Shown here piece by piece: positions 1 through 64,000 of a stretch of DNA of 64,000 nt. The position numbers were made by a program, and so were the translations under genes. The notes under the pieces are model-generated. The model ran no database searches. It saw only the letters and a program-made list of their open reading frames with translations, and was not told where the DNA came from. Position 1 is the first letter of the stretch. Every line of letters starts with the position of its first letter. Location of the stretch: NCBI RefSeq assembly GCF_014490665.1, contig NZ_CP061038.1, positions 2,294,001 to 2,358,000 of the forward strand, written 5' to 3'. This DNA is from Sphingomonas alpina. Its GTDB lineage: Bacteria; Pseudomonadota; Alphaproteobacteria; Sphingomonadales; Sphingomonadaceae.

Positions 1-72
1 GGCAGTATCGCATGGGACTGGAAGCGGACGTGCGGCTCGTGCATCTATGCATTCCGCTCTTCCCAGAGGATC

Positions 73-1476
73 ATGATGACGCTTCGCCCGCTGCTCTCCC
101 TCGCTTTGCTGACCGCCGCGCCCGCCGCTTACGCTCAGGCCCTGACTCCGGCCGAAACGACCCAGATAGACTCGCTCGTGACCGAGACGCTCGCGAGAAC
201 CGGCGCACCCTCTGCGTCGGTCGCAATTGTGCGGGGCAGCCAGATCGTCTTCGCCAAGGCCTATGGCAAGCAGTCTGAGACCATGAAGGCGGCGAATGCC
301 GATGCGCCGTACCAGATCGCATCGGTGTCGAAGCAGTTCACCGCGGCGGCGCTGTTGCTGCTCGAAAATGAGGGAAAGCTCAGCCTCGACGACAAGGTCT
401 CGAAATATATCCCCGACATCACTGGTGGCGATACCATCGCGCTGCGCCAACTGCTCAACCATACCTCGGGCCTGCAGGACTATTGGCCGCAGGATTACAG
501 CTTCAAGGCGATGGCGACGCCGGTAACGCCGCAGGGCATCGTCGATCGCTGGGCGAAGAAGCCGCTCGATTTCGCACCTGGCGCGCAATGGCAATATTCC
601 AATACGGGCTATGTCGTCGCCGGCATGATCGTCGAAAAAGTCTCGAGCGAATCCTTGTTGTCCTATCTCGACCGCAAGATCTTCAAGCCGCTCGGGATCA
701 AGGCGATCGATCAGGACCTGGCGGTGGGCCCGGGCTATCCGCAGGGCTATGGCCGTAACGCGCTCGGCCCCGTTCGCGTCGCGACACCCGCCGCGCATGG
801 CTGGCTGTTTGCGGCCGGCGAATTGTCGATGAGCGCGCGCGACCTCGCCAAATGGAATGTTGCGCGCCTCAATCGCGCCATCCTGCCACCCGAGGATTGG
901 GCGGCACAGGAAACCGCCGTGCGGCTGACCGACGGATCGACCAATGGCTATGGCCTGGGCGTCTCGACCGGCAATTCGAACGGCCGTCGCTATATCGAGC
1001 ATAGCGGCGAGGCAGTCGGCTTTCTGAGCGAAAATATCGTCTTTCCTGACGAGAAGGCAGCGGTGACCGTCCTGGTCAACACCTGGTCCGGCGACGCCTA
1101 TCAGGAGATCGCCCAGCGCATCATCAAGACCGTGCTACCGCCGCCTCCCGCCGATGCCGCGGATAGCGCTGCGATGAAGAAGGTTCGCACCATATTCGAC
1201 CAGCTCCGCGACGGTACGCTCGATCGCGGCCTGTTGACGGAGGATGCGGATTTCTATTTCACGCCGGTCGTACTGGCCGATTTCAAGGCCAGTCTCGCGC
1301 CACTCGGGAAGATCAGCGACTTCACCCAGATGGGAAAGTCACGACTGCGCGGCGGCTTCGTCAATCGAAATTTCCGCGTCACCTTTGCCGATCGCGCCGT
1401 CGGGATCAGCACCTATGCCGAACCGGGCGATGGGGGTCGGATCGAACAATTCCTCGTTGCGCAGGTACAGAAATGA
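73..1476 (+). CDS. Serine hydrolase, beta-lactamase/class C PBP fold, exported
   Basis: A 467-residue protein of the beta-lactamase/transpeptidase (serine hydrolase) superfamily. The first ~22 residues form a Sec signal peptide ending in AYA-QA, so it acts in the periplasm. The catalytic SxxK motif is S84-V-S-K87, the YxN motif is Y175-S-N177, and an HSG triad replaces the usual KTG near residue 310, as in many class C-like esterases and D-aminopeptidases. Roughly the last 110 residues form a separate C-terminal domain. The stop overlaps the start of the next gene (ATGA), so the hydrolase and the M17 aminopeptidase are probably co-translated. Substrate not determinable; peptidase, esterase or PBP-like roles are all possible. 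Confidence 0.88.
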   Translation: MMTLRPLLSLALLTAAPAAYAQALTPAETTQIDSLVTETLARTGAPSASVAIVRGSQIVFAKAYGKQSETMKAANADAPYQIASVSKQFTAAALLLLENEGKLSLDDKVSKYIPDITGGDTIALRQLLNHTSGLQDYWPQDYSFKAMATPVTPQGIVDRWAKKPLDFAPGAQWQYSNTGYVVAGMIVEKVSSESLLSYLDRKIFKPLGIKAIDQDLAVGPGYPQGYGRNALGPVRVATPAAHGWLFAAGELSMSARDLAKWNVARLNRAILPPEDWAAQETAVRLTDGSTNGYGLGVSTGNSNGRRYIEHSGEAVGFLSENIVFPDEKAAVTVLVNTWSGDAYQEIAQRIIKTVLPPPPADAADSAAMKKVRTIFDQLRDGTLDRGLLTEDADFYFTPVVLADFKASLAPLGKISDFTQMGKSRLRGGFVNRNFRVTFADRAVGISTYAEPGDGGRIEQFLVAQVQK

Positions 1477-2855
1477 CCGACTTCGCCACTCTGCTGCAGC
1501 CGGATCGCGGCCAGGCGGCTCGCACCATTCATGTCGTCCATCCCGACGCCTTCGCCGACTGGCTCGCCAGCCAACCCGCGCGTGTGCGAACAGCGGTCGC
1601 GGCGCACCGCCTGACCGGTAAGGCGGGCAACCGCGCCGTCCTGCCGGGTGACGGGGCCGAAGACTGGTCGGTGCTGCTGGTGTGCAACGAGGCGGCCAGT
1701 TCGCCATGGCGGATCGCCTCGCTCGGCGAGTCGCTGCCCGAGGGCAGCTACAGGCTCGCGACCGGCGAACCCGGCGCAGGGATGCTCGGCTGGATGCTCG
1801 CGCAGCATCGCTTCGAGCGCTATCGCAAGCGCGAGGCGATCGGCCCGCGCATCCTGCTCACCGGGGAACCTGCGAGGATCGAGGAGACCGTCCGCCTCGC
1901 CGCCGCCACGGCACAGGTCCGCGACTTGGTCGACACCGCCGCCGCCGACCTCGGCCCGGCTGAACTGGAGGCCGAGGCTGCAACGCTGGCCAAGATGCAC
2001 GGCGCGACGCTGACCGTGACCAGGGGCGAGCCGCTCGCCAAGGGCTATCCGATGATCCAGGCGGTCGGCCAGGCGGCCGCCAAGGGGCGCGAACCACGAC
2101 TGATCGAACTCGAATGGGGCGACCCGAAACATCCTCGCATCGCGTTGATCGGCAAGGGCGTGTGCTTCGATTCCGGCGGGCTCGACATCAAGCCGAGCGC
2201 CGGCATGCGGCTGATGAAGAAGGATATGGGCGGTGCGGCGCACGCATTGGCACTGGCCGGGCTGGTGATGGCCGCACGGCTTAAGGTTCGCCTCCATCTG
2301 CTCATTCCGGCAGTCGAGAATAGCATCGCCGGCAATGCGTTTCGCCCCGGTGACGTGCTCGCGAGCCGCAAGGGCCTGACGGTCGAAAACACCAACACTG
2401 ATGCCGAAGGCCGGCTGGTGCTTGGTGATGCGATCACCAGGGCAGCCGAGGACAAGCCGGAATTGATCATCGATTTCGCCACGCTGACCGGCGCGGCGCG
2501 CGTCGCGCTCGGCCCCGACCTCCCGGCGACCTTCGTCAATGACGAGCCGCTGGCCGAGGCGCTATTCGCAGCGGCTGCCGAGGTCGGCGATCCGCTCTGG
2601 CGCATGCCGCTATGGGACGGTTATGACGAGTTGCTCAAATCCGACATCGCCGATCTGGTCAATTCGGCCGACAGCAGCTTCGCCGGCGCGACCACCGCAG
2701 CCTTGTTCCTGCGTCGCTTCATCCCCGAAGGGACCGCTTGGGCCCATCTCGACACCTTCGCCTGGCGGCCATCGGCCAAACCGGGGCGCCCCAAGGGCGG
2801 CGATGCGCTTGGCCTCAGGGCAACCTGGGCGCTGCTCAAAACGCGCTATGGGTAA
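1473..2855 (+). CDS. Leucyl aminopeptidase family (M17) metallopeptidase
   Basis: A 460-residue cytosolic M17 aminopeptidase that would remove N-terminal residues from peptides using two metal ions. The signature NTDAEGRLVLGDA is present near residue 311, and the metal/catalytic lysine segment GKGVCFDSGGLDIKP is near 226. The N-terminal domain is diverged, as is usual in this family. Length is slightly below the ~490 of classical PepA. It starts inside the stop of the serine hydrolase gene (ATGA), consistent with a two-gene operon. Nothing follows on this strand except the non-coding element beginning about 47 nt downstream. Confidence 0.92.
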   Translation: MTDFATLLQPDRGQAARTIHVVHPDAFADWLASQPARVRTAVAAHRLTGKAGNRAVLPGDGAEDWSVLLVCNEAASSPWRIASLGESLPEGSYRLATGEPGAGMLGWMLAQHRFERYRKREAIGPRILLTGEPARIEETVRLAAATAQVRDLVDTAAADLGPAELEAEAATLAKMHGATLTVTRGEPLAKGYPMIQAVGQAAAKGREPRLIELEWGDPKHPRIALIGKGVCFDSGGLDIKPSAGMRLMKKDMGGAAHALALAGLVMAARLKVRLHLLIPAVENSIAGNAFRPGDVLASRKGLTVENTNTDAEGRLVLGDAITRAAEDKPELIIDFATLTGAARVALGPDLPATFVNDEPLAEALFAAAAEVGDPLWRMPLWDGYDELLKSDIADLVNSADSSFAGATTAALFLRRFIPEGTAWAHLDTFAWRPSAKPGRPKGGDALGLRATWALLKTRYG

Positions 2856-2901
2856 GCGATAGCGGTTCCGAAACGGATCGCCAGCCAGCGCCGGCGGTGC
2901 C

Positions 2902-2929
2902 GATTCAACCCTGGAGCGAGTCATGACAG
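2902..2929 (+). promoter_or_regulatory. Conserved upstream motif of element A (GATTCAA-N15-TGACAG)
   Basis: GATTCAA at 2902-2908 is followed after exactly 15 bases by TGACAG at 2924-2929. The same pair with the same 15-base gap is found upstream of the other two elements (27846-27873 and 57519-57546, minus strand). It lies ~60 nt ahead of a boxA-like sequence, so it is probably the promoter of element A. GATTC is also a GANTC (CcrM methylation) site. It does not match a textbook sigma70 or sigma54 promoter, so the sigma factor is open. Confidence 0.5.
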
Positions 2930-2965
2930 CGTTGCGCCGGACGGGATGCCAACGGCGCTCCGCCC

Positions 2966-2980
2966 CGCTCTTTGACATGA
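2966..2980 (+). promoter_or_regulatory. boxA-like antitermination sequence, element A
   Basis: CGCTCTTTGACATGA closely matches the boxA of rRNA leaders (GCTCTTTRACA), the RNA site bound by NusB-S10 to protect untranslated transcripts from Rho. No rRNA operon is nearby. Near-identical sequence starts element C (57467-57481, minus), and a variant starts element B (27794-27810, minus). A boxA here implies a long untranslated RNA is made from this intergenic region. Function is inferred from the motif and its conservation in three copies. Confidence 0.6.
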
Positions 2981-3197
2981 CCGGTAAATATCGCGCGTTT
3001 TCGCGCCCGCTGTTTTGATCGTAACAGCGGTCAGCTCACCCCTGTTATTCCGCTGCTCCACCCCTGTTCCACCCCTGTTAACGAACACAGCGGAAGAGGG
3101 GTCAAGCCCTTGTGAATGGGCTGAAAATTGGCGTTCCAAATCCAACATAACAGGGGTGAGGTTTTTTTGTCGAAATAACAGCGGAAAACAGCGGTCA
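2966..3197 (+). ncRNA. Element A: boxA-led array of AACAGCGG and AACAGGGGTG words
   Basis: This gap between the aminopeptidase and tpiA has no gene. It is packed with two short words in both orientations. AACAGCGG occurs at 3023, 3177 and 3187, with its complement at 3007. AACAGGGGTG occurs at 3149, with complements at 3037, 3059 and 3070. The first pair forms a hairpin (3007-3014 with 3023-3030) with an 8-base loop. A late block (AAATCCAAC at 3138, T7 tract, CGAAAT, tandem AACAGCGG pair) aligns with elements B and C. Two words are used here, whereas B and C each use one. The end touches the tpiA stop codon. I read it as a structured RNA; a DNA site array is the alternative. Confidence 0.6.
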
Positions 3198-3198
3198 A

Positions 3199-3943
3199 TT
3201 ACAGTGCCGCCCCGGCTTCGATGATCGGCACGAATTTCGCTGCCGTCAGGCTCGCCCCGCCGACCAGTGCGCCATCGACATCGCCCGCACCGAGCAGCTG
3301 GCCTGCATTGTCGCCCGTTACCGAACCGCCATAGAGCAGCCGTACCGCATTCGCCTCATCACCGATCAGCGCGCGCAGCTTTACGCGGATCGCACCGTGC
3401 ATCGCCGCCACATCGGCGATGGTCGGCGTCCGCCCGGTACCGATCGCCCAGACCGGCTCATAAGCGATCGACAACCAGGTTGCGCCAGCACCTTCGGGCA
3501 GAGACCCCGCAAGCTGCCCCGTCACCACCGCCTCGGCACGCCCGGCGTCACGTTCCTCCAGCGTTTCGCCAACGCACAGGATCGCGTCCAGACCCTGGCG
3601 GTGCAGTGCCTCGGCCTTGGCCTTCACCTCCGCATCGCTTTCATGCTGATCGGCTCGGCGCTCGCTATGGCCGACGATCGAGAAGCGCGCGCCGGCCTCG
3701 CGGATCATCGCCGCCGAAACGCACCCGGTATGCGCGCCCTTGTCGGCAGCATGGACATCCTGCGCGCCGATCGCGAGATCGGGGCCGCGCCCGGCCGCCG
3801 CAATCAGCGTTGCCGGCACCGCAATGCCGACATCGACGCCCGGATGGGCCAGCGCCACAGTGGCGATCGCGTCGAGGCTCGCTCAGTGCGGCGAGATCGC
3901 CGTTCATCTTCCAATTGCCCGCGATCAGCTTGCGTCGTGTCAT
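3199..3943 (-). pseudogene. tpiA: Triosephosphate isomerase, frameshifted (one extra base)
   Basis: Triosephosphate isomerase interconverts DHAP and glyceraldehyde 3-phosphate. The N-terminus (MTRRKLIAGNWKMNG) starts at 3943; the rest, from LDAIATVALAHPGVDVG onward, is in another frame. The catalytic lysine (NWKMNG), histidine (VGHSERR), glutamate (AYEPVWAIGTG) and phosphate loop (LYGGSV) are all intact. Removing one C in the coding strand near 3876-3877 restores a continuous protein of ~247 residues, the normal length. Because the enzyme is central and the rest of the sequence is undamaged, a sequencing or assembly error is more likely than a true pseudogene. It converges on element A. Confidence 0.9.
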
Positions 3944-4120
3944 CTGTGCCCTCCAAAACCTTCTCCGCCCGATAGAGCGCTCCCGCGTGACTCCACAAGC
4001 CGTCTCCATCCGGCCCGTCTCCATCGACCCGACGCCATTGGCCGACTGCACACGCTTGAAGCCGCGCGATGCTGCCCGTAAAGCAGTCGCAATTCCGCGC
4101 GTTCAACAGATCGGTTCCTC

Positions 4121-6064
4121 ATGCTCAGCCTTATCCGCCGCCTGATCAATTCAAAGGTCGGCCTGATCATCACCTTCGCCTTTCTCGCGATCATCGGGCT
4201 GGCGTTCGCGGCGACCGACATCAATGGGCTCAATTCGGCGGCGACGCCGACCGGCGATACCGTGGCGACGATCGGAAAGCGGAAGCTTACCGAGACCGAA
4301 CTCAGGTCACGCGTACAAAGCGAAATGGAGAATGCCCGCCAGCAGCAACCCGGCCTGGACATGATCAGCTTCGTCAACAACGGCGGACTCGACGGCAGTC
4401 TGAATCGTACGATCGATGGCTTGGCGCTCGAGCAATACGGCCTGGCTCAAGGCATGGTGGTGAGCAAGCGTGCGATCGATGGTCAGATCGCAAGCTTTCC
4501 TTCGCTGCAAAGCCTGGACGGCAAGTTCAACCAGAAACTCTATGAGCAATTGCTCGCCCAGCAGCGGCTGACCGACCAGCAGGTGCGCGCCGATATCGCA
4601 CGGTCGATAATCGGGCAGCAGCTCATGGCGCAGATGGGTCGCGCCAATCCGGTGCCGCTGCAACTTGCTTTGCCCTATGCTTCGTTGCTGCTCGAAAAGC
4701 GCGAGGGTCAGGTCGGCTTCATTCCGACCCGCGCGATGGCCGAGGGCGCGCCGCCGACCGATGCCGAGGTCGCGACCTTCTACAAGCGCAACATCGCCCG
4801 TTACACCGTCCCCGAACGACGCGTGATCCGCTACGCCATCGTCACCCATGACCAGCTCAAGGGATCCACGACGCCGACGGAGGCAGAGGTCGCCGCCGCT
4901 TATCAGGCGCAACGCGCCAAATATGCGCCGACCGAGAAACGCACGCTCGTCCAGGTCATCCTCGCCGACCAGGCATCGGCCAACGCCCTTGCCGCCAAGG
5001 TGAAGGCAGGCACACCGATCGAAACCGCCGCGCGTGCCGCCGGGCTTGAGCCGGCCACGCTGACCGCGGTTGAGAAGGCCACTTATGCTGGGCAAAGCTC
5101 AGCCGCTCTTGCCGACGCGGCTTTCGCCGCCGCCAAGGGCGCGGTCGTCGGACCGTTGCGTTCGGCGCTCGGCTTCGCGGTCGTCCGCGTCGATGCTATC
5201 GAGCAGGTCGCGGGCAAGACGCTGGAACAGGCCAAGCCCGAACTCATCGCCGCGCTGACCAAGGACAAGACCGCCCGGGCGCTCAGTGCGATGCATGATA
5301 CAATCGACGAGGCGATCGCCGACAAGGCGACCTTTGCCGAGGTCGTTGCCGATCAGAAGCTGACCGCGCAGGTCACTCCTGCATTGCTGTCGGACGGACG
5401 CAACCCCGATGACGCGACGGTCAAGGCGGCCCCGGATTTCCTGCCGGTGGTCGCCGCAGCCTTCGCCGCGGAACAGGGCGACAGCCCACAATTGGTACCG
5501 ATGGACCAGGAAGGCGGCTTTGCAATCGTCGGCCTGGATCGCGTCGTTCCGGCGACCGCACCAGCGCTGGCGCAGATTCGCCCGGCCATCGCGCGTGACT
5601 TCGCGATCGACCGCGCCCGGGTCGCCGCACGGAAGATCTCCGCCGATATCGTCGCCAAGATCAACAAGGGCACGCCGATCGCGCAGGCCTTTGCGCAAAG
5701 CGGTGTGAAGGCGCCCCCGATCCAGCCGATCAACGCCTCGCGCGCGCAGCTGGCCAGTGCCGGCCGCAATGTCCCGGCTCCGCTCGCCTTGATGTTCAGC
5801 ATGACGGAAAAGACCGGCAAGCTGCTCGAACTGGGCAATAACGAAGGCTGGGCGATCGTCTATCTGAACCATATCGAACGCGGTAATGCCGCGAACCAAC
5901 CGAACATCGTCCAGGCGACCCGCGCCGATCTCGGCAAGGTGCTCAGCAATGAATATGCCGAGCAGTTCGTCGGGGCCATACGCCGCCAGGTCGGCGTGAA
6001 GAAGAACGACAAGGCGATCGCCACGGTCCGGGCGGCGCTGACCGGCCAGGGCGGCGCCAATTAA
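4121..6064 (+). CDS. PpiD-like membrane-anchored periplasmic chaperone
   Basis: A 647-residue SurA_N/PpiD-type peptidyl-prolyl isomerase family protein. One N-terminal transmembrane helix (about residues 15-33, preceded by arginines and lysine) anchors it to the inner membrane with the body in the periplasm. The SurA_N-like segment covers roughly residues 35-160, followed by a parvulin-like region around 230-370 that lacks an obvious full active site, as in E. coli PpiD. The family assists folding of exported proteins at the translocon exit. It lies five bases upstream of trpE and is probably co-transcribed with it. Confidence 0.85.
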   Translation: MLSLIRRLINSKVGLIITFAFLAIIGLAFAATDINGLNSAATPTGDTVATIGKRKLTETELRSRVQSEMENARQQQPGLDMISFVNNGGLDGSLNRTIDGLALEQYGLAQGMVVSKRAIDGQIASFPSLQSLDGKFNQKLYEQLLAQQRLTDQQVRADIARSIIGQQLMAQMGRANPVPLQLALPYASLLLEKREGQVGFIPTRAMAEGAPPTDAEVATFYKRNIARYTVPERRVIRYAIVTHDQLKGSTTPTEAEVAAAYQAQRAKYAPTEKRTLVQVILADQASANALAAKVKAGTPIETAARAAGLEPATLTAVEKATYAGQSSAALADAAFAAAKGAVVGPLRSALGFAVVRVDAIEQVAGKTLEQAKPELIAALTKDKTARALSAMHDTIDEAIADKATFAEVVADQKLTAQVTPALLSDGRNPDDATVKAAPDFLPVVAAAFAAEQGDSPQLVPMDQEGGFAIVGLDRVVPATAPALAQIRPAIARDFAIDRARVAARKISADIVAKINKGTPIAQAFAQSGVKAPPIQPINASRAQLASAGRNVPAPLALMFSMTEKTGKLLELGNNEGWAIVYLNHIERGNAANQPNIVQATRADLGKVLSNEYAEQFVGAIRRQVGVKKNDKAIATVRAALTGQGGAN

Positions 6065-6068
6065 GCCT

Positions 6069-7583
6069 GTGGGGTCCGGCAGCGGGTCCGATCCTGCCGG
6101 CGCGCTCGCAGCGGGCCGACCGGCTTTGGTGTGGCGCCGGCAGATCGCCGACACCGAAACGCCGGTCGCCGCCGCGCTCAAGCTGATCGAGCCGGGGCGC
6201 GGTGACTTCCTGCTCGAATCGGTCGAGGGCGGCGCGATCCGCGGCCGGCACAGCCTGATCGGCCTCGCCCCCGATCTCGTCTTCCGCGCGGAAGGGAACC
6301 GGGCGGAGATCAACCGCCATTGGCTCACCGATCGCGACGATTTCGTCGCCTGCGATGCTCCCACGCTCGATGCGTTGCGCGCGCTGGTCGCCGATTGCCG
6401 CATGGACCATGTGCCGGCCGAACTGCCGCGCGCGCTTGCCTGCCTGGTCGGCTATTTCGGCTATGAGACCGTACGACTGGTGGAGAAGCTTCCGCGCCCC
6501 GACGCCGACCCGCTCGGTCTGCCCGACATGATGTTCGTGCGCCCGACCATCGTGCTGATCTTCGACCGGCTGGCCGATGCCCTGTTTATCGTCGCGCCGG
6601 TCTGGCCCGATGCCGCGCGCGATCCCGCGGCGATCATCGCCGAGGCCGAGGAGCGGATCGACATGGTCGCCGCGCGCCTGGCCAGTGCCGGACTGCCGCC
6701 CCCGGCGCGCGCGCTCGACCTGCCCGAGGTCACGCTCGACCCGGTCCTGCCGTCCGGCCGCTATGGCGAGATGGTTGCCCGGGCGAAGGATTATATCGTC
6801 GCAGGCGACATCTTTCAGGTCGTCCTCGCGCAGCGCTTCACTTTGCCCTTCGCGCTGCCGCCGATCGAACTGTACCGGGCGCTGCGCCGTATCAACCCCT
6901 CTCCCTTTCTCTATCATCTCGACCTGCCCGGTTTCGCATTGACCGGCTCCAGCCCCGAAATCCTCGTCCGCGTCCGCGATGGTGAGGTTACCATTCGCCC
7001 GATCGCCGGCACCCGGCCACGCGGAAAAACCGCCGGGGAAGACCAGAACAACCGCAGCGACCTGCTCGCCGACCCCAAGGAACGCGCAGAGCATCTGATG
7101 CTGCTCGATCTTGGCCGAAACGATGTCGGCCGCGTCGCGGATGCCGGGACGGTCACCGTTACCGACAGCTACACCGTCGAATTCTACAGCCATGTCATGC
7201 ACATCGTCTCGAACGTGGTCGGGCGACTGGGCAAGGATCACGACGCGATCGACGCGCTCCTTGCCGGCTTCCCCGCCGGCACGGTCAGCGGCGCGCCGAA
7301 GGTCCGCGCGTGCGAGATCATCGCCGAGCTCGAATCGGAGAAGCGCGGCGCCTATGCGGGCGGCGTGGGCTATTTTTCACCCGACGGCTCGATGGACAGC
7401 TGTATCGTGCTCAGAACGGCGATCGTGAAGGACGGCATGATGCACGTGCAGGCTGGAGCCGGCATCGTCGCCGACAGCGACCCGGCCTATGAGCAGCGAG
7501 AATGCGAGGCCAAGGCCGGCGCCCTGCTTGCGGCTGCCCGCGAAGCGATCGCGCGCGCCAGCGAGGCTGGCTTCGGCCAATAG
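6069..7583 (+). CDS. trpE: Anthranilate synthase component I
   Basis: A 504-residue protein that converts chorismate with ammonia, supplied by TrpG, to anthranilate: the first step of tryptophan synthesis. The chorismate-binding domain fills the C-terminal half, with IAGTRPRGKT near residue 312, the DLGRNDVGR segment and FYSHVMHIVSNVVG. The N-terminal domain has the feedback-site context (LLESVEGG). The chosen GTG start follows the ppiD-like stop by four bases; a later start is possible since the first ~18 residues are weakly conserved. It is separated from trpG by one antisense gene and ~290 bp. Confidence 0.93.
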   Translation: MGSGSGSDPAGALAAGRPALVWRRQIADTETPVAAALKLIEPGRGDFLLESVEGGAIRGRHSLIGLAPDLVFRAEGNRAEINRHWLTDRDDFVACDAPTLDALRALVADCRMDHVPAELPRALACLVGYFGYETVRLVEKLPRPDADPLGLPDMMFVRPTIVLIFDRLADALFIVAPVWPDAARDPAAIIAEAEERIDMVAARLASAGLPPPARALDLPEVTLDPVLPSGRYGEMVARAKDYIVAGDIFQVVLAQRFTLPFALPPIELYRALRRINPSPFLYHLDLPGFALTGSSPEILVRVRDGEVTIRPIAGTRPRGKTAGEDQNNRSDLLADPKERAEHLMLLDLGRNDVGRVADAGTVTVTDSYTVEFYSHVMHIVSNVVGRLGKDHDAIDALLAGFPAGTVSGAPKVRACEIIAELESEKRGAYAGGVGYFSPDGSMDSCIVLRTAIVKDGMMHVQAGAGIVADSDPAYEQRECEAKAGALLAAAREAIARASEAGFGQ

Positions 7584-7621
7584 CTGCCACAGCTCGTTGC
7601 GACGCTATCGGTAGCCCCCTG

Positions 7622-8032
7622 TCAGGGAACGCTCGATTCGAGCCTTTTCTTCTCCACCTTCTCCGCCGTGTATTCACGCAGCATCTTCGTGACACAGCCA
7701 GTCTGACCGCCGGTACCGACCGGCGAACAGGTATTGGGCAATCCGCCGGCGACGCGGCCAACCTCGTCGATTGTCGCGGCGCGATTGACCCAGCTCTGAT
7801 TGGCGGCGTCCGGTTTCGATTCGCGGAACTGTTTCGGGATACGATACGGCTCATCCAGCGTCCCGCACACGACGATCTCGTCATCTGCCGCCGGCGGGCA
7901 TCGCTCGCCCTGGTTGAGCTGCACATTGCGAATGCGCTTCAACGGCTTGCTGGCATCCTCCGCCGGCTTATCCTGGGCAACGAGCGCCGCAGGTAGGGCG
8001 AGCAACATAAACGCAATGGGAAAACGGATCAT
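7622..8032 (-). CDS. Small exported protein of unknown function
   Basis: A 136-residue protein I do not recognise. Residues 1-18 (MIRFPIAFMLLALPAALVA) are a clear signal peptide, so I start at 8032 rather than the longer upstream frame. The mature part is charged, with cysteines in GERCPP, EIVVCG, PNTCSP and TGCVTK, which could form two disulfides. It lies antisense between trpE and trpG, converging with trpE at a 38-bp gap. No functional context. Confidence 0.6.
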   Translation of the reverse strand: MIRFPIAFMLLALPAALVAQDKPAEDASKPLKRIRNVQLNQGERCPPAADDEIVVCGTLDEPYRIPKQFRESKPDAANQSWVNRAATIDEVGRVAGGLPNTCSPVGTGGQTGCVTKMLREYTAEKVEKKRLESSVP

Positions 8033-8322
8033 CGGTTGCGACTCCTGTGGCGGTATCAACGTCCGCCAACGCCAATTGCTCCACCCTGTATGAGCCTCCT
8101 CTACCCTGATTGGGGCCAAAAACGGGCAGCGTACGCGTTATCTCGCCAATAGAACGACGCGACGAGACAATACATCATCCTCAGGGAAGCTTTTTCGGCA
8201 TCGCGCCCCCTCACCGCCAGCCGATTCGCGCCACTGTTCCGCTATCGATCGCGGCGGAGTGACGGTCGCGCGACGATCGGTGCCGATTGTCGTAGTGACG
8301 CAAACACGCTAGCGGCGCGTGC

Positions 8323-8907
8323 ATGATCCTGGTCATCGACAATTATGACAGCTTCACCTGGAACCTGGTCCATTATCTGATGGAGTTGGGTGCCGAGGTG
8401 AAGGTCGTGCGCAACGATACGCTCACCGCCCGCGATGCGATTGCAAGCAATGCCCAGGCGTTTCTGATCTCGCCCGGCCCCTGCACGCCCAATGAGGCGG
8501 GGATCAGCCTCGATCTGGTCGCGGCCTGCGCCGAGGCGCACAAGCCCCTGCTCGGCGTATGCCTGGGTCACCAGGCGATCGGCCAGCATTTTGGCGGACG
8601 AGTCGTCCGCGGCGGATTGATGCACGGCAAGACCTCGCCTGTCAGCCATGACGGCACCGGCCTGTTCAAAGGACTGCCCAGCCCGTTCACTGCCACGCGC
8701 TATCATTCGCTGATCGTCGAGGACACGCCCGACGGCCTGCTCGTCAACGCCACCGCCAGCGACGGATCGGTGATGGGCGTCCGCCATGCCACGCTGCCAA
8801 TCCACGGGGTCCAGTTCCACCCCGAGAGCATCGCCACCGAACACGGCCATGCCCTGCTCGCCAACTTCCTGCGGCTGGCCGGCATCACGGTAAAGGCGCT
8901 GGCGTGA
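8323..8907 (+). CDS. trpG: Anthranilate synthase component II (glutamine amidotransferase)
   Basis: A 194-residue class I glutamine amidotransferase that supplies ammonia to TrpE. The nucleophile cysteine is in [10 protein letters not shown] near residue 79, and the His-Glu pair is in HGVQFHPES near residue 166. It could also serve aminodeoxychorismate synthase, as single amphibolic subunits do, but the position directly ahead of trpD and trpC favours tryptophan synthesis. Its TGA stop overlaps the GTG start of trpD (GTGA), so translation is coupled. The 290 bp upstream hold its promoter; I see no attenuator there. Confidence 0.94.
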
Positions 8908-9899
8908 CCGCCGTCGTCCTGCTGCCCGATCCCAGCTCACCGCTGTCGCACGAATCCGCAGCACAAGCCTTTGCCGACATTCTCGATGCGCGGACTTCGG
9001 AAGAGGCTGTGGCCGACTTTCTTATCGCGCTCACCGAACGCGGTGAGACCAGCATCGAGATCGCCGAGGCCGCCCGCGCGCTGCGCGCCCGCCTGATCCC
9101 GATCGCTGCGCCAGCCGGGGCAGTCGATGTCTGCGGCACCGGCGGCGATGGGCACCATACGCTCAACGTCTCGACCGCCGTGTCGCTGGTCGTCGCGGCG
9201 TGCGGCATCCCGGTCGCCAAGCACGGCAACCGTGCCGCCTCCAGCAAGGCCGGCGCCGCAGACACGCTCGAAATGCTCGGCCTCGACATGGAGCGCGCCG
9301 GGCGCTTGGCCGAAGGGAGCCTGCGCGACATCGGCATCGCCTTCCTGTTCGCGGGCAATCACCATCCGGCGATGAAGCGCATCACTCCGATCCGCAAGAA
9401 GATCGGTCGCCGCACCATCTTCAATCTGATGGGCCCACTCGCCAATCCCGCGCGGGTCGGGCGTCAGCTGATCGGTATCGCCCGCCCCGACTACGTCCCG
9501 CTTTATGCCGGGGCGCTCGAACAACTCGGCACCGAGGCTGCGCTGGTGGTTTCCGGTGAGGAAGGGCTCGACGAACTGTCCGGCGCCGGCCCAAGCATCG
9601 CCGTCAGCGTCGGCAGCCTGAACATGCCGGCCCGTATCGCGCCAGAAGATGCAGGCCTGCCGCGTCACTCGATCGCCGCGATCCATGGCGGCGACCCGGC
9701 CTATAATGCCGCAGCGTTGCGTCGCCTGCTTGCCGGCGAGACTGGCGGCTATCGCGACGCCGTATTGCTCAACACTGCCGCCGCGCTGATGGTCGCGGGC
9801 CATAGCGACACGCTGACCGACGGCGCGGACGCCGCTCGCGAGGCAATCGATTCCGGCCTGGCCAACGCACTGCTCGATCGCTGGATCGCTTATTCATGA
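8904..9899 (+). CDS. trpD: Anthranilate phosphoribosyltransferase
   Basis: A 331-residue enzyme that transfers phosphoribose from PRPP to anthranilate. The PRPP-binding loop [12 protein letters not shown] is at about residue 75, followed by NVSTA and [15 protein letters not shown]. Full family length. A GTG start overlaps the trpG stop and the stop overlaps the trpC start (ATGA), giving a tightly coupled trpG-D-C unit. Confidence 0.95.
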
Positions 9900-10681
9900 C
9901 CGATATTCTCGACCGCATCCTCGAAACCAAGCGGGCTGAGGTCACCGCACGCAAGGCGACCACGCCGCTGGCGGATCTCGATGCGCGGATCGCCGAACAA
10001 ACGCCGCCGCGTGGTTTTCGTGCCGCGCTCGACGCAAAGGCCGCGGCCGGTCATGCGCTGATCGCCGAGATCAAGAAGGCCAGCCCGTCCAAGGGGCTGA
10101 TCCGCGAAGACTTCGACCCACCCGCTCATGCTCGCGCCTATCAAGCCGGTGGCGCGGCTTGCCTGTCAGTGCTGACCGACGAGACCTGGTTCCAGGGTGC
10201 CGATTCCTACCTGACCGCGGCGCGCGGCGCCTGTACCCTGCCGGTGCTTCGCAAGGATTTCATGGTCGATGCATGGCAAGTGCCGGAGGCACGCGCGATC
10301 GGCGCCGATGCGATCCTGCTGATCATGGCCGCGCTCGACGACACATTGCTTGCGGAAATCGAAGTTGCGGCATTGGAATGCGGCATGGATGTGCTGGTCG
10401 AAGTTCATGACGCAAAGGAACTCGACCGCGCGATGAAGCTTAAATCCCGGCTGATCGGCGTCAATAACCGCAACCTGCGGGACTTCACGGTCGATTTCGC
10501 CCGCACCTACGAACTGGTGTCGAAAGCGCCCGCCGGCTGTACTTTCGTCGCCGAAAGCGGGTTGACCACGCGCGCCGATCTCGATGCAATGGCCGAACGC
10601 GGCGTCAAATGCTTCCTGATTGGCGAGGCGCTGATGCGCCAGCACGATGTCGAGGCCGCGACCAGGGCGCTGATCGGGTGA
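9896..10681 (+). CDS. trpC: Indole-3-glycerol phosphate synthase
   Basis: A 261-residue TIM-barrel enzyme that closes the indole ring in tryptophan synthesis. The signature [10 protein letters not shown] is at ~residue 59, VLRKDFMVD at ~117, and [10 protein letters not shown] and FVAESGL follow. It is monofunctional, not fused to TrpF as in E. coli. Start and stop both overlap neighbours by four bases (trpD and moaC). trpF, trpB and trpA are not in the window. Confidence 0.95.
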
Positions 10682-11145
10682 CCGGGCTGACTCATCTCGA
10701 TGAAGCCGGAGCCGCGCGGATGGTCGATGTTTCAGCCAAGCCTGTCACGGCGCGCGAGGCGATCGCCACCGGACGCATCACCATGTCCCCCGCCGCGGTC
10801 AGCGCGATTCGCGACGGCGCGGCCGCCAAGGGCGATGTGCTCGCGGTCGCGCGGGTCGCCGGCATCATGGCGGCCAAGCACACCAGCGACCTGATCCCGC
10901 TCTGCCATCCACTGCCATTGTCGCGCGTCACGATCGAGTTGAAGATCGACGAAAGCGGCGTCGAGGCCATCGCCACCACCACGACCGACGGCAAGACCGG
11001 CGTCGAGATGGAAGCACTCACCGCCGTCTCCATCGCGCTGCTGACGATCTACGACATGGCCAAGGCGATCGATAAGGCGATGATCATCGACAGTGTGCGC
11101 TTATTGTCGAAGACCGGCGGCAAATCCGGCAACTGGTCGGCCTGA
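10678..11145 (+). CDS. moaC: Cyclic pyranopterin monophosphate synthase
   Basis: A 155-residue MoaC, acting after MoaA in molybdenum cofactor synthesis. The GTG start overlaps the trpC stop (GTGA); the protein then reads [19 protein letters not shown], the typical start of the family, so the 23-residue upstream extension is rejected. Conserved features are the [14 protein letters not shown] segment and [15 protein letters not shown]. It forms the end of the trp operon and is followed by a 12-bp stem-loop. moeA, another cofactor gene, lies 2 kb on, beyond an antisense gene. Confidence 0.94.
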
Positions 11146-11159
11146 TCGGCCGACCAGTT
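11131..11159. terminator. Perfect 12-bp stem-loop at the end of moaC
   Basis: AACTGGTCGGCC pairs perfectly with GGCCGACCAGTT around a 5-base loop that contains the moaC stop codon. There is no U-tract on either side, so it is not a classical intrinsic terminator. Its place between two converging genes suggests a bidirectional end or a transcript-stabilising hairpin. Confidence 0.5.
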
Positions 11160-11166
11160 ACGCCGA

Positions 11167-12951
11167 TTACCGGGGATCACGGCCCCGGCCACCAGGGCCG
11201 CGATCGGGCCGCGGCGGTCCTGCCGAAGGCGCGGCAGATAACGGCCGTGTTGCGGCACGCGCCTGCGTCTGCGCCGCGCGTGCCTGGGCTTGCACCTGCT
11301 GCCGTTGCGCCTGAGCAGCGCGAGCCTGCCCCTGAGCCTGTTGGCGCTGCGCCTGAGCTTGGCGCTGTTGAGCTTGTCCCGCCTGACGTTGCTGAGCTTG
11401 CGCAGCGCGCTGCTGTATTTGCGCCTGGCGTTGCTGCGCCTGGCCCTGTTGTCGCTGCTGAATCTGGACAGCGCGCGTTTGCGCTAGCGCCTGGCGACGC
11501 TCCTGGGCCTCGACCGCCCTGGCCTGACCCCGGCGGCGTTGCTCGACCTCGGTCCGCTGCGCCGCAACCTGGCCTTGTCGACGCTGCTGAAGCTGCGCCG
11601 CACGCGCCTGCGATTGAGCCTGCTGGCGTTGGCGTGCCTGTACCGCGCGGGCTTGCTCGTCATTCCGTGCCTGGGCGCGCCTGGTCTGTTGCGCGACCCG
11701 AGCCGACTGATCCCGATCGATCGCGATGTAGCGCCGTTGCATCGCCACCGCGCGCGCCTGCCGATCGCGTTGCGCGACTTCGCCCGCCGCGATCTGTCGC
11801 GCTCGCTCGCCTTGGCGCCGCGCCGCCTCGGCACGCTGGGCCGCCTGAATGCGTTGGCCCTCGGCGTTGTCGCGTTCCCGCAAGCGCAATTGGCTCTGCT
11901 GCTCGGCGAGCGCGCGTCGTCGTTCGATCATTGCACGCTGCACTTCGCTGCGATCGTCGACCGGTCGTGTCGCCAACATAGCGACACGGCGGCGCTCGAC
12001 AGCGGCCGCGCGCTGGCGCTCGCCTTGATCACCGGCAAAACCGCGCGCGGCCGGTGCGTAACGATTGGCGTCACGCGCCCAGGGCGCCAGTGTCCAGGCG
12101 GCTGGAATGGCGCGTGGCGGTGGTCGCGTGCTGAATCGCTGATCGCGCCATGCGTCGTAGCGCACGGTATCCGCACGACGACGCACTTGCTCCTGGCCCC
12201 AGTGGCGCTGCTGCCGTTGGACCACGCTGGCGTGATAGCGCTGCCAATCGGCTTCACGCGACCGCGCCGCGGCCCAGCGCGCCTGCGTCGCGGAAATGGC
12301 ATTTTGGCGAGCCGCCCAATTGGCCGCGATCACCGGGCGGCGCTGGTGCGACGAGCGGTAGAGATCGCGGCCTCGCGCATAATAGCGCGCGGCATAGTCC
12401 TGGCGTGGTCCATAGGCGGCGTAAGGCAGGATCGCCCCGCTGGCGGCATAGACCACTGCGAGTTGCCCATTATCATAGCCGTACCCATAGTCATGGTCGC
12501 GCACGAAATAGGGCGATACGGCACCCGGCCGGTAATAATAATAGCGATAGCCGTCATCGATCGGTTCGGCGAACGCGATCGAATCGTCATACCCCTGCCA
12601 GGCCCATGGCTCGACATCATCATAGTCGAAGCCATAATCCGGTGGTGCATCGCCGATTGCGTCGGCAAATCCCCGGGCATCGTCAGCATAGGCATAGGAT
12701 TGGCCCGGATCGGCCAGTTGTACCACCCGGATTGGCTTGGCTGCAGGAAGTGCGGCAGCCGCTGCGGCGGATCGAACCACCGTCGCCCCGCCCGACGCGA
12801 GGGGCAAGGTGGCCGGCAATTCAGGCAGTTGAGAGGCGACCTTGCTCTCTTCGGTCGCCGCCTTTGGGTTACAGCCGGCAAGGGCCAGCGACGCCGCGAT
12901 CGCAATGACAGCGCTCGCCTGGCGAACGCGCTGGGAGATTTTCATGGTCAT
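11167..12951 (-). CDS. Lipoprotein with very long Q/R/A-rich coiled tail
   Basis: A ~594-residue protein starting MTMKISQRVRQ; the signal peptide ends in a lipobox (LALAGC), so it should be lipid-anchored. An N-terminal Asp/Tyr-rich region (DYGFDYDDVEPW, GYRYYYYRPG) spans about residues 90-160. From ~250 the protein becomes increasingly rich in Arg, Gln and Ala, and the last ~200 residues are almost only RQAQ-type repeats, predicted helical or coiled-coil and strongly basic. I recognise no enzyme domain. A basic periplasmic tail could bind peptidoglycan, polysaccharide or nucleic acid. It is antisense between moaC and moeA. Confidence 0.7.
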   Translation of the reverse strand: MTMKISQRVRQASAVIAIAASLALAGCNPKAATEESKVASQLPELPATLPLASGGATVVRSAAAAAALPAAKPIRVVQLADPGQSYAYADDARGFADAIGDAPPDYGFDYDDVEPWAWQGYDDSIAFAEPIDDGYRYYYYRPGAVSPYFVRDHDYGYGYDNGQLAVVYAASGAILPYAAYGPRQDYAARYYARGRDLYRSSHQRRPVIAANWAARQNAISATQARWAAARSREADWQRYHASVVQRQQRHWGQEQVRRRADTVRYDAWRDQRFSTRPPPRAIPAAWTLAPWARDANRYAPAARGFAGDQGERQRAAAVERRRVAMLATRPVDDRSEVQRAMIERRRALAEQQSQLRLRERDNAEGQRIQAAQRAEAARRQGERARQIAAGEVAQRDRQARAVAMQRRYIAIDRDQSARVAQQTRRAQARNDEQARAVQARQRQQAQSQARAAQLQQRRQGQVAAQRTEVEQRRRGQARAVEAQERRQALAQTRAVQIQQRQQGQAQQRQAQIQQRAAQAQQRQAGQAQQRQAQAQRQQAQGQARAAQAQRQQVQAQARAAQTQARAATRPLSAAPSAGPPRPDRGPGGRGRDPR

Positions 12952-13182
12952 GGCATCCAACTCCTTGATGCCCCCCAAAGCGTAGACGATGGACCAACGT
13001 TCCTGAACCCGCTGTGGCAGCGTCGTTCATCGAGGAGTCGGTCGATAAGATTGCCGGGGAAGAGAATCCGTCTGTCCCACCAGCGCCAAATGTGACAGCG
13101 TTGGTTTCATGCTCCCATTCACTTTTCACCGTTACCGTCACCCGTCGAGGGAGGCCGAACGGCAGATCACGCGCCTCACCAC

Positions 13183-14373
13183 ATGATTCCCAAGCCCCTT
13201 CTCCCCGTCACCGAGGCTCAGTCGCGACTCCTCGCGCTCGTCGCCCGGGTCCCCAGCGAGACGCAGCCGTTGCGCAGCGCGGCTGGCCGCTGGGCTGCCA
13301 CCGATATCCTTGCACGGCGCACCCAGCCCTCCACCGATCTCTCGGCGATGGACGGCTATGCGATCCGCTTCGGCGACCTGCCAGGCCCCTTCGCGCTGAT
13401 TGGGGAAAGTGCCGCTGGCCGCCCCTTTTTCGGAATCGTCGGTACTGGCGAAACCGTCCGCATCTTCACCGGCGCGGCCATGCCCAACGGCGCGGACACG
13501 GTAATGGTTCAGGAGGAAGCCGGTCGTGACGGGGACATCATCAACCTGACCGGCGAAGGGCCGCACAGGCTGGGTGGCAATATGCGCGGCAAGGGCCTGG
13601 ATTTCTCAACCGGCGATGTGCTGGTACGCCATGGGGAACGCCTCACCGCCGCACGGATCGCACTCGCGGCAACCGCCGGGCACGGCACGCTGGCGGTCAA
13701 CCGGCCGATCCGTGTCGCCATCGCCGCCACCGGCGACGAACTTGTCCCGCCCGGGGGCCAGATTACCGGCGCGGATCTGCCCGAAGGTAATGGTGCGATG
13801 CTCGTCGCATTGCTCGCCGACCTGCCGGTCGAGACGATCGACCTCGGCATCCTGCCCGACCGGCTCGATGTAATGACCGCAGCGTTCGGCCAGGTCGATG
13901 CGGATATTCTGGTCACCACCGGCGGTGCCTCGGTCGGCGATCATGATCTGGTCCGCCCCGCGCTGGAGGCAGCAGGGGGCAGCGTGGATTTCTGGCGGAT
14001 CGCACTGCGCCCCGGCAAGCCGATGATGGCCGGGCGGATCGGCGAGACCGTGGTGCTCGGCCTGCCCGGCAACCCGGTATCGGCATTCGTCACCGCGATG
14101 TTGTTCCTGCGACCGCTGATCGCCGCCATGGCCGGAGCCGCCAACCCATTGCCCGTGACGACGACCGCCACGCTTGGCGAACCTCTCCCCGCGAATGATC
14201 ATCGCCAGGATTATCTGCGCGCGGAATCCCGCGATGGTCGAGTCTTCGCCTCCACCATCCAGGACTCGTCGATGCTGCTCACGCTTGCGCGCGCGGACTG
14301 CCTGATCGTCCGTCCGCCCCATGCGCATGCCGCTGCCGCGGGAGATATGGTCCAAGTGTTGCGCATCGCTTGA
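13183..14373 (+). CDS. moeA: Molybdopterin molybdenumtransferase
   Basis: A 396-residue MoeA that inserts molybdate into adenylylated molybdopterin. Visible features are the SAMDGYAIR segment near residue 50, the TGAAMPNGADTVMVQE segment, TTGGASVGDHDL in the MoCF-like domain near ~245, and GLPGNPVSAFV near ~290. Normal length for the family. Lies 58 bp upstream of lexA on the same strand. Confidence 0.93.
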   Translation: MIPKPLLPVTEAQSRLLALVARVPSETQPLRSAAGRWAATDILARRTQPSTDLSAMDGYAIRFGDLPGPFALIGESAAGRPFFGIVGTGETVRIFTGAAMPNGADTVMVQEEAGRDGDIINLTGEGPHRLGGNMRGKGLDFSTGDVLVRHGERLTAARIALAATAGHGTLAVNRPIRVAIAATGDELVPPGGQITGADLPEGNGAMLVALLADLPVETIDLGILPDRLDVMTAAFGQVDADILVTTGGASVGDHDLVRPALEAAGGSVDFWRIALRPGKPMMAGRIGETVVLGLPGNPVSAFVTAMLFLRPLIAAMAGAANPLPVTTTATLGEPLPANDHRQDYLRAESRDGRVFASTIQDSSMLLTLARADCLIVRPPHAHAAAAGDMVQVLRIA

Positions 14374-14383
14374 CAATCCAACG

Positions 14384-14413
14384 GAACATTGCGACAACGT
14401 TCCCAGTCTGTTC
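14384..14413 (+). promoter_or_regulatory. LexA operator (SOS box) upstream of lexA
   Basis: GTTC-N7-GTTC, the alphaproteobacterial SOS box, occurs at 14399-14413 as GTTCCCAGTCTGTTC, 17 bp before the lexA start. A further GAAC at 14384 may form a second overlapping half-site. This indicates autoregulation of lexA. Confidence 0.85.
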
Positions 14414-14430
14414 CGACGAAGGATTTACGG

Positions 14431-15096
14431 ATGCTAACGCGCAAACAGCATGAGCTGATCTGCTTCATCAACGACCGCCTTGCCGAAACCGGCGTATCGC
14501 CTTCGTTCGAGGAAATGAAGGAGGCGCTCGACCTCAAGTCGAAGTCGGGCGTGCACCGCCTGATCAGTGCGCTCGAGGAACGCCAGTTCATCCGCCGCTT
14601 GCCCAATCGCGCCCGCGCGCTTGAAGTGCTGAAGATGCCGGAACGCGGCGACGCCGCGCGCAAGACGCCTGTCACTGCACCCAACATCCGTACCTTGCCC
14701 GAGCCCGCCAACGATGTGATCGAAATCCCGCTGCACGGCCGCATCGCCGCCGGCGTGCCGATCGAGGCATTCGAGGGTCATTCGATGCTCGCGGTGCCCG
14801 CGGCGCTGCTCGGCAATGGCGAACATTATGCGCTTGAAGTGTCAGGCGATTCGATGGTCGAAGCAGGAATTCTCGACGGCGACTATGCACTCATCCGCCG
14901 CGCCGATACCGCGCGCGACGGGGAAATCGTCGTCGCGCTGATCGAGGAGAGCGAAGCGACGCTCAAATATTTCCGCCGCGAGGGCGCAATGGTTCGGCTC
15001 GACCCGGCGAACCGTGCCTATGATCCCCAGCGTTATTCCCCCGCCCAAGTCCGCGTTCAGGGTAAGCTCGCCGGCCTGTTGCGCCGCTACGATTGA
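14431..15096 (+). CDS. lexA: LexA repressor
   Basis: A 221-residue SOS repressor. The N-terminal winged helix-turn-helix covers about residues 1-65 (LTRKQHELI at the start). The self-cleavage site is Ala-Gly in RIAAGVP, and the catalytic dyad is Ser in GDSMVEAG and Lys in ATLKYF. The start at 14431 matches the family N-terminus, and the upstream frame is part of the operator. Overlaps the predicted end of comEC on the other strand. Confidence 0.95.
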
Positions 15097-17263
15097 TATC
15101 CGCGCCGGGGTTCCGCCACGGATGGCGGTCGCCCGGCCGGTAAACGGTGGTGATTTTGCCGTTGGATAGCGTGATCGCCACCCCACCTGTCTGCGCCAGG
15201 GTCGGGCGATCGAGCTTCAGCCAGCGCGGTGTGCAGCCTTGGGGCAAGCGCCGTTCGCTGACCACGATATCGGCGCCCCGGCATGCCGCGATCAGCTCGC
15301 GCGCCGGGACCAGATAAGCACTGCGCGTGGCGAGGATGCGCCAAGTTCGCCCTCCTACCTTGCGCTCGGTCAGGCACAAATCTCGATTGCACCGTGCTTC
15401 GGGCTGATCAGCCAGTAGCAGCGGCGTGCCGTCGACACCGCCATTTTCCGCCAGCATGTCCGACGTATAGTCGCCGACCCGATCGCGCAGCAGCGCCAGC
15501 CCTCCACGCGCCGTCCGCACCGCGACATGCCGCCCATCCCCCGTTACCAGCAGATCTGGTGCCGGAGTCATCAGCGCCCAGACGACCCCGGCGATGAGAG
15601 GAGCGAATCCCAACCGTCGCCACCGCGTCCGCCACAGCGCGACCCACAAGCCGCCGATCACGATCAGGGCATAGGCGATATCCGGCATGGCCGGCAGTGC
15701 CGCCACGGCCCCCGGCAGGCCCGCGGTCGTCCTCGCCAGCCAAAGCAACAGGTTCAGTGCTCCCTGGGTCAGCCACCACAGCGGCGCCCCCAGGCCGACC
15801 AGATCGAACAATAACGCCAGCGCTTCGAGCGGCATGACAATGAAGGTGGTCCAGGGAATAGCGACGATATTTGCCGCCGCACCGTAGAATCCCGCCTTGT
15901 GGAAATGAAACAGTGCGATCGGCATCAGTGAGAACTCAACCGCCAGCCCGGTGAGCACCAACGAGCCAAGGTTACGCCTGATCTTGGCGACCAAGCGTTC
16001 GTCGCGGGGCGCGAACCATGCCTTGATGCGCGGATGCTCGTGCAGCGCGATAATCGCCGTAATCGCGGCAAAGGAAAGCTGGAAACTGGGCCCCGCCAGC
16101 GATTCCGGCCACAGCAGCAGCACGACCACCGCACCTGCCGCGACCAGTCGCAAGGTCATCGCTTCGCGGCCCATCGCCAGCGCGGTCAATACCAGCAGCG
16201 CCGCAACGCAGGAACGGATCGTCGGCACCTGCGATCCGGTCAGGAGGGTGTAGCCGATCGCTGCCGCCGCGCCCGCCGCCGCCGCGATCAGCGGCAATCG
16301 GAAGCGCAGCGCAAGCCATGGGCTCAGCGCAAGCAGGCGCAACACCACCAGCATCGTCGCCGCCACGACCGCCGTGATATGCAAGCCGCTCACCGACAGG
16401 AGATGCGCCAAGCCGGAGCGTCGCATTGCCTCGGCGTCCTCCTCCGCGATCGCGCCCTGATCGCCAGTCGCGAGCGCGCTGGCGATCCCGCCCGCGCTAC
16501 CCCCGACGCGAGACTGGATATGCCGCGACAACCGGTCGCGCAGCCCCGCCCCTGGCGCATCGCCCGGCGTCACGATTGTGACCGGCGCAAATCCGCGCCC
16601 TGTACCGCCAATCTCGTCGAACCATGCCACGCGCGCATAGTCATAGGCGCCCGGCACGGCGGGCTGCGGGGGTGGCATCAGTCGTGCCTGCAATCGGATC
16701 GTCGCACCGCGCGTCAGCCCGGCCGGCACATCGGTTTCGGCGAGATTGGCCCGTACATGTGCGGGCAGCTGGATAGCACGACCAAACCGGTCCGCTGCCT
16801 GATCGACGACCCGGATCGTCGCAAGCCGCAATCGCACCAGGTCGCGGGCCGCGAGCGGCTCGATCGTTTCGACCCGTGCTTCGAACGTCGTGATCACCGG
16901 CCGCGTCAGCACAGCGCCCGCCGCATCGTTCGCCCGCCACCAGACAAGGGAAAGGCCAAGCGCCATTGCCAGCACGCCAACGCCCAGAGCATGCCCTGCC
17001 CTGCCCCCGCGCCCCACCGCAAACGCCAACAGAGCGATCGCGATCATCGCCGTCAGCGCCGTACCCCATGACAATGGGTCGGGCAGCACGAACCAGAGAG
17101 TAACACCCGCCCCGATTGTCACTGGCAGCCACAGCACCAACTGGTCGCGTTCCGCCTCGAGCCAGCGCTCTAGCGCATCGCGCATGGACGCCATACCTGC
17201 GCCCAGGCCGATTTGAAGCGGCCAAGGTCGCGTGCTAGGGGCGTGGTCGGCTGAACTGGCCAT
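14963..17263 (-). CDS. comEC: ComEC/Rec2-type DNA uptake channel protein
   Basis: A polytopic inner-membrane protein of up to 766 residues, with the N-terminal OB-like domain (~100-230), the competence membrane domain with about eight helices (~240-560; signature [14 protein letters not shown] near 285) and a short C-terminal beta-lactamase-like region. The family moves single-stranded DNA into the cytoplasm. The reading frame runs 134 nt into the 3' end of lexA on the opposite strand, which is odd; the last ~45 residues look non-conserved, and the true stop may lie near 15090 if a base is wrong. Divergent from gltX with only 28 bp between. Confidence 0.82.
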
Positions 17264-17291
17264 CTGATTTCAATTCTGAAAGGATGCGCGC

Positions 17292-18743
17292 TTGAGCGCA
17301 ATTACTGATGCCGCCGCTCCGGGCGTTTCGGCGGCTACCCCGGTGCCCGGGCAGGTCGTGACTCGTTTCGCACCATCGCCGACCGGCTTCCTGCATATTG
17401 GCGGCGCGCGCACCGCGCTGTTCAACTGGCTGTTCGCAAAGGCGAGCGGCGGCAAGTTCCTGCTGCGGATCGAGGACACCGACCGCGCGCGCTCGACCCA
17501 GCCGGCAATCGACGCAATTCTCGATTCGATGACCTGGCTCGACCTGAATTGGGACGGCGAGGCGATCTTTCAGTTCGAGCGCGCACCGCGCCATGCCGAG
17601 GTCGCACATCAACTGCTTGCCTCGGGCCATGCCTATAAATGCTATGCCACGGCCGAGGAGCTGACCGCGCTGCGCGAAAGCCAAAAGGCCGCCAAACTGC
17701 CCATGCGCTATGACGGCCGCTGGCGCGACCGGGACGAGAGCGAAGCGCCGGAGGGCGCACCTTATGTGGTGCGGATCAAGGCGCCGAAGGATGGCGCGAC
17801 GACGATCGTCGACCAGGTACAGGGCTCGATCACCGTGCAGAATGCCGAGCTCGACGACTTTGTCCTGCTCCGGTCGGACGGCACGCCGACCTATATGCTC
17901 GCAGTGGTGGTCGACGATCACGACATGGGCGTCACCCATGTCATCCGCGGCGACGATCATCTCAACAATGCCTTCCGCCAGCTCGCGGTGATTCGCGGCA
18001 TGGGCTGGCCCGAGCCGATCTATGCCCATGTGCCAATGATCCATGGTTCGGACGGTGGTAAATTGTCCAAGCGGCATGGTGCGGTCGGGGTCGATTCCTA
18101 TCGCGACGAACTCGGCATCCTGCCCGAGGCGCTGAACAACTACCTGCTCCGGCTCGGTTGGGGGCATGGCGATGACGAGATCATCAGCCGCGAACAGGCG
18201 ATCGAATGGTTTACTCTGGACGGCGTCGGAAAATCACCAAGCCGGTTCGATTTGAAAAAACTTGAGAACCTGAACGGTCATTATATGCGCCTCGCCGACG
18301 ATGCGCGGCTGGCTGATATGGTGGCCGGACGACTCGACTTCGAAGTCGATGACCGGCAGCGCGATCTTTTGCGTCGCAGCATGGCGGCACTGAAGCCGCG
18401 CGCTGCCAATCTCGTCGAGCTGACGAGCGGTACCGCCTTCCTGTTTCGCACCCGTCCCCTTGAAATCGACCATTCCGCGGCCGATCTCTTGACCGCCGAC
18501 GGGCGCAGAATTCTCGCACTTGCACACAGCAAGCTTGACGCGCTCGACGGCTGGGATACGGAGAAACTCGAAGACGCGGTTCGGCAAGTTGCCGACGAAG
18601 CGGGGACGAAGCTGGGTCAGGTCGCGCAACCGTTGCGCGCGGCATTGACGGGCAAGAAGACCTCGCCCGGGATATTCGAAGTGCTCGACCTGCTCGGGCG
18701 TGACGAAAGCCTCGGCCGGATCGCCGACCAGATGGCCAGCTGA
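17292..18743 (+). CDS. gltX: Glutamate-tRNA ligase
   Basis: A 483-residue class I aminoacyl-tRNA synthetase charging tRNA-Glu. The HIGH-type motif is [16 protein letters not shown] near residue 28, and the KMSKS-type motif is [16 protein letters not shown] start is used here, giving a ~20-residue Ala-rich N-terminus before the conserved [10 protein letters not shown]; no better start is visible. Followed 24 bp later by gltA. Confidence 0.94.
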
Positions 18744-18767
18744 GCCGGAACGTAAAGGACCTATTCG

Positions 18768-20051
18768 ATGAGCGACACCGCAAAGCTGAGCGTTGGCGGC
18801 AAGGATCTGGACTATGCCGTGATGCCGGGCACAGTCGGCCCCGATGTCATCGACATCCGCAAACTCTATGCCCAGACCGGCAAGTTCACTTACGACCCGG
18901 GCTTCACCTCGACCGCCAGCTGCGATTCCGCGATTACCTATATCGACGGTGATGAAGGCGTGCTGTTGCATCGCGGCTATACGATCGGCGAATTGTCCCG
19001 GCAGTCGAGCTTCATGGAAGTGTCGTACCTGCTGCTCAACGGCGAATTGCCGACCAAGGACGAGCTCGACAATTTCAGCTACACGATCAGCCGCCACACC
19101 ATGGTGCACGAGCAACTCGCGACCTTCTATCGCGGCTTCCGCCGTGACGCGCATCCGATGGCGGTGATGTGCGGCGTGGTCGGCGCTCTCTCGGCCTTTT
19201 ATCATGATTCCGCCGACATCACCGATCCGCGCCAGCGGATGATCGCCAGCCACCGGCTGATCGCTAAGATGCCGACGATTGCCGCGATGGCGTATAAATA
19301 TACTGTCGGGCAGCCTTTCCTCTATCCCGACAACTCATTGTCCTACACCGGCAATTTCCTGCGTATGACGTTCGGCGTGCCGGCTGAGGAATATGTCGTC
19401 AATCCAGTGGTCGAGCGCGCGCTCGACCGGATCTTCATCCTCCATGCCGACCATGAGCAAAACGCCTCGACCTCGACCGTGCGGCTTGCCGGTTCGTCGG
19501 GCGCCAATCCGTTCGCCTGCATCGCCGCCGGCATTGCCTGCCTGTGGGGCCCGGCGCATGGCGGCGCCAATGAAGCCGCGCTCAACATGCTGCGCGAGAT
19601 CGGCACGGTCGACCGGATTCCGGAATATATCGCCCGCGCCAAGGACAAGAACGATCCGTTTCGCCTGATGGGCTTCGGCCACCGCGTGTACAAGAATTAC
19701 GATCCGCGCGCGACCGTGATGCAGGAGACGGTACGCGAGGTCCTCGGCGAACTCGGCGTCACCGACCCCGTGTTCGACGTCGCGCTGAAGCTTGAAGAGA
19801 TGGCGCTCAACGACCCATATTTCATCGAGAAAAAGCTGTTCCCCAACGTCGATTTCTATTCCGGCGTGATCCTGTCGGCGATCGGTTTTCCGACGACGAT
19901 GTTCACCGCCCTGTTCGCGCTTGCCCGCACCGTCGGCTGGGTCGCGCAGTGGAATGAGATGATCGCCGATCCGGAACAGAAGATCGGCCGCCCGCGTCAG
20001 CTTTACACTGGTCCGACGCAGCGTGACTACGTCACCGTGGACAAGCGTTGA
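18768..20051 (+). CDS. gltA: Citrate synthase
   Basis: A 427-residue type II (hexameric, Gram-negative) citrate synthase condensing oxaloacetate and acetyl-CoA. Active-site histidines lie in [11 protein letters not shown] and in [14 protein letters not shown]; the catalytic aspartate lies in NVDFYSG near residue 362. It follows gltX closely, and its stop overlaps the TTG start of a small membrane protein gene. Confidence 0.95.
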
Positions 20052-20239
20052 TCAAAACCGCATTGCGGGCCGGCGGCGTCCTGGTGACGCTGTCCGGCCT
20101 GTTCTTCTGCGGTCAGGGCCTCGGCCTCATCATGTGGCCTGCGCAGAGCTTCATGCTCGCGCAGGGCCAATGGGCGATCTACGGCGCGATCATTGCGCTG
20201 TTCGGGATCGGGTTGATCGTCTTCAGCCGGCGTTTCTGA
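20048..20239 (+). CDS. Small two-helix membrane protein
   Basis: A 63-residue hydrophobic protein with two predicted membrane helices (about residues 7-29 and 40-59) and a basic end (SRRF). The TTG start overlaps the gltA stop, so it may be translated by coupling. I do not recognise a family. Coding is plausible from the clean hydrophobic pattern but not proven. Confidence 0.5.
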
Positions 20240-20254
20240 GCCGGACGATCCAAT

Positions 20255-20894
20255 TCAGGCGTGCCGCTCCAACCTTATGTCGCGGCGGGCGAGCCATACC
20301 CCGGCCGCATTCCGCTCCAGCCGAACGATCCCCGTTCCGCCGCGCAGTTCCTGCGCCCGGCGATAGGCCTGCGTGACGCCGAATTCGCCGTCGAACACGA
20401 CATCGTCGAGATAATAGGCCGGATGCCCCGGTTCGGCGATGAACAGGTGGACGTGCGCCGGCATAGTCTCGTTCGGATAGGGCGCGGGCTTGATCGTATC
20501 AAAAGTGTACACGCCGTCTCTGCCCGTCTTCACCCAGGCGCCCATGACGCCGGCTCCATTCGGATTCGCTCGTGCCGTTGGCGTAGCGCCCGGCGGCATT
20601 GGTATGATGCGCATAGATTACCACATTCGCCGCCGGCCTTGTGCCATCGGCGGCGAGCACGCGGCCGGTAAGGATCATGCGCTCGCCCGGCTCGGCCTTG
20701 CCTGCCATCCGCAGCGATGCCGGAAGCCCGGCTGGTGCGCGTTCGGCAACCGCCTCGCACCCTTCGCAATTGTACAGATTGGCGCGTGCGGGTTCGGCAC
20801 CGCGTCGCCACCAGCCGGCTCGCGCAGACACCGCGAGGCCGGCGGCGGCCAATCCAAGGCTCAGCACAGCGGTTCGTCGATCCAATCGCGTCAT
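20255..20894 (-). pseudogene. Intradiol ring-cleavage dioxygenase-like exported protein, frameshifted
   Basis: The N-terminal part begins MTRLDRRTAVLSLGLAAAG, a signal peptide. The fold of catechol/protocatechuate 3,4-dioxygenases follows, with NVVIYAHHTNAAGRY holding the first iron tyrosine. The frame then shifts: the C-terminal part (AWVKTGRDGVYTFDTIKP, PAHVHLFI with the two iron histidines) is in a different frame. Deleting one G in the run at 20541-20543 gives a continuous ~212-residue protein. These exported homologues are often of unknown substrate. Sequencing error or a recent mutation are both possible. Confidence 0.8.
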
Positions 20895-21001
20895 AACGGA
20901 CTCGCGAAGACTGCAGGTGCAGCAGCCATAGCGCATTGCCACATTTGCAGGAACCGCCCAGGCGAGACTGACCTGGCCAGGCGACATTCGACCCGACCCA
21001 G

Positions 21002-22375
21002 TTACTCGCGATACGGCAAGGTAAAGACGAACCGCGCGCCCTGCCCCGGCGCACTGTCGACAGTGATGTCGCCGCCCATCGCTCGCGCCAGGCGGCGCGC
21101 GATATAAAGACCAAGGCCGCTGCCGCCCGCTTCGTGCGGGTCGACGCGTTCGAATTTTTCGAAAATGCGCTTCTGGTCCTCGATCGCGATGCCCTTGCCC
21201 TGATCGGCGACGATCACTGCGGCGATATCGCCCTCGCGTTCGGTGCGGATCCACACCATGCCGTCGACCGGAGAATAGCGCACGGCGTTGCCGATCAAAT
21301 TGACCAATATCTGAAGCGCGCGGCGGAATTCGCCAGTCGCGGGGAGCATGTCGTCAGGCGCAGGCTTGTCGATCCGCACTTTGGCGCCGCTCGCGCGGAC
21401 ACCGAGCAGGCCCGCCGCGCGACGCGACACGTCCGCGAGATCGATCGGTTCAGCCGCGACCTTGAAGCCGGGCCGCTCGATCGCCTGCAGATCGACCAGA
21501 TCGTCGACCAGCCCCATCAGGTGCCGGCCGGCACTGGCGATATCGGCGGCATAATCGGCATAGTCCTGACGCAACGGCCCCTCCGATTGCGCATTGATGC
21601 TGTCGGCATTGGCGATGATCCGCCCCAACGGCGAACGCAGCGCCGCATCGAGCCGCGCGGCAAAGGCGCCCGACACGCCTTCATTTTCCGGAAAGGGCGC
21701 AACCGGCGCCGGATCGGGATCGATCATGTGCGCGGCGCCGATAAAGCCGGCAAACGCGCCCTGGCTGTCGGTGCGCGGCGTTGCAGCCAGTCGCACCGCC
21801 TGCCCGGTGGGGCGAACGGTCGCGCGCTGATCGTCAAAGCGCTGCCGCATCGCCAGCCCGCCAAGGATCGGAAACGCGCCTTCGCGGTCCTCCCCCAGCA
21901 GGAACAGGCGCGTCAGCGGCTGGCCGAGCATCTCGCCTGCATCGAAGCCGTATTTCGCGCCCACGGTGATCGACAGGAAACTGACCCTGAGCGCTGCATC
22001 GGTCTCCCACAGCCAGTCAGCGCCGCTGCGCAGGAAATCGCCCTCGCGCTCGCCATCGGGCGTGCCGGAGCGCCAGGCCGAGCGCATGCGCCAGCCAGTG
22101 ATCTCCAGACGAACACCCTGAGCATCGGGATTGGCGCGAACCCACAGATCGACGTCGCCATCCCCATCGCCCGCGACCACGCCACGCGAGATCAGGATAC
22201 CGAGCCGCTGAGCGAGCCGCGCGAGGGTCGCGACCTGCGGGATCGCGATTGGCTGGCCGAGGCCGCCACCGGCCCGGGTGTTGAGTTCGTGCAACCGCTG
22301 ATCGGCCTCGATCAGCCGGCCGGCGGGATCGAGCAGACCGCGCACCGGCGGCAGGCTTGAATCGAGCATGTTCAC
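21002..22375 (-). CDS. PAS/HATPase sensor kinase-like protein lacking the phospho-acceptor histidine
   Basis: About 457 residues. A PAS-like domain spans ~70-220, a HisKA-like dimerisation helix pair ~225-300, and a complete HATPase_c domain ~340-455 with N box (NLIGNAVRYS), G1 (DQGKGIA) and G2 (GSGLGLYI). In the H box, where kinases have S-H-E-L-R-T-P-L, this protein has D-A-A-L-R-S-P-L, so the histidine is alanine. It can bind ATP but should not autophosphorylate normally. A GTG start at 22375 overlaps the stop of the DUF2336 gene (GTGA); an ATG lies two codons later. A DivL-like regulatory role is a possible analogy only. Confidence 0.8.
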   Translation of the reverse strand: MNMLDSSLPPVRGLLDPAGRLIEADQRLHELNTRAGGGLGQPIAIPQVATLARLAQRLGILISRGVVAGDGDGDVDLWVRANPDAQGVRLEITGWRMRSAWRSGTPDGEREGDFLRSGADWLWETDAALRVSFLSITVGAKYGFDAGEMLGQPLTRLFLLGEDREGAFPILGGLAMRQRFDDQRATVRPTGQAVRLAATPRTDSQGAFAGFIGAAHMIDPDPAPVAPFPENEGVSGAFAARLDAALRSPLGRIIANADSINAQSEGPLRQDYADYAADIASAGRHLMGLVDDLVDLQAIERPGFKVAAEPIDLADVSRRAAGLLGVRASGAKVRIDKPAPDDMLPATGEFRRALQILVNLIGNAVRYSPVDGMVWIRTEREGDIAAVIVADQGKGIAIEDQKRIFEKFERVDPHEAGGSGLGLYIARRLARAMGGDITVDSAPGQGARFVFTLPYRE

Positions 22376-23425
22376 GCCCGCTTCCGCGCCAGTGCGCGCA
22401 GCGCAGCGCGATAATCGGGGTGAAGCCTGAGCGGCGCAAGCGCAGCACGCGCCGTATCGGCCGGGGTCGCGACGATCGTGTCGATCGAGATCGGCAAAGG
22501 CCTCGAGATCGCGGCGTGCATCGGCTTCGCATAGCGCGAGCCCGATGCGAGCGATCGGTTCACGGCCCAGCTCGAGCGCCCGCAGAACCAGCCAGAGCCG
22601 GGCGGCATCGGGATCGAGCACGACCTCGCGCGCCTGGTGGAAGTCCAGACCCATCGCATGCGCGATCAGGGCGATGAACAGGGCGATGCGGCGGTCGCCG
22701 ATCGTTTCGAGCAGCAAGGCGGGCAGTTCCCCGGGCGATGCCTCGATTGCCGCCGCAAGCCGCATCGCTGCCGCTTCCAGCCGGTCGCCCTCGTCATGTG
22801 CCGCAAGACTCCGCGCAGCCGCTTCCGCGAGCGCGCGATCCAGTGCTGCCATCGGTGCGTCGGCATCGGTCGCGAACCGTTCGCGCAGAGCCGCCGCGAC
22901 CCACCAGACCAGCCGGTGATGCAGATCGGCCGGCAAGTCGGTATGCGAGCCCATGCCGCCATCGATCGCGCCGCGCCGCCGGCTTTCCGCCGTCATCAGC
23001 GCCATTGCCCCGGCCGCCACGACCGAATCGGGTTGATTGACCAGGCGCGCGAGCAGGCTGGGCTTTTCGGGTTCGTCGGGCGCGGCCGGCGGCAGCGCGT
23101 CGCCCAGCGCATCCTGCTGCACACGCGCAATCAACTCACGCATCAGATCCACATCGCGCAGCAAGCCGGCAACGACCAGGCGATCCAGTACCGAGACGCT
23201 GGCCGCAGTCAGGGTCTCAGCCAACATTGTCTCTTCGCGGGCGGCCAGCAGGCGCGCCGCATGCTGCCGCAGCGCACCGTCGATCGACACCACCATCGCG
23301 GCAAGCGCGGTCGCCATCGCCGATCGCGATCGATCGTCGAGCCGGGCATCATCGGGCAGGAAAAAATCGTCGATCGCTACCGCGAGCCGATGATCGGCAC
23401 GCGCGTCTGCACCGGCTGCGCGCAC
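22372..23425 (-). pseudogene. DUF2336 protein, frameshifted near its C-terminus
   Basis: An alpha-helical, Ala/Leu/Arg-rich protein of ~350 residues resembling the alphaproteobacterial DUF2336 family (HEAT-like repeats; often near two-component genes). The frame runs on into the downstream kinase gene, which would create an 807-residue fusion. But from ~22490 another frame carries the proper family C-terminus (ISIDTIVATPADTARAAL, then a stop that overlaps the kinase start as GTGA). One extra base in the GATCTCG region explains this. The GTG start at 23425 is the longest available. Confidence 0.7.
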
Positions 23426-23519
23426 AAGCAGCGGGCCGGCCCCCTCTGGGTGCCATCATCCATGTCGCGAACGTTGATCGACATGTGTCTCGGCTTAGGG
23501 AAATGTCGTTAAAACGAAA

Positions 23520-24701
23520 CTAAGGCTTTTCGCGAAATGCCTCAATGGCAGCGAAAAGCGTCACCCCGGCATACATTGCCGCCAGTGATAACCCGATCAG
23601 CGGATATCCTGCACCGACCGGAATCAGCATCGCCACCAGATAGGCGACCGACGTCGCCCACCAGGCCCGTCGCGTCCGGTCATGTGCAGCGCGTTCGACC
23701 AGCGCCGCTGCGGCGATCAGCGTGATCGACAGAGTCCATCCGGTTGCCGTGCCGGTCTGCATGCTGGCATGCCCGAGTTCAAGTGCGGCGAGCGCCGCGA
23801 ATCCGGGAATCGCGGTACGTTGCGCGCGCGAAAGCCCCTCCTCGTCGCGCAGCCAGGCGAGCGCCTGCCCGATGGTGAAGGCGAGCGCGGCGACAATGGT
23901 GAGCGCCACCCCTGTGCCTGGCCAGGCGAACCAGATCGCTGCGAGCCCGCCAAGGCCGATCACACACCCCGTCGCTCCCAGGGCCCAGGTCGGCATTCCG
24001 CGCGCCATCAAAGCGGGCAGCACGAGCCGGGCGAGAGGCGCGAGCAGGAATCGGTCGGCCCAGGCGACTGGCTTGGACACCAGCGCCGCGAGGATGACGT
24101 TCCCGCGATCAGCCAAGGTGCGCGAATCGCGTTCGATGCCGTGCGCACCGCCGGCAGCACCGGGCGGCATGGCAATCTGGACGGCCTGAGCTTGCGCGGC
24201 GACGCGCAGCAGCGTTGATTGGAAGTCATAGTCCCTCGGCATCGCCGCCACCTCGGCGATCCGCTTGGGATCGAGCCGCGCCAGACCGGCCCAGGCGGCA
24301 TCGACACCGACACGCTCGAAGCCCGGCACCGCGTCGCGGTCGGACATGGTCAGGATCGCATCCTCGCCATCGCCGGCAAGCAGAGCGACAACATCGCCGG
24401 TCGTGACCAGGCCATCGGCGACGACCAGCACGCGCGCGAGCGGGTGGATCTTCTGCTTGGCCTCGACCGCGTTGCGCACGACATCGACCGAAACGCCGCG
24501 CCGCCCGATCCGGCTGATCGCACCAAGCAGTTCGGGCGTGAGCCGCGCAACGACAACGATAAGCTGCGATGCGCCGGCGGCGACCACCAGCCGCGCCTGG
24601 AATTCGATCAGCGTCAGTCCACCGAACGGCAAGGTCGCCGCCAGCGTGCCGCGCCGGTCGTCGGCATCCTCAGTCGCGAAAATCAATCCAGCCAGCATCA
24701 T
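23520..24701 (-). CDS. NTP-transferase-like plus membrane domain protein, function unknown
   Basis: 393 residues. The first ~150 look like a nucleotidyltransferase Rossmann fold (LAGLIFATEDADDRRG, then PFGGLTLIEFQARLVVAAGA). But the usual GxGxR-type NTP loop is not clear. The C-terminal ~190 residues have about six membrane helices. The combination recalls fused cytidylyl/CDP-alcohol phosphotransferases that make phospholipid headgroups, but I do not see the CDP-alcohol motif DGxxAR-x8-G, so the function is left open. Sits between a kinase-like and an Hpt-like gene. Confidence 0.6.
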   Translation of the reverse strand: MMLAGLIFATEDADDRRGTLAATLPFGGLTLIEFQARLVVAAGASQLIVVVARLTPELLGAISRIGRRGVSVDVVRNAVEAKQKIHPLARVLVVADGLVTTGDVVALLAGDGEDAILTMSDRDAVPGFERVGVDAAWAGLARLDPKRIAEVAAMPRDYDFQSTLLRVAAQAQAVQIAMPPGAAGGAHGIERDSRTLADRGNVILAALVSKPVAWADRFLLAPLARLVLPALMARGMPTWALGATGCVIGLGGLAAIWFAWPGTGVALTIVAALAFTIGQALAWLRDEEGLSRAQRTAIPGFAALAALELGHASMQTGTATGWTLSITLIAAAALVERAAHDRTRRAWWATSVAYLVAMLIPVGAGYPLIGLSLAAMYAGVTLFAAIEAFREKP

Positions 24702-24831
24702 CCGGCTGTTAGGGCGTCACGGCGCGAATGGCAAAGACCCGCGTCGGCCCCAATCGACCGAGGCAGCGGTTAGGAGATGGATGCACCCATCCGTGCGCCG
24801 AAAGGAAGACGCCGTCGAACCGCGCTCCCGA

Positions 24832-24867
24832 TGACTCTCCCAGTGACTCTCCCAGTGACTCTCAGAG
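24832..24867. repeat. Short tandem repeat, 12-mer x3
   Basis: TGACTCTCCCAG occurs twice in a row, followed by a third diverged copy (TGACTCTCAGAG) that includes the stop codon of the Hpt-like gene. Replication slippage could change the copy number here without affecting the gene. Confidence 0.8.
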
Positions 24868-25170
24868 CCGCTCGACCGCGCGGCGCAGCTTGCGCAACAG
24901 GACGACATCATGTGGCGGAACGGTCGCGGCTTCAGTGGCGATCGCCATCAGCCGGATCGCGCCAAAGCTTGCCGCCAAGCCCTTCAGCCGCCAGGCCGCC
25001 GCTTGCCACCCTTCCGCATCGCGCGCACGCTCCAGGCCGTCCAGCCCGCGCTGCACGCTGTCGAGAAACGCCTCACGCAGCTCGGCAATCAGGGCAGGTT
25101 CGTCACCCACCGCTGCCGCCAGCGTCGCATCGATTGCACCAGGATCATACGCCATGCCGCTGTCGTACAT
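24862..25170 (-). CDS. Hpt-like domain protein lacking the phospho-acceptor histidine
   Basis: A 102-residue four-helix-bundle protein of the histidine phosphotransfer type. The signature normally reads AHxLKG; here it is A-A-W-R-L-K-G-L-A-A-S-F-G-A, so tryptophan (codon TGG) replaces the acceptor histidine while the surrounding helix is well kept. It cannot relay phosphate in the normal way and may act as a decoy or adaptor. Divergent from the coiled-coil gene with a 60-bp gap. The second ATG (residue 6) is an alternative start. Confidence 0.75.
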   Translation of the reverse strand: MYDSGMAYDPGAIDATLAAAVGDEPALIAELREAFLDSVQRGLDGLERARDAEGWQAAAWRLKGLAASFGAIRLMAIATEAATVPPHDVVLLRKLRRAVERL

Positions 25171-25230
25171 CGCAACTCTTAAGGCGAGGTTTCGCTATTC
25201 GCTTTCCGGCGCTGCAAATCGTGGTAAACA

Positions 25231-27543
25231 ATGGATATGAATGGGGGTTCGCGCATTGTCGATATCCGCCCGGGGCACGGCAAGGCCGCCCCGGAGGATG
25301 ATCTTATCTTGTCGGATCCATTGCCCATCGAAACGCCCGAACTGACACCCGAGTTCGACGATGACGACGCCGATGACGCGCCGCGCACCCGATTCGGCTG
25401 GGTCGCGCCCACCCTCGGCGTGCTGGTGTCGATCGGCTGGGTCGGCGCGATGCTGTGGCTGTCCTGGCCGAGCCTGACGCGGGCCGAGCCGATGGCGCTG
25501 ACCGGCTTCATCGCTGCGCTGTGTGTCCCCCCGGCGCTGATCGGTATCCTGCTGATCCTTGCGCTGCGCACCAGCAGGGCCGAGGCGCATCGTTTCGGCA
25601 TCACCGCTCAGGCGATGCGCGCCGAGGCCGCCAGCCTGGAGCGAACGGTCGCGGTGCTGTCGCGCACGATCGACGCCAATCGCACCAAGCTCGCAGAACA
25701 GACCACCGCGCTGATGGCGATGGGCGACGGCGCCGCGAACAAGCTGGCGACGATCGGCACCGGCCTTGCGACTCAAGTGGCCGAGACAGACACGCATGCA
25801 AGGACCCTGGCCGAGGCCGCGGCGATCGCCCATGCCAAGCTCGATGTGTTGATGGCGATGCTGCCCCGCGCGCACAGCGAAACAGCCGAAATGGCGCGGA
25901 CGCTTGAACGTACCGGGTTGAGCGCGACAGAACAGGCCGGTGCACTCGATGCGCAGCTGACCGCGCTGGCCGAACGCGGGCGCGAGGCCGATGCCGTCGC
26001 CGGCGGCGCGGCGCAGCGACTCGCCGCGCACATCACGCGGATGGAAGCGACCGGCGAGACCGCCGGCACGCGGCTCGAACAGATTACCGAAGCGATGTCG
26101 GAAGCGGTCGACGGCCTGCTCGGCCGTACCGCCGATGCCGTCGATGAAGCGCGCAAGGGCATCACTGCGCAGGGCGAAGCGATGCTGGCGATGCTCGGCA
26201 CCAACCAGGCGGCGCTCGACCGTGCCGGCAAGGACGGCGCCGAGGCGCTGGCCGCGCGGATGAGCACGATCGAGGCGCTGATCGACCGGATCGCTACGCG
26301 ACTCGATCAGCAGCGGGGAACGAGCGACGCGATCATCGTCGAACTCGACGACGGCATTACCCATGTGTCGGGACGTCTCGATGCGCTTCACGCACAGGGG
26401 GTCGATCGAACCCAGACGCTCGCTGCATCGATCAGCGCGCTGGGCGGATCCGCCGATGCGATGACCGAAGCGCTCAAGACCGGCGACCTGATGGCGACCA
26501 GCGCAATCACCACGACCGAGCGGCTATTGCTCGCGCTCGACGCCGCAGCGCGCGAGATCGACGAGACGCTGCCCGACGCGCTCACCCGGCTCGACACGCG
26601 CATCCTCGACAGCCGCAAGGTCATCGGCGACGCCAAGCCCGAACTTCTTGCGCTCGTTACTGCGGCCGAGAGCACGCACGACGCGATCGAAGCGATCGCT
26701 CAGGTCATCTCGCATCAGCGCGATACGGTCGACAAGCTGTCGGGCACATTGCTCGAAACGCTGACCAGCGGCCAGGCCAAGGCCGATGCGCTCGGCCAGA
26801 TGGTCGACGACACGATCGGCCGCACGCATCGCTTCGCCGAGGAAGCCGCACCCCGGCTGGTCGAAGCGCTGCTCCGCGTCCGCGATACTGCCAGTGCCGC
26901 CGCCGACCGCGCGCGCGAAACGCTGGCCACGGTCATTCCGGAGGCGACTCAGGCGCTCGAGACGGCCAGCGTCGCGGCGATGGAGCGTGCCGCTGGCAAT
27001 GCCGTACTGCAGCAGATCGCATCGATCGGCGAAGCCGCGGAGATGGCGGCGGAAGCCGCGCAACGCGCATCCGAGCGGCTGACGCGCCAGATGCTTGCCA
27101 TCGCCGATTCGACAGCGATGGTCGAAAGCCGGATCGAGGATGCGCGTGAGGAACGCGAAGCCGCTGATCGCGATACATTCGCCCGGCGTGTGTCGCTGCT
27201 GATCGAATCGCTCAACTCGGTTTCGATCGACATCACCAAATCGGTCTCGGCCGAAGTCTCCGACAGTGCCTGGGCAGCCTATCTGAAGGGCGATCGCGGC
27301 GTCTTCACCCGCCGCGCGGTGCGCCTGCTCGACGCCGGAGAGGCGCGCGAGATCCTGCGGCATTATGACGAGGACCCGGCGTTCCGCCAGCAGGTCAATC
27401 GCTATATCCACGACTTTGAGGCGATGCTGCGCGCGATCCTGGCGCAACGCGACGGATCGCCGCTGGGCGTGACCTTGCTGTCGTCGGATATGGGCAAGCT
27501 GTACGTTGCGCTCGCCCAGGCAATCGAGCGCCTGCGCACCTGA
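25231..27543 (+). CDS. Membrane-anchored giant coiled-coil protein (TipN-like architecture)
   Basis: 770 residues. Acidic, disordered N-terminus (~1-50, with DDDDADDA), two membrane helices (~57-78 and ~88-110), then ~550 residues of Ala/Glu/Thr-rich helix with heptad-like spacing and no enzyme motif. A more globular conserved C-terminal ~110 residues begins near RRVSLLIESLNSVSIDITKS. This layout resembles the polarity factor TipN of Caulobacter, also a two-helix coiled-coil protein of similar size; homology is not shown. Neighbouring pseudo-kinase and pseudo-Hpt genes fit a cell-cycle or polarity module. Confidence 0.7.
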   Translation: MDMNGGSRIVDIRPGHGKAAPEDDLILSDPLPIETPELTPEFDDDDADDAPRTRFGWVAPTLGVLVSIGWVGAMLWLSWPSLTRAEPMALTGFIAALCVPPALIGILLILALRTSRAEAHRFGITAQAMRAEAASLERTVAVLSRTIDANRTKLAEQTTALMAMGDGAANKLATIGTGLATQVAETDTHARTLAEAAAIAHAKLDVLMAMLPRAHSETAEMARTLERTGLSATEQAGALDAQLTALAERGREADAVAGGAAQRLAAHITRMEATGETAGTRLEQITEAMSEAVDGLLGRTADAVDEARKGITAQGEAMLAMLGTNQAALDRAGKDGAEALAARMSTIEALIDRIATRLDQQRGTSDAIIVELDDGITHVSGRLDALHAQGVDRTQTLAASISALGGSADAMTEALKTGDLMATSAITTTERLLLALDAAAREIDETLPDALTRLDTRILDSRKVIGDAKPELLALVTAAESTHDAIEAIAQVISHQRDTVDKLSGTLLETLTSGQAKADALGQMVDDTIGRTHRFAEEAAPRLVEALLRVRDTASAAADRARETLATVIPEATQALETASVAAMERAAGNAVLQQIASIGEAAEMAAEAAQRASERLTRQMLAIADSTAMVESRIEDAREEREAADRDTFARRVSLLIESLNSVSIDITKSVSAEVSDSAWAAYLKGDRGVFTRRAVRLLDAGEAREILRHYDEDPAFRQQVNRYIHDFEAMLRAILAQRDGSPLGVTLLSSDMGKLYVALAQAIERLRT

Positions 27544-27600
27544 TCGCGCCGCGAGGCGCCCCACTCGCCGACATCTCTTCACGAGAGCGATTCGGGGCCG

Positions 27601-27810
27601 AAATGATGCTGTTTCTGCTGTTATTTCGGCGCCAATTTTTTCCATGCTGTTAAGTTGGATTTCGGGTTCAAAATTCTATCCTGTTTCCAGTCTCTTACGA
27701 TCAATTATGCTGTTATTGAATAACAGCATGAAAACAGCACGGAACAGCATGCTGTTTTCGACGCAACAGCATGCGCGAGCGTTCAGTTTTGACGACAATG
27801 AGAAAGAGCG
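27601..27810 (-). ncRNA. Element B: boxA-led array of AACAGCATG words
   Basis: Second copy of the family, read on the minus strand. AACAGCATG or its complement CATGCTGTT, whole or trimmed by 1-2 bases, occurs about nine times: 27606, 27616, 27643, 27707, 27722, 27733, 27743, 27748, 27765. Hairpin 1 (27748-27756 with 27765-27773) has a 9-bp stem and 8-base loop, as in A and C. The segment 27707-27729 is an 11-bp perfect inverted repeat around one base. The late block GTTGGATTT (plus strand 27654-27662), A6 tract and CGAAAT plus tandem words match element A. The rest of the 27544-28119 gap holds the upstream motif and no gene I can support. Confidence 0.6.
27794..27810 (-). promoter_or_regulatory. 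boxA-like antitermination sequence, element B
   Basis: Minus-strand CGCTCTTTCTCATTGTC: the CGCTCTTT core is intact and the downstream CATTGT resembles rRNA-leader boxA context, although the GA after CTTT is replaced by CT. Position relative to the upstream motif and to hairpin 1 matches elements A and C. Confidence 0.5.
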
Positions 27811-27845
27811 TGGCGAAGGCCCGGTAGAGCCCCGTCCGGTATATG

Positions 27846-27873
27846 CTGCCAGGGTCGATATTGGATTTGAATC
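27846..27873 (-). promoter_or_regulatory. Conserved upstream motif of element B (GATTCAA-N15-TGGCAG)
   Basis: Minus-strand GATTCAA (27867-27873) and TGGCAG (27846-27851) separated by exactly 15 bases, as in A and C. It is followed by CCGGACGGG, also present after the element A motif. Probable promoter of element B, pointing away from the gene at 28120. Confidence 0.5.
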
Positions 27874-28119
27874 GCCCTCACCGGAACTGGACGATAGGCA
27901 CCAGGCCCTCAACAACGGCGCGCCGGGAGCTGGGCGTAGCAACAGCGAACCATGGCAGGATGGCATCGCAACGCGCTGTATCGATGTAGGATCGGCTATA
28001 AACGTGCGTTCATCGATGATATCCTCCGGCCAACAATCAGGCACAGGAGACCGAATGTCGTTTCTTCGTTTGGCGCCCCACCCCTGTCGCTTGCCGATAC
28101 AGCGCTGAGGTCCGCGCCC

Positions 28120-28998
28120 ATGTCACGATCAAACCGCTACCCTTCCGCGTCCACCCCAATCTCGAACTTTTACAGCGTGGGCCGGCATTACCGCACTGGT
28201 ACCGTCGATCCGCCCACCCCCGCCGATCGAGGCGCCGGGCCCTGGAGATCCAAGCCGGTGACGGCCAAAACGGTCGCGCAATACGCGCTCCTCGATGCCG
28301 CGGTCGGGTTGCCGACCATGGTTTACCCCGGGGTCAACGCGACCCGCCATCTGCGACATTATCTCAACAATTCGGGCCAGACCTATACGATCGATCTGGA
28401 GGATATGATTCGCTGTGTGCCCAGCGCGAAGCGCGCGATGGTGGCTGAATTTCGCCAGGCGCAACGTTTCCTCCAGGGAATGCCGGTCGGCCGACATCTG
28501 TTCACGTCAAGCAACACCGAAAGCTCGTATAACGAGGAGAGCGAGAACCCGGAGTGGTACTTCGCGATTGGCGGCTACTCCTATTGGGGCAAGGGTGAGG
28601 CAACCATCACCCCCTCCCAGAATGGCAGGCGTTATGAGGTGGATTTCACCTATTGCTTTCGCGACCGGTATAATTGGGATGGCGGCAAGGCGGTGGTGAT
28701 CGGTGGCGTGCTCGTCACCGATAAATTCATGGGCGAATTCCACCGCCAGGGGCTTGCTCGCGAGTTCGATTGCGTCGGATCCGTACGCCGCGCCATTACC
28801 TGGGATGGCGATGCCACATTCCCCCCGAACAATCTATTCTCACACGGCAAAGACGATCGTGATGCGGGCTTTGCCAATGCTGGCGACGGCGTTCACCCTT
28901 ATCGCATGCAGCGCTTCGCCCGCGCAGGAGAAACCACGGATGACGACCGAGAAGACGCAGGGCGACGCCGCTGCAATCCTGAAACGGATTGGGCTTGA
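28120..28998 (+). CDS. Unrecognised protein, possible effector domain
   Basis: About 292 residues from the ATG at 28120 (MSRSNRYPSAST); the longer upstream frame runs through element B flanks and is rejected. No signal peptide. The middle is rich in aromatic and polar residues (EWYFAIGGYSYWGKGEA, FTYCFRDRYNWDGGK, GEFHRQGLAREFD), typical of secreted-enzyme or toxin C-terminal domains. I cannot name a family. The final ~45 residues overlap the next gene by 137 nt in another frame and look non-conserved, so the real C-terminus may be earlier. Candidate partner: the lipoprotein downstream. Confidence 0.5.
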   Translation: MSRSNRYPSASTPISNFYSVGRHYRTGTVDPPTPADRGAGPWRSKPVTAKTVAQYALLDAAVGLPTMVYPGVNATRHLRHYLNNSGQTYTIDLEDMIRCVPSAKRAMVAEFRQAQRFLQGMPVGRHLFTSSNTESSYNEESENPEWYFAIGGYSYWGKGEATITPSQNGRRYEVDFTYCFRDRYNWDGGKAVVIGGVLVTDKFMGEFHRQGLAREFDCVGSVRRAITWDGDATFPPNNLFSHGKDDRDAGFANAGDGVHPYRMQRFARAGETTDDDREDAGRRRCNPETDWA

Positions 28999-29320
28999 AC
29001 TGCCGCCCACCGCCAAGAGCGAATTCGCCGAGCAGAACAGTGGGCAGGATGATTCAGCCCGGCTGGTGGCAGTGATGCCCATGGGCGACTGGAAAGCGTT
29101 ATTGGCACGGTTGCCGATGCCGGAATCCGATCAGGCGCCATTCGAGGCGGAGGCGAACTTCCATCTTGGTGCGGATAAGGGTCAATGGACTCCCGGTAAG
29201 GCCAAGGGGCTGGAAACGGTCCAGCTGCCCTGGCACGGCGGGGCGGAATCGCTGAATCTGGGCATTGCGCCGGCGGGCCAGGACGAGGTTCGCCTGTTTA
29301 TCTACTGGTACCAATTGTAA
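28862..29320 (+). CDS. Small lipoprotein, unknown function
   Basis: 152 residues starting MRALPMLATAFTLIACSAS, a signal peptide with lipobox IAC, so probably a periplasmic lipid-anchored protein. The rest is acidic and has no motif I know. It begins inside the 3' end of the preceding gene. An effector followed by a small exported lipoprotein is a common toxin/immunity layout, but that is inference from position only. Confidence 0.6.
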   Translation: MRALPMLATAFTLIACSASPAQEKPRMTTEKTQGDAAAILKRIGLELPPTAKSEFAEQNSGQDDSARLVAVMPMGDWKALLARLPMPESDQAPFEAEANFHLGADKGQWTPGKAKGLETVQLPWHGGAESLNLGIAPAGQDEVRLFIYWYQL

Positions 29321-29398
29321 GGGGATCCACCTCGCGGACGATCAAGCTGGTCGACATCGGGTCGCGTGCTACCCAGTCGATTTTCGAAAAGCCGCCGA

Positions 29399-29854
29399 TC
29401 AATCAGGCGCGGGGCTGGCGCGCTCCGCTTCGGCAATAATCTGCTCGACCAATTCCTCCGTGTTCGTGCTGATATAGGCGTCCATCCGCCAACGCCCCTC
29501 AAGAAAGTGCTGCCCTTCCGGCGCTTCGAAGAAAGCCACTATGATCTGAAGTTCGGTCTCGGTGAACTCCCAGTTGATATGGGTTTCGTATTCATCCTGC
29601 CATATTTGTCGATGGCAGGCATATGCGGCCTCTAACTTCCGCGTCCCCTGCATTACGGCATCAATCGGTACCGCGCCGCCATCTAATAGCCGCGTGAACA
29701 ATGGCGTGCCGGGCAGCGCGAACCGCTGCAAGAAGCTGCCTGTATCAATGCGCTCCTGGATGCCCGTCGCTTGCAAGAAGCGCCGAATAAGGTCGAGTTT
29801 GGAGAGGCTCGGCGGTTCGTCAATCTCGGCTGACGTCATGTCTCCCCCCTTCAT
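29399..29854 (-). CDS. DUF2059-like small protein
   Basis: 151 residues, cytosolic, without a signal peptide. The helical C-terminal segment FTETELQIIVAFFEAPEGQHFLE resembles DUF2059 (FTEEEL...FY.SP.G.K), though DUF2059 proteins are usually exported. No operon partner; converges with the preceding lipoprotein gene at a ~78-bp gap. Assignment is tentative. Confidence 0.5.
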   Translation of the reverse strand: MKGGDMTSAEIDEPPSLSKLDLIRRFLQATGIQERIDTGSFLQRFALPGTPLFTRLLDGGAVPIDAVMQGTRKLEAAYACHRQIWQDEYETHINWEFTETELQIIVAFFEAPEGQHFLEGRWRMDAYISTNTEELVEQIIAEAERASPAPD

Positions 29855-29929
29855 TCCAGCACGTCATGCTTGCTGATAACGCACTGACCCCGAACCAGCG
29901 AAGCCAGGCTCAAAGGGCGAATCCCGCCC

Positions 29930-30211
29930 CTATGCCCCCTCGTTGCCCAGCCTGTCGAACAGGTCGACAGTGTTCGGCGTGACCCATCCGAAATGATAGT
30001 TGAGCATGAACAGCCCGAACAGGATCGTGGCAACGATGGTCACGCGGAGCGCGACCTTGCCGGCCTGGAAGGTATGCGGCGCACTCTCGGCCTGACCCGG
30101 CACGCGCGCCACCCCTGCCTCGTCCGACGTGCGCACCCCAAAGGGCAGCACGAAGAACACCGAAAAGGCCCAGAACAGGAAATAGATGGCGAGAGCCGAG
30201 GTCCACCGCAT
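29930..30211 (-). CDS. DUF1467 family membrane protein
   Basis: 93 residues with two membrane helices (about 5-24 and 55-76) and the loop PFGVRTSDEAG typical of DUF1467 proteins of alphaproteobacteria, commonly encoded next to RNase J as here. Lies 8 bp downstream of the RNase J gene on the same strand. Function unknown. Confidence 0.75.
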   Translation of the reverse strand: MRWTSALAIYFLFWAFSVFFVLPFGVRTSDEAGVARVPGQAESAPHTFQAGKVALRVTIVATILFGLFMLNYHFGWVTPNTVDLFDRLGNEGA

Positions 30212-30218
30212 CGCCGGA

Positions 30219-31859
30219 TCAGGCTTCGATCAGCAGCACGTCGACGATCGGCTTCTTGCCGGTCCAGCGCGTCGCGACACGGCGGACAGAGAGCCTGACG
30301 CCCTCGCGCAGTTTGGATCGATCACGGCCGCCCGAGCGGACTGCCTCGACCACGGCGTCGATGGCCTCGGCAACGAACGGGTCGCGGTCTTCCTCGACCG
30401 GAATGCCCTGAAGCTGGACCTGCGGCTGGCCGAGCAGTGCGCCATTCTTGCCGATCGCGACCGCGACCGATATCTGGCCGAACAATGACAGCTTGCGCCG
30501 CTCGTTGATCGTCGCCCCGTCGCCCGGCAGGATCACATCGCCATCGAGTACGAGGCGGCCGACCGCGGCATGGCCGATCTTTTGCGGATCGCCCGGTGCC
30601 AGCCGCACGATATCACCATTGGTCTGCACCAGTGCCTGCGGCACGCCTTCGGACAGGCCGAAGCGCGCCTGCTCCATCAGATGGCGCATTTCGCCATGTA
30701 CCGGCATCAGCACATCGGGCTTCATCCAGCGATACATTTGCGCCAGTTCGGGGCGACCGGGGTGACCGGAGACATGGACATGCGCCTGGCGGTCAGTGAT
30801 CATCACCACGCCCTTCGCCGCAAGCTGGTTCTGGATGCGACCGATCGCGACTTCATTGCCGGGGATCTGCTTCGACGAGAAGACGACGGTATCGCCGGCG
30901 TCGAGGCTGATCGGATGCTGGCCATTGGCGACGCGCCCAAGCGCAGCGCGCTCCTCACCCTGGCCGCCCGTGGCAACGACCAGCACCTTGTTGCGCGGCA
31001 GGCGCATCGCGGCATCGGCGTCGATCGTTTCGGGGAAATTCTTCAGATAGCCGGTCGCACGGGCGACCTTCAGAATGCGATCGAGCGAGCGGCCCTGAAC
31101 GCACAGCGCGCGGCCGGTTTCACGCGCGACCTCACCCAGCGTGTGGAGGCGGGCGGCGTTGGAGGCGAAGGAGGTGACGAGCACCCTGCCCTTGGCCTTG
31201 CCGATCGTGTCCATCAAGCCGAGCAGGACATCGCTTTCCGAGCCGGAGGCTTCCGGATTGAAGACATTGGTCGAATCGCACACCAAGGCGAGAATGCCGG
31301 CATCGCCGATGGCCGCGAGCTGTTCCGTCGTCGCCGGATTGCCGAGCACCGGCGCCGCGTCGAGTTTCCAGTCGCCGGTATGGAATATGCGGCCATAAGG
31401 CGTGTCGATCAGCAGCGCGCTCGCTTCGGGAATCGAATGCGACATGGGCACGAACTGGACACCGAACGGGCCGAGATCAAAGGGCTCACCGGGCCGCTTC
31501 ACGTGAAGTTTCACGCGGTCGGCATTGCCTTCCTCTTCGAGCTTGCCGCGGATCAGGCCGGCGGTGAACGCCGTCGCATAAAGCGGCACGCCGAGATCCT
31601 CAGCGAGATAGGGCAGCGCGCCGATATGGTCTTCATGGCCGTGAGTCAGCACGATGCCGACCAGATCGTCGAGGCGTTCTTCGATGAATTGCAGGTCGGG
31701 CAGGATCACGTCGATGCCGGGATAGGCCGGATCGGCGAAGGTGATGCCGCAATCGACCATCAGCCATTTGCCCTGGCAGCCATAGAGATTGACGTTCATG
31801 CCAATCTCACCGGAGCCGCCGAGCGCGACGAAAAGGAGTTCTTTCTTTGGATTAGTCAC
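30219..31859 (-). CDS. rnj: Ribonuclease J
   Basis: About 546 residues. A metallo-beta-lactamase/beta-CASP nuclease with 5'-3' exo- and endonuclease activity on RNA. The metal motif is VLTHGHEDHIGALPYL near residue 70, with GDWKLD and PVHGE later. I start at the GTG at 31859 (VTNPKKELLFVALGG), since the upstream 17 residues are not conserved. Last but one gene of the complex I transcription unit (nuo-birA-coaX-rnj-DUF1467), a conserved neighbourhood in this group. Confidence 0.9.
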   Translation of the reverse strand: MTNPKKELLFVALGGSGEIGMNVNLYGCQGKWLMVDCGITFADPAYPGIDVILPDLQFIEERLDDLVGIVLTHGHEDHIGALPYLAEDLGVPLYATAFTAGLIRGKLEEEGNADRVKLHVKRPGEPFDLGPFGVQFVPMSHSIPEASALLIDTPYGRIFHTGDWKLDAAPVLGNPATTEQLAAIGDAGILALVCDSTNVFNPEASGSESDVLLGLMDTIGKAKGRVLVTSFASNAARLHTLGEVARETGRALCVQGRSLDRILKVARATGYLKNFPETIDADAAMRLPRNKVLVVATGGQGEERAALGRVANGQHPISLDAGDTVVFSSKQIPGNEVAIGRIQNQLAAKGVVMITDRQAHVHVSGHPGRPELAQMYRWMKPDVLMPVHGEMRHLMEQARFGLSEGVPQALVQTNGDIVRLAPGDPQKIGHAAVGRLVLDGDVILPGDGATINERRKLSLFGQISVAVAIGKNGALLGQPQVQLQGIPVEEDRDPFVAEAIDAVVEAVRSGGRDRSKLREGVRLSVRRVATRWTGKKPIVDVLLIEA

Positions 31860-31986
31860 TAAAATTATTGTCTTTCTGGTTCGGCCAGTCCCGCGATAGC
31901 GGACGGCCATAGGAGTGCGCGTTCAGCGCGATAATCTGGTTGAGGATGGAGCGGGGCGCCATTCCCGGGCGCGCTCTCGCAAATCT

Positions 31987-32796
31987 CTAGGCCCTTATAT
32001 GGGCGCGATCCCACAGCATCGCCAGCCCCTGAATGGTCAGATCGCCCTCGATATAGTCGAAAACATTGGTGTGTTGCTCAAAAAGGGTCGCCAGACCGCC
32101 GGTGGCGATGACCTTTACCGGCCGGCCGACCTCTTCCTTCATGCGCGCGACCAGCCCTTCGATCATCGCGATATAGCCCCAATAGATGCCGATATTCATC
32201 TGGCTGACGGTATCGCGGCCGATCACCGAGAGATTGCCGGTCGGCGCCTCGATCGCAATACGCGGCAGCTTGGCGGCGGCAGTGACCAGCGCGTCGAGCG
32301 ACAAGTTGATGCCGGGGGCGATGATCCCGCCCTTGTACGCGCCCGAATAATCGGAAAAATCAAAGGTCGTCGCGGTGCCGAAATCGATCGTGATCAGGTC
32401 GCCGGGATACAGCGCATGCGCCGCGATCATGTTGACCGCGCGATCCGCGCCGACCGCATGCGGTTCCTCGACATCGAGGTGCATGCCCCATTCGACCGGC
32501 GGCTGGCCGGCGATCAGCGGCTCGCCACCAAAATATTTGCGCGCGAGCATCTGCAGATTGTGCAGCGCGCGCGGCACGACCGTGGCGATGATCACCGCGG
32601 TTACGTCCTTGCGATCATAGCCTTCGAGCGTCAGCAGCTGGCTGAGCCACACGGCATATTCGTCCGCGGTGCGGCGCGGGTCGGTGGCGATGCGCCAGCG
32701 CGCCTTGATCGCTTTGACGCCACTGCCGCTGCCACCACCGGTATCGACCAGCGCGAACACGACATTGGTATTGCCGGCATCGATCGCGAGCAGCAT
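31987..32796 (-). CDS. coaX: Type III pantothenate kinase
   Basis: 269 residues, ASKHA-fold kinase for the first step of coenzyme A synthesis. The N-terminal phosphate motif is [16 protein letters not shown], the pantothenate segment [11 protein letters not shown] and [10 protein letters not shown], and [10 protein letters not shown] follows. Eleven bases downstream of birA; same transcription unit as the nuo operon. Confidence 0.93.
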
Positions 32797-32807
32797 GCGG
32801 CAGCCTT

Positions 32808-33599
32808 TCAGATCAGGAACACATCGGCGGCGTGAATGACACGGGTCGTGCCATCCGCCAAGCGCAGGATAAGCGCGCCGTCATTGTCGAGTCCGGCGAA
32901 CAGGCCGTCGGTCGCGCTGCCATCGGGCAGCCGGGCGGTCAGCGCTGTACCAACGGCATGCGCACGCTCCAGCCAGCGCGCGCGGATCGGCGCGAGACCT
33001 TCGCCGCGCCAGCGCGCGAGCCAGAGCGCGAACGCCTCGGCCAGGGTGTCGAGGAAATCGGCCGGATCGGGCGCGACACCCTGCGCGGCGAGACTGGTGG
33101 CGGGGCGATCAAGCTCGGTTGGATGATGCGCCAGGTTGACGCCGATGCCGATCACCACGGCATCCCCGGCTCCTTCGAGCAGGATGCCGGAGAGTTTCGC
33201 CCCGCCGAGCAACAGGTCGTTGGGCCATTTGAGCTGGAGCGAAGATCTCGCCCCGTCATCCCCGCGAAAGCGGGGATCCCGCTGCCTTTCAGCGCTCGCG
33301 GAAGAAGAAGCTGGATTCCCGCTTTCGCGGGAATGACATTGGGGGAGGTAAGCGCGAACCACTTCTTCAAGCGCCACCGCGGTGAGCAATGCCAGCGTGG
33401 CTGCCTGTGGGTCGCTGGCGCGCAGCCGCACCAGGGTCGAGGCATAGAGATTGCCGACTGGCGAGGCCCAGGCCCTGCCCTGCCGCCCGCGACCGCCGGT
33501 CTGGCGCTCCGCGCGCAGCCAGACGCCTTCCTCCGTGCCGCTCCGTGCGAGCGCCAGCATATCGGCGTTGGTCGATCCCGTCTCGGCGACGGTGCGGAT
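32808..33599 (-). CDS. birA: Biotin-[acetyl-CoA-carboxylase] ligase with in-frame palindrome insertion
   Basis: Biotin protein ligase of the short type without a DNA-binding domain. The family start [14 protein letters not shown] lies upstream of the first ATG in frame (33560), with the SGSTN-type motif before it. No ATG, GTG or TTG precedes it in frame close by, so the start is unresolved (CTG at 33611 is possible). The biotin loop [13 protein letters not shown] and LKWPNDLLL are intact. A palindromic repeat is inserted in frame before LKWPNDLLL, adding ~30 residues (SRESGNP...RFRGDDG). Confidence 0.85.
33255..33337. repeat. Palindromic repeat inside birA
   Basis: GTCATCCCCGCGAAAGCGGG at one end and CCCGCTTTCGCGGGAATGAC at the other are nearly exact inverted copies around ~33 bases. 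Such repeats are scattered in many proteobacterial genomes, usually between genes; here the element is within a coding frame and read through without a stop. Confidence 0.85.
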
Positions 33600-33607
33600 G
33601 CTATGGC

Positions 33608-35053
33608 TCAGAACAGCGACCGTGCGGCAGCCAGGGTCAGCGCACCGAGCGGCGCGAGCAGCACCCAGCCGACCGGCGAAACGAAGACTGCCGCCGCCGC
33701 GATCAGTCCGCCTTCGACGATGCTGTCATTGCGTTCGAATGCCGGTGCCGGTTCGTCGAAATACATCACCTTCACGACACGCAGATAATAATAGGCGCCA
33801 ATCACCGAAGCGACGAAGCCGACCACGGCCAGCGGATAAAGCCCGGCACCGATCGCTGCATTGAACACCGCCAGCTTGGCATTGAAACCAAGCAACGGCG
33901 GAATGCCGGCAAGCGACAGCATGAAGACCAGCATCGCCAGCGCGAGAGCCGGGCGAGTCTGCGACAGGCCTGACAGGCTGGCAATCGTCTCGACCGGTTG
34001 CCCATCGGCGTCGCGCATCTGCAGCACGACCAGGAAACTGCCCAGGGTCATGGCGACATAGACGGTCAGGTAGAACAGCACCGATGCGACGCCCGCTTCG
34101 GTGCCGGCGGCAAGACCGACCAGCACGAAGCCGACATTGTTGATCGACGAATAGGCAAGCAGCCGCTTGATATTGCTCTGGCCGATCGCCGCAACCGCGC
34201 CGAGGATGATCGAGGCAAGTGCCGCGAAGATCACGATCTGGCGCCATTGATCGGTTGCCGGGCCCATCGCCTCGATCGCGACGCGCACCGCCATCGCCAT
34301 CGCCGCGACCTTGGGGGCGCTGGCGAAGAATGCGGTGACCGGGGTCGGTGCGCCTTCATAGACGTCGGGCGTCCACATATGGAATGGTACGGCGCTGATC
34401 TTGAAGGCGAGGCCGGCGAATACGAACACCAGCCCGAAGGTCAGGCCGAGCGAATGGCCCGCGCCATAAGCCGTGGCGATCTGGTCGAACATGGTGCTGC
34501 CGGAGAAGCCGTAGACCAGCGAAATACCGTAAAGCAGGATGCCGCTGGCGAGTGCGCCGAGCACGAAATATTTGAGGCCCGCCTCGGCCGAGCGCGTGTC
34601 GCGGCGCATGAAGCTCGCCAGCACATAGGCAGCAAGGCTCTGCAGTTCGAGACCGACATACAGCGTCAGCAGGTCGCCCGCCGATACCATCATGCCCATG
34701 CCCGCCGCCGAGAGCAGGATCAGCACGGGATATTCGGGACGCAGATCGTCGCCAGTGGTGCGCGCGAAGAAACGCGGCGCCATTATGATCGCCACCGCAG
34801 CGGCGATATAGATCAGCACCTTGGCAAAGGCGGCAAAGGCATCGGCACGGTACAGGCCATAAAATGCCTCACCGCCGCTGGAGGCCGGGCCGATCAGCGA
34901 GATACCGGCACCGGCCAGGATCGCGACCGCGGTCCAGGACACGGCGCGGGTCGACGCCTGGCCGCCCCAGGCGGCAACCAGCATCAGCGCGATCGCGCCG
35001 ATCCCGAGCACCAGCTCAGGCAGGGTCATGAGGAGTGAAGCGCTGTAATCCAT
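33608..35053 (-). CDS. nuoN: NADH-quinone oxidoreductase subunit N
   Basis: 481 residues, antiporter-like proton-pumping membrane subunit of complex I with ~13-14 helices. The conserved helix-7/8 region (AFKISAVPFHMWTPDVYEGA) carries the lysine and TPDVYEG signature. Start overlaps the nuoM stop by one base. Confidence 0.95.
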   Translation of the reverse strand: MDYSASLLMTLPELVLGIGAIALMLVAAWGGQASTRAVSWTAVAILAGAGISLIGPASSGGEAFYGLYRADAFAAFAKVLIYIAAAVAIIMAPRFFARTTGDDLRPEYPVLILLSAAGMGMMVSAGDLLTLYVGLELQSLAAYVLASFMRRDTRSAEAGLKYFVLGALASGILLYGISLVYGFSGSTMFDQIATAYGAGHSLGLTFGLVFVFAGLAFKISAVPFHMWTPDVYEGAPTPVTAFFASAPKVAAMAMAVRVAIEAMGPATDQWRQIVIFAALASIILGAVAAIGQSNIKRLLAYSSINNVGFVLVGLAAGTEAGVASVLFYLTVYVAMTLGSFLVVLQMRDADGQPVETIASLSGLSQTRPALALAMLVFMLSLAGIPPLLGFNAKLAVFNAAIGAGLYPLAVVGFVASVIGAYYYLRVVKVMYFDEPAPAFERNDSIVEGGLIAAAAVFVSPVGWVLLAPLGALTLAAARSLF

Positions 35054-36600
35054 CAGTGAGCGCCCTCATGCGCGGCAGGTGCGGCGCCGTGCGCCGCGGC
35101 GGGCGCGGGCTTGCCGAGTTTCAATTGCGAGTCGCCGGGAGGCGTGGCGCGGGCCACGCGAGCGACCAGGGTCTGCACATCACCGCGCATCGGCGCGATG
35201 AAGCTTTCCGGATAGACGCCCATCCACAGCACGACCGCCGCGATCGGCGCGAGCAAGGCGATTTCGCGCAAGCTCATATCGGGCATGGCGCGGACATCGT
35301 CCTTGGTCAGGTCGCCGAACACGACGCGGCGATAGAGATACAGCATGTACGCTGCGCCAAGGATGATGCCGGTCGTGCACAACAGGGTGATCGTGGTCGA
35401 CACCTTGTACGTGCCCGCCAGGCTCAGAAACTCGCCGACGAAACCGCTGGTGCCGGGCAAACCGACCGACGCCATGGTGAAGAGCATGAAGAACAGCGCA
35501 TATTTCGGCATGTTGATCGCGAGGCCGCCGTAACGGTCGATCTCACGCGTGTGCAGCCGATCGTAGATCACGCCGACGCACAGGAACAAGGCGCCCGAGA
35601 CAAGGCCGTGCGAGAGCATGACGATCATCGCGCCTTCGATGCCCTGCTGATTGAAGGCGAACAGGCCGATCGTCACGATCGCCATATGCGCGACCGAGGA
35701 ATAGGCGATCAGCTTCTTCATGTCGGACTGCACCAGCGCGACCAGCGAGGTGTAGATCACCGCCACCGCCGACAGGCCGAAGACGAGCCAGACGAGCTGC
35801 GCCGAGGCTTCAGGGAACATCGGCAGCGAGAAGCGCAGGAAGCCGTAGCCGCCGAGCTTCAGCAGCACGCCGGCCAGGATGACCGACCCCGCCGTCGGCG
35901 CCTGGACGTGCGCGTCGGGCAGCCAGGTATGGACCGGCCACATCGGCATCTTGACTGCGAAGGAGGCGAAGAAGGCAAGCCACAGCCAGGTCTGCGCCTG
36001 AACCGGGAAGTCATAGTTGAGCAGCACCGGAATGCTGGTCGTGCCGGCTTCCTGCACCATCCACAGCATCGCGATCAGCATCAGCAGCGAGCCGAGCAGC
36101 GTGTAGAGGAAGAATTTATAGCTGGCGTAAATCCGGTTCGCACCGCCCCAGATGCCGATGATCAGATACATCGGGATCAGGCCGGCTTCGAAGAAGATGT
36201 AGAACAGGAACAGGTCCTGCGCCGCGAAGGTGCCGATCATCAGCACTTCGGTGATCAGGAACGCGGCCATATATTCCGGCACGCGCTTGGTGATCGCGCT
36301 CCAGCTCGCCCCGATGCAGATCGGCATCAGGAACACGCTGAGCATGATCAGCATCAACGCGAAACCGTCGATGCCGAGCGACCAGCCGAACACCCCGAAC
36401 AGATGTTCATGATGTTCGACGAACTGCCATTGCGGCCCGCCGATATCGAACTGCGCCCACAGGCCGATGCCGAGCAGCAGATCGACCAAAGTCGCGCCAA
36501 GCGCGAGCCAGCGCGCCGTATTCGCATTGACGAACAGGCAGGCGATCGCGGCGATCGCCGGGATCGCGAGCATCACGGTAAGGATCGGAAAGCCGCTCAT
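35053..36600 (-). CDS. nuoM: NADH-quinone oxidoreductase subunit M
   Basis: 515 residues, antiporter-like complex I membrane subunit. Conserved segments: [19 protein letters not shown] (helix 7 lysine) and [12 protein letters not shown]. The final ~20 residues are Ala/His-rich ([15 protein letters not shown]), an added tail. The start overlaps the nuoL stop by four bases (ATGA). Confidence 0.95.
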
Positions 36601-38672
36601 CGTGTGATCGCCCAGGTAATCGCGGCGGTCAGGCCGATCAGCATGACGAAGGCATAGCTATAGACATATCCGGATTGGAACCGTCCCGCGACGCGCGTGC
36701 CCTGCTGGACCAGCCAGGCCGAGCCATTGGGCCCGAACCGGTCGATCGTCTTTTCGTCACCACGATGCCAGAACAGGCGGCCGATGGCGAAGGCGGGGCG
36801 CACGAACAGCAAGTCGTACAGTTCGTCGAAATACCATTTGTTGAGCAGGAAGCGGTACAGCACGCGGAACTGGTCCGCCACCTGTGCCGGGAAAGCTGGC
36901 GCACGGACATAGGACATCCACGCGCCCCACAGGCCGAGCGCCATGGCGATCGTCGCACTAAGCTTCACCAGCAGCGGCACCTCGTGCATTTCGTGCATCA
37001 GATGCTCGCTGAACGCGATGCTGCCCTTCCAGAAGATCTCCCCAGCCTGGGGCTCGATGAAGAAGCCATGGAAGGCGAAGCCCGCCGCGACCGCACCAAC
37101 CGAGAGCAGCACGAGCGGAGTGAGCATCGACCACGGGCTTTCATGCGGATGGTAGCCGCCGGTGCCATCACCCCCACCATGGGCATGATCGGCATGAGCA
37201 TGGTCGTCATGCCCGTGATCGTCATGCGCGGCGGCGTGATCGTCATGATCATGCGCGTCGTGAAGCGCGTGCTGGATATGCTCGGACTGAGTCCAGCGCG
37301 GCTTGCCGTAGAAGGTCAGGAACATCAGCCGCCAGGAATAGAAGCTGGTCAGCAGCGCGACGATCATGCCGACAATCGATGCGCCCGACTGGCCCGAGGC
37401 CCAGGCCGCTTCGATGATCGCGTCCTTGGAATGGAAGCCGGCAAAGCCGATCGCGAGATGATTGCCGAACACCGCGGGGATACCGACACCGGTGATCGCC
37501 AACGTGCCGGCCATCATCGCCCAGAAGGTGATCGGGATGCTTTTCCGCAGCCCGCCATAGTAACGCATGTCCTGCTCGTGGTGCATTGCATGGATCACCG
37601 AGCCGGCGCCGAGGAACAGCAGCGCCTTGAAGAAGGCGTGCGTGAACAGATGGAACATCGCCGCGCCGTACGCGCCGGTGCCGGCGGCGAAGAACATGTA
37701 ACCGAGCTGCGAGCAGGTCGAATAGGCGATCACGCGCTTGATGTCGGTCTGCACCAGGCCGACCGTCGCGGCGAAGAAGCAGGTCGCGGCACCGACGGTC
37801 GTCACCACGCTCAGTGCGACCGCGCTGGTTTCGAACATCGGCGACAGGCGGCAGACCATGAACACGCCGGCGGTGACCATCGTCGCGGCATGGATCAGCG
37901 CCGACACCGGGGTCGGCCCCTCCATCGCGTCGGGCAGCCAGGTATGCAGTCCAAGCTGCGCCGATTTGCCCATCGCACCGACGAACAGCAACAGGCACAG
38001 GATGGTCATCGTATCGAAACGATGGCCGAGGAAACCGATGGTCGAGCCGGCCATGCCGGGCGCCGCGGTGAGGATCTCGGGGATCGAGACGGTCCCGAAC
38101 ACCAGGAACGTCCCGAAGATGCCGAGCATGAAACCGAGATCGCCGACACGGTTGACCACGAACGCCTTGATCGCGGCGGCATTGGCGCTGGGTTTCTTGA
38201 ACCAGAAACCGATCAGCAAATAGGAGGCGAGACCGACGCCTTCCCAGCCGAAGAACATCTGAACCAGATTGTCGGCGGTCACCAGCATCAGCATCGCGAA
38301 GGTGAACAGCGAGAGATAGGCGAAGAAGCGCGGCTGGCTGTCGTCCTCGGCCATATAGCCCCAGCTATACAGATGGACGAGCGCAGAGACCGAGGTGATG
38401 ACCACGAGCATGACCGCGGTCAGCGCATCGACGCGCAATGCCCAGTCGACCTGCAGATCGCCCGAACGCAGCCAATGGAGCACCGGCACGACGCTGGGCT
38501 CTGCACTGCCGGCGATAAAGCTGAAGAAGATCGGCCAGGACAGCGCGCAGGACAGGAACAGCGCGCCGGTCGTGATGACCTTGGTCGGCACGTTGCCGAG
38601 CATGCGGTTGCCCAGGCCGGCGACGATCGCAGCGAGCAGCGGCAGGAAAACGATGAAGAGGATCGACGTCAC
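36597..38672 (-). CDS. nuoL: NADH-quinone oxidoreductase subunit L with His/Asp-rich insert
   Basis: 691 residues, distal pump subunit of complex I with the long lateral helix. Conserved [20 protein letters not shown] and [15 protein letters not shown]. Between about residues 470 and 510 there is an insert very rich in His and Asp ([17 protein letters not shown]), in a loop between membrane helices, that standard NuoL lacks or has much shorter. It could bind metal ions. Eight bases separate it from nuoK. Confidence 0.94.
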
Positions 38673-38679
38673 GCTGCGA

Positions 38680-38985
38680 TTACCCCTTCATCCGGTTGAC
38701 GTCGTCGACCGAAATCGTACCGCGTCCGCGGAAGTAAATGACCAGGATCGCCAGGCCGATCGCCGCTTCGCCCGCGGCGACGGTCAGCACGAACATCGCG
38801 AACACCTGTCCGACCAGATCGTGAAGATAGGCCGAGAAGGCAACGAAATTGATGTTCACCGACAACAGGATCAGTTCGATCGCCATCAGCATGACAATCA
38901 GGTTCTTGCGGTTGGCGATGATGCCCAGCACGCCGAGGGCGAACAGGATCGCCGCGACCACCAGATAATGCGTCAGCCCGATCAC
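38680..38985 (-). CDS. nuoK: NADH-quinone oxidoreductase subunit K
   Basis: 101 residues, the standard NuoK length, with three membrane helices and the conserved glutamates in [13 protein letters not shown] and [13 protein letters not shown] start at 38985 overlaps the nuoJ stop (GTGA), so the 92-residue upstream extension in the same frame is rejected. Confidence 0.94.
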
Positions 38986-39593
38986 AGCTCCACCCCCTGC
39001 CCGACGCCGGGCTGCGTATTGCGCGTCGCATCCTGCGGACGGCGAGCGTTCTGGCGCGACACATTTTGCGCGCGCACCCCGCCGCGTTCGCGGTGCGTCA
39101 GGACAATCGCCCCGATCATCGCGACCAGCAGGACCAGGCCAGCGCCTTCGAACACGAAAAGGTAGCGCGTGTAGAGCAGCCGGCCGATCGCTTCGATATT
39201 GTTGATGGTGGGATCGATCGGCGCGGCGCGACGGCCAAGCTCGATCGCGCCCGCGCTCCACGCACCGAACGCCACCATGATCTCCGCCGCGAGTGCGATC
39301 GCGAAGACCACGCCGATCGCCGCATAGCGCGCGAAACCGGCACGCAGCTCGGCGAAATCGATGTTGAGCATCATCACGACGAACAGGAAGAGCACCGCGA
39401 CCGCGCCGACATAGACGATGATCAGCAGCATCGCGATGAATTCGGCGCCGACCAGCACCATCAGCCCCGCCGCGTTGAAAAAGGCGAAGATCAGCCAGAG
39501 CACGGCGTGGACCGGGTTACGCGCGGTGATGGTCAGCGCGCCGCTGACGATCACGAGGGTCGCGAACAGGTAAAAGGCGATTGCTTGGATCAC
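38982..39593 (-). CDS. nuoJ: NADH-quinone oxidoreductase subunit J
   Basis: 203 residues with five membrane helices and the conserved [21 protein letters not shown] segment, including the pi-bulge helix 3 tyrosine. The C-terminal ~30 residues are polar ([20 protein letters not shown]). Coupled to nuoK. Confidence 0.93.
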
Positions 39594-39626
39594 GGAATCG
39601 GGAGGCCCCTCTAAGTCGGCTGGCGC

Positions 39627-40112
39627 TTAACGGTACGGTGCATCGGCGGCAAGGTTCGCGGCAATCGCGCGTTCCCAGCGATCGCCATTATCGAGCAGCT
39701 TCGCCTTGTCGTAGATCAGCTCCTCGCGCGTTTCGGTCGCATATTCGAAATTCGGTCCTTCGACCACCGCATCGACCGGGCACGCTTCCTGGCACAGGCC
39801 GCAGAAAATGCACTTGGTCATGTCGATATCGTATCGCGTGGTGCGGCGGCTGCCGTCCTCGCGTGGTTCGGCCTCGATCGTGATCGCCTGCGCCGGGCAC
39901 ACTGCCTCGCACAGCTTGCATGCGATGCAGCGTTCTTCGCCGTTCGGGTAACGCCGCAGCGCATGCTCGCCGCGGAAGCGTGGGCTCAGCGGGTTCTTCT
40001 CGAACGGATAGTTGATCGTCGCCTTCGCCTTGAAGAAATACCGCAAGGTCAGCGCATGCGCCTTGAGGAATTCCCACAGGGTGTAGGATTTGATGATCTG
40101 AGCAAGGCTCAT
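39627..40112 (-). CDS. nuoI: NADH-quinone oxidoreductase subunit I (two 4Fe-4S clusters)
   Basis: 161 residues with two CxxCxxCxxxCP motifs ([15 protein letters not shown] and [15 protein letters not shown]) holding clusters N6a and N6b, which pass electrons toward quinone. Alphaproteobacterial/mitochondrial-type N-terminus. Start overlaps the nuoH stop by four bases... read on the minus strand, nuoH precedes it (ATGA). Confidence 0.95.
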
Positions 40113-41161
40113 GACGGAACTCCAACACGTGTCAGCATCAGGAAGCCCGACACGAGAAATACCCAGAACAGCGACAGCGGCAGGAAGATCTTCCAGCCCA
40201 GACGCATCAGCTGGTCATAGCGATAGCGCGGGACGGTCGCCTTCACCCAGCTGAACAGGAAGAAGAAGAACAGAATCTTGGCGAACAACCAGATGATCCC
40301 CGGCACCCAGTAGAGCGGCGCCCAGTCGAACGGCGGGAGATAACCGCCCCAGAACAGGGTCGCGTTGAGTGTGCACATGAGGATGACGTTGGCGTACTCG
40401 CCAAGCCAATAGAGCGCGAAGCTCATCGACGAATATTCGGTCTGGTAACCCGCGACCAGTTCGCTCTCCGCCTCGGTCAGGTCGAACGGCGCGCGTTGCG
40501 TTTCCGCCAGCGAGGAGATGAAGAACACGATCGCCATCGGAAAGAGCAGCGGGTTGAAGATGAAGCCGTTGGCAAAGCCGTACAGCCCCTTCTGCGCCTC
40601 GACGATCGCCGACAGGTTGAAGCTGCCGGTCCACAATACGATCGAGATCAGCACGAAGCCGATCGCGACTTCATAGCTGACCATCTGCGCCGCGGCGCGG
40701 ATCGCCGAGAAGAACGGATATTTGGAGTTGGACGACCAACCAGCCAGGATGATGCCGTAAACGCCGAGCGACGAAGCCGCGAGAACGTAGAGCAGGCCGA
40801 CATTGATGTCGGACAGCATCACCCCGACCTGGAACGGCACCACCGCCCACACGATCAGCGCGACCGTGAAGGTGATGATCGGTGCGAGCAGGAACAGGCC
40901 CTTGTTCGCGGCCGTGGGTACGATGGTTTCCTGCAGGAAGACCTTCAGACCGTCGGCGAAGCTCTGCAACAGGCCGAACGGACCGACCACGTTGGGACCG
41001 CGACGCAATGCCATCGCAGCCCAGATCTTGCGATCGGCGTAAATGATCATGGCCACCGCCAGCATCAGCGGCAGCGCAATGACGAGAATGCCGACGATGG
41101 TGGAGGTGAACCACGCCCATTCGAACGGCATGCCGACCCAGTTTTGGAAGAACGCGGTCAT
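40109..41161 (-). CDS. nuoH: NADH-quinone oxidoreductase subunit H
   Basis: 350 residues, membrane subunit shaping the quinone site. Conserved [19 protein letters not shown] and [20 protein letters not shown] near residue 225. The start is [11 protein letters not shown] at 41161; the 36-residue upstream extension comes from the palindromic repeat and is rejected. Confidence 0.94.
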
Positions 41162-41169
41162 AGTTTCGG

Positions 41170-41266
41170 TTCCCCGGCGAAGGCCGGGGCCCAGCCCGGG
41201 AAAGACTCGCGCGACAGCGCGATCGGCGCTGCGCGCCGAGCCTGGCCCCCGGCCTCCGCCGGGGAA
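41170..41266. repeat. Palindromic repeat between nuoG and nuoH
   Basis: TTCCCCGGCGAAGGCCGGGG at one end and an inverted near-copy CCCCGGCCTCCGCCGGGGAA at the other, ~50 bases apart. REP-like; it fills the 124-bp gap between nuoG and nuoH, the widest gap in the operon, and could affect relative mRNA levels of the two halves. Confidence 0.7.
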
Positions 41267-41285
41267 CAATTAAAACTCACGCCCT

Positions 41286-43304
41286 TCACTCCGCCGCCTC
41301 CGCGAATTCCTGGCCATGGACCAGTTCGGCCGAGCAGCGCTGCATCGTCGGTGACGCGCGGCAGATCGCGTTGGTCAGGTAAAAATCCTTGATCGGATAG
41401 CCGGTGAGTTCACCCTCGCCTTTGGCTTCGAGCGCCGGCGGGTTCCAGCCAAAGCTGCGCAGGCCGAGCGTCGCGAGATCGGGCGTGTCCGCGCCCATCG
41501 CCGCACGCAGTTGCTCGATCGTGTCGAACGGCAAGGTCTTGCCCAGCACCGCCGACAAGGCCCGCAGGATCGTCCAATCCTCACGCGCGTCGCCTGGCGG
41601 GAACACCGCACGCTCGCCGCGCTGCACGCGGCCTTCGAGATTGACCCAGGTGCCGGATTTCTCGGCATAGCTGGCGCCCGGCAGGATCACATCGGCATGC
41701 GCCGCGCCCTTGTCGCCATGATGCCCGATATAGACCTTGAAGCTCTTGTCGAAGGCCGAGAAATCCACCTCGTCCGCGCCGAGGAAGAACGCCAGTTTTG
41801 GCTTGGCCGCAGCGATATCGGCGATGCCGCCCTTCTGCGCCCAACCGAGCATCAGGCCACCCATGCGGCTCGCCGCCATGTGCAGGACGTTGAAGCCATT
41901 CCACACCCCGCCGCCTTCAAGGGTGCGAACGAGATTGAGCTTCTTGACCAGCGCCAGCGCCGCGCCGTGGCCGCCCTTGAGTGCCGCGCCGCCGACGATG
42001 ACCATCGGCTTGGCCGCATCCTTGAACGCATCGGCGGCGGCCTTGGGCAGCTTGCCGAGCAAAGTAAGGTCGCTGCCGAGCCATTCGACCTTGTAGGTCA
42101 GGTCAGTCTCCGGTCCGATCGCGAAGACCTTCGCGCCCTTCTTGATCGCCTTGCGGATACGCGTGTTCACCAACGGCGCTTCCCAGCGCAAATTGGTGCC
42201 GACGAGCAGGATCACATCAGCGTCTTCGGTGCCAGCTATCGTGGTGTTGAAATTGACCGCCGCCATCGATGTGGCGTCGTACGCCATGCCGGTCTGCCGC
42301 CCTTCGAGCAAAGTCGAGCCCATCGCGCCAAGCAGCGCCTTTGCAGCGTAAAGCGTCTCGCTATCGACCAGGTCGCCATGCACGGCCGCGACACTCGAAC
42401 CGGCATTCACCGCCGCAATGGCGCCAAAGGCTTCATCCCAGGTTGCCGGCACCAGCTTACCATTGGTCCGCACATAGGGCCGGTCGAGCCGGCCGCGCAC
42501 CAGGCCGTCAACGGCATGGCGCGTCTTGTCGCTCGCCCATTCCTCATTGACGTCCTCGTTGATCACGGGGAGCGCGCGCAGCACCTGACGGCCACGGCTG
42601 TCGAGGCGGATATTGGTGCCAACCGCGTCCATCACGTCGATGGTCAGCGTCTTTTTCAACTCCCATGGCCGCGCTTCGAAGGCGTAGGGCTTGGAGGTCA
42701 ACGCACCGACCGGGCAGAGATCGACGACATTGCCGGACAGCTCGCTGGTCACCGCGCTTTCGAGATATGACGTGATCTGCATGTCCTCGCCGCGACCGAT
42801 CGCGCCGATTTCCTCGACCCCGGCGACTTCCTCGGCAAAACGGATGCAGCGCGTGCACTGAATGCAGCGCGTCATCACCGTCTTGACGATCGGCCCCATA
42901 TATTTCTCGGTCACGGCGCGCTTGTTCTCGTCATAGCGAGACTGGCCGCGGCCATAAGCGACCGACTGATCCTGCAGATCGCACTCGCCACCCTGATCGC
43001 AGATCGGGCAATCGAGCGGATGGTTGATGAGCAGGAATTCCATCACGCCTTCGCGCGCATTCTTGACCATCGGGGAATTGGTGAAGACTTCCTGATTGTC
43101 CGCCGCCGGCAAGGCGCACGACGCCTGCGGCTTGGGCGGACCAGGCTTCACCTCAACCAAGCACATGCGGCAATTGCCGGCGATGCTCAGCCGCTCGTGA
43201 TAACAGAAACGAGGGATTTCCTTACCGGCGATTTCGCACGCCTGCAGCACAGTGGCGCCGGCGGGGACCTCGATCTCGATCCCGTCTACTTTAAGTTTAG
43301 GCAT
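41286..43304 (-). CDS. nuoG: NADH-quinone oxidoreductase subunit G
   Basis: 672 residues. N-terminal 2Fe-2S domain (CEIAGKEIPRFCYH, GNCRMC), a His-ligated 4Fe-4S segment (HPLDCPICDQGGECDLQD), a further 4Fe-4S site (CIQCTRCIRF), then a molybdopterin-oxidoreductase-like domain without cofactor. Mitochondrial-type length. Preceded by orf230 with one base between. Confidence 0.95.
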   Translation of the reverse strand: MPKLKVDGIEIEVPAGATVLQACEIAGKEIPRFCYHERLSIAGNCRMCLVEVKPGPPKPQASCALPAADNQEVFTNSPMVKNAREGVMEFLLINHPLDCPICDQGGECDLQDQSVAYGRGQSRYDENKRAVTEKYMGPIVKTVMTRCIQCTRCIRFAEEVAGVEEIGAIGRGEDMQITSYLESAVTSELSGNVVDLCPVGALTSKPYAFEARPWELKKTLTIDVMDAVGTNIRLDSRGRQVLRALPVINEDVNEEWASDKTRHAVDGLVRGRLDRPYVRTNGKLVPATWDEAFGAIAAVNAGSSVAAVHGDLVDSETLYAAKALLGAMGSTLLEGRQTGMAYDATSMAAVNFNTTIAGTEDADVILLVGTNLRWEAPLVNTRIRKAIKKGAKVFAIGPETDLTYKVEWLGSDLTLLGKLPKAAADAFKDAAKPMVIVGGAALKGGHGAALALVKKLNLVRTLEGGGVWNGFNVLHMAASRMGGLMLGWAQKGGIADIAAAKPKLAFFLGADEVDFSAFDKSFKVYIGHHGDKGAAHADVILPGASYAEKSGTWVNLEGRVQRGERAVFPPGDAREDWTILRALSAVLGKTLPFDTIEQLRAAMGADTPDLATLGLRSFGWNPPALEAKGEGELTGYPIKDFYLTNAICRASPTMQRCSAELVHGQEFAEAAE

Positions 43305-43305
43305 A

Positions 43306-43998
43306 TCAGTTTCTCACCGCCGATGTCGGGGCCGGCCGATCGTCACCAGCTTCCGCTGTCATCAACAACTCGGGCGTTGCGATACGGTGATACAGCGCTT
43401 CGGCAAGCGCCGCGCGCAGCGATTGCCGATTGGCGATCAATTTGGCGTTGGTTACCAGGCACGGATTAAGCGATGGCGAAAGGCTCGCAATCGCAGCCCG
43501 CTCTTCGGCGCTTTCCGCTTCGGCGCGGACGAGTTTCATAATGCCTGACGGATTTGTCGCGGCAACGCATATAGCCATCTCGTCGACGGCCTGTTCCCGC
43601 GCGGACACCTTAAACCACGGATTGCGATAATTGGCCCTGAGCGGCTGAGCTTCCGGTACCGGCTGATCTATCATTCCGTTGATCAACGCTTCTGCCAACA
43701 ACCCCCGCTGGATCGCAGCCGGCGACTGCACCTTCATTGACTCGGTAAACGCGGTCGCATTGGGCAGGTTGAGGCAGTCCGCCTCGCGAAACAGCGGGCG
43801 ACTAACTCGCGCGGCAACGTCCGGTGTCGTCGTATCGAGAAACAGCCGGGCATCCTCCCTGCGGCGCTCCACCAAGCAAGCTGCAAACTCCTGCGCCGCC
43901 CTGATCGAGGCTTGCGTGCCATGTTCGCGCGTTTCCGCTGCGGCAGGAACGGTCATCCCGATTGCCAGGCAGGCCACGCCAACGCCTCGGAACATCAT
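43306..43998 (-). CDS. Exported protein of unknown function within the nuo operon (orf230)
   Basis: 230 residues. Signal peptide ([18 protein letters not shown]), then a helical domain with cysteines in [28 protein letters not shown] and LNPCLV. Its ATG overlaps the nuoF stop (ATGA) and it ends one base before nuoG, so it is translationally embedded in the complex I operon. I recognise no family. Placement could mean a complex I assembly role or a neutral insertion. Confidence 0.7.
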
Positions 43999-45299
43999 TC
44001 CGCCGCCTCCATCATCGGCGATAATCCGCCGCCCTGCTTTTCGATGATCCGCCGCTCCATTTCGGGGCGGAAATGCTTGATCAGGCCCTGGATCGGCCAG
44101 GCAGCAGCGTCACCGAGCGCGCAGATGGTATGGCCTTCGATCTGCTTGGTCACCTGATAGAGCGTGTCGATTTCCGATACATCGGCATCGCCAGTGCGCA
44201 TCCGCTCCATCACGCGCCACATCCAGCCAGTGCCTTCGCGGCATGGCGTGCACTGGCCACAGCTCTCATGCTTGTAGAAATAGCTCAGGCGGCTGATCGC
44301 GCGGACGATGTCGGTCGATTTATCCATGACGATCACCGCCGCGGTGCCGAGGCCCGAGCCGAGCGCCTTGAGCCCGTCGAAATCCATCGGCGCGTCCATG
44401 ATCTCCGCCGCCGGCACCAGCGGTACCGACGAACCGCCCGGAATCACCGCGAGCAGATTGTCCCAGCCGCCGCGAATACCGCCGCAATGCACTTCGATCA
44501 GTTCGCGGAACGAGATGCTCATCGCCTCTTCGACGACGCACGGCTTGTTCACATGGCCGCTGATCTGGAAGAGCTTGGTGCCCTCGTTCTTCTCGCGGCC
44601 AAAGCTGGCGAACCATTCCGGCCCGCGACGCAGGATCGTCGGGACGACCGCGATCGATTCGACATTGTTGACCGTGGTCGGGCAGCCATACAGGCCGGCA
44701 CCGGCCGGGAACGGCGGCTTGAGACGCGGCTGGCCCTTCTTGCCCTCCAGGCTTTCGAGCATCGCGGTCTCTTCGCCGCAGATATAGGCACCGGCGCCGC
44801 GATGGACGAACACGTCGAAATCATAGCCTGACCCGCAGGCATTCTTGCCGAGCAGCCCTTTGTCATACGCCTCGGCGACGGCGGCGAAGAGTGTCTCCGC
44901 CTCACGGATATATTCGCCGCGAATATAGATGTACGCGGCGCGCGCGCGCATCGCAAAGCCGGCGATGAGCGCACCCTCGATCAGCTTGTGCGGATCGTGG
45001 CGGATGATCTCGCGGTCCTTGCACGACCCGGGTTCGGATTCATCGGCATTGATGACCAGGAAGTTCGGCCGGTCAGGCTTGGGTTCCTTGGGCATGAAGC
45101 TCCACTTCATGCCGGTCGGGAAGCCCGCGCCACCACGGCCGCGCAGGCCAGATGCCTTCACCTTGTCGATGATCGCATCCTGGCCGATGGCCATCAGCGC
45201 CTTGGTATTATCCCAGTCGCCGCGCTTCTGCGCGGCGGCAAGGTTCCACGGCTGAAAACCGTAGACATTGGTGAAGATGCGATCCTTGTCGGCGAGCAT
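43995..45299 (-). CDS. nuoF: NADH-quinone oxidoreductase subunit F
   Basis: 434 residues, the NADH- and FMN-binding subunit with cluster N3. NADH-binding [19 protein letters not shown] segment AYIYIRGEY and [14 protein letters not shown], and cluster motif [12 protein letters not shown]. Start [11 protein letters not shown] at 45299; the upstream 15 residues are not conserved. Its ATG overlaps the TAA stop of orf38 (TAATG). Confidence 0.95.
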
Positions 45300-45415
45300 T
45301 ATTTTTCGCCCTTCCGATTGCGGCGAGCGGATACGATGAACCACAGCGCGACTGCGGCCATGGTCAGCGAAATGCCCAGTCCGGTCACCAGAGCGATGTT
45401 CAGACCAATGTTCAC
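45299..45415 (-). CDS. Tiny single-helix membrane protein (orf38) in the nuo operon
   Basis: 38 residues: [20 protein letters not shown], with one membrane helix and a basic end (ARRNRKGEK). A GTG start overlaps the stop of orf54 (GTGA) and the stop overlaps the nuoF start, so the chain of overlaps from nuoE to nuoF is unbroken, which supports coding. A candidate small complex I accessory or assembly peptide, unproven. Confidence 0.6.
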
Positions 45416-45576
45416 TTCGGTCCTCCCAGCATCTTTTGCGCGCCGAAATAGATTACCAGGCCGATGCCGATGACGATCAACAGGCCAAGCAGCTTGAAGG
45501 TCAGCTTGAGCGCCCAGCCGAGCACGACAATGCCGCCGATGATCGCGAGAATGGTGATGAGCGTATTCTTGTTCAT
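45412..45576 (-). CDS. Small membrane protein (orf54) in the nuo operon
   Basis: 54 residues, [15 protein letters not shown] at the start, with two hydrophobic stretches (about 5-21 and 28-44) and end [13 protein letters not shown] overlaps the nuoE TGA (TGATG), and its own stop overlaps the orf38 start. No family recognised. Tight coupling on both sides supports translation. Confidence 0.65.
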
Positions 45577-46241
45577 CACCATTCTCCCCGATAATCGTGA
45601 TTCTCGTCGACCATCGCCTTGAGTGAGGTCGGCCCGCCGGCGGGCTCGCTGCTCTTGCGCCCGGTGCTCGATCCCGGCGGCGGCGTCTTGCCCGCTGCCA
45701 ATGCATCAAGGATCGCGGTGGTGCGGTCGTAATCGAGATCTTCGTAATTATCGTCGTTGATCTGCACCATCGGCGCATTGGCGCAGGTGCCGAGGCATTC
45801 GACCTCAGTCAGAGTGAACAGGCCATCGGGTGTGGTCTTGCCCTTGATCAGACCATGATTCTTACACGCCGACAGGACATCGTCCGATCCGGCGAGCATG
45901 CACGGCGTCGTACCGCACACCTGGACATGATAGCGGCCGACCGGCGCCATGTTGAACATGGTGTAGAAGGTCGCGACCTCATAGACGCGCATATAGGGCA
46001 CGCCGATCACGCGCGCGACGAACTCGATCACCGGGACCGGCAGCCAGCCCTGGGTCTGCGTTTCCGCACCGACCTGGCGCTGGGCGAGATCGAGCAACGG
46101 CAGCGACGCCGATTGCTCGCGCCCCTTGGGATAGCGACCGAGGATCTCGTTCGCCTTTTTCTGGTTTTCGTCGGTCCACGCGAACGCGCCCCAGCGCGCG
46201 CGGGTTTCGGCTTCGTCAGGGATTTTAGGTGCTTCAGCCAT
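45576..46241 (-). CDS. nuoE: NADH-quinone oxidoreductase subunit E
   Basis: 221 residues, thioredoxin-like subunit carrying the 2Fe-2S cluster N1a with ligands in [11 protein letters not shown] and [11 protein letters not shown]. Start [10 protein letters not shown] at 46241. The last ~35 residues ([17 protein letters not shown]) are a flexible tail. Its start overlaps the end of orf74. Confidence 0.94.
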
Positions 46242-46458
46242 TAACGGCTCCGGTCGGCTCGATTGCTCGGCGTGCGTAAAGGCCCTTGCCAAAAGTTGCG
46301 AGGCTGAAGACGCCTATGGCACCGACAACCCACATTCCCCAACGGGACATGACAATAACCTCAGAGACAACGAGCACACATAAAAGAGTGAATGACAGAC
46401 AAGCCGTCAGCACCAACGCATTCCAATTATTCACGCTGCCGGCGATCACCGATCGCAC
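46234..46458 (-). CDS. Two-helix membrane protein (orf74) between nuoD and nuoE
   Basis: 74 residues with two membrane helices (about 15-36 and 43-60), Trp-containing loop [14 protein letters not shown] start lies inside the last codons of nuoD and its stop lies just inside nuoE, again a chain of overlaps. Function unknown. Confidence 0.6.
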
Positions 46459-47681
46459 TCCCCGAACACGATATCCATCGCGCCGAGAATGGCGGTGGTG
46501 TCGGCGAGCATGTGCCCCTTGGCCATGAAGTCCATCGCCTGGAGATGGCTGAACGCGGTCGGGCGGATCTTGCAGCGATACGGCTTGTTGCTGCCGTCGG
46601 CGACCAGATACACGCCGAACTCACCCTTGGGGCTTTCGGTCGCGACATAGACGTCACCCGCCGGTACATGGAAGCCTTCGGTATAGAGCTTGAAGTGGTG
46701 GATCAGCGCTTCCATAGAGCGCTTCATCTCGGCGCGCTTGGGCGGCACGACCTTGCGGTCGAGCGACGCGATCGGGCCGTCGGGCATCTCGTTCAGGCAC
46801 TGCTTCATGATCCGTGCCGACTGACGCACTTCCTCGACGCGCACCATGAAACGGTCATAGCAATCGCCACGCGTGCCGACCGGCACGTCGAAGTTCATCT
46901 TGGCATAGACGTCATATGGCTGCGACTTGCGCAGATCCCAGGGAATGCCCGAACCACGGATCATCGGGCCGGAAAAGCCCCATTTCACCGCATCGTCACG
47001 GCTGACCGTGGCGATATCGACATTGCGCTGCTTGAAGATGCGGTTGTCTGCGACCAGGCTGATCGCATCCTCGAACAAACGCGGCAAGCGCGTGTCGAGC
47101 CAGTCGGCGATATCGGTCAGCAGCTTGAGCGGCGTATCCTGATGCACGCCGCCGGGCCGGAAATAGGCCGAATGCATGCGCGCGCCGGACACACGCTCGA
47201 AGAAGTTCATACAGTCTTCGCGAATCTCGAACAGCCACAGGTTAGGCGTCATCGCGCCGACGTCCATGACGTGCGAACCCAGGTTGAGCATATGGTTCGA
47301 GATGCGCGTCAGTTCAGCGAAGAAGACGCGAAGGTATTGCGCGCGGATCGGCACTTCGAGGTCGAGCAGCTTCTCGATCGCGAGCACGAAGCTGTGCTCC
47401 ATGCAGAGGGGCGAGCAGTAATCGAGCCGGTCGAAATAGGGCAAGGCCTGGGTGTAGGTCTTGTACTCGATCAGCTTCTCGGTGCCGCGATGGAGCAGGC
47501 CGACATGCGGATCGACCCGCTCGACGATCTCGCCGTCAAGCTCCATCACCAGGCGCAGCACGCCGTGCGCGGCCGGATGCTGCGGGCCGAAATTGATCGT
47601 ATAGTTCTGGATTTCCACGTCACCGGAGGTCGGATCAGCGGCATCCGTGCGGCGTTCGATCTCGTCGAGATAATCAGCCAT
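46446..47681 (-). CDS. nuoD: NADH-quinone oxidoreductase subunit D
   Basis: 411 residues, 49-kDa-type subunit forming the quinone pocket with NuoB. Conserved [15 protein letters not shown] near residue 27, [17 protein letters not shown], and the C-terminal DIVFGECDR. Not fused to nuoC, unlike E. coli. Start MADYLDEI at 47681 overlaps nuoC by eight bases. Confidence 0.95.
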
Positions 47682-48567
47682 TGTTCGTATCCGGCTTCTT
47701 GCGCGTACGCGGCTTGGAAGGCGCATCACCGGATGCGGCGGGCTTGGCGCGCGGCTTGCGCGGCGCCTTTACCAGATCGGGAGCGGCGGGCTTGGGCGTC
47801 GCATCAGGCTCGGCCTTGCCGGCGCCGGTCTGCGCAGGCGATTCCGTGGTCTTCGGCTTGGGCGGCGGTGCGGTGGCTTCGCTCTTCGCCGCATCGGCCT
47901 TGACGATCTCGTCCGCCTTCAGCGGCGTCGGCGCGCCCTTGGCTTCGGGCAGTGCAGCCTTTTCATCGCCCGGCAGGATGTACTCGGCGCCCTCCCATGG
48001 CGAGGTAAAGTCGAAGGTACGGAAATCCTGTGCGAGCTTCACCGGCTCGTACACGACGCGCTTCGCTTCCTCGGAGTAGCGTAGTTCGACGAACCCGGAG
48101 AGCGGGAAGTCCTTGCGCTGCGGATGGCCGCGAAAACCGTAATCGGTCAGGATGCGGCGCAGGTCGGGATTCCCCTCGAACAGCACGCCGTACATGTCGT
48201 ACACTTCGCGCTCGAGCCAGCCCGCGACCGGCCAGATGCCCGTCACCGACGGCACCGGCTTTTCCTCGTCGGTCTGCACATGCACGCGGATGCGGTGATT
48301 GCGCGTCAGCGAGAGCAGACAATAGACCACCTCGAACCGATCTTCGCGATCCGGATAATCGACGCCGGCGATTTCCATCAGCTGCTGATATTCGAGGCCG
48401 GGCGTGTCGCGCAGCGCGACCATCGTCTCGACCAGCGAGACGCGATCGACATGGAGCGCGACTTCGCCGACCGCATCGAGCGACGACAGCAGAGCCGCCC
48501 CGAGTACTGCGCCAGCGGAGTCGATGATGCCGTCATTCGCGGCGTAAGCCGGTGCGGGCGCCCTCAC
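47674..48567 (-). CDS. nuoC: NADH-quinone oxidoreductase subunit C with long basic tail
   Basis: 297 residues. Residues ~30-215 are the 30-kDa subunit domain, with [20 protein letters not shown] and the C-terminal [12 protein letters not shown]. The last ~80 residues are low-complexity Pro/Ala/Lys/Arg ([20 protein letters not shown]), absent from most NuoC. A GTG start overlaps the nuoB stop (GTGA). Confidence 0.93.
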
Positions 48568-49103
48568 CGTTCGATGGTTCCGGAACGGCGGATCTTCCGC
48601 TGCAGTTGCATGATGCCATAGAGCAAGGCCTCGGCAGTCGGCGGGCAACCCGGGACATAGATGTCCACCGGCACGATCCGGTCGCAACCGCGCACCACGC
48701 TATAGCTATAATGATAATAGCCGCCGCCATTGGCGCACGAGCCCATCGAGATGACGTATTTCGGCTCCGACATCTGATCATAGACCTTGCGCAGCGCCGG
48801 GGCCATCTTGTTGCACAGCGTGCCCGCCACGATCATCACGTCGGATTGGCGCGGGCTGGCGCGCGGCGCGGCGCCGAAACGCTCCAGATCGTAGCGCGGC
48901 ATGTTCACATGGATCATCTCGACCGCGCAGCAGGCAAGCCCGAAGGTCATCCACCATAGCGACCCGGTACGCGCCCATTGGAACAGATCTTCGGTCGAGG
49001 TAACCAGGAATCCCTTGTCGTTGAGCTCGCCGTTGATGTCGTTGAGGAACGAGACATCGGGCAAGGTGCCGGCGGGCGGCGGCACAGTGAGTTCTACTCC
49101 CAT
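48564..49103 (-). CDS. nuoB: NADH-quinone oxidoreductase subunit B
   Basis: 179 residues holding cluster N2, the last electron donor to quinone. Ligands in [20 protein letters not shown] and [12 protein letters not shown]. Start [10 protein letters not shown] at 49103, overlapping the nuoA end; the 73-residue upstream frame is nuoA's shadow. Confidence 0.95.
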
Positions 49104-49468
49104 TCCAGCGCTCCCTTCTTCCAGGCATAGACAAGGCCGAGCGCAAGCTCCGCGATGAAGATCATCATCGAGATCCACGCGGTCCACCCGAGGCTGAACA
49201 CGCTCACCGCCCAGGGGTAGAGAAACGCGGCTTCGAGATCGAAGATGATGAACAGGATCGCGACGAGATAGAAGCGCACGTCGAACTGGCTGCGCGGATC
49301 CTCGAACGCGGGGAAGCCGCATTCATACTCGGTCAGCTTCTCGGCGGTCGGCTTGTGCGACCCGGTGAAGCGCGATGCGATCATCGGCAGGAACACGAAC
49401 GCGCTGGACAGGACGATGGCTACGCCCAGGAACAGCAGGATCGGCAGATATTGCGACAGGTCGAACAA
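49094..49468 (-). CDS. nuoA: NADH-quinone oxidoreductase subunit A
   Basis: 124 residues, three membrane helices, with the conserved cysteine loop [21 protein letters not shown]. First gene of the complex I operon; transcription should begin in the 117 bp upstream, which contain a weak Fur-like palindrome. Confidence 0.95.
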
Positions 49469-49541
49469 AGGGCATCTCGCATGTGCGAACAGATGCCGCG
49501 GCTTTAGGCCGATGGCCGTTACCGGGCAAGGCTTTGACGGG

Positions 49542-49556
49542 TGAGAATGACTCGCA
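49542..49556. promoter_or_regulatory. Possible Fur/iron-responsive palindrome upstream of nuoA
   Basis: TGAGAATGACTCGCA matches its own reverse complement at 10 of 15 positions and resembles alphaproteobacterial iron-regulator boxes. It lies ~75 bp before the nuoA start. Iron control of the Fe-S-rich complex I would make sense, but the match is imperfect. Confidence 0.3.
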
Positions 49557-49585
49557 AATAGCCGCGCAATCGGCGAGCCAAATGC

Positions 49586-50398
49586 CTAGCGCAACGCCCC
49601 GGCGAGCAGCTTGTGCAGCTTCGATTGCAGCACGTCGTTTGCCGCGAGATATTCGCTGCGCTCGACCATCTTCTCACCGCCGCGAAAGTCGGTGACGAAG
49701 CCGCCCGCTTCCTTGATCAGCAGCATGCCGGCCGCCGTGTCCCAATGCTGCAGGTTCGATTCCCAGAAGCCATCGAACCGCCCGGCCGCGACCCAGGCAA
49801 GATCGAGCGAGGCCGCGCCGAGGCGACGGATGCCGGCCACTTCGGGTGCGATCGCACCGAAGATGCGGCTCCATTCGGCGAAATTGCCATGGCCCAGGAA
49901 CGGAATGCCGGTCGCGATCAGCGAGTCGGCCAGGTCACGCCGCGCAGATACGCGCAGCCGTTCGGACTGGACCCAGGCGCCCCGGCCCTTTTCGGCCCAG
50001 AAGGCTTCGTCGGTCAGCGGCTGATAGACCAGCGCCGAAGTGACCTCGCGCTTGCCGTTGGGCAGGGTTTCCTCAACTGCGATCGAGATCGCGAAATGCG
50101 GAATGCCATGCAGGAAGTTGGTCGTGCCATCGAGCGGATCGACGATGAAGCGAGGCTTGTTGGGGTCGCCGGCAACCTCGCCGCGTTCCTCCATCAGGAA
50201 ACCCCAATCCGGGCGGCCGCGCGACAACTCTTCGAACAAGGTCTGCTCGGCGCGCTGATCGGCCATCGTCACGAAATCGGCCGGGCCCTTGCGGCTGACC
50301 TGGAGCTGCTGGACCTCGTTGAAGTCACGGCGCAGCCGCGGCCCCGCCTTGCGCGCGGCGCGATCCATGACAGTCATCAGGCCGGAATGGGAAACCAT
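49586..50398 (-). CDS. suhB: Inositol-monophosphatase family protein
   Basis: 270 residues, Mg-dependent phosphatase fold. Metal motifs are EERGEV, FIVDPLDGTTNFLHGIPHF and HWDTAAGMLLIKEAGG. May act on inositol phosphate or related sugar phosphates, or like E. coli SuhB also bind the Nus antitermination complex, which would be relevant to the boxA elements here; the second role is analogy only. Stands alone between nuoA and efp. Confidence 0.88.
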   Translation of the reverse strand: MVSHSGLMTVMDRAARKAGPRLRRDFNEVQQLQVSRKGPADFVTMADQRAEQTLFEELSRGRPDWGFLMEERGEVAGDPNKPRFIVDPLDGTTNFLHGIPHFAISIAVEETLPNGKREVTSALVYQPLTDEAFWAEKGRGAWVQSERLRVSARRDLADSLIATGIPFLGHGNFAEWSRIFGAIAPEVAGIRRLGAASLDLAWVAAGRFDGFWESNLQHWDTAAGMLLIKEAGGFVTDFRGGEKMVERSEYLAANDVLQSKLHKLLAGALR

Positions 50399-50504
50399 GT
50401 CATTCTCCTCCCCTCTCGCATGCGGGAGGGATCGGGTAAGTGTGTGTCACGCGAGCAACGATGGGGCAGCCCCCTCCTCGTTCCTCAGGCAGGCGGGCGT
50501 TAAT

Positions 50505-51068
50505 TCAGTCGGCCCGTCTTACGTAGGTCTGCTCGTACACATCGACGACGATACGCGTGCCGGCACCGATATGCGGCGGGACCATCACACGTACGCCGTT
50601 TTCGAGGATCGCGGGCTTGTAGGACGACGATGCGGTCTGCCCCTTCACCACTGCGTCGGCCTCGACGATCAGCGCTTCGATCGTATCGGGCAGTTGTACC
50701 GAGATCGGGCGCTCTTCCCACAATTCCATCACGACATCCATGCCGTCCTGCAGGAACGCAGCGGCATCGCCGAGGATGTCAGCATCAAGCGTGATCTGCT
50801 CGTAATTATTCTTGTCCATGAAGGTCAGCGTGTCGCCTTCACGGAAAAGGAACTGGAAATCGACCGTGTCGAGGCGCACGCGCTCAACGCTCTCGGCAGA
50901 ACGGAAGCGGACATTGTTCTTGCGGCCGTCGATCAGATTCTTCATCTCGACCTGCATATAGGCCCCGCCCTTGCCCGGCTGGGTATGCTGGATCTTGACG
51001 GTCTTCCAGATGCCGCCTTCGAATTCGAGGATATTGCCGGGACGAATCTCGACCGCGTTGATCTTCAT
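50505..51068 (-). CDS. efp: Elongation factor P
   Basis: 187 residues, three beta-barrel domains; relieves ribosome stalling at polyproline. The modifiable residue is the lysine in the loop [10 protein letters not shown] near residue 33. Start [11 protein letters not shown] at 51068; the 34-residue upstream frame is not conserved. Confidence 0.95.
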
Positions 51069-51106
51069 GGGAAACCTGCAAGCTGGAAAGAGCGAAGGGG
51101 CGGCCT

Positions 51107-51718
51107 TTAGCGGGAGGAGGGCTTTCCGGCAAGGTATGGGTAGGGATCGACATCCTGCCCCTCGTACCAATGTTGTTCGGGCGTCGTGCGGGTCAGGCCG
51201 AAATGCAGGTGATAATTGCCTGCCCCTGCATTGCCGGTGTCGCCGACGAAGCCGAGCGGGTCGCCGGTCTTCACCACCTGTCCCTCATGCAGACCCGGCG
51301 CGTACCCTGAAAGATGGGCATAATAATAGGTCCAGTTGCGCTGCGGCGAACGCACATAGATCGTCGTGCCGCCCGCCGCGCTGCTCCAAAGTTTCTCTAC
51401 TGTACCTGGCGCAGCGGCGATCACCGGCGTGTTGGCCGGCGCCATGATGTCGGTCCCATGATGCGCGCGCAGGCCATTGTCGCGCGGATCTCCCCAATTG
51501 TCGCGCAACTGCTCGCGCGGAACACTCGTGACGGGCATGGCGAGCGCCGCATGCCCCATATCCGTCGGTGCGGCGGGCGTGGCTTTCGCCACTGCGCGCG
51601 ACACAGCTCCATGCGGCGCGACCCCGGCCGGCGCATCTGGTAAAAAGACCAGCAGTGCCACCCAAATGCCGATCAGCGCGGCAAGGGCAGCCAGCAGGCC
51701 ATAGCCCAATTTGCGCAA
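51107..51718 (-). CDS. M23 family peptidase (LytM-type), membrane-anchored
   Basis: About 203 residues. One N-terminal membrane helix ([21 protein letters not shown]), then a periplasmic M23 domain with zinc motifs HHGTDIMAP and HLHFG, so all ligands for an active endopeptidase are present. The start is uncertain: TTG at 51718 gives LRKLGYGLL; longer frames overlap the upstream gene. Follows the L,D-transpeptidase gene by ~6 bp, so both likely remodel peptidoglycan. Confidence 0.82.
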
Positions 51719-51723
51719 GCCGC

Positions 51724-52737
51724 TCAGGGCTGGAACACCGCCGGCGTGCCCGGCTTGATCATCAGCGACAGCCGCGCCGCGTCCCAATTGGTCAGGCGAA
51801 TACAGCCATGGCTTTCCGCCCGGCCGACCGTACTCGGCTCGGGCGTGCCGTGAATGCCGTAATGCGGCTTGGACAGATCGAGCCAGATCACCCCGACCGG
51901 ACCATTCGGCCCCGGCGGCAGTCTTGCCGCCTTGTCACTGCTATCGGCATCCCAGAACAGCTTCGGATTATAATGGAAGGGTGGATTATAGGATGCGCCC
52001 TTGATCGTCCATTTGCCGATCGGCAGCGGATCGTTGCTGCTGCCCATCGTCGCCATGAACTGGCCGACCAGCTTGCCGTCCTTGTCGAGCACGCGCAGCA
52101 CCTGATCGGATTTGTCGACCACCACTTTCACGCCCTGCGGCTGGTTGGCGTCGACATTCAGGTCGGAGAGCGTCTTGCGCCAGTCAGCCGGCAGTTTCGG
52201 GTCATAGTTACGCGATACCGGCAAAGCATTGGGCACCACCAATGCCGATCCCGGCGTGAGGCTGGCGGTCGGACCGTTAAGCTCTACCAGCACTTCTGGC
52301 GTGGTGTGGAACATCTCGCTCAACTTCTCCAGCGCCGAGCGATATCCCAACGCGGGCAGTTTGGCCTGTTCAGCCGGATCCTTTGGCATGGGATCGACAA
52401 ATGGCCCCTCCAGCGTTTCCGGCTCAAGCGACAGATTCTTGGTCGGACGCAGTCCGCGGAACGGATGCAGCGCACGCATCGTCGCACGATCCAGCGCACC
52501 GGTCTTCTTCAGGTTGCGCGATTCCTGAAACCCTTTCAGGGCAGCGGCGAGCGACTTGCCTGCCCGGCCGTCAAGCACGCCCGGGGAAAAGCCGAGATGG
52601 TCGAGAATGACCTGGGCATGAAGAATCGAGCGATCGAGCGCTGGCTTCACCGCGGGTTTTGTTCCCTGCCCCATTGCGCCAACGGGACCAATGGAGACTA
52701 TTGCCAGACAAGCTGCTGCGGTCGCGATTTTCCTCAC
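51724..52737 (-). CDS. L,D-transpeptidase with N-terminal peptidoglycan-binding region
   Basis: 337 residues. Signal peptide to about residue 22, a PG_binding_1-like region (ILDHLGFSPGVLDGRAGKS, ~40-90), then the YkuD catalytic domain from ~200 with HGTPEP and the active cysteine in SHGCIRLTNWD near 315. It forms 3-3 crosslinks or attaches proteins to peptidoglycan. Divergent from the DUF882 gene with 26 bp between. Confidence 0.9.
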   Translation of the reverse strand: MRKIATAAACLAIVSIGPVGAMGQGTKPAVKPALDRSILHAQVILDHLGFSPGVLDGRAGKSLAAALKGFQESRNLKKTGALDRATMRALHPFRGLRPTKNLSLEPETLEGPFVDPMPKDPAEQAKLPALGYRSALEKLSEMFHTTPEVLVELNGPTASLTPGSALVVPNALPVSRNYDPKLPADWRKTLSDLNVDANQPQGVKVVVDKSDQVLRVLDKDGKLVGQFMATMGSSNDPLPIGKWTIKGASYNPPFHYNPKLFWDADSSDKAARLPPGPNGPVGVIWLDLSKPHYGIHGTPEPSTVGRAESHGCIRLTNWDAARLSLMIKPGTPAVFQP

Positions 52738-52763
52738 CGTTTCAATCTCCTACATCTTGCTTC

Positions 52764-53363
52764 ATGGAGACAACGATGATTGGGGGGCATGTTTCCGGCC
52801 TGGAGCATCCCGTTACACCTGTCCTGTCACGCCGCGCACTGATTCGCGGGGCGGTTGCCGGTGGCGCCACGCTGATGATGCCGTTCCCGGCGTTCGCCGC
52901 GAGCGACGAATGGCGACTCGCGCTTCGCAATGTCCATACCAATGAAAGCGTCGATGCCGTTTTCGTCCGGTCCGGGCGCCTGGTGCCGGAAGGCTTGGCC
53001 GAACTGAATCATGGCCTGCGCGACTGGCGCACCGGCGAGATGTTTCACATGGACCCACAATTATTGTCGCTGCTGGTGCAGTTGCGCGAGAAGCTCGACG
53101 TCTCGGGATCGCGCAAGATCGACCTGATCTCCGGCTATCGCTCACCCAAGACCAATGCAGCGCTTCGCGCGAGGGGCGGCGAACATACCGGCGTAGCGAA
53201 CCAGAGCCAGCATATGCTCGGCAAGGCGAGCGACATCATGATTCCGGGCGTGTCGCTTGAGCGACTGCGCGGCGCGGCAATGGCGCTGGGCGGCGGCGGT
53301 GTCGGCTATTATCCACGCGACGGCTTCGTCCATGTCGATACCGGACGCGTGCGCCACTGGTAA
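52764..53363 (+). CDS. DUF882 / M15-like peptidoglycan protein with Tat signal
   Basis: 199 residues from METTMIGGHVSG (an ATG at 52776 is an alternative). The leader has a twin-arginine motif (LSRRALIRG) followed by a hydrophobic stretch to AFA-AS. The body is the YcbK-like DUF882 domain with SGYRSPKTNAAL, HMLGKASDI and the terminal FVHVDTGRVRHW, giving the zinc ligands of the M15 fold. Divergent partner of the L,D-transpeptidase; likely a peptidoglycan hydrolase. Confidence 0.87.
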   Translation: METTMIGGHVSGLEHPVTPVLSRRALIRGAVAGGATLMMPFPAFAASDEWRLALRNVHTNESVDAVFVRSGRLVPEGLAELNHGLRDWRTGEMFHMDPQLLSLLVQLREKLDVSGSRKIDLISGYRSPKTNAALRARGGEHTGVANQSQHMLGKASDIMIPGVSLERLRGAAMALGGGGVGYYPRDGFVHVDTGRVRHW

Positions 53364-53367
53364 GCGC

Positions 53368-53856
53368 CTAGTGCGGCGACTCGACCAAAGTCGCCATCAG
53401 CCGAGCGGTTCGCAGCTCGCCCAGATCGACGCCAGTGCCATCTTCCGGAAGCGTTGAGAATTGCGCCACCCCCACCGGGATCGTGACCCAGGGATATTTC
53501 GACCGGATGAAGTAATGCGCATCAGGTGTGAGGAGCTCGCCCTGATCAAGCGTCCCGGCGCGAACGAAGCGTGCCTTGTCCCCGAACATCGGATGATCGG
53601 CATACAACAGCGTATCGCATACGCCACAACGCCAAGCCCGCGTATCGCCCGCCCCTTCGCGCTCCAGGCTTCGCACGAGCGGTTCGCCCTGGAGTATCTC
53701 GATCCGATCGGTTTCCGTCATGGCGTTGATCGCGAAAGCCGACCCGGTGATGCGCTGGCAGTCGCGGCAATGGCAGCAATTGGTCATGATCGGGTCGCCG
53801 TGCATGCGGTAGCGCGTCGCGCCGCACTCACAGCCGCCGTTGAACGTCCCGCTCAT
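53368..53856 (-). CDS. GFA (CENP-V/GFA) domain protein
   Basis: 162 residues of the glutathione-dependent formaldehyde-activating enzyme-like family. Zinc cysteines in GGCECGATRY, NCCHCRDCQR and RCGVCDTLLY. Substrate unknown. Start MSGTFNGGCECGA at 53856 overlaps the thiE stop (ATGA), so it is the last gene of a run that starts with the class I aldolase. Confidence 0.85.
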   Translation of the reverse strand: MSGTFNGGCECGATRYRMHGDPIMTNCCHCRDCQRITGSAFAINAMTETDRIEILQGEPLVRSLEREGAGDTRAWRCGVCDTLLYADHPMFGDKARFVRAGTLDQGELLTPDAHYFIRSKYPWVTIPVGVAQFSTLPEDGTGVDLGELRTARLMATLVESPH

Positions 53857-54533
53857 CCCAGCACGGCCCCGAACGCCTTGACTGCCGCCGCTTCGTCCCC
53901 ACCCCAGACGGCGTGCGATACGGCAAGGAAATCCGCGCCGGCGGCAATCAACGGCGCGGCATTGGCGGGGGTGATCCCGCCGATCGCGACGCACGGCACT
54001 TCGAATACGGTCGCCCACCAGCTCAGAATTACTGGATCTGGCACATGGCTGACAGCCTTGGTCGTGGTCGGGTAGAAAGCGCCGAACGCGACATAATCGG
54101 CACCGGCCTCACCCGCTTCCATCGCCAGGTGGCGGCTGTCATGGCAGGTCACGCCGATCTGCGCATTGGGGCCTAGCACCGAACGCGCTTCACGCGGGTC
54201 GCCATCCTCCTGACCGAGATGCACGCCGTCCGCTTCCAGCCTTTTGGCAAGTGAGATGCTGTCATTGACGATGAACGCCACATCATGCGCGGCGCAGATC
54301 GCGCGCAGCGGCTCGCCGAGCCGTGTTGCCTCGTGCTGGTCCACATCCTTCACGCGGAACTGGAATGCCGCCACCGGCCCGGCCTCAAGCGCGCGCGCCA
54401 GGCGATCAGGGAAAGTGCCGCCGACATCGAGCGGCGAGATCAGATAGAGCTGGCATGGAGGGCGCCGGATATCGCGCGTGAAGCGTGCGGCGAAATTCGG
54501 GTCGAGCGGGCCGAGAGGGTCTATGTCAGTCAT
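53853..54533 (-). CDS. thiE: Thiamine phosphate synthase
   Basis: 226 residues, TIM-barrel enzyme joining HMP-PP and thiazole phosphate. FQFRVKD, FIVNDSISLAKRLEADGVHLGQED and VAIGGITPANAAPL are typical. The central GADYVAFGAFYPTTTK carries the pyrophosphate site. Overlaps both neighbours by four bases. Confidence 0.9.
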   Translation of the reverse strand: MTDIDPLGPLDPNFAARFTRDIRRPPCQLYLISPLDVGGTFPDRLARALEAGPVAAFQFRVKDVDQHEATRLGEPLRAICAAHDVAFIVNDSISLAKRLEADGVHLGQEDGDPREARSVLGPNAQIGVTCHDSRHLAMEAGEAGADYVAFGAFYPTTTKAVSHVPDPVILSWWATVFEVPCVAIGGITPANAAPLIAAGADFLAVSHAVWGGDEAAAVKAFGAVLG

Positions 54534-55204
54534 GCCGGCGCCCCTAGCACGGCGATCAGAAAACCGTCCCATTTCTTCGTGCCGACCGTCTGAACTGCCG
54601 TGGCGCTCAGCCGCGGCTCGGCGGCGACAGCCTCGAACAGGGCACGCGTTCCCTGAATCCGCGGATCGTCACTAGCGGCCTCAAGCACCCCGCCCTCGCG
54701 TACGACATTGTCGACGATGATCGTTGCGCCCGGCCGCGACAGCGCGATCGCGGCGCGGAGATAAGCGACGTTGCCGGGCTTGTCGGCGTCGATGAAGACG
54801 AAGTCGAACGGCCCTTCATCCGCTGCGGTCATTGCATTGAGCGTGTCCTCTGCCGCGCCGACGCGGATATCGACCTTGTCCGCCAGCCCGGCTCCGGCAA
54901 TGTTGGCCCGCGCCACCTCGGCATGATGCGGATCGAGCTCCAGCGTCACGAGCCGGCCATCCTCGGGCAGTGCGCGCGCCAGCCAGATGGTGGAATACCC
55001 CCCGAGCGTACCGACCTCGAGAATGCGGCGCGCGCCGGCGATGCGTGCCAGCAGATGGAGCAGCTTCCCTTGCGTCGCCGACACGTCGATCGGCGGCAAC
55101 CCGCCGGCTTCATTGGCATCCAATGCAGCGTCCAGCGCGTCGTCGGGACCGAGCAGGTAAGCCGCGATATACTCATCGACACGGGTCCAGGCGAGATCGC
55201 TCAT
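54530..55204 (-). CDS. O-methyltransferase (class I SAM-dependent, COMT-like)
   Basis: 224 residues. SAM motif I is ILEVGTLGGYSTIWLA near residue 62; the metal aspartates are in FVFIDADKPGN and TIIVDNVVREG. Family members methylate catechols or caffeoyl-CoA; the true substrate is unknown. Start MSDLAWTRVDEY at 55204 overlaps the monooxygenase stop. Confidence 0.88.
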   Translation of the reverse strand: MSDLAWTRVDEYIAAYLLGPDDALDAALDANEAGGLPPIDVSATQGKLLHLLARIAGARRILEVGTLGGYSTIWLARALPEDGRLVTLELDPHHAEVARANIAGAGLADKVDIRVGAAEDTLNAMTAADEGPFDFVFIDADKPGNVAYLRAAIALSRPGATIIVDNVVREGGVLEAASDDPRIQGTRALFEAVAAEPRLSATAVQTVGTKKWDGFLIAVLGAPA

Positions 55205-55638
55205 TCTTGCGCGACGGGCACGCCGCCGATCGGCCGCGTCTCCGCAATGCTGTCGAAACCGGCGATCAAAGGCTGTGCCTTGGAAATCGCCTCCCGCACC
55301 GCCGGCAGGGACAAGGACGCGCCATGCGCCGCCTTGCTCTCCCACGCCTCGGTCACCCAGAGTGCATCGGGATTGGCAAGATCCTCGGCCACCACATAGC
55401 TCAGGCAACCGGGCATCATGTCGGTGCCGGCGCTCAGCAGCACGGCGAGTGCAGCGCGCTGACCGGGCTTGGCCAATATCCGGGCGATCATACCATAGGG
55501 TTCGCCTTTTGCGGTTTCTTCCATGGCCCCCTCCAAAGCGCCCCCAAATGCTATCGCCGGCGACGACGCGCCGACCGCAGCGATCGCCATGGCGGCGCCC
55601 AGCAAGGTGCGCCGCCTGACGATCATGTCGTCACTCAC
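55201..55638 (-). CDS. Antibiotic biosynthesis monooxygenase (ABM) domain protein, exported
   Basis: 145 residues. Tat-like leader (VRRRTLLGAAMAIAAVGAS) then a ferredoxin-like ABM domain (GMIARILAKPGQRAAL, CLSYVVAEDLANPDALWVTEAW). Related to quinol monooxygenase YgiN, but exported. Overlaps the aldolase stop and the O-methyltransferase start by four bases each. Confidence 0.8.
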   Translation of the reverse strand: MSDDMIVRRRTLLGAAMAIAAVGASSPAIAFGGALEGAMEETAKGEPYGMIARILAKPGQRAALAVLLSAGTDMMPGCLSYVVAEDLANPDALWVTEAWESKAAHGASLSLPAVREAISKAQPLIAGFDSIAETRPIGGVPVAQE

Positions 55639-56546
55639 TCTTCGCCCTTGTAGATGCGCACCAGCTTTTCGAGCATCGCCAGCGCTTCGCCACGCTCGCG
55701 CTGGAAGGTGTTGCGGCCAATGATCGAGCCATTGCCGCCGCCGTCGCGAATGTCGCGCGCGTCCTGATAGACCGCATCGGCACCCTTGGCGGCGCCACCC
55801 GAGAAGACCACGATGCGGCGGCCGGCAAAGCTCGACTGCACGACATGGCGCACCCGGTCCGACTGTTTCGACCAGTCGGTGCCCTCATACATCGGCTTGG
55901 CTTCCTTCTGCTCGATATGGTCGCTCGGCAGCTTCACCTTGATGATGTGTGCGCCGAGCAACGCCGCCATATGCGCGGCATAGGCGCCGACATCGAGCGC
56001 GAGCTCGCCCGACTTGGGCAGCGCGCCGCCGCGTGGATAGGACCAGATGACGGTGGCGATGCCTACCGACTTGGCCTCGGCGGAGAGTTCGCGGATCTGG
56101 CCGATCATGTCGAACAGATCGTCCGAGCCGGGATATATGGTGAAGCCGATCGCGGAGCAGCCAAGCCGCACCGCATCCTCGACGCCGGCGGTCACCGCCT
56201 GGTTGGCGCCGGTCGCCCAGCTATTCGAGCTGTTGACCTTCAGGATGGTCGGGATCTGGCCGGCGAAGGTCGCAGCGCCCGCCTCGAGCATGCCGAGCGG
56301 CGCGGCATAGGCCGACAGGCCGGCATCGATCGCGAGCTGATAATGGTAGTGCGGATCATAGGCAGCGGGATTGACCGAGAAGCTGCGCGCCGGGCCATGT
56401 TCGAAACCCTGGTCGACCGGCAGGATGATCAGCTTGCCCGTGCCGCCGAGCTTGCCCTGCATCAGGATGCGCGCGAGGTTCGCCTTAACGCCGGGATTGT
56501 CCGATTCATATTTGTCGAGAATAGCCTTCACGATCGGCGTCATCAT
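55635..56546 (-). CDS. fbaB: Class I fructose-bisphosphate aldolase (archaeal/DhnA type)
   Basis: 303 residues cleaving fructose 1,6-bisphosphate through a Schiff-base lysine, seen in HIIKVKLPSDHIEQ. LPVDQGFEHGP near residue 43 and the phosphate site VFSGGAAKG are intact. First gene of the minus-strand run ending with the GFA gene. With tpiA, gap, pgk and tkt nearby, lower glycolysis and the pentose pathway are concentrated here. Confidence 0.9.
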   Translation of the reverse strand: MMTPIVKAILDKYESDNPGVKANLARILMQGKLGGTGKLIILPVDQGFEHGPARSFSVNPAAYDPHYHYQLAIDAGLSAYAAPLGMLEAGAATFAGQIPTILKVNSSNSWATGANQAVTAGVEDAVRLGCSAIGFTIYPGSDDLFDMIGQIRELSAEAKSVGIATVIWSYPRGGALPKSGELALDVGAYAAHMAALLGAHIIKVKLPSDHIEQKEAKPMYEGTDWSKQSDRVRHVVQSSFAGRRIVVFSGGAAKGADAVYQDARDIRDGGGNGSIIGRNTFQRERGEALAMLEKLVRIYKGEE

Positions 56547-56682
56547 AATCCCCTATACGATACGAATGTGCTGGCGCGGCTGTTAGCGGGGCAAGCGCTG
56601 CGGGGCAATGTGCGGTGAGCCGAGCGGTGCTTGACGCGTCACGGAACACAACACATTCTTTTCGGTGACAGGGGATGGTCAC

Positions 56683-57189
56683 ATGACGAAGCGCGTGCGG
56701 GGGTTGTTCAAAGCGTTGGGACTTGGGGTAATGGCGCTCGCTCTGGTCGGCGCAAAAATTCCCAAGGTCGGCGACATGGCCCCGCCATTCGAAATCACCT
56801 TGGTCGATGGGTCGAAGGTCACGCTGGATCAATTGCGCGGCAACGTCGTCGTGCTGAATTTCTGGGCCACCTGGTGCGCGCCTTGCCGGGAAGAGCTGCC
56901 ACTGCTCGATCGCTATTATGAATTGCAGCAGAAGAATGGACTGAAGGTTTTTGCGGTAACGACCGAGGGATCCCTGCCAATCTATCAGCTGAAGAAGGTC
57001 TTCGCGATGATGAAGATGCCGGCGGTGCGGAAAATCTCCGGCCCCTATGGCCAGATCAAGGCGGTGCCGACCAACTATATCATCGATCGCAGTGGCCGTA
57101 TTCGCTATGCCAAGGCGGCCTCTTTCGACCTGGAAGATCTGAACGCCAACCTGGTGCCGTTGCTCAACGAGCCTGTTCCGGCGTCCTAG
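56683..57189 (+). CDS. TlpA/ResA-like thiol-disulfide oxidoreductase
   Basis: 168 residues from MTKRVRGLFKALG. N-terminal hydrophobic anchor or signal (~10-25), then a thioredoxin fold with active site WATWCAPCRE near residue 65 and the cis-proline in AVPTNYIIDRSG. Likely periplasmic reductant, for example for cytochrome c maturation or oxidised proteins. Converges with element C. Confidence 0.87.
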   Translation: MTKRVRGLFKALGLGVMALALVGAKIPKVGDMAPPFEITLVDGSKVTLDQLRGNVVVLNFWATWCAPCREELPLLDRYYELQQKNGLKVFAVTTEGSLPIYQLKKVFAMMKMPAVRKISGPYGQIKAVPTNYIIDRSGRIRYAKAASFDLEDLNANLVPLLNEPVPAS

Positions 57190-57249
57190 GACGGATCGAG
57201 TTTCAACCAAGCAAGGCGAACCGCGAGTCGCACCCAGTTGGAAAGGGCT

Positions 57250-57481
57250 GTGCTGGCTGTTCCTGGCTGTTATTCCGGGATAAGTTTTTTTGCTGGCCAT
57301 TACGCTGAGATTGCAAGCTTGATGCCATCCTTTTTCAAAGGCTTAAGCTGAATCCGGCGGTTGTCGATAACAGCCAGCGAACAGCCAGTTATCAGCCAGA
57401 TATCAGCGAACGATGCTGGCTGTTATGGCCGGAACAGCCAGCGCAGAGATGTTCGAGATTTTCCTGTCATGTCAAAGAGCG
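57250..57481 (-). ncRNA. Element C: boxA-led array of AACAGCCAGC words
   Basis: Third copy, read on the minus strand. AACAGCCAG(C) or its complement occurs at 57252, 57263, 57369, 57380, 57415 and 57433, with a trimmed copy at 57392. Hairpin 1 (57415-57424 with 57433-57442) has a 10-bp stem and an 8-base loop. Late features: a degenerate copy of the A/B late block near 57304, an A7 tract (RNA sense), CGGAAT, and two words in tandem. The remainder of the 57190-57786 gap contains the upstream motif and no gene I can support. Confidence 0.6.
57467..57481 (-). promoter_or_regulatory. boxA-like antitermination sequence, element C
   Basis: Minus-strand CGCTCTTTGACATGA, identical over 15 bases to the sequence at 2966-2980 in element A and matching the rRNA-leader boxA core. 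Same distance from the upstream motif and hairpin 1 as in A. Confidence 0.6.
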
Positions 57482-57518
57482 GGCGGAAGGCCTGAACAGC
57501 GCTCCATCGGGATTCACC

Positions 57519-57546
57519 CTGCCATGACGCGCACCACTATTGAATC
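57519..57546 (-). promoter_or_regulatory. Conserved upstream motif of element C (GATTCAA-N15-TGGCAG)
   Basis: Minus-strand GATTCAA (57540-57546) then 15 bases then TGGCAG (57519-57524). The spacer ends GCGTCA, close to GAGTCA in element A. Probable promoter, 240 bp downstream of the pgk stop on the same strand. Confidence 0.5.
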
Positions 57547-57786
57547 AAGGACAGTCGAGAGCGACGCTTGCCGCCGACTGTCGATCCGTCGACCTAAGGC
57601 AGCAGATGCATGAAAAACCGGTAGAGGTAGGCGCCCTCCCCCGCTCTCGTCAGTCATGCGGCTGAGATGCGCGAGCCGGTCATGGAACGTTGCCGGCAGA
57701 GCCGACCGCGCCCGCGGGTTTTCACGAGCCCCGACGCAACGGCCAATCACGGGCAATTTATGCTGCGATGCAGCAAGTTCCCGGTA

Positions 57787-58986
57787 TCAGCGCGTCAGGG
57801 CCGCGACGCCAGGCAGTTCCTTGCCTTCCATCCACTCCAGAAACGCACCGCCCGCGGTCGAGACGAAGGTGAAGTCATCGCCGACACCGGCCTGGTTGAG
57901 CGCCGCGACCGTGTCGCCGCCACCGGCCACCGAGACCAGGGATCCATCACGCGTCAGGGCCGCTGCCGTCTTGGCCAGTGCCACCGTCGCCATGTCGAAC
58001 GGCGGCGTCTCGAACGCGCCCATCGGTCCGTTCCACACCAGGGTGCGGCAATTCTTCAGCACATCGGCCAGTGCCTCGACCGCTGCAGGGCCGACATCGA
58101 GGATCATCTCGTCCGGTGCGACCTCATGCACATTGACGGTGCGGACCGGCGGATTGGCGCGGAATTCCTTCGCCACCACCACGTCATAGGGCAGATGGAT
58201 CGTGCAGTTCGCCCGCTCCGCCGCGTCGAAAATCTCTTCCGCGGTACCGGTCAGATCATGCTCACACAGCGACTTGCCGACATCGACGCCGCGTGCCGCC
58301 AGGAAGGTGTTGGCCATGCCGCCGCCGATGATCAGGTGATCGACACGCGCAACGAGGTGCTTGAGAACGTCGAGCTTGGTCGACACCTTGGCGCCCCCGA
58401 CCACCGCGGCGACCGGGTGCTCGGGATTTCCCAATGCCTTGTCGAGCGCATCGAGTTCGACCTCCATTGCGCGGCCGGCAAAGGCCGGCAGGACATGCGC
58501 CAGGCCCTCGGTCGAGGCATGAGCGCGGTGCGCGGCGGAAAAAGCGTCGTTGACGTAGAAATCGCCGAGCTTCGCCATATCGGCGACCAGCGCCGGATCG
58601 TTCTTCTCTTCGCCGGCATGGAAGCGCGTATTCTCGAGGATCGCAACATCACCGGGTTGCAACGTGGCCACCGCCGCCACGGCTTCCGCGCCGGCACAAT
58701 CGCCGATGAAGCGCACCGGGCGCCCAAGCACCGCTTCATAGGGCCGGGTCAGCATCGCCAGCGACAGATCCGGATTGCGCTGCCCCTTGGGACGCCCGAA
58801 ATGCGCGAGGATCAAGACGATCGCGCCCTTGTCGGCCAGTTCGCCTACCGTCGGCAAGGTCGCGCGCAACCGCGTGTCGTCGGTCACCGCACCGTCCGCC
58901 ATCGGCACGTTCAGATCCTCGCGGACAAGCACGCGCTTGCCGGCGACATCACCCATATCATCGAGTGTTTTGAACGGCCTGGCCAT
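57787..58986 (-). CDS. pgk: Phosphoglycerate kinase
   Basis: 399 residues forming ATP and 3-phosphoglycerate. [14 protein letters not shown] at the N-terminus, [22 protein letters not shown], and the nucleotide site [11 protein letters not shown] near residue 365. Start [11 protein letters not shown] at 58986. Downstream of gap with an 86-bp gap that includes a small stem-loop. Confidence 0.95.
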
Positions 58987-59041
58987 ACTTCTCAATTCCC
59001 GATCACATCAATGACGCGTGGCGCGCCCTATACCGCACCGC

Positions 59042-59060
59042 CGCCCCGGCAACCGGGGCG
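59042..59060. terminator. Stem-loop between gap and pgk
   Basis: CGCCCCGG pairs with CCGGGGCG around a three-base loop just after the gap stop. No U-tract follows, so it may be a partial terminator or a processing/stability hairpin rather than a full stop. Confidence 0.35.
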
Positions 59061-59072
59061 ACGGCATGGTCA

Positions 59073-60083
59073 TCAGATGAACTTGGCCATCGCGCCGGCC
59101 GTGTCGACCATGCGGTTGGAAAAGCCCCATTCATTGTCGTACCAGCTGACCACACGGACCAGCTTGCCGTCCAGCACCGCGGTTTCCAGGCTGTCGACGG
59201 TCGAGGATGCGGGCGTGTGCATCAGGTCGATCGAGACCAGAGGCTCATCGGTGTAATCGAGAATGCCTTTAAGCGGGCCGCTTTCCGACGCCGCCTTGAG
59301 GATCGCATTGACTTCATCCTTGGTCGTGTCGCGCGACGGGGTGAAGGTCAGGTCGATCAGCGAGACGTCCGGGGTCGGCACGCGGATCGCCGAGCCGTCG
59401 AGCTTGCCCTTCAGTTCCGGCAGGACTTCACCGACCGCGCGGGCAGCGCCAGTGGTGGTCGGGATCATCGACATGCCAGCCGCGCGTGCGCGGCGCAGAT
59501 CGGGGTGGATCTGATCGAGGATCTTCTGGTCGTTGGTATAGGCATGGACGGTGGTCATCAGGCCGCGCTCGATGCCGATCGCATCGTTCAGCACCTTGGC
59601 AACCGGCGCCAGGCAGTTGGTCGTGCACGAAGCGTTCGAGACGATGTCATGGCCCGCCTCGAGCTTGTCGTGGTTGACGCCGTACACGACGGTCAGGTCG
59701 ACACCCTTGGCCGGGGCCGAGATCAGCACCTTCTTGGCGCCGGCATCGAGATGCTTCTGCGCGCTTTCGCGGTCGGTGAAGAAGCCGGTGCATTCCAGCA
59801 CGATGTCGACGCCCAGTTCCTTGTGCGGCAAGTTCGCCGGATCACGCTCTGCGGTAACGCGGATGCGCTTGCCGTCGACCACCAAATCCTGGCCCTCGGC
59901 GGAGACCTTGCCGGGATATTTGCCGTGCACCGAATCGCGGCTGAACAGCCATGCGTTCGACTTGGCGTCGGCAAGATCGTTGATCGCGACGAGTTCGAGG
60001 CCGGTATCGCCCCGCTCCAGCACCGCGCGTGCGACAAGCCGGCCAATGCGTCCGAACCCGTTGATCGCAACCTTGATCGTCAT
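59073..60083 (-). CDS. gap: Glyceraldehyde-3-phosphate dehydrogenase, type I
   Basis: 336 residues. NAD-binding [13 protein letters not shown] at the start and the catalytic cysteine in [12 protein letters not shown] near residue 152, with the C-terminal [12 protein letters not shown]. Sits between tkt and pgk in the common tkt-gap-pgk order. Confidence 0.96.
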
Positions 60084-60107
60084 AGTCTTCCTCCTGATCT
60101 CCTCAAC

Positions 60108-60169
60108 CCGTTCGGGCTGAGCCTGTCGAAGCCCAAGCGCGCACCCTTCGACAAGCTCAGGGCGAACGG
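60108..60169. repeat. Inverted repeat of the TTCGACAAGCTCAG type
   Basis: CCGTTCGGGCTGAGCCTGTC at the left and GACAAGCTCAGGGCGAACGG at the right are inverted near-copies around ~20 bases. This repeat type is widespread in sphingomonad and some other proteobacterial genomes. It fills the tkt-gap gap and can form a long hairpin. Confidence 0.8.
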
Positions 60170-60190
60170 CTGGGCGTTAATTCCGGGGCA

Positions 60191-62152
60191 TTAATCCAAT
60201 GCAGCAATAATCTGTGGCGTGATCGCATCCGCGGTCAGGCCGAAATGCTCATATAGTGGCTCGATCGGCGCAGAGGCACCGAAGCCGTCGATGCCGAAGC
60301 GCAGGCCGGCATCGCCAGTGTAGCGCTCCCACCCCCAAGTCACTCCGGCCTCGATCGACACGCGCAGCGCGCCGTCGGGCAGCACATCGGCGCGGTAATC
60401 CTCGCTCTGTGCATCGAAGCGCGAGGTGCAGGGCATCGAGACCACATCGGCGCCGATGCCATGTTCTTCCAGCCGGTCGGCGACCGATATCGCGATATGC
60501 ACTTCGGATCCCGTCGCGATCAGCACAACCCGGCGCGCCGCATTGGCCTCGCGCAGACGATAGCCGCCTTTTGCGCTCAGCATTTCGCCACCGGTGCGCA
60601 GTTGTTGCAGATTCTGCCGCGAAAGCGCGAGCAGACCGGGGCCGGTCTTCTTCTCGAGCGCCAGCGCCCAGCATTCCGCCGTCTCGACCGCATCGCACGG
60701 GCGATAGACGTCGAGATTGGGGATCATGCGGAGCGACATGAGATGCTCGATCGGCTGGTGCGTCGGACCATCCTCGCCCAGCCCGATCGAATCATGCGTC
60801 ATGACGTAGATCACGCGCGCATGCTGCAATGCCGAGAGGCGGATCGCAGGACGGGCATAGTCGCTGAACACCAGGAAGGTGCCACCATAGGGAATGACGC
60901 CGCCATGCAGCGCCATGCCGTTCATCGCCGCGCTCATGCCGAATTCGCGGATGCCGTAATAGACATAGCGCCCGGCATAATCGGCACGCGTCAGCGGTTG
61001 CTGCCCCTTGGCCTTGGTATTGTTGGAGCCGGTCAGATCAGCCGATCCGCCGAGCATCTCGGGTACCAATGGCGTCAGGACGTCGAGCGCGAGCTCGGAC
61101 GATTTGCGCGACGCGACATTCTGCGGCGTGCTCGTCCAGCCGGCAAAGGCCTTGGCGACGACATTGCCGGCCGGCAAGTCGCCGGCCATGCGGCGTTCGA
61201 ATTCTACACGATCCGAATGATTTGCCAGTCGCTCCTGCCAATCCCTGCGAACACTAGCACCGCGTGCGCCCGCGGCAAGCCAGGTATCGCGGATATCAGC
61301 GGGAATCTCGAACGGCGCCGAGGGCCAGCCGAGCGCCTCGCGCGCTGCGGCGACTTCCGCCGCGCCCAGCGCCGCGCCGTGGGTCGCCGACGTGCCCTGC
61401 TTGTTCGGCGCGCCCTTGCCGATGATCGTGTGGCACTGGATCAGCGAGGGCCGCGGATCGGCCAGCGCCTCGTCCATCGCCCGCGCGATATCGGCGGTGT
61501 CATGGCCGTCGCACGACACGACATGCCAGCCGCTGGCGCGATAGCGCGCCGGAATATCCTCGCTGGTCGACAGGCTGGTCGCGCCATCGATGGTGATCTT
61601 GTTGTCGTCCCACAGCACATTGAGACGGCCGAGGCCGAGATGCCCGGCAAGGCCGACCGCCTCGTGGTTGATACCTTCCATCAGGCAACCATCGCCTGAA
61701 ATCACCCAGGTATTATGATCGACCAGGCTGTCATCGAACACCGCGTTCAGATGCCGCTCGGCGACCGCCATGCCGACCGCCATGGCAAAGCCCTGTCCCA
61801 GTGGCCCGGTCGTCGCCTCGACGCCGGCAAGTTCAAAATTCTCCGGGTGGCCGGCGCAGGGGCTGCCGAGTTTCCGGAAACGACGAATGTCATCCATCGT
61901 CGGACGCGCATAGCCGGTCAGGTTGAGCAGCGCGTAGATCAACATCGACCCGTGCCCGGCCGACAGCACGAAACGATCGCGATCGGGCCAGGCCGGATCG
62001 GCGGGATCGAATTTCAGGTAGCGGGTGAACAGCACGGTCGCGACATCGGCCATGCCCATCGGCATGCCGGGATGCCCGGAATTGGCGGCCTCGACGGCGT
62101 CCATCGCAAGCGCGCGGATGGCATTAGCGAGATCGGTATCGGATGCGGACAT
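60191..62152 (-). CDS. tkt: Transketolase
   Basis: 653 residues, thiamine-diphosphate enzyme of the pentose phosphate pathway. N-terminal SGHPGMPMGMADV, the ThDP motif GDGCLMEG...LNVLWDDNKI, and the C-terminal half with HDSIGLGEDGPTHQP. Start MSASDTDLANAIR at 62152. First gene of tkt-gap-pgk; divergent from the small coiled-coil gene. Confidence 0.95.
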   Translation of the reverse strand: MSASDTDLANAIRALAMDAVEAANSGHPGMPMGMADVATVLFTRYLKFDPADPAWPDRDRFVLSAGHGSMLIYALLNLTGYARPTMDDIRRFRKLGSPCAGHPENFELAGVEATTGPLGQGFAMAVGMAVAERHLNAVFDDSLVDHNTWVISGDGCLMEGINHEAVGLAGHLGLGRLNVLWDDNKITIDGATSLSTSEDIPARYRASGWHVVSCDGHDTADIARAMDEALADPRPSLIQCHTIIGKGAPNKQGTSATHGAALGAAEVAAAREALGWPSAPFEIPADIRDTWLAAGARGASVRRDWQERLANHSDRVEFERRMAGDLPAGNVVAKAFAGWTSTPQNVASRKSSELALDVLTPLVPEMLGGSADLTGSNNTKAKGQQPLTRADYAGRYVYYGIREFGMSAAMNGMALHGGVIPYGGTFLVFSDYARPAIRLSALQHARVIYVMTHDSIGLGEDGPTHQPIEHLMSLRMIPNLDVYRPCDAVETAECWALALEKKTGPGLLALSRQNLQQLRTGGEMLSAKGGYRLREANAARRVVLIATGSEVHIAISVADRLEEHGIGADVVSMPCTSRFDAQSEDYRADVLPDGALRVSIEAGVTWGWERYTGDAGLRFGIDGFGASAPIEPLYEHFGLTADAITPQIIAALD

Positions 62153-62322
62153 CGGTTTCCTCGGGTTACCGGGCCCCAAAAGCTCCTGGCGCAAAAAGTC
62201 TTGGTTGGGGGCAGCCGGCGAGTCGATAATGTGCGCGGTCTTTGCGGTGGCCCGAACGCTGCGTCAACCGGTGCGGTCCAAATCGATCTTGTCGCAGCGC
62301 GAAGCCGTGCTATCGCAACAAC

Positions 62323-62508
62323 ATGGCCGATGCCCCTTCTTCCGCCACCGACCGTATCGAGGTCGCCATTGCCCGGATCGAAGCCGCCATGGCTGCCCGG
62401 GCCCGGGCAACCGAGGTCCTTGCCATCCGTCATGAAGCGCTGCGCAGCCGCATGATCGAAGCGATTGCGGCACTCGACGACATCATCGCGCAGGAGGATG
62501 AGGACTGA
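62323..62508 (+). CDS. Small coiled-coil protein upstream of zapA
   Basis: 61 residues from MADAPSSATDRIEVA, almost entirely Ala/Arg/Glu/Ile helix with heptads, ending ALDDIIAQEDED. Overlaps the zapA ATG by one base, so the two are co-translated. A short acidic coiled coil ahead of zapA is common in this group; it may help ZapA act at the division ring, which is inference. Confidence 0.7.
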   Translation: MADAPSSATDRIEVAIARIEAAMAARARATEVLAIRHEALRSRMIEAIAALDDIIAQEDED

Positions 62509-62795
62509 TGGCCGACGTCACGCTGACCATCGGCGACCGCCGTCACACCGTTGCCTGTCGGGATGGGGAAGAGGACCAGCTGCTTCGCATTTCCAGCATG
62601 CTTGATGCGCAATGGGCAGCCGCGTCGCGTGCCGCAGGTGGCCTCAATGCCGAACGTACGATGCTGTTCATTGCGTTGATGCTCGCCGATTCGCTCGACG
62701 AGGCCCAGAACCGCCCGCCCGAAGGCGTCAGCAGCGCGCTGCTCGACCGACTCGCCGACCGGTTGGAAAGCCTGGCCGAAGCACTTGAGAATTAA
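62508..62795 (+). CDS. zapA: Cell division protein ZapA
   Basis: 95 residues. N-terminal beta domain (VTLTIGDRRHTVACRDGEEDQ) and a helix-coiled coil (ALMLADSLDEAQN) typical of ZapA, which bundles FtsZ filaments. Followed by the 6S RNA gene and fau, the standard order. Confidence 0.88.
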   Translation: MADVTLTIGDRRHTVACRDGEEDQLLRISSMLDAQWAAASRAAGGLNAERTMLFIALMLADSLDEAQNRPPEGVSSALLDRLADRLESLAEALEN

Positions 62796-62807
62796 CCTCT
62801 CAATCCC

Positions 62808-62813
62808 TATAAC
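62808..62813 (+). promoter_or_regulatory. -10 element of the 6S RNA promoter
   Basis: TATAAC sits 6 bases before the predicted 5' end of 6S RNA at ~62819. The position fits a sigma70 -10 box; I do not see a strong -35 upstream. Confidence 0.5.
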
Positions 62814-62818
62814 AATAA

Positions 62819-62985
62819 GTGGCGGGCACTGCCCGGTACGAGCCTTACCGATTATCCCTGAGGCGATTATTCTTCCTAGGGGGTTGTCCCTGCGCAGGTC
62901 TTGGCCTGTCGTACATGATCCCCACCTGATGCTACTGGCGTCAGAGGATATTCAGGCAAACGGCCACGGTGGTCCCGCCACAATC
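62819..62985 (+). ncRNA. ssrS: 6S RNA
   Basis: Non-coding gap between zapA and fau, the standard position of 6S RNA. The ends pair: GTGGCGGG at 62819-62826 with CCCGCCAC at 62974-62981, and inner segments (GCCCGGTACGAGCC, and GGCAAACGGCCACGG at the other end) can extend the closing stem, leaving a large central bulge. Length ~165 nt fits. 6S RNA mimics an open promoter and sequesters sigma70-RNA polymerase in stationary phase. Confidence 0.8.
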
Positions 62986-62998
62986 ACCGCATTTTGAT

Positions 62999-63544
62999 AT
63001 GATGCCCGACAAGCAAGCCGTGCGCACCGCGACGCGCGCCGCGCGCGACGCCTTTGTCGCGGCCACATGCCCCGTGATGACCCCGCCCCCCGCCTATCTG
63101 GAGCGGCTGTCGCACGGCATGACCGTGGCGTCCTATGTGCCGATGGGCAGCGAAGCCGATCCAAGCCCGCTCGCGCGCGCTGCGGTCGAAGCCGGATGCA
63201 TCATCGCCCTGCCCCATATCGTCAACCGCGCGACGCCGATGCGCTTCCTCAGCTGGGATACCGAAGCGGCGCTGATCGCAGGACCCTTCGGTCTGCACCA
63301 GCCGGCCGAACATGCCGCCGAGCTCAGCCCGGACATCATTCTTGCCCCGCTGGTCGCATTCGACCGCTCGCTCAACCGGCTCGGCCAGGGCGCCGGCTAT
63401 TATGACCGCGCGTTCCTGCGCTTTCCCGACAGCTGGCGTATCGGCATCGCCTGGTCGATACAGCAGGCCGAATCGCTACCCGTCGAGTCGTGGGACGTAC
63501 CGCTCCACGCCATCGCCACCGAAAGAGAATGGATCACCCGATGA
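62999..63544 (+). CDS. fau: 5-formyltetrahydrofolate cyclo-ligase
   Basis: About 181 residues converting 5-formyl-THF to 5,10-methenyl-THF with ATP. The signature LVAFDRSLNRLGQGAGYYDRAF near residue 125 and the N-terminal basic stretch TATRAAR are present. Two ATGs in a row (62999, 63002) are possible starts; the upstream frame belongs to 6S RNA. Stop overlaps the next gene (ATGA). Confidence 0.9.
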   Translation: MMPDKQAVRTATRAARDAFVAATCPVMTPPPAYLERLSHGMTVASYVPMGSEADPSPLARAAVEAGCIIALPHIVNRATPMRFLSWDTEAALIAGPFGLHQPAEHAAELSPDIILAPLVAFDRSLNRLGQGAGYYDRAFLRFPDSWRIGIAWSIQQAESLPVESWDVPLHAIATEREWITR

Positions 63545-63792
63545 CGCCCAGTTGGCGCAAGCCGGTCGGCATGCTGGCAATTCTCGCGATGATCACGATC
63601 TGGGTCATACTGGTGGCGACGGCATCCGACTGGGTGGGCACGTGGCATTGGCTGCTGCAGCTTGTCTTTTACGTCGTCACCGGCATCATCTGGCTGTGGA
63701 TTCTGCCGATGCGGCGCATGCTGCTCTGGATGGAAACGGGACGCTGGCGCCAGGTGGAGACGGGCAATGCGACGCGAGTGGGTAAAAGCTGA
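63541..63792 (+). CDS. DUF2842 family membrane protein
   Basis: 83 residues with two membrane helices (about 7-26 and 36-57), then a basic tail with RRMLLWMETGRWR, which fits DUF2842. Start MTPSWRKPVGML overlaps the fau stop; the end overlaps the DoxX-like gene start. Confidence 0.75.
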   Translation: MTPSWRKPVGMLAILAMITIWVILVATASDWVGTWHWLLQLVFYVVTGIIWLWILPMRRMLLWMETGRWRQVETGNATRVGKS

Positions 63793-64000
63793 CTTTCTCG
63801 CACGCGGGAGCGATGCCGCATTGCTCCTCGCGCGTGTCGTGATCGGCGCGTTCCTTGTCTGGGGCACCTGGGACAATGTCGTCAGCACCGAACGGATGAA
63901 CGAGTTCGCTGCGTTTCTGCGCCACAATCGCTTCGCGGCACCGGAGATCATGGCCCCGCTCTCGGTCTGGGCGCAGTTCCTGACCGGCATCGCGCTGATT
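63767..64000 (+). CDS. DoxX-like membrane protein, 3' end outside the window
   Basis: The frame is open from the ATG at 63767 (MRREWVKADFLARGSDAALL) to the last base, 78 codons. It has a membrane helix (~18-36, ALLLARVVIGAFLVWGTW), a polar segment (RHNRFAAPEIM) and the start of a second helix, typical of the DoxX/SURF4-like family. Overlaps the end of the DUF2842 gene. Function not deducible from the fragment. Confidence 0.7.
   Translation, partial: MRREWVKADFLARGSDAALLLARVVIGAFLVWGTWDNVVSTERMNEFAAFLRHNRFAAPEIMAPLSVWAQFLTGIALI

What the first reader, a model, noticed from the sequence alone, without database searches (positions are those of the whole stretch)
2902..3197. Element A: first member of a three-copy family of boxA-led, word-array non-coding elements
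Seen: the three long intergenic gaps of this window (here, 27601-27873 and 57250-57546) hold homologous sequences in the same order: GATTCAA-N15-TGRCAG, boxA-like CGCTCTTT, a hairpin with an 8-base loop, a cluster of CTGTT words, a late conserved block, an A/T tract, and tandem AACAG words. In element A the words are AACAGCGG (four copies counting the complement) and AACAGGGGTG (four). Inference: a transcribed, structured RNA family. I know of no family with this layout, which makes it the main discovery candidate of the window. Element A is special in using two words rather than one, as if two specificities were combined.
Basis: partly seen in the sequence, partly recalled or inferred. Interest (0 to 1): 0.95.

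Follow-up and report, generated by a model that had tools for sequence, protein, structure and literature searches.

The report
Protein-matched DNA word arrays
This stretch is one of more than a hundred scattered copies of a DNA landmark built from a short repeated word, and in this genome each main word matches the control region of one small gene of unknown function, which suggests a set of proteins that each mark their own sites on the chromosome.

Summary
Element A (window 2902-3206) is one of 122 copies that I extracted from this 5.2-Mb genome; 117 fall into six word classes. The family was seen in 9 of 295 genomes of the genus; no Rfam family matches.

Main result: this genome has five DUF5681 (PF18932) genes, and each has an upstream array in a different one of the five main words. 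The rule led to unseen arrays: a second DUF5681 subtype has TGCGGGA words beside its genes, and a triple-TGCGGGA pattern matches 118 times (overlapping; at least 39 places) in ERG5 and 17 times (10 places) in So64.6b, the two genomes with that subtype, and 0 times in four others.

Many scattered copies keep a reversed start codon 13 nt from GATTCAA (46 of 118). At 25 orthologous sites the class is the same in 7, different in 16. Same-class neighbours under 20 kb: 0 of 30, 6.7 expected.

Best reading: binding arrays of cognate DUF5681 proteins, spread as copies of the gene's control region. Binding is inferred; some words outside this genome lack a gene.

The parts
2902..3206 (+). Element A, class I array (whole element as aligned in A2)
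2902..2908 (+). GATTCAA end; a GATTCA-type anchor was found in 118 of 122 copies; reverse complement of the TTGAATC in the first codons of many DUF5681 genes
2921..2928 (+). TCATGACA: reversed relic of the gene head (TGNCATG with the start codon)
2939..2966 (+). Hairpin just before the boxA-like sequence (limits by eye)
2966..2979 (+). CGCTCTTTGACATG, boxA-like (likeness to rRNA-operon boxA is recalled)
3007..3030 (+). Word hairpin 1: CCGCTGTT / AACAGCGG
3037..3079 (+). Cluster of CTGTT words (CACCCCTGTT at 3037, 3059, 3070)
3084..3093 (+). Word AACACAGCGG, 3' partner of the second word hairpin (imperfect in A)
3140..3158 (+). Conserved ATCCAAC block followed by word AACAGGGGTG (3149-3158)
3162..3168 (+). 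T run (an A-rich run at this place in the copies of classes II-V seen)
3177..3194 (+). Tandem words AACAGCGG at 3177 and 3187, 10-nt step
27594..27874 (-). Element B, class III array (AACAGCATG); the ERG5 genome has a class III array at the orthologous place (L207)
57242..57547 (-). Element C, class II array (AACAGCCAG)

Best explanation
Element A is a binding-site array for one member of a set of DUF5681 proteins. Each protein has its own 9-10-base word; several copies of the word, an A/T run and a conserved block form the array. The protein gene carries such an array directly upstream, so it is probably self-regulated (inferred). The scattered copies are copies of that control region, ending at the TTGAATC of the first codons of the gene, that have spread to intergenic sites, mostly at gene ends. 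There the protein probably binds co-operatively over helically stepped words and builds a nucleoprotein landmark (inferred). Arrays of one class keep apart, none under 20 kb among the 122 copies. When a protein's specificity shifts, arrays with the new word come to stand beside or in place of old ones (inferred from ERG5). Shown by computation: the gene-to-word match in this genome, the relic of the gene head, presence/absence at one site, class change at orthologous sites, class-specific spacing. Inferred: binding, self-regulation, what the landmark is for, and which enzyme moves it. My working guess for the role is chromosome organisation at gene ends; selfish spread is nearly as likely.
For: Five DUF5681 genes in this genome (PF18932, E 0.001) with five different upstream words, each pure for its class, equal to the five most common scattered words (five independent draws would all differ with P 0.017). 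Private word with private gene: AACAGGTG in 19 of 74 ERG5 records and 0 of 122 copies here; ERG5 has an AACAGGTG gene, this genome has none. Out-of-sample prediction: triple TGCGGGA, ERG5 57+61 and So64.6b 7+10 overlapping matches, 0 in own, G254, G010 and G045, control pattern 0; of the places listed, 2 in ERG5 and 1 in So64.6b lie beside the genes themselves. Protein and word likeness correlate over 18 genes (Mantel r 0.45, P 0.0002; shared ancestry contributes; words assigned by me). CAT at offset 20 from GATTCAA in 46 of 118 copies, 0-6 at the six other offsets tested; ATG-N13-TTGAATC in 11 of 26 gene loci, and TAGAATC at the same distance in L174, L328, L336 and L338. Words are kept: exact against one mismatch, class II 294/70, IV 139/13, V 63/12. 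Empty site at L160 in ERG5 and So64.6b, with a 95% twin (L155) elsewhere. Same-class spacing.
Against: No binding, expression or transcript data. The structure model is middling (pLDDT 73, pTM 0.51) with no solved match, so a DNA-binding fold is not shown. Outside this genome the match has gaps in both directions: in ERG5 27 class III, 6 class I and 6 class IV arrays (of 72) have no gene with that word among the three DUF5681 genes found; AACAGCCAG in 4 of 6 G254 elements has no gene there; gene words AACAGGGAA (four genomes) and AACAGGGAG (G254, G259) were seen in none of the few scattered elements sampled there. Class VI (2 copies) has no gene here. The own class V gene lacks the TTGAATC head. 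The hairpin plus boxA-like part of scattered copies is not explained by DNA binding. Same-class spacing tested class by class is significant for II only (P 0.004; I 0.24, III 0.36, IV 0.12, V 0.18), and at 10 kb P is 0.08.
Confidence: 0.7

Rival explanations
1. A family of structured RNAs with an rRNA-like antitermination signal (hairpin plus boxA); the words form alternative stems, some ending in a T run as terminators.
For: Hairpin arms before GCTCTTT match each other better than swapped arms. RNAalifold pairs a free CTGTT word with the AACAG word before the A/T run; 6 of 17 predicted pairs have a both-side change. GCTNTTT is invariant in the 41 rows of alignment A2.
Against: The paired changes are confounded, as the words of an element mostly share one class. 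Word orientation flips at the same place (by eye); the T run is an A-rich run in other classes; class I word hairpins often pair C-words with G-words (by eye); arrays beside the genes and TGCGGGA arrays lack GCTCTTT. It does not explain the gene-to-word match.
Confidence: 0.13
2. A purely selfish, non-autonomous mobile repeat whose spread is limited by target immunity of the cognate protein; no use to the host. (This shares the DNA-binding core with the best explanation and differs on the role.)
For: Sharp homology borders between near-identical copies; presence/absence at one site; patchy distribution, 9 of 295 genomes; same-class exclusion resembles transposition immunity (recalled).
Against: No transposase, terminal inverted repeat or target duplication was found in what I read; copies at orthologous sites keep intact words; arrays of another class stand at old sites.
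Confidence: 0.35
3. Packaging-type sites: DUF5681 is a small terminase and the arrays are pac/cos-like starts for packaging of chromosomal DNA.
For: In three DUF5681 loci of two non-carrier genomes the next gene downstream has a terminase RNaseH-like domain; the gene upstream of one of them (L310) was tested and is a DNA methylase. The array lies beside and into the gene, as pac often does (recalled).
Against: I saw no terminase beside the four own genes whose neighbours I translated (by eye, no family search). Only one paper of the library names DUF5681, without a function. No small-terminase structure match, which is not evidence of difference.
Confidence: 0.1

Closest known systems
REP sequences and their RAYT transposases (recalled)
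   Same: Several repeat classes in one genome, each tied to one gene that carries the same repeat beside it; copies lie between genes.
   Different: The partner is DUF5681, not an HUH transposase; the unit is about 300 nt with several words, an A/T run and a hairpin plus boxA-like part, not a 20-40 nt palindrome; the class often differs at orthologous sites.
Phage small terminase with its pac/cos site (recalled)
   Same: DUF5681 stands directly before a terminase-like gene in three loci of non-carrier genomes; repeated words beside the gene.
   Different: The chromosomal genes whose neighbours I read stand alone and their words are spread over more than a hundred sites.
Chromosomal site sets such as MatP/matS, Noc/NBS, ParB/parS (recalled)
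   Same: One protein (here inferred to bind DNA), many dispersed sites, wide spacing.
   Different: Five parallel protein-word pairs in one genome; arrays of many words; site copies derive from the gene head; words turn over between species.
rRNA-operon leader (boxB hairpin, boxA) antitermination (recalled)
   Same: Hairpin followed by GCTCTTTGACAT-like sequence in scattered type-1 copies.
   Different: No rRNA follows; absent upstream of the genes and in the 12 TGCGGGA arrays read; comparison with this genome's own rRNA leader failed.

Membership tests
Rfam RNA families | Score at or above a family's gathering cut-off | tested here: not met
   0 matches in the window at gathering score; 0 matches up to E 5 over 2850-3260
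REP/RAYT | Cognate HUH (Y1) transposase | tested here: not met
   DUF5681 is the only Pfam match up to E 1 in the two of five partner proteins scanned
REP/RAYT | Partner gene carries repeats of its own class | tested here: met
   5 of 5 DUF5681 genes in this genome
Small terminase (TerS) | Gene next to a large terminase | tested here: inconclusive
   Terminase_6C in the next gene in 3 of 3 loci tested from two non-carrier genomes; neighbours of four own genes read by eye only, none seen
Small terminase (TerS) | TerS ring fold | tested here: inconclusive
rrn-type antitermination site | Hairpin kept by compensating changes, then boxA | tested here: met
   Swap test on 113 copies, P about 1e-6; within class I P 0.05, II 0.001, IV 0.47; boxA likeness recalled
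rrn-type antitermination site | Transcription through the site with Nus factors | not testable with these tools
   No expression data
DNA transposon / MITE | Terminal inverted repeats and target duplication | tested here: inconclusive
   Borders are sharp between near-identical copies, but the intergenic DNA at the one empty site is too diverged to show a duplication

The most novel reading that the evidence does not exclude
Some Sphingomonas chromosomes carry parallel, non-overlapping sets of landmark sites, each read by its own DUF5681 protein of phage-packaging ancestry. Each set renews itself by copying the head of its gene; a change of specificity sets off replacement of arrays at old sites, a bacterial parallel to fast turnover of recombination or centromere marks.
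Probability: 0.33. Interest if true: 0.93.

Novelty: categorically new. Interest (0 to 1): 0.85.

Why it matters
DUF5681 is a family of unknown function in Pfam; the match between gene and word gives a direct handle on it, as each protein comes with a predicted DNA word and a list of genome sites. If binding is shown, several related proteins with different words in one genome, and orthologous sites whose word has changed, offer a natural experiment on how DNA-binding specificity changes together with dozens of sites. The class-specific spacing makes a role in chromosome layout, or an immunity rule, directly testable.

Tried and rejected
Rejected: a three-copy local family. Rejected: a phage or plasmid repeat. 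Blastn with A found nothing in 72,556 plasmid and 50,697 phage records; two pattern scans of viral contigs gave 5 and 50 stretches, none of which reached E 0.01 with the element profile (best 0.022, L255). The 'Caballeronia' contig gave no profile match. Of the five weak matches in other genomes, L050 reached E 0.0005 with the profile and was not followed up.

Looked for one gene beside all copies: 622 predicted proteins from 120 stretches gave clusters of 3-8 like proteins; one was the DUF5681 genes, the others were not examined.

Rejected: random insertion as the only cause of class differences. For the 21 two-flank rows that could be parsed, the 8 rows of like class (two are records of one ERG5 site) have spacers more alike than background (P 0.001-0.021; two of them, L043 and L116, have a 5' part at background), while in the 13 rows of unlike or then unassigned class the spacers look like background (lowest P 0.05), although the 5' part of L020, L035, L126 and L150 is alike (P 0.001-0.03). 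I infer that the word part was exchanged as a block.

Papers: searches (Sphingomonas with boxA and noncoding RNA; with miniature inverted-repeat and intergenic; repeat and boxA terms; small terminase, pac, gene transfer agent): listings only; nothing listed describes this family. One search for DUF5681 gave one paper, PMC8954984, of which I saw passages. That the family is not in print rests on these searches of an open-access library alone.

Not resolved: target duplication; promoter; own rRNA leader (one search found no 16S in this genome). Limits of counts: one search scored 150 of 1,960 candidates, and the genus and order searches scored 6 and 4 candidates per genome, so copies and genomes may be missing; three weak places (1570112, 3258648, 2812176) were not fetched; two split or doubled places (2463435, 3827536/3827779) count as one each. 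The second array at 3827536 seems class I beside class V from the few bases seen and is not in the spacing test. Five of 122 copies have no clear class and some may be chance matches. In one search two of the 14 ERG5 pairs under 20 kb with both classes assigned are opposite-strand hits on one element each; without them 0 of 12 are of like class; distances across contigs are unknown.

Full report
The thing itself. Element A starts at GATTCAA (2902), runs through a reversed TGNCATG, a hairpin, CGCTCTTTGACATG, a word hairpin, CTGTT words, a second word pair, ATCCAAC, AACAGGGGTG, a T run and two AACAGCGG words at a 10-nt step. Elements B and C are homologous. Word clusters of this density did not arise in 60 Markov windows.

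Copies. Blast with A gave 59 matches in the own genome at E up to 1; B found further places. A sequence-only model from 41 copies (R1) gave 155 matches. I extracted 122 copies: class I (AACAG[C/G]GGT) 40, II (AACAGCCAG) 35, IV (AACAGGGGC) 19, III (AACAGCAT) 12, V (AACAGGGAG) 9, VI (AACAGGAG) 2, unclear 5. The nearest relative of a copy bears the same class label in 114 of 122. In the genus, 9 of 295 genomes match at E 1e-5; of 396 genomes drawn from the order, only this one and one weak case (G481, one match, E 4e-8) do. Among 40 relatives five gave weak matches (E about 0.005) and none a strong one.

Place. Of 113 copies with a predicted gene on both sides, 55 lie between convergent genes, 48 between tandem genes (25 and 23 in the two orientations) and 10 between divergent genes (genes predicted by my own codon score). 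Gaps under 5 kb: 2 observed, 13.4 expected, none of 5,000 simulations as low. Neighbours of the same class: under 10 kb 0 of 10 (2.2 expected, P 0.08), under 20 kb 0 of 30 (6.7, P 0.0004), under 30 kb 6 of 60 (13.3, P 0.011), under 50 kb 9 of 84 (18.8, P 0.004). The shortest same-class distances are 20 kb (I), 25 kb (II and IV), 69 kb (III) and 204 kb (V); taken one class at a time only II departs from chance. In ERG5 seven sites carry a class III and an AACAGGTG array 200-330 bp apart, start to start, one of each.

Mobility and replacement. Near-identical copies at unrelated sites (95% for L155/L160) end sharply near GATTCAA and after the last word. The L160 site has no array in ERG5 or So64.6b although both flanks are there. 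Of 25 own loci matched on both flanks in ERG5 or So64.6b, none was inverted; the class was the same in 7, different in 16 and unassigned in 2 (the script prints 8 and 1, counting L189, unassigned on both sides, as same). Examples of II here and III in ERG5: L035, L124, L148, L156, L181. Spacer likeness is lost together with the word, while the 5' part may persist.

The partner gene. Beside one special array each of classes I, II and IV lies a predicted gene with the motif SGNPxGRP, Pfam DUF5681. The whole-genome search gave five such genes, the fourth at the class III array and the fifth elsewhere with class V words upstream. Counts in 730 nt upstream: class I 4+3 words, II 8, III 7, IV 5, V 8, and none of the other classes counted. 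In other genomes some words agree: AACAGGTG in ERG5 (19 of 74 records), AACAGGGCG in G254 (1 of 6), AACAGCGGAA in G281 (1 of 4) and G128 (1 of 4), AGCAGGGG in G259 (1 of 3); others do not (see evidence against). A second, longer DUF5681 subtype in ERG5 and So64.6b has TGCGGGA words; the pattern search found them scattered in these two of six genomes searched and in none of the other four. The AACAGGTG gene of ERG5 lies where the class III gene lies here (same neighbouring sequence, by eye), and no other type-1 gene was seen in ERG5. This suggests a shift of specificity, with class III arrays as the older set and AACAGGTG arrays as the newer; that order is an inference.

Origin of the scattered copies. 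In 11 of 26 gene loci the start codon lies 13 nt before TTGAATC; in L174, L328, L336 and L338 TAGAATC stands at that distance, and the own class V gene lacks it. In scattered copies the reversed start codon lies 13 nt after GATTCAA in 46 of 118, and the CA of reversed TGNCATG in 93 of 118. Of 12 TGCGGGA arrays read, 7 hold TTGAATC and 5 GATTCAA, several after a start-codon-like ATG (by eye). So a scattered array looks like the control region and head of a DUF5681 gene. The boxA-like part was not found upstream of 22 gene loci or in the 12 TGCGGGA arrays.

Protein. The model has a disordered N-terminal third that holds the SGNPxGRP motif and a mostly helical part with some strands; no solved relative was found. 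In G047 (two loci) and G008 (one) the gene stands before a terminase-like gene, which points to a phage-packaging ancestry (inference). The stretch after GRP differs in length and charge between words and may hold the specificity (inference).

Verdict. The finding is real and points to a protein-and-site system that, as far as these searches show, is not described. The match of gene and word in this genome, its prediction of TGCGGGA arrays, the gene-head relic and the spacing are computed results; binding, regulation and role remain to be tested.

Noticed in passing
L352-L371 (So64.6b, ERG5): Several TGCGGGA arrays are followed by GAGATATGGGACACC...ATATCTC, which looks like the end of another repeat or insertion sequence.
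   Followed up: no
L156, L176 (this genome): Tandem runs of AGCTGGCTGTT with an 11-bp step, about 12 copies in L156: local word expansion.
   Followed up: no
L123, L127, L139, L027: A separate intergenic motif TTTCGAGTTGA...GATCC lies at or near some class II and IV arrays and may be a target or another repeat.
   Followed up: partly
120 own-genome stretches, 678 kb: 25 matches to the palindromic intergenic repeat CTTCGACAAGCTCAG / GCCCTTCGACAGGCTCAGGG.
   Followed up: no
L310, L330 (G047), L312 (G008): DUF5681 genes of non-carrier genomes sit before a gene with a terminase RNaseH-like domain; in L310 a DNA methylase gene with a weak ParB-like part lies upstream.
   Followed up: partly
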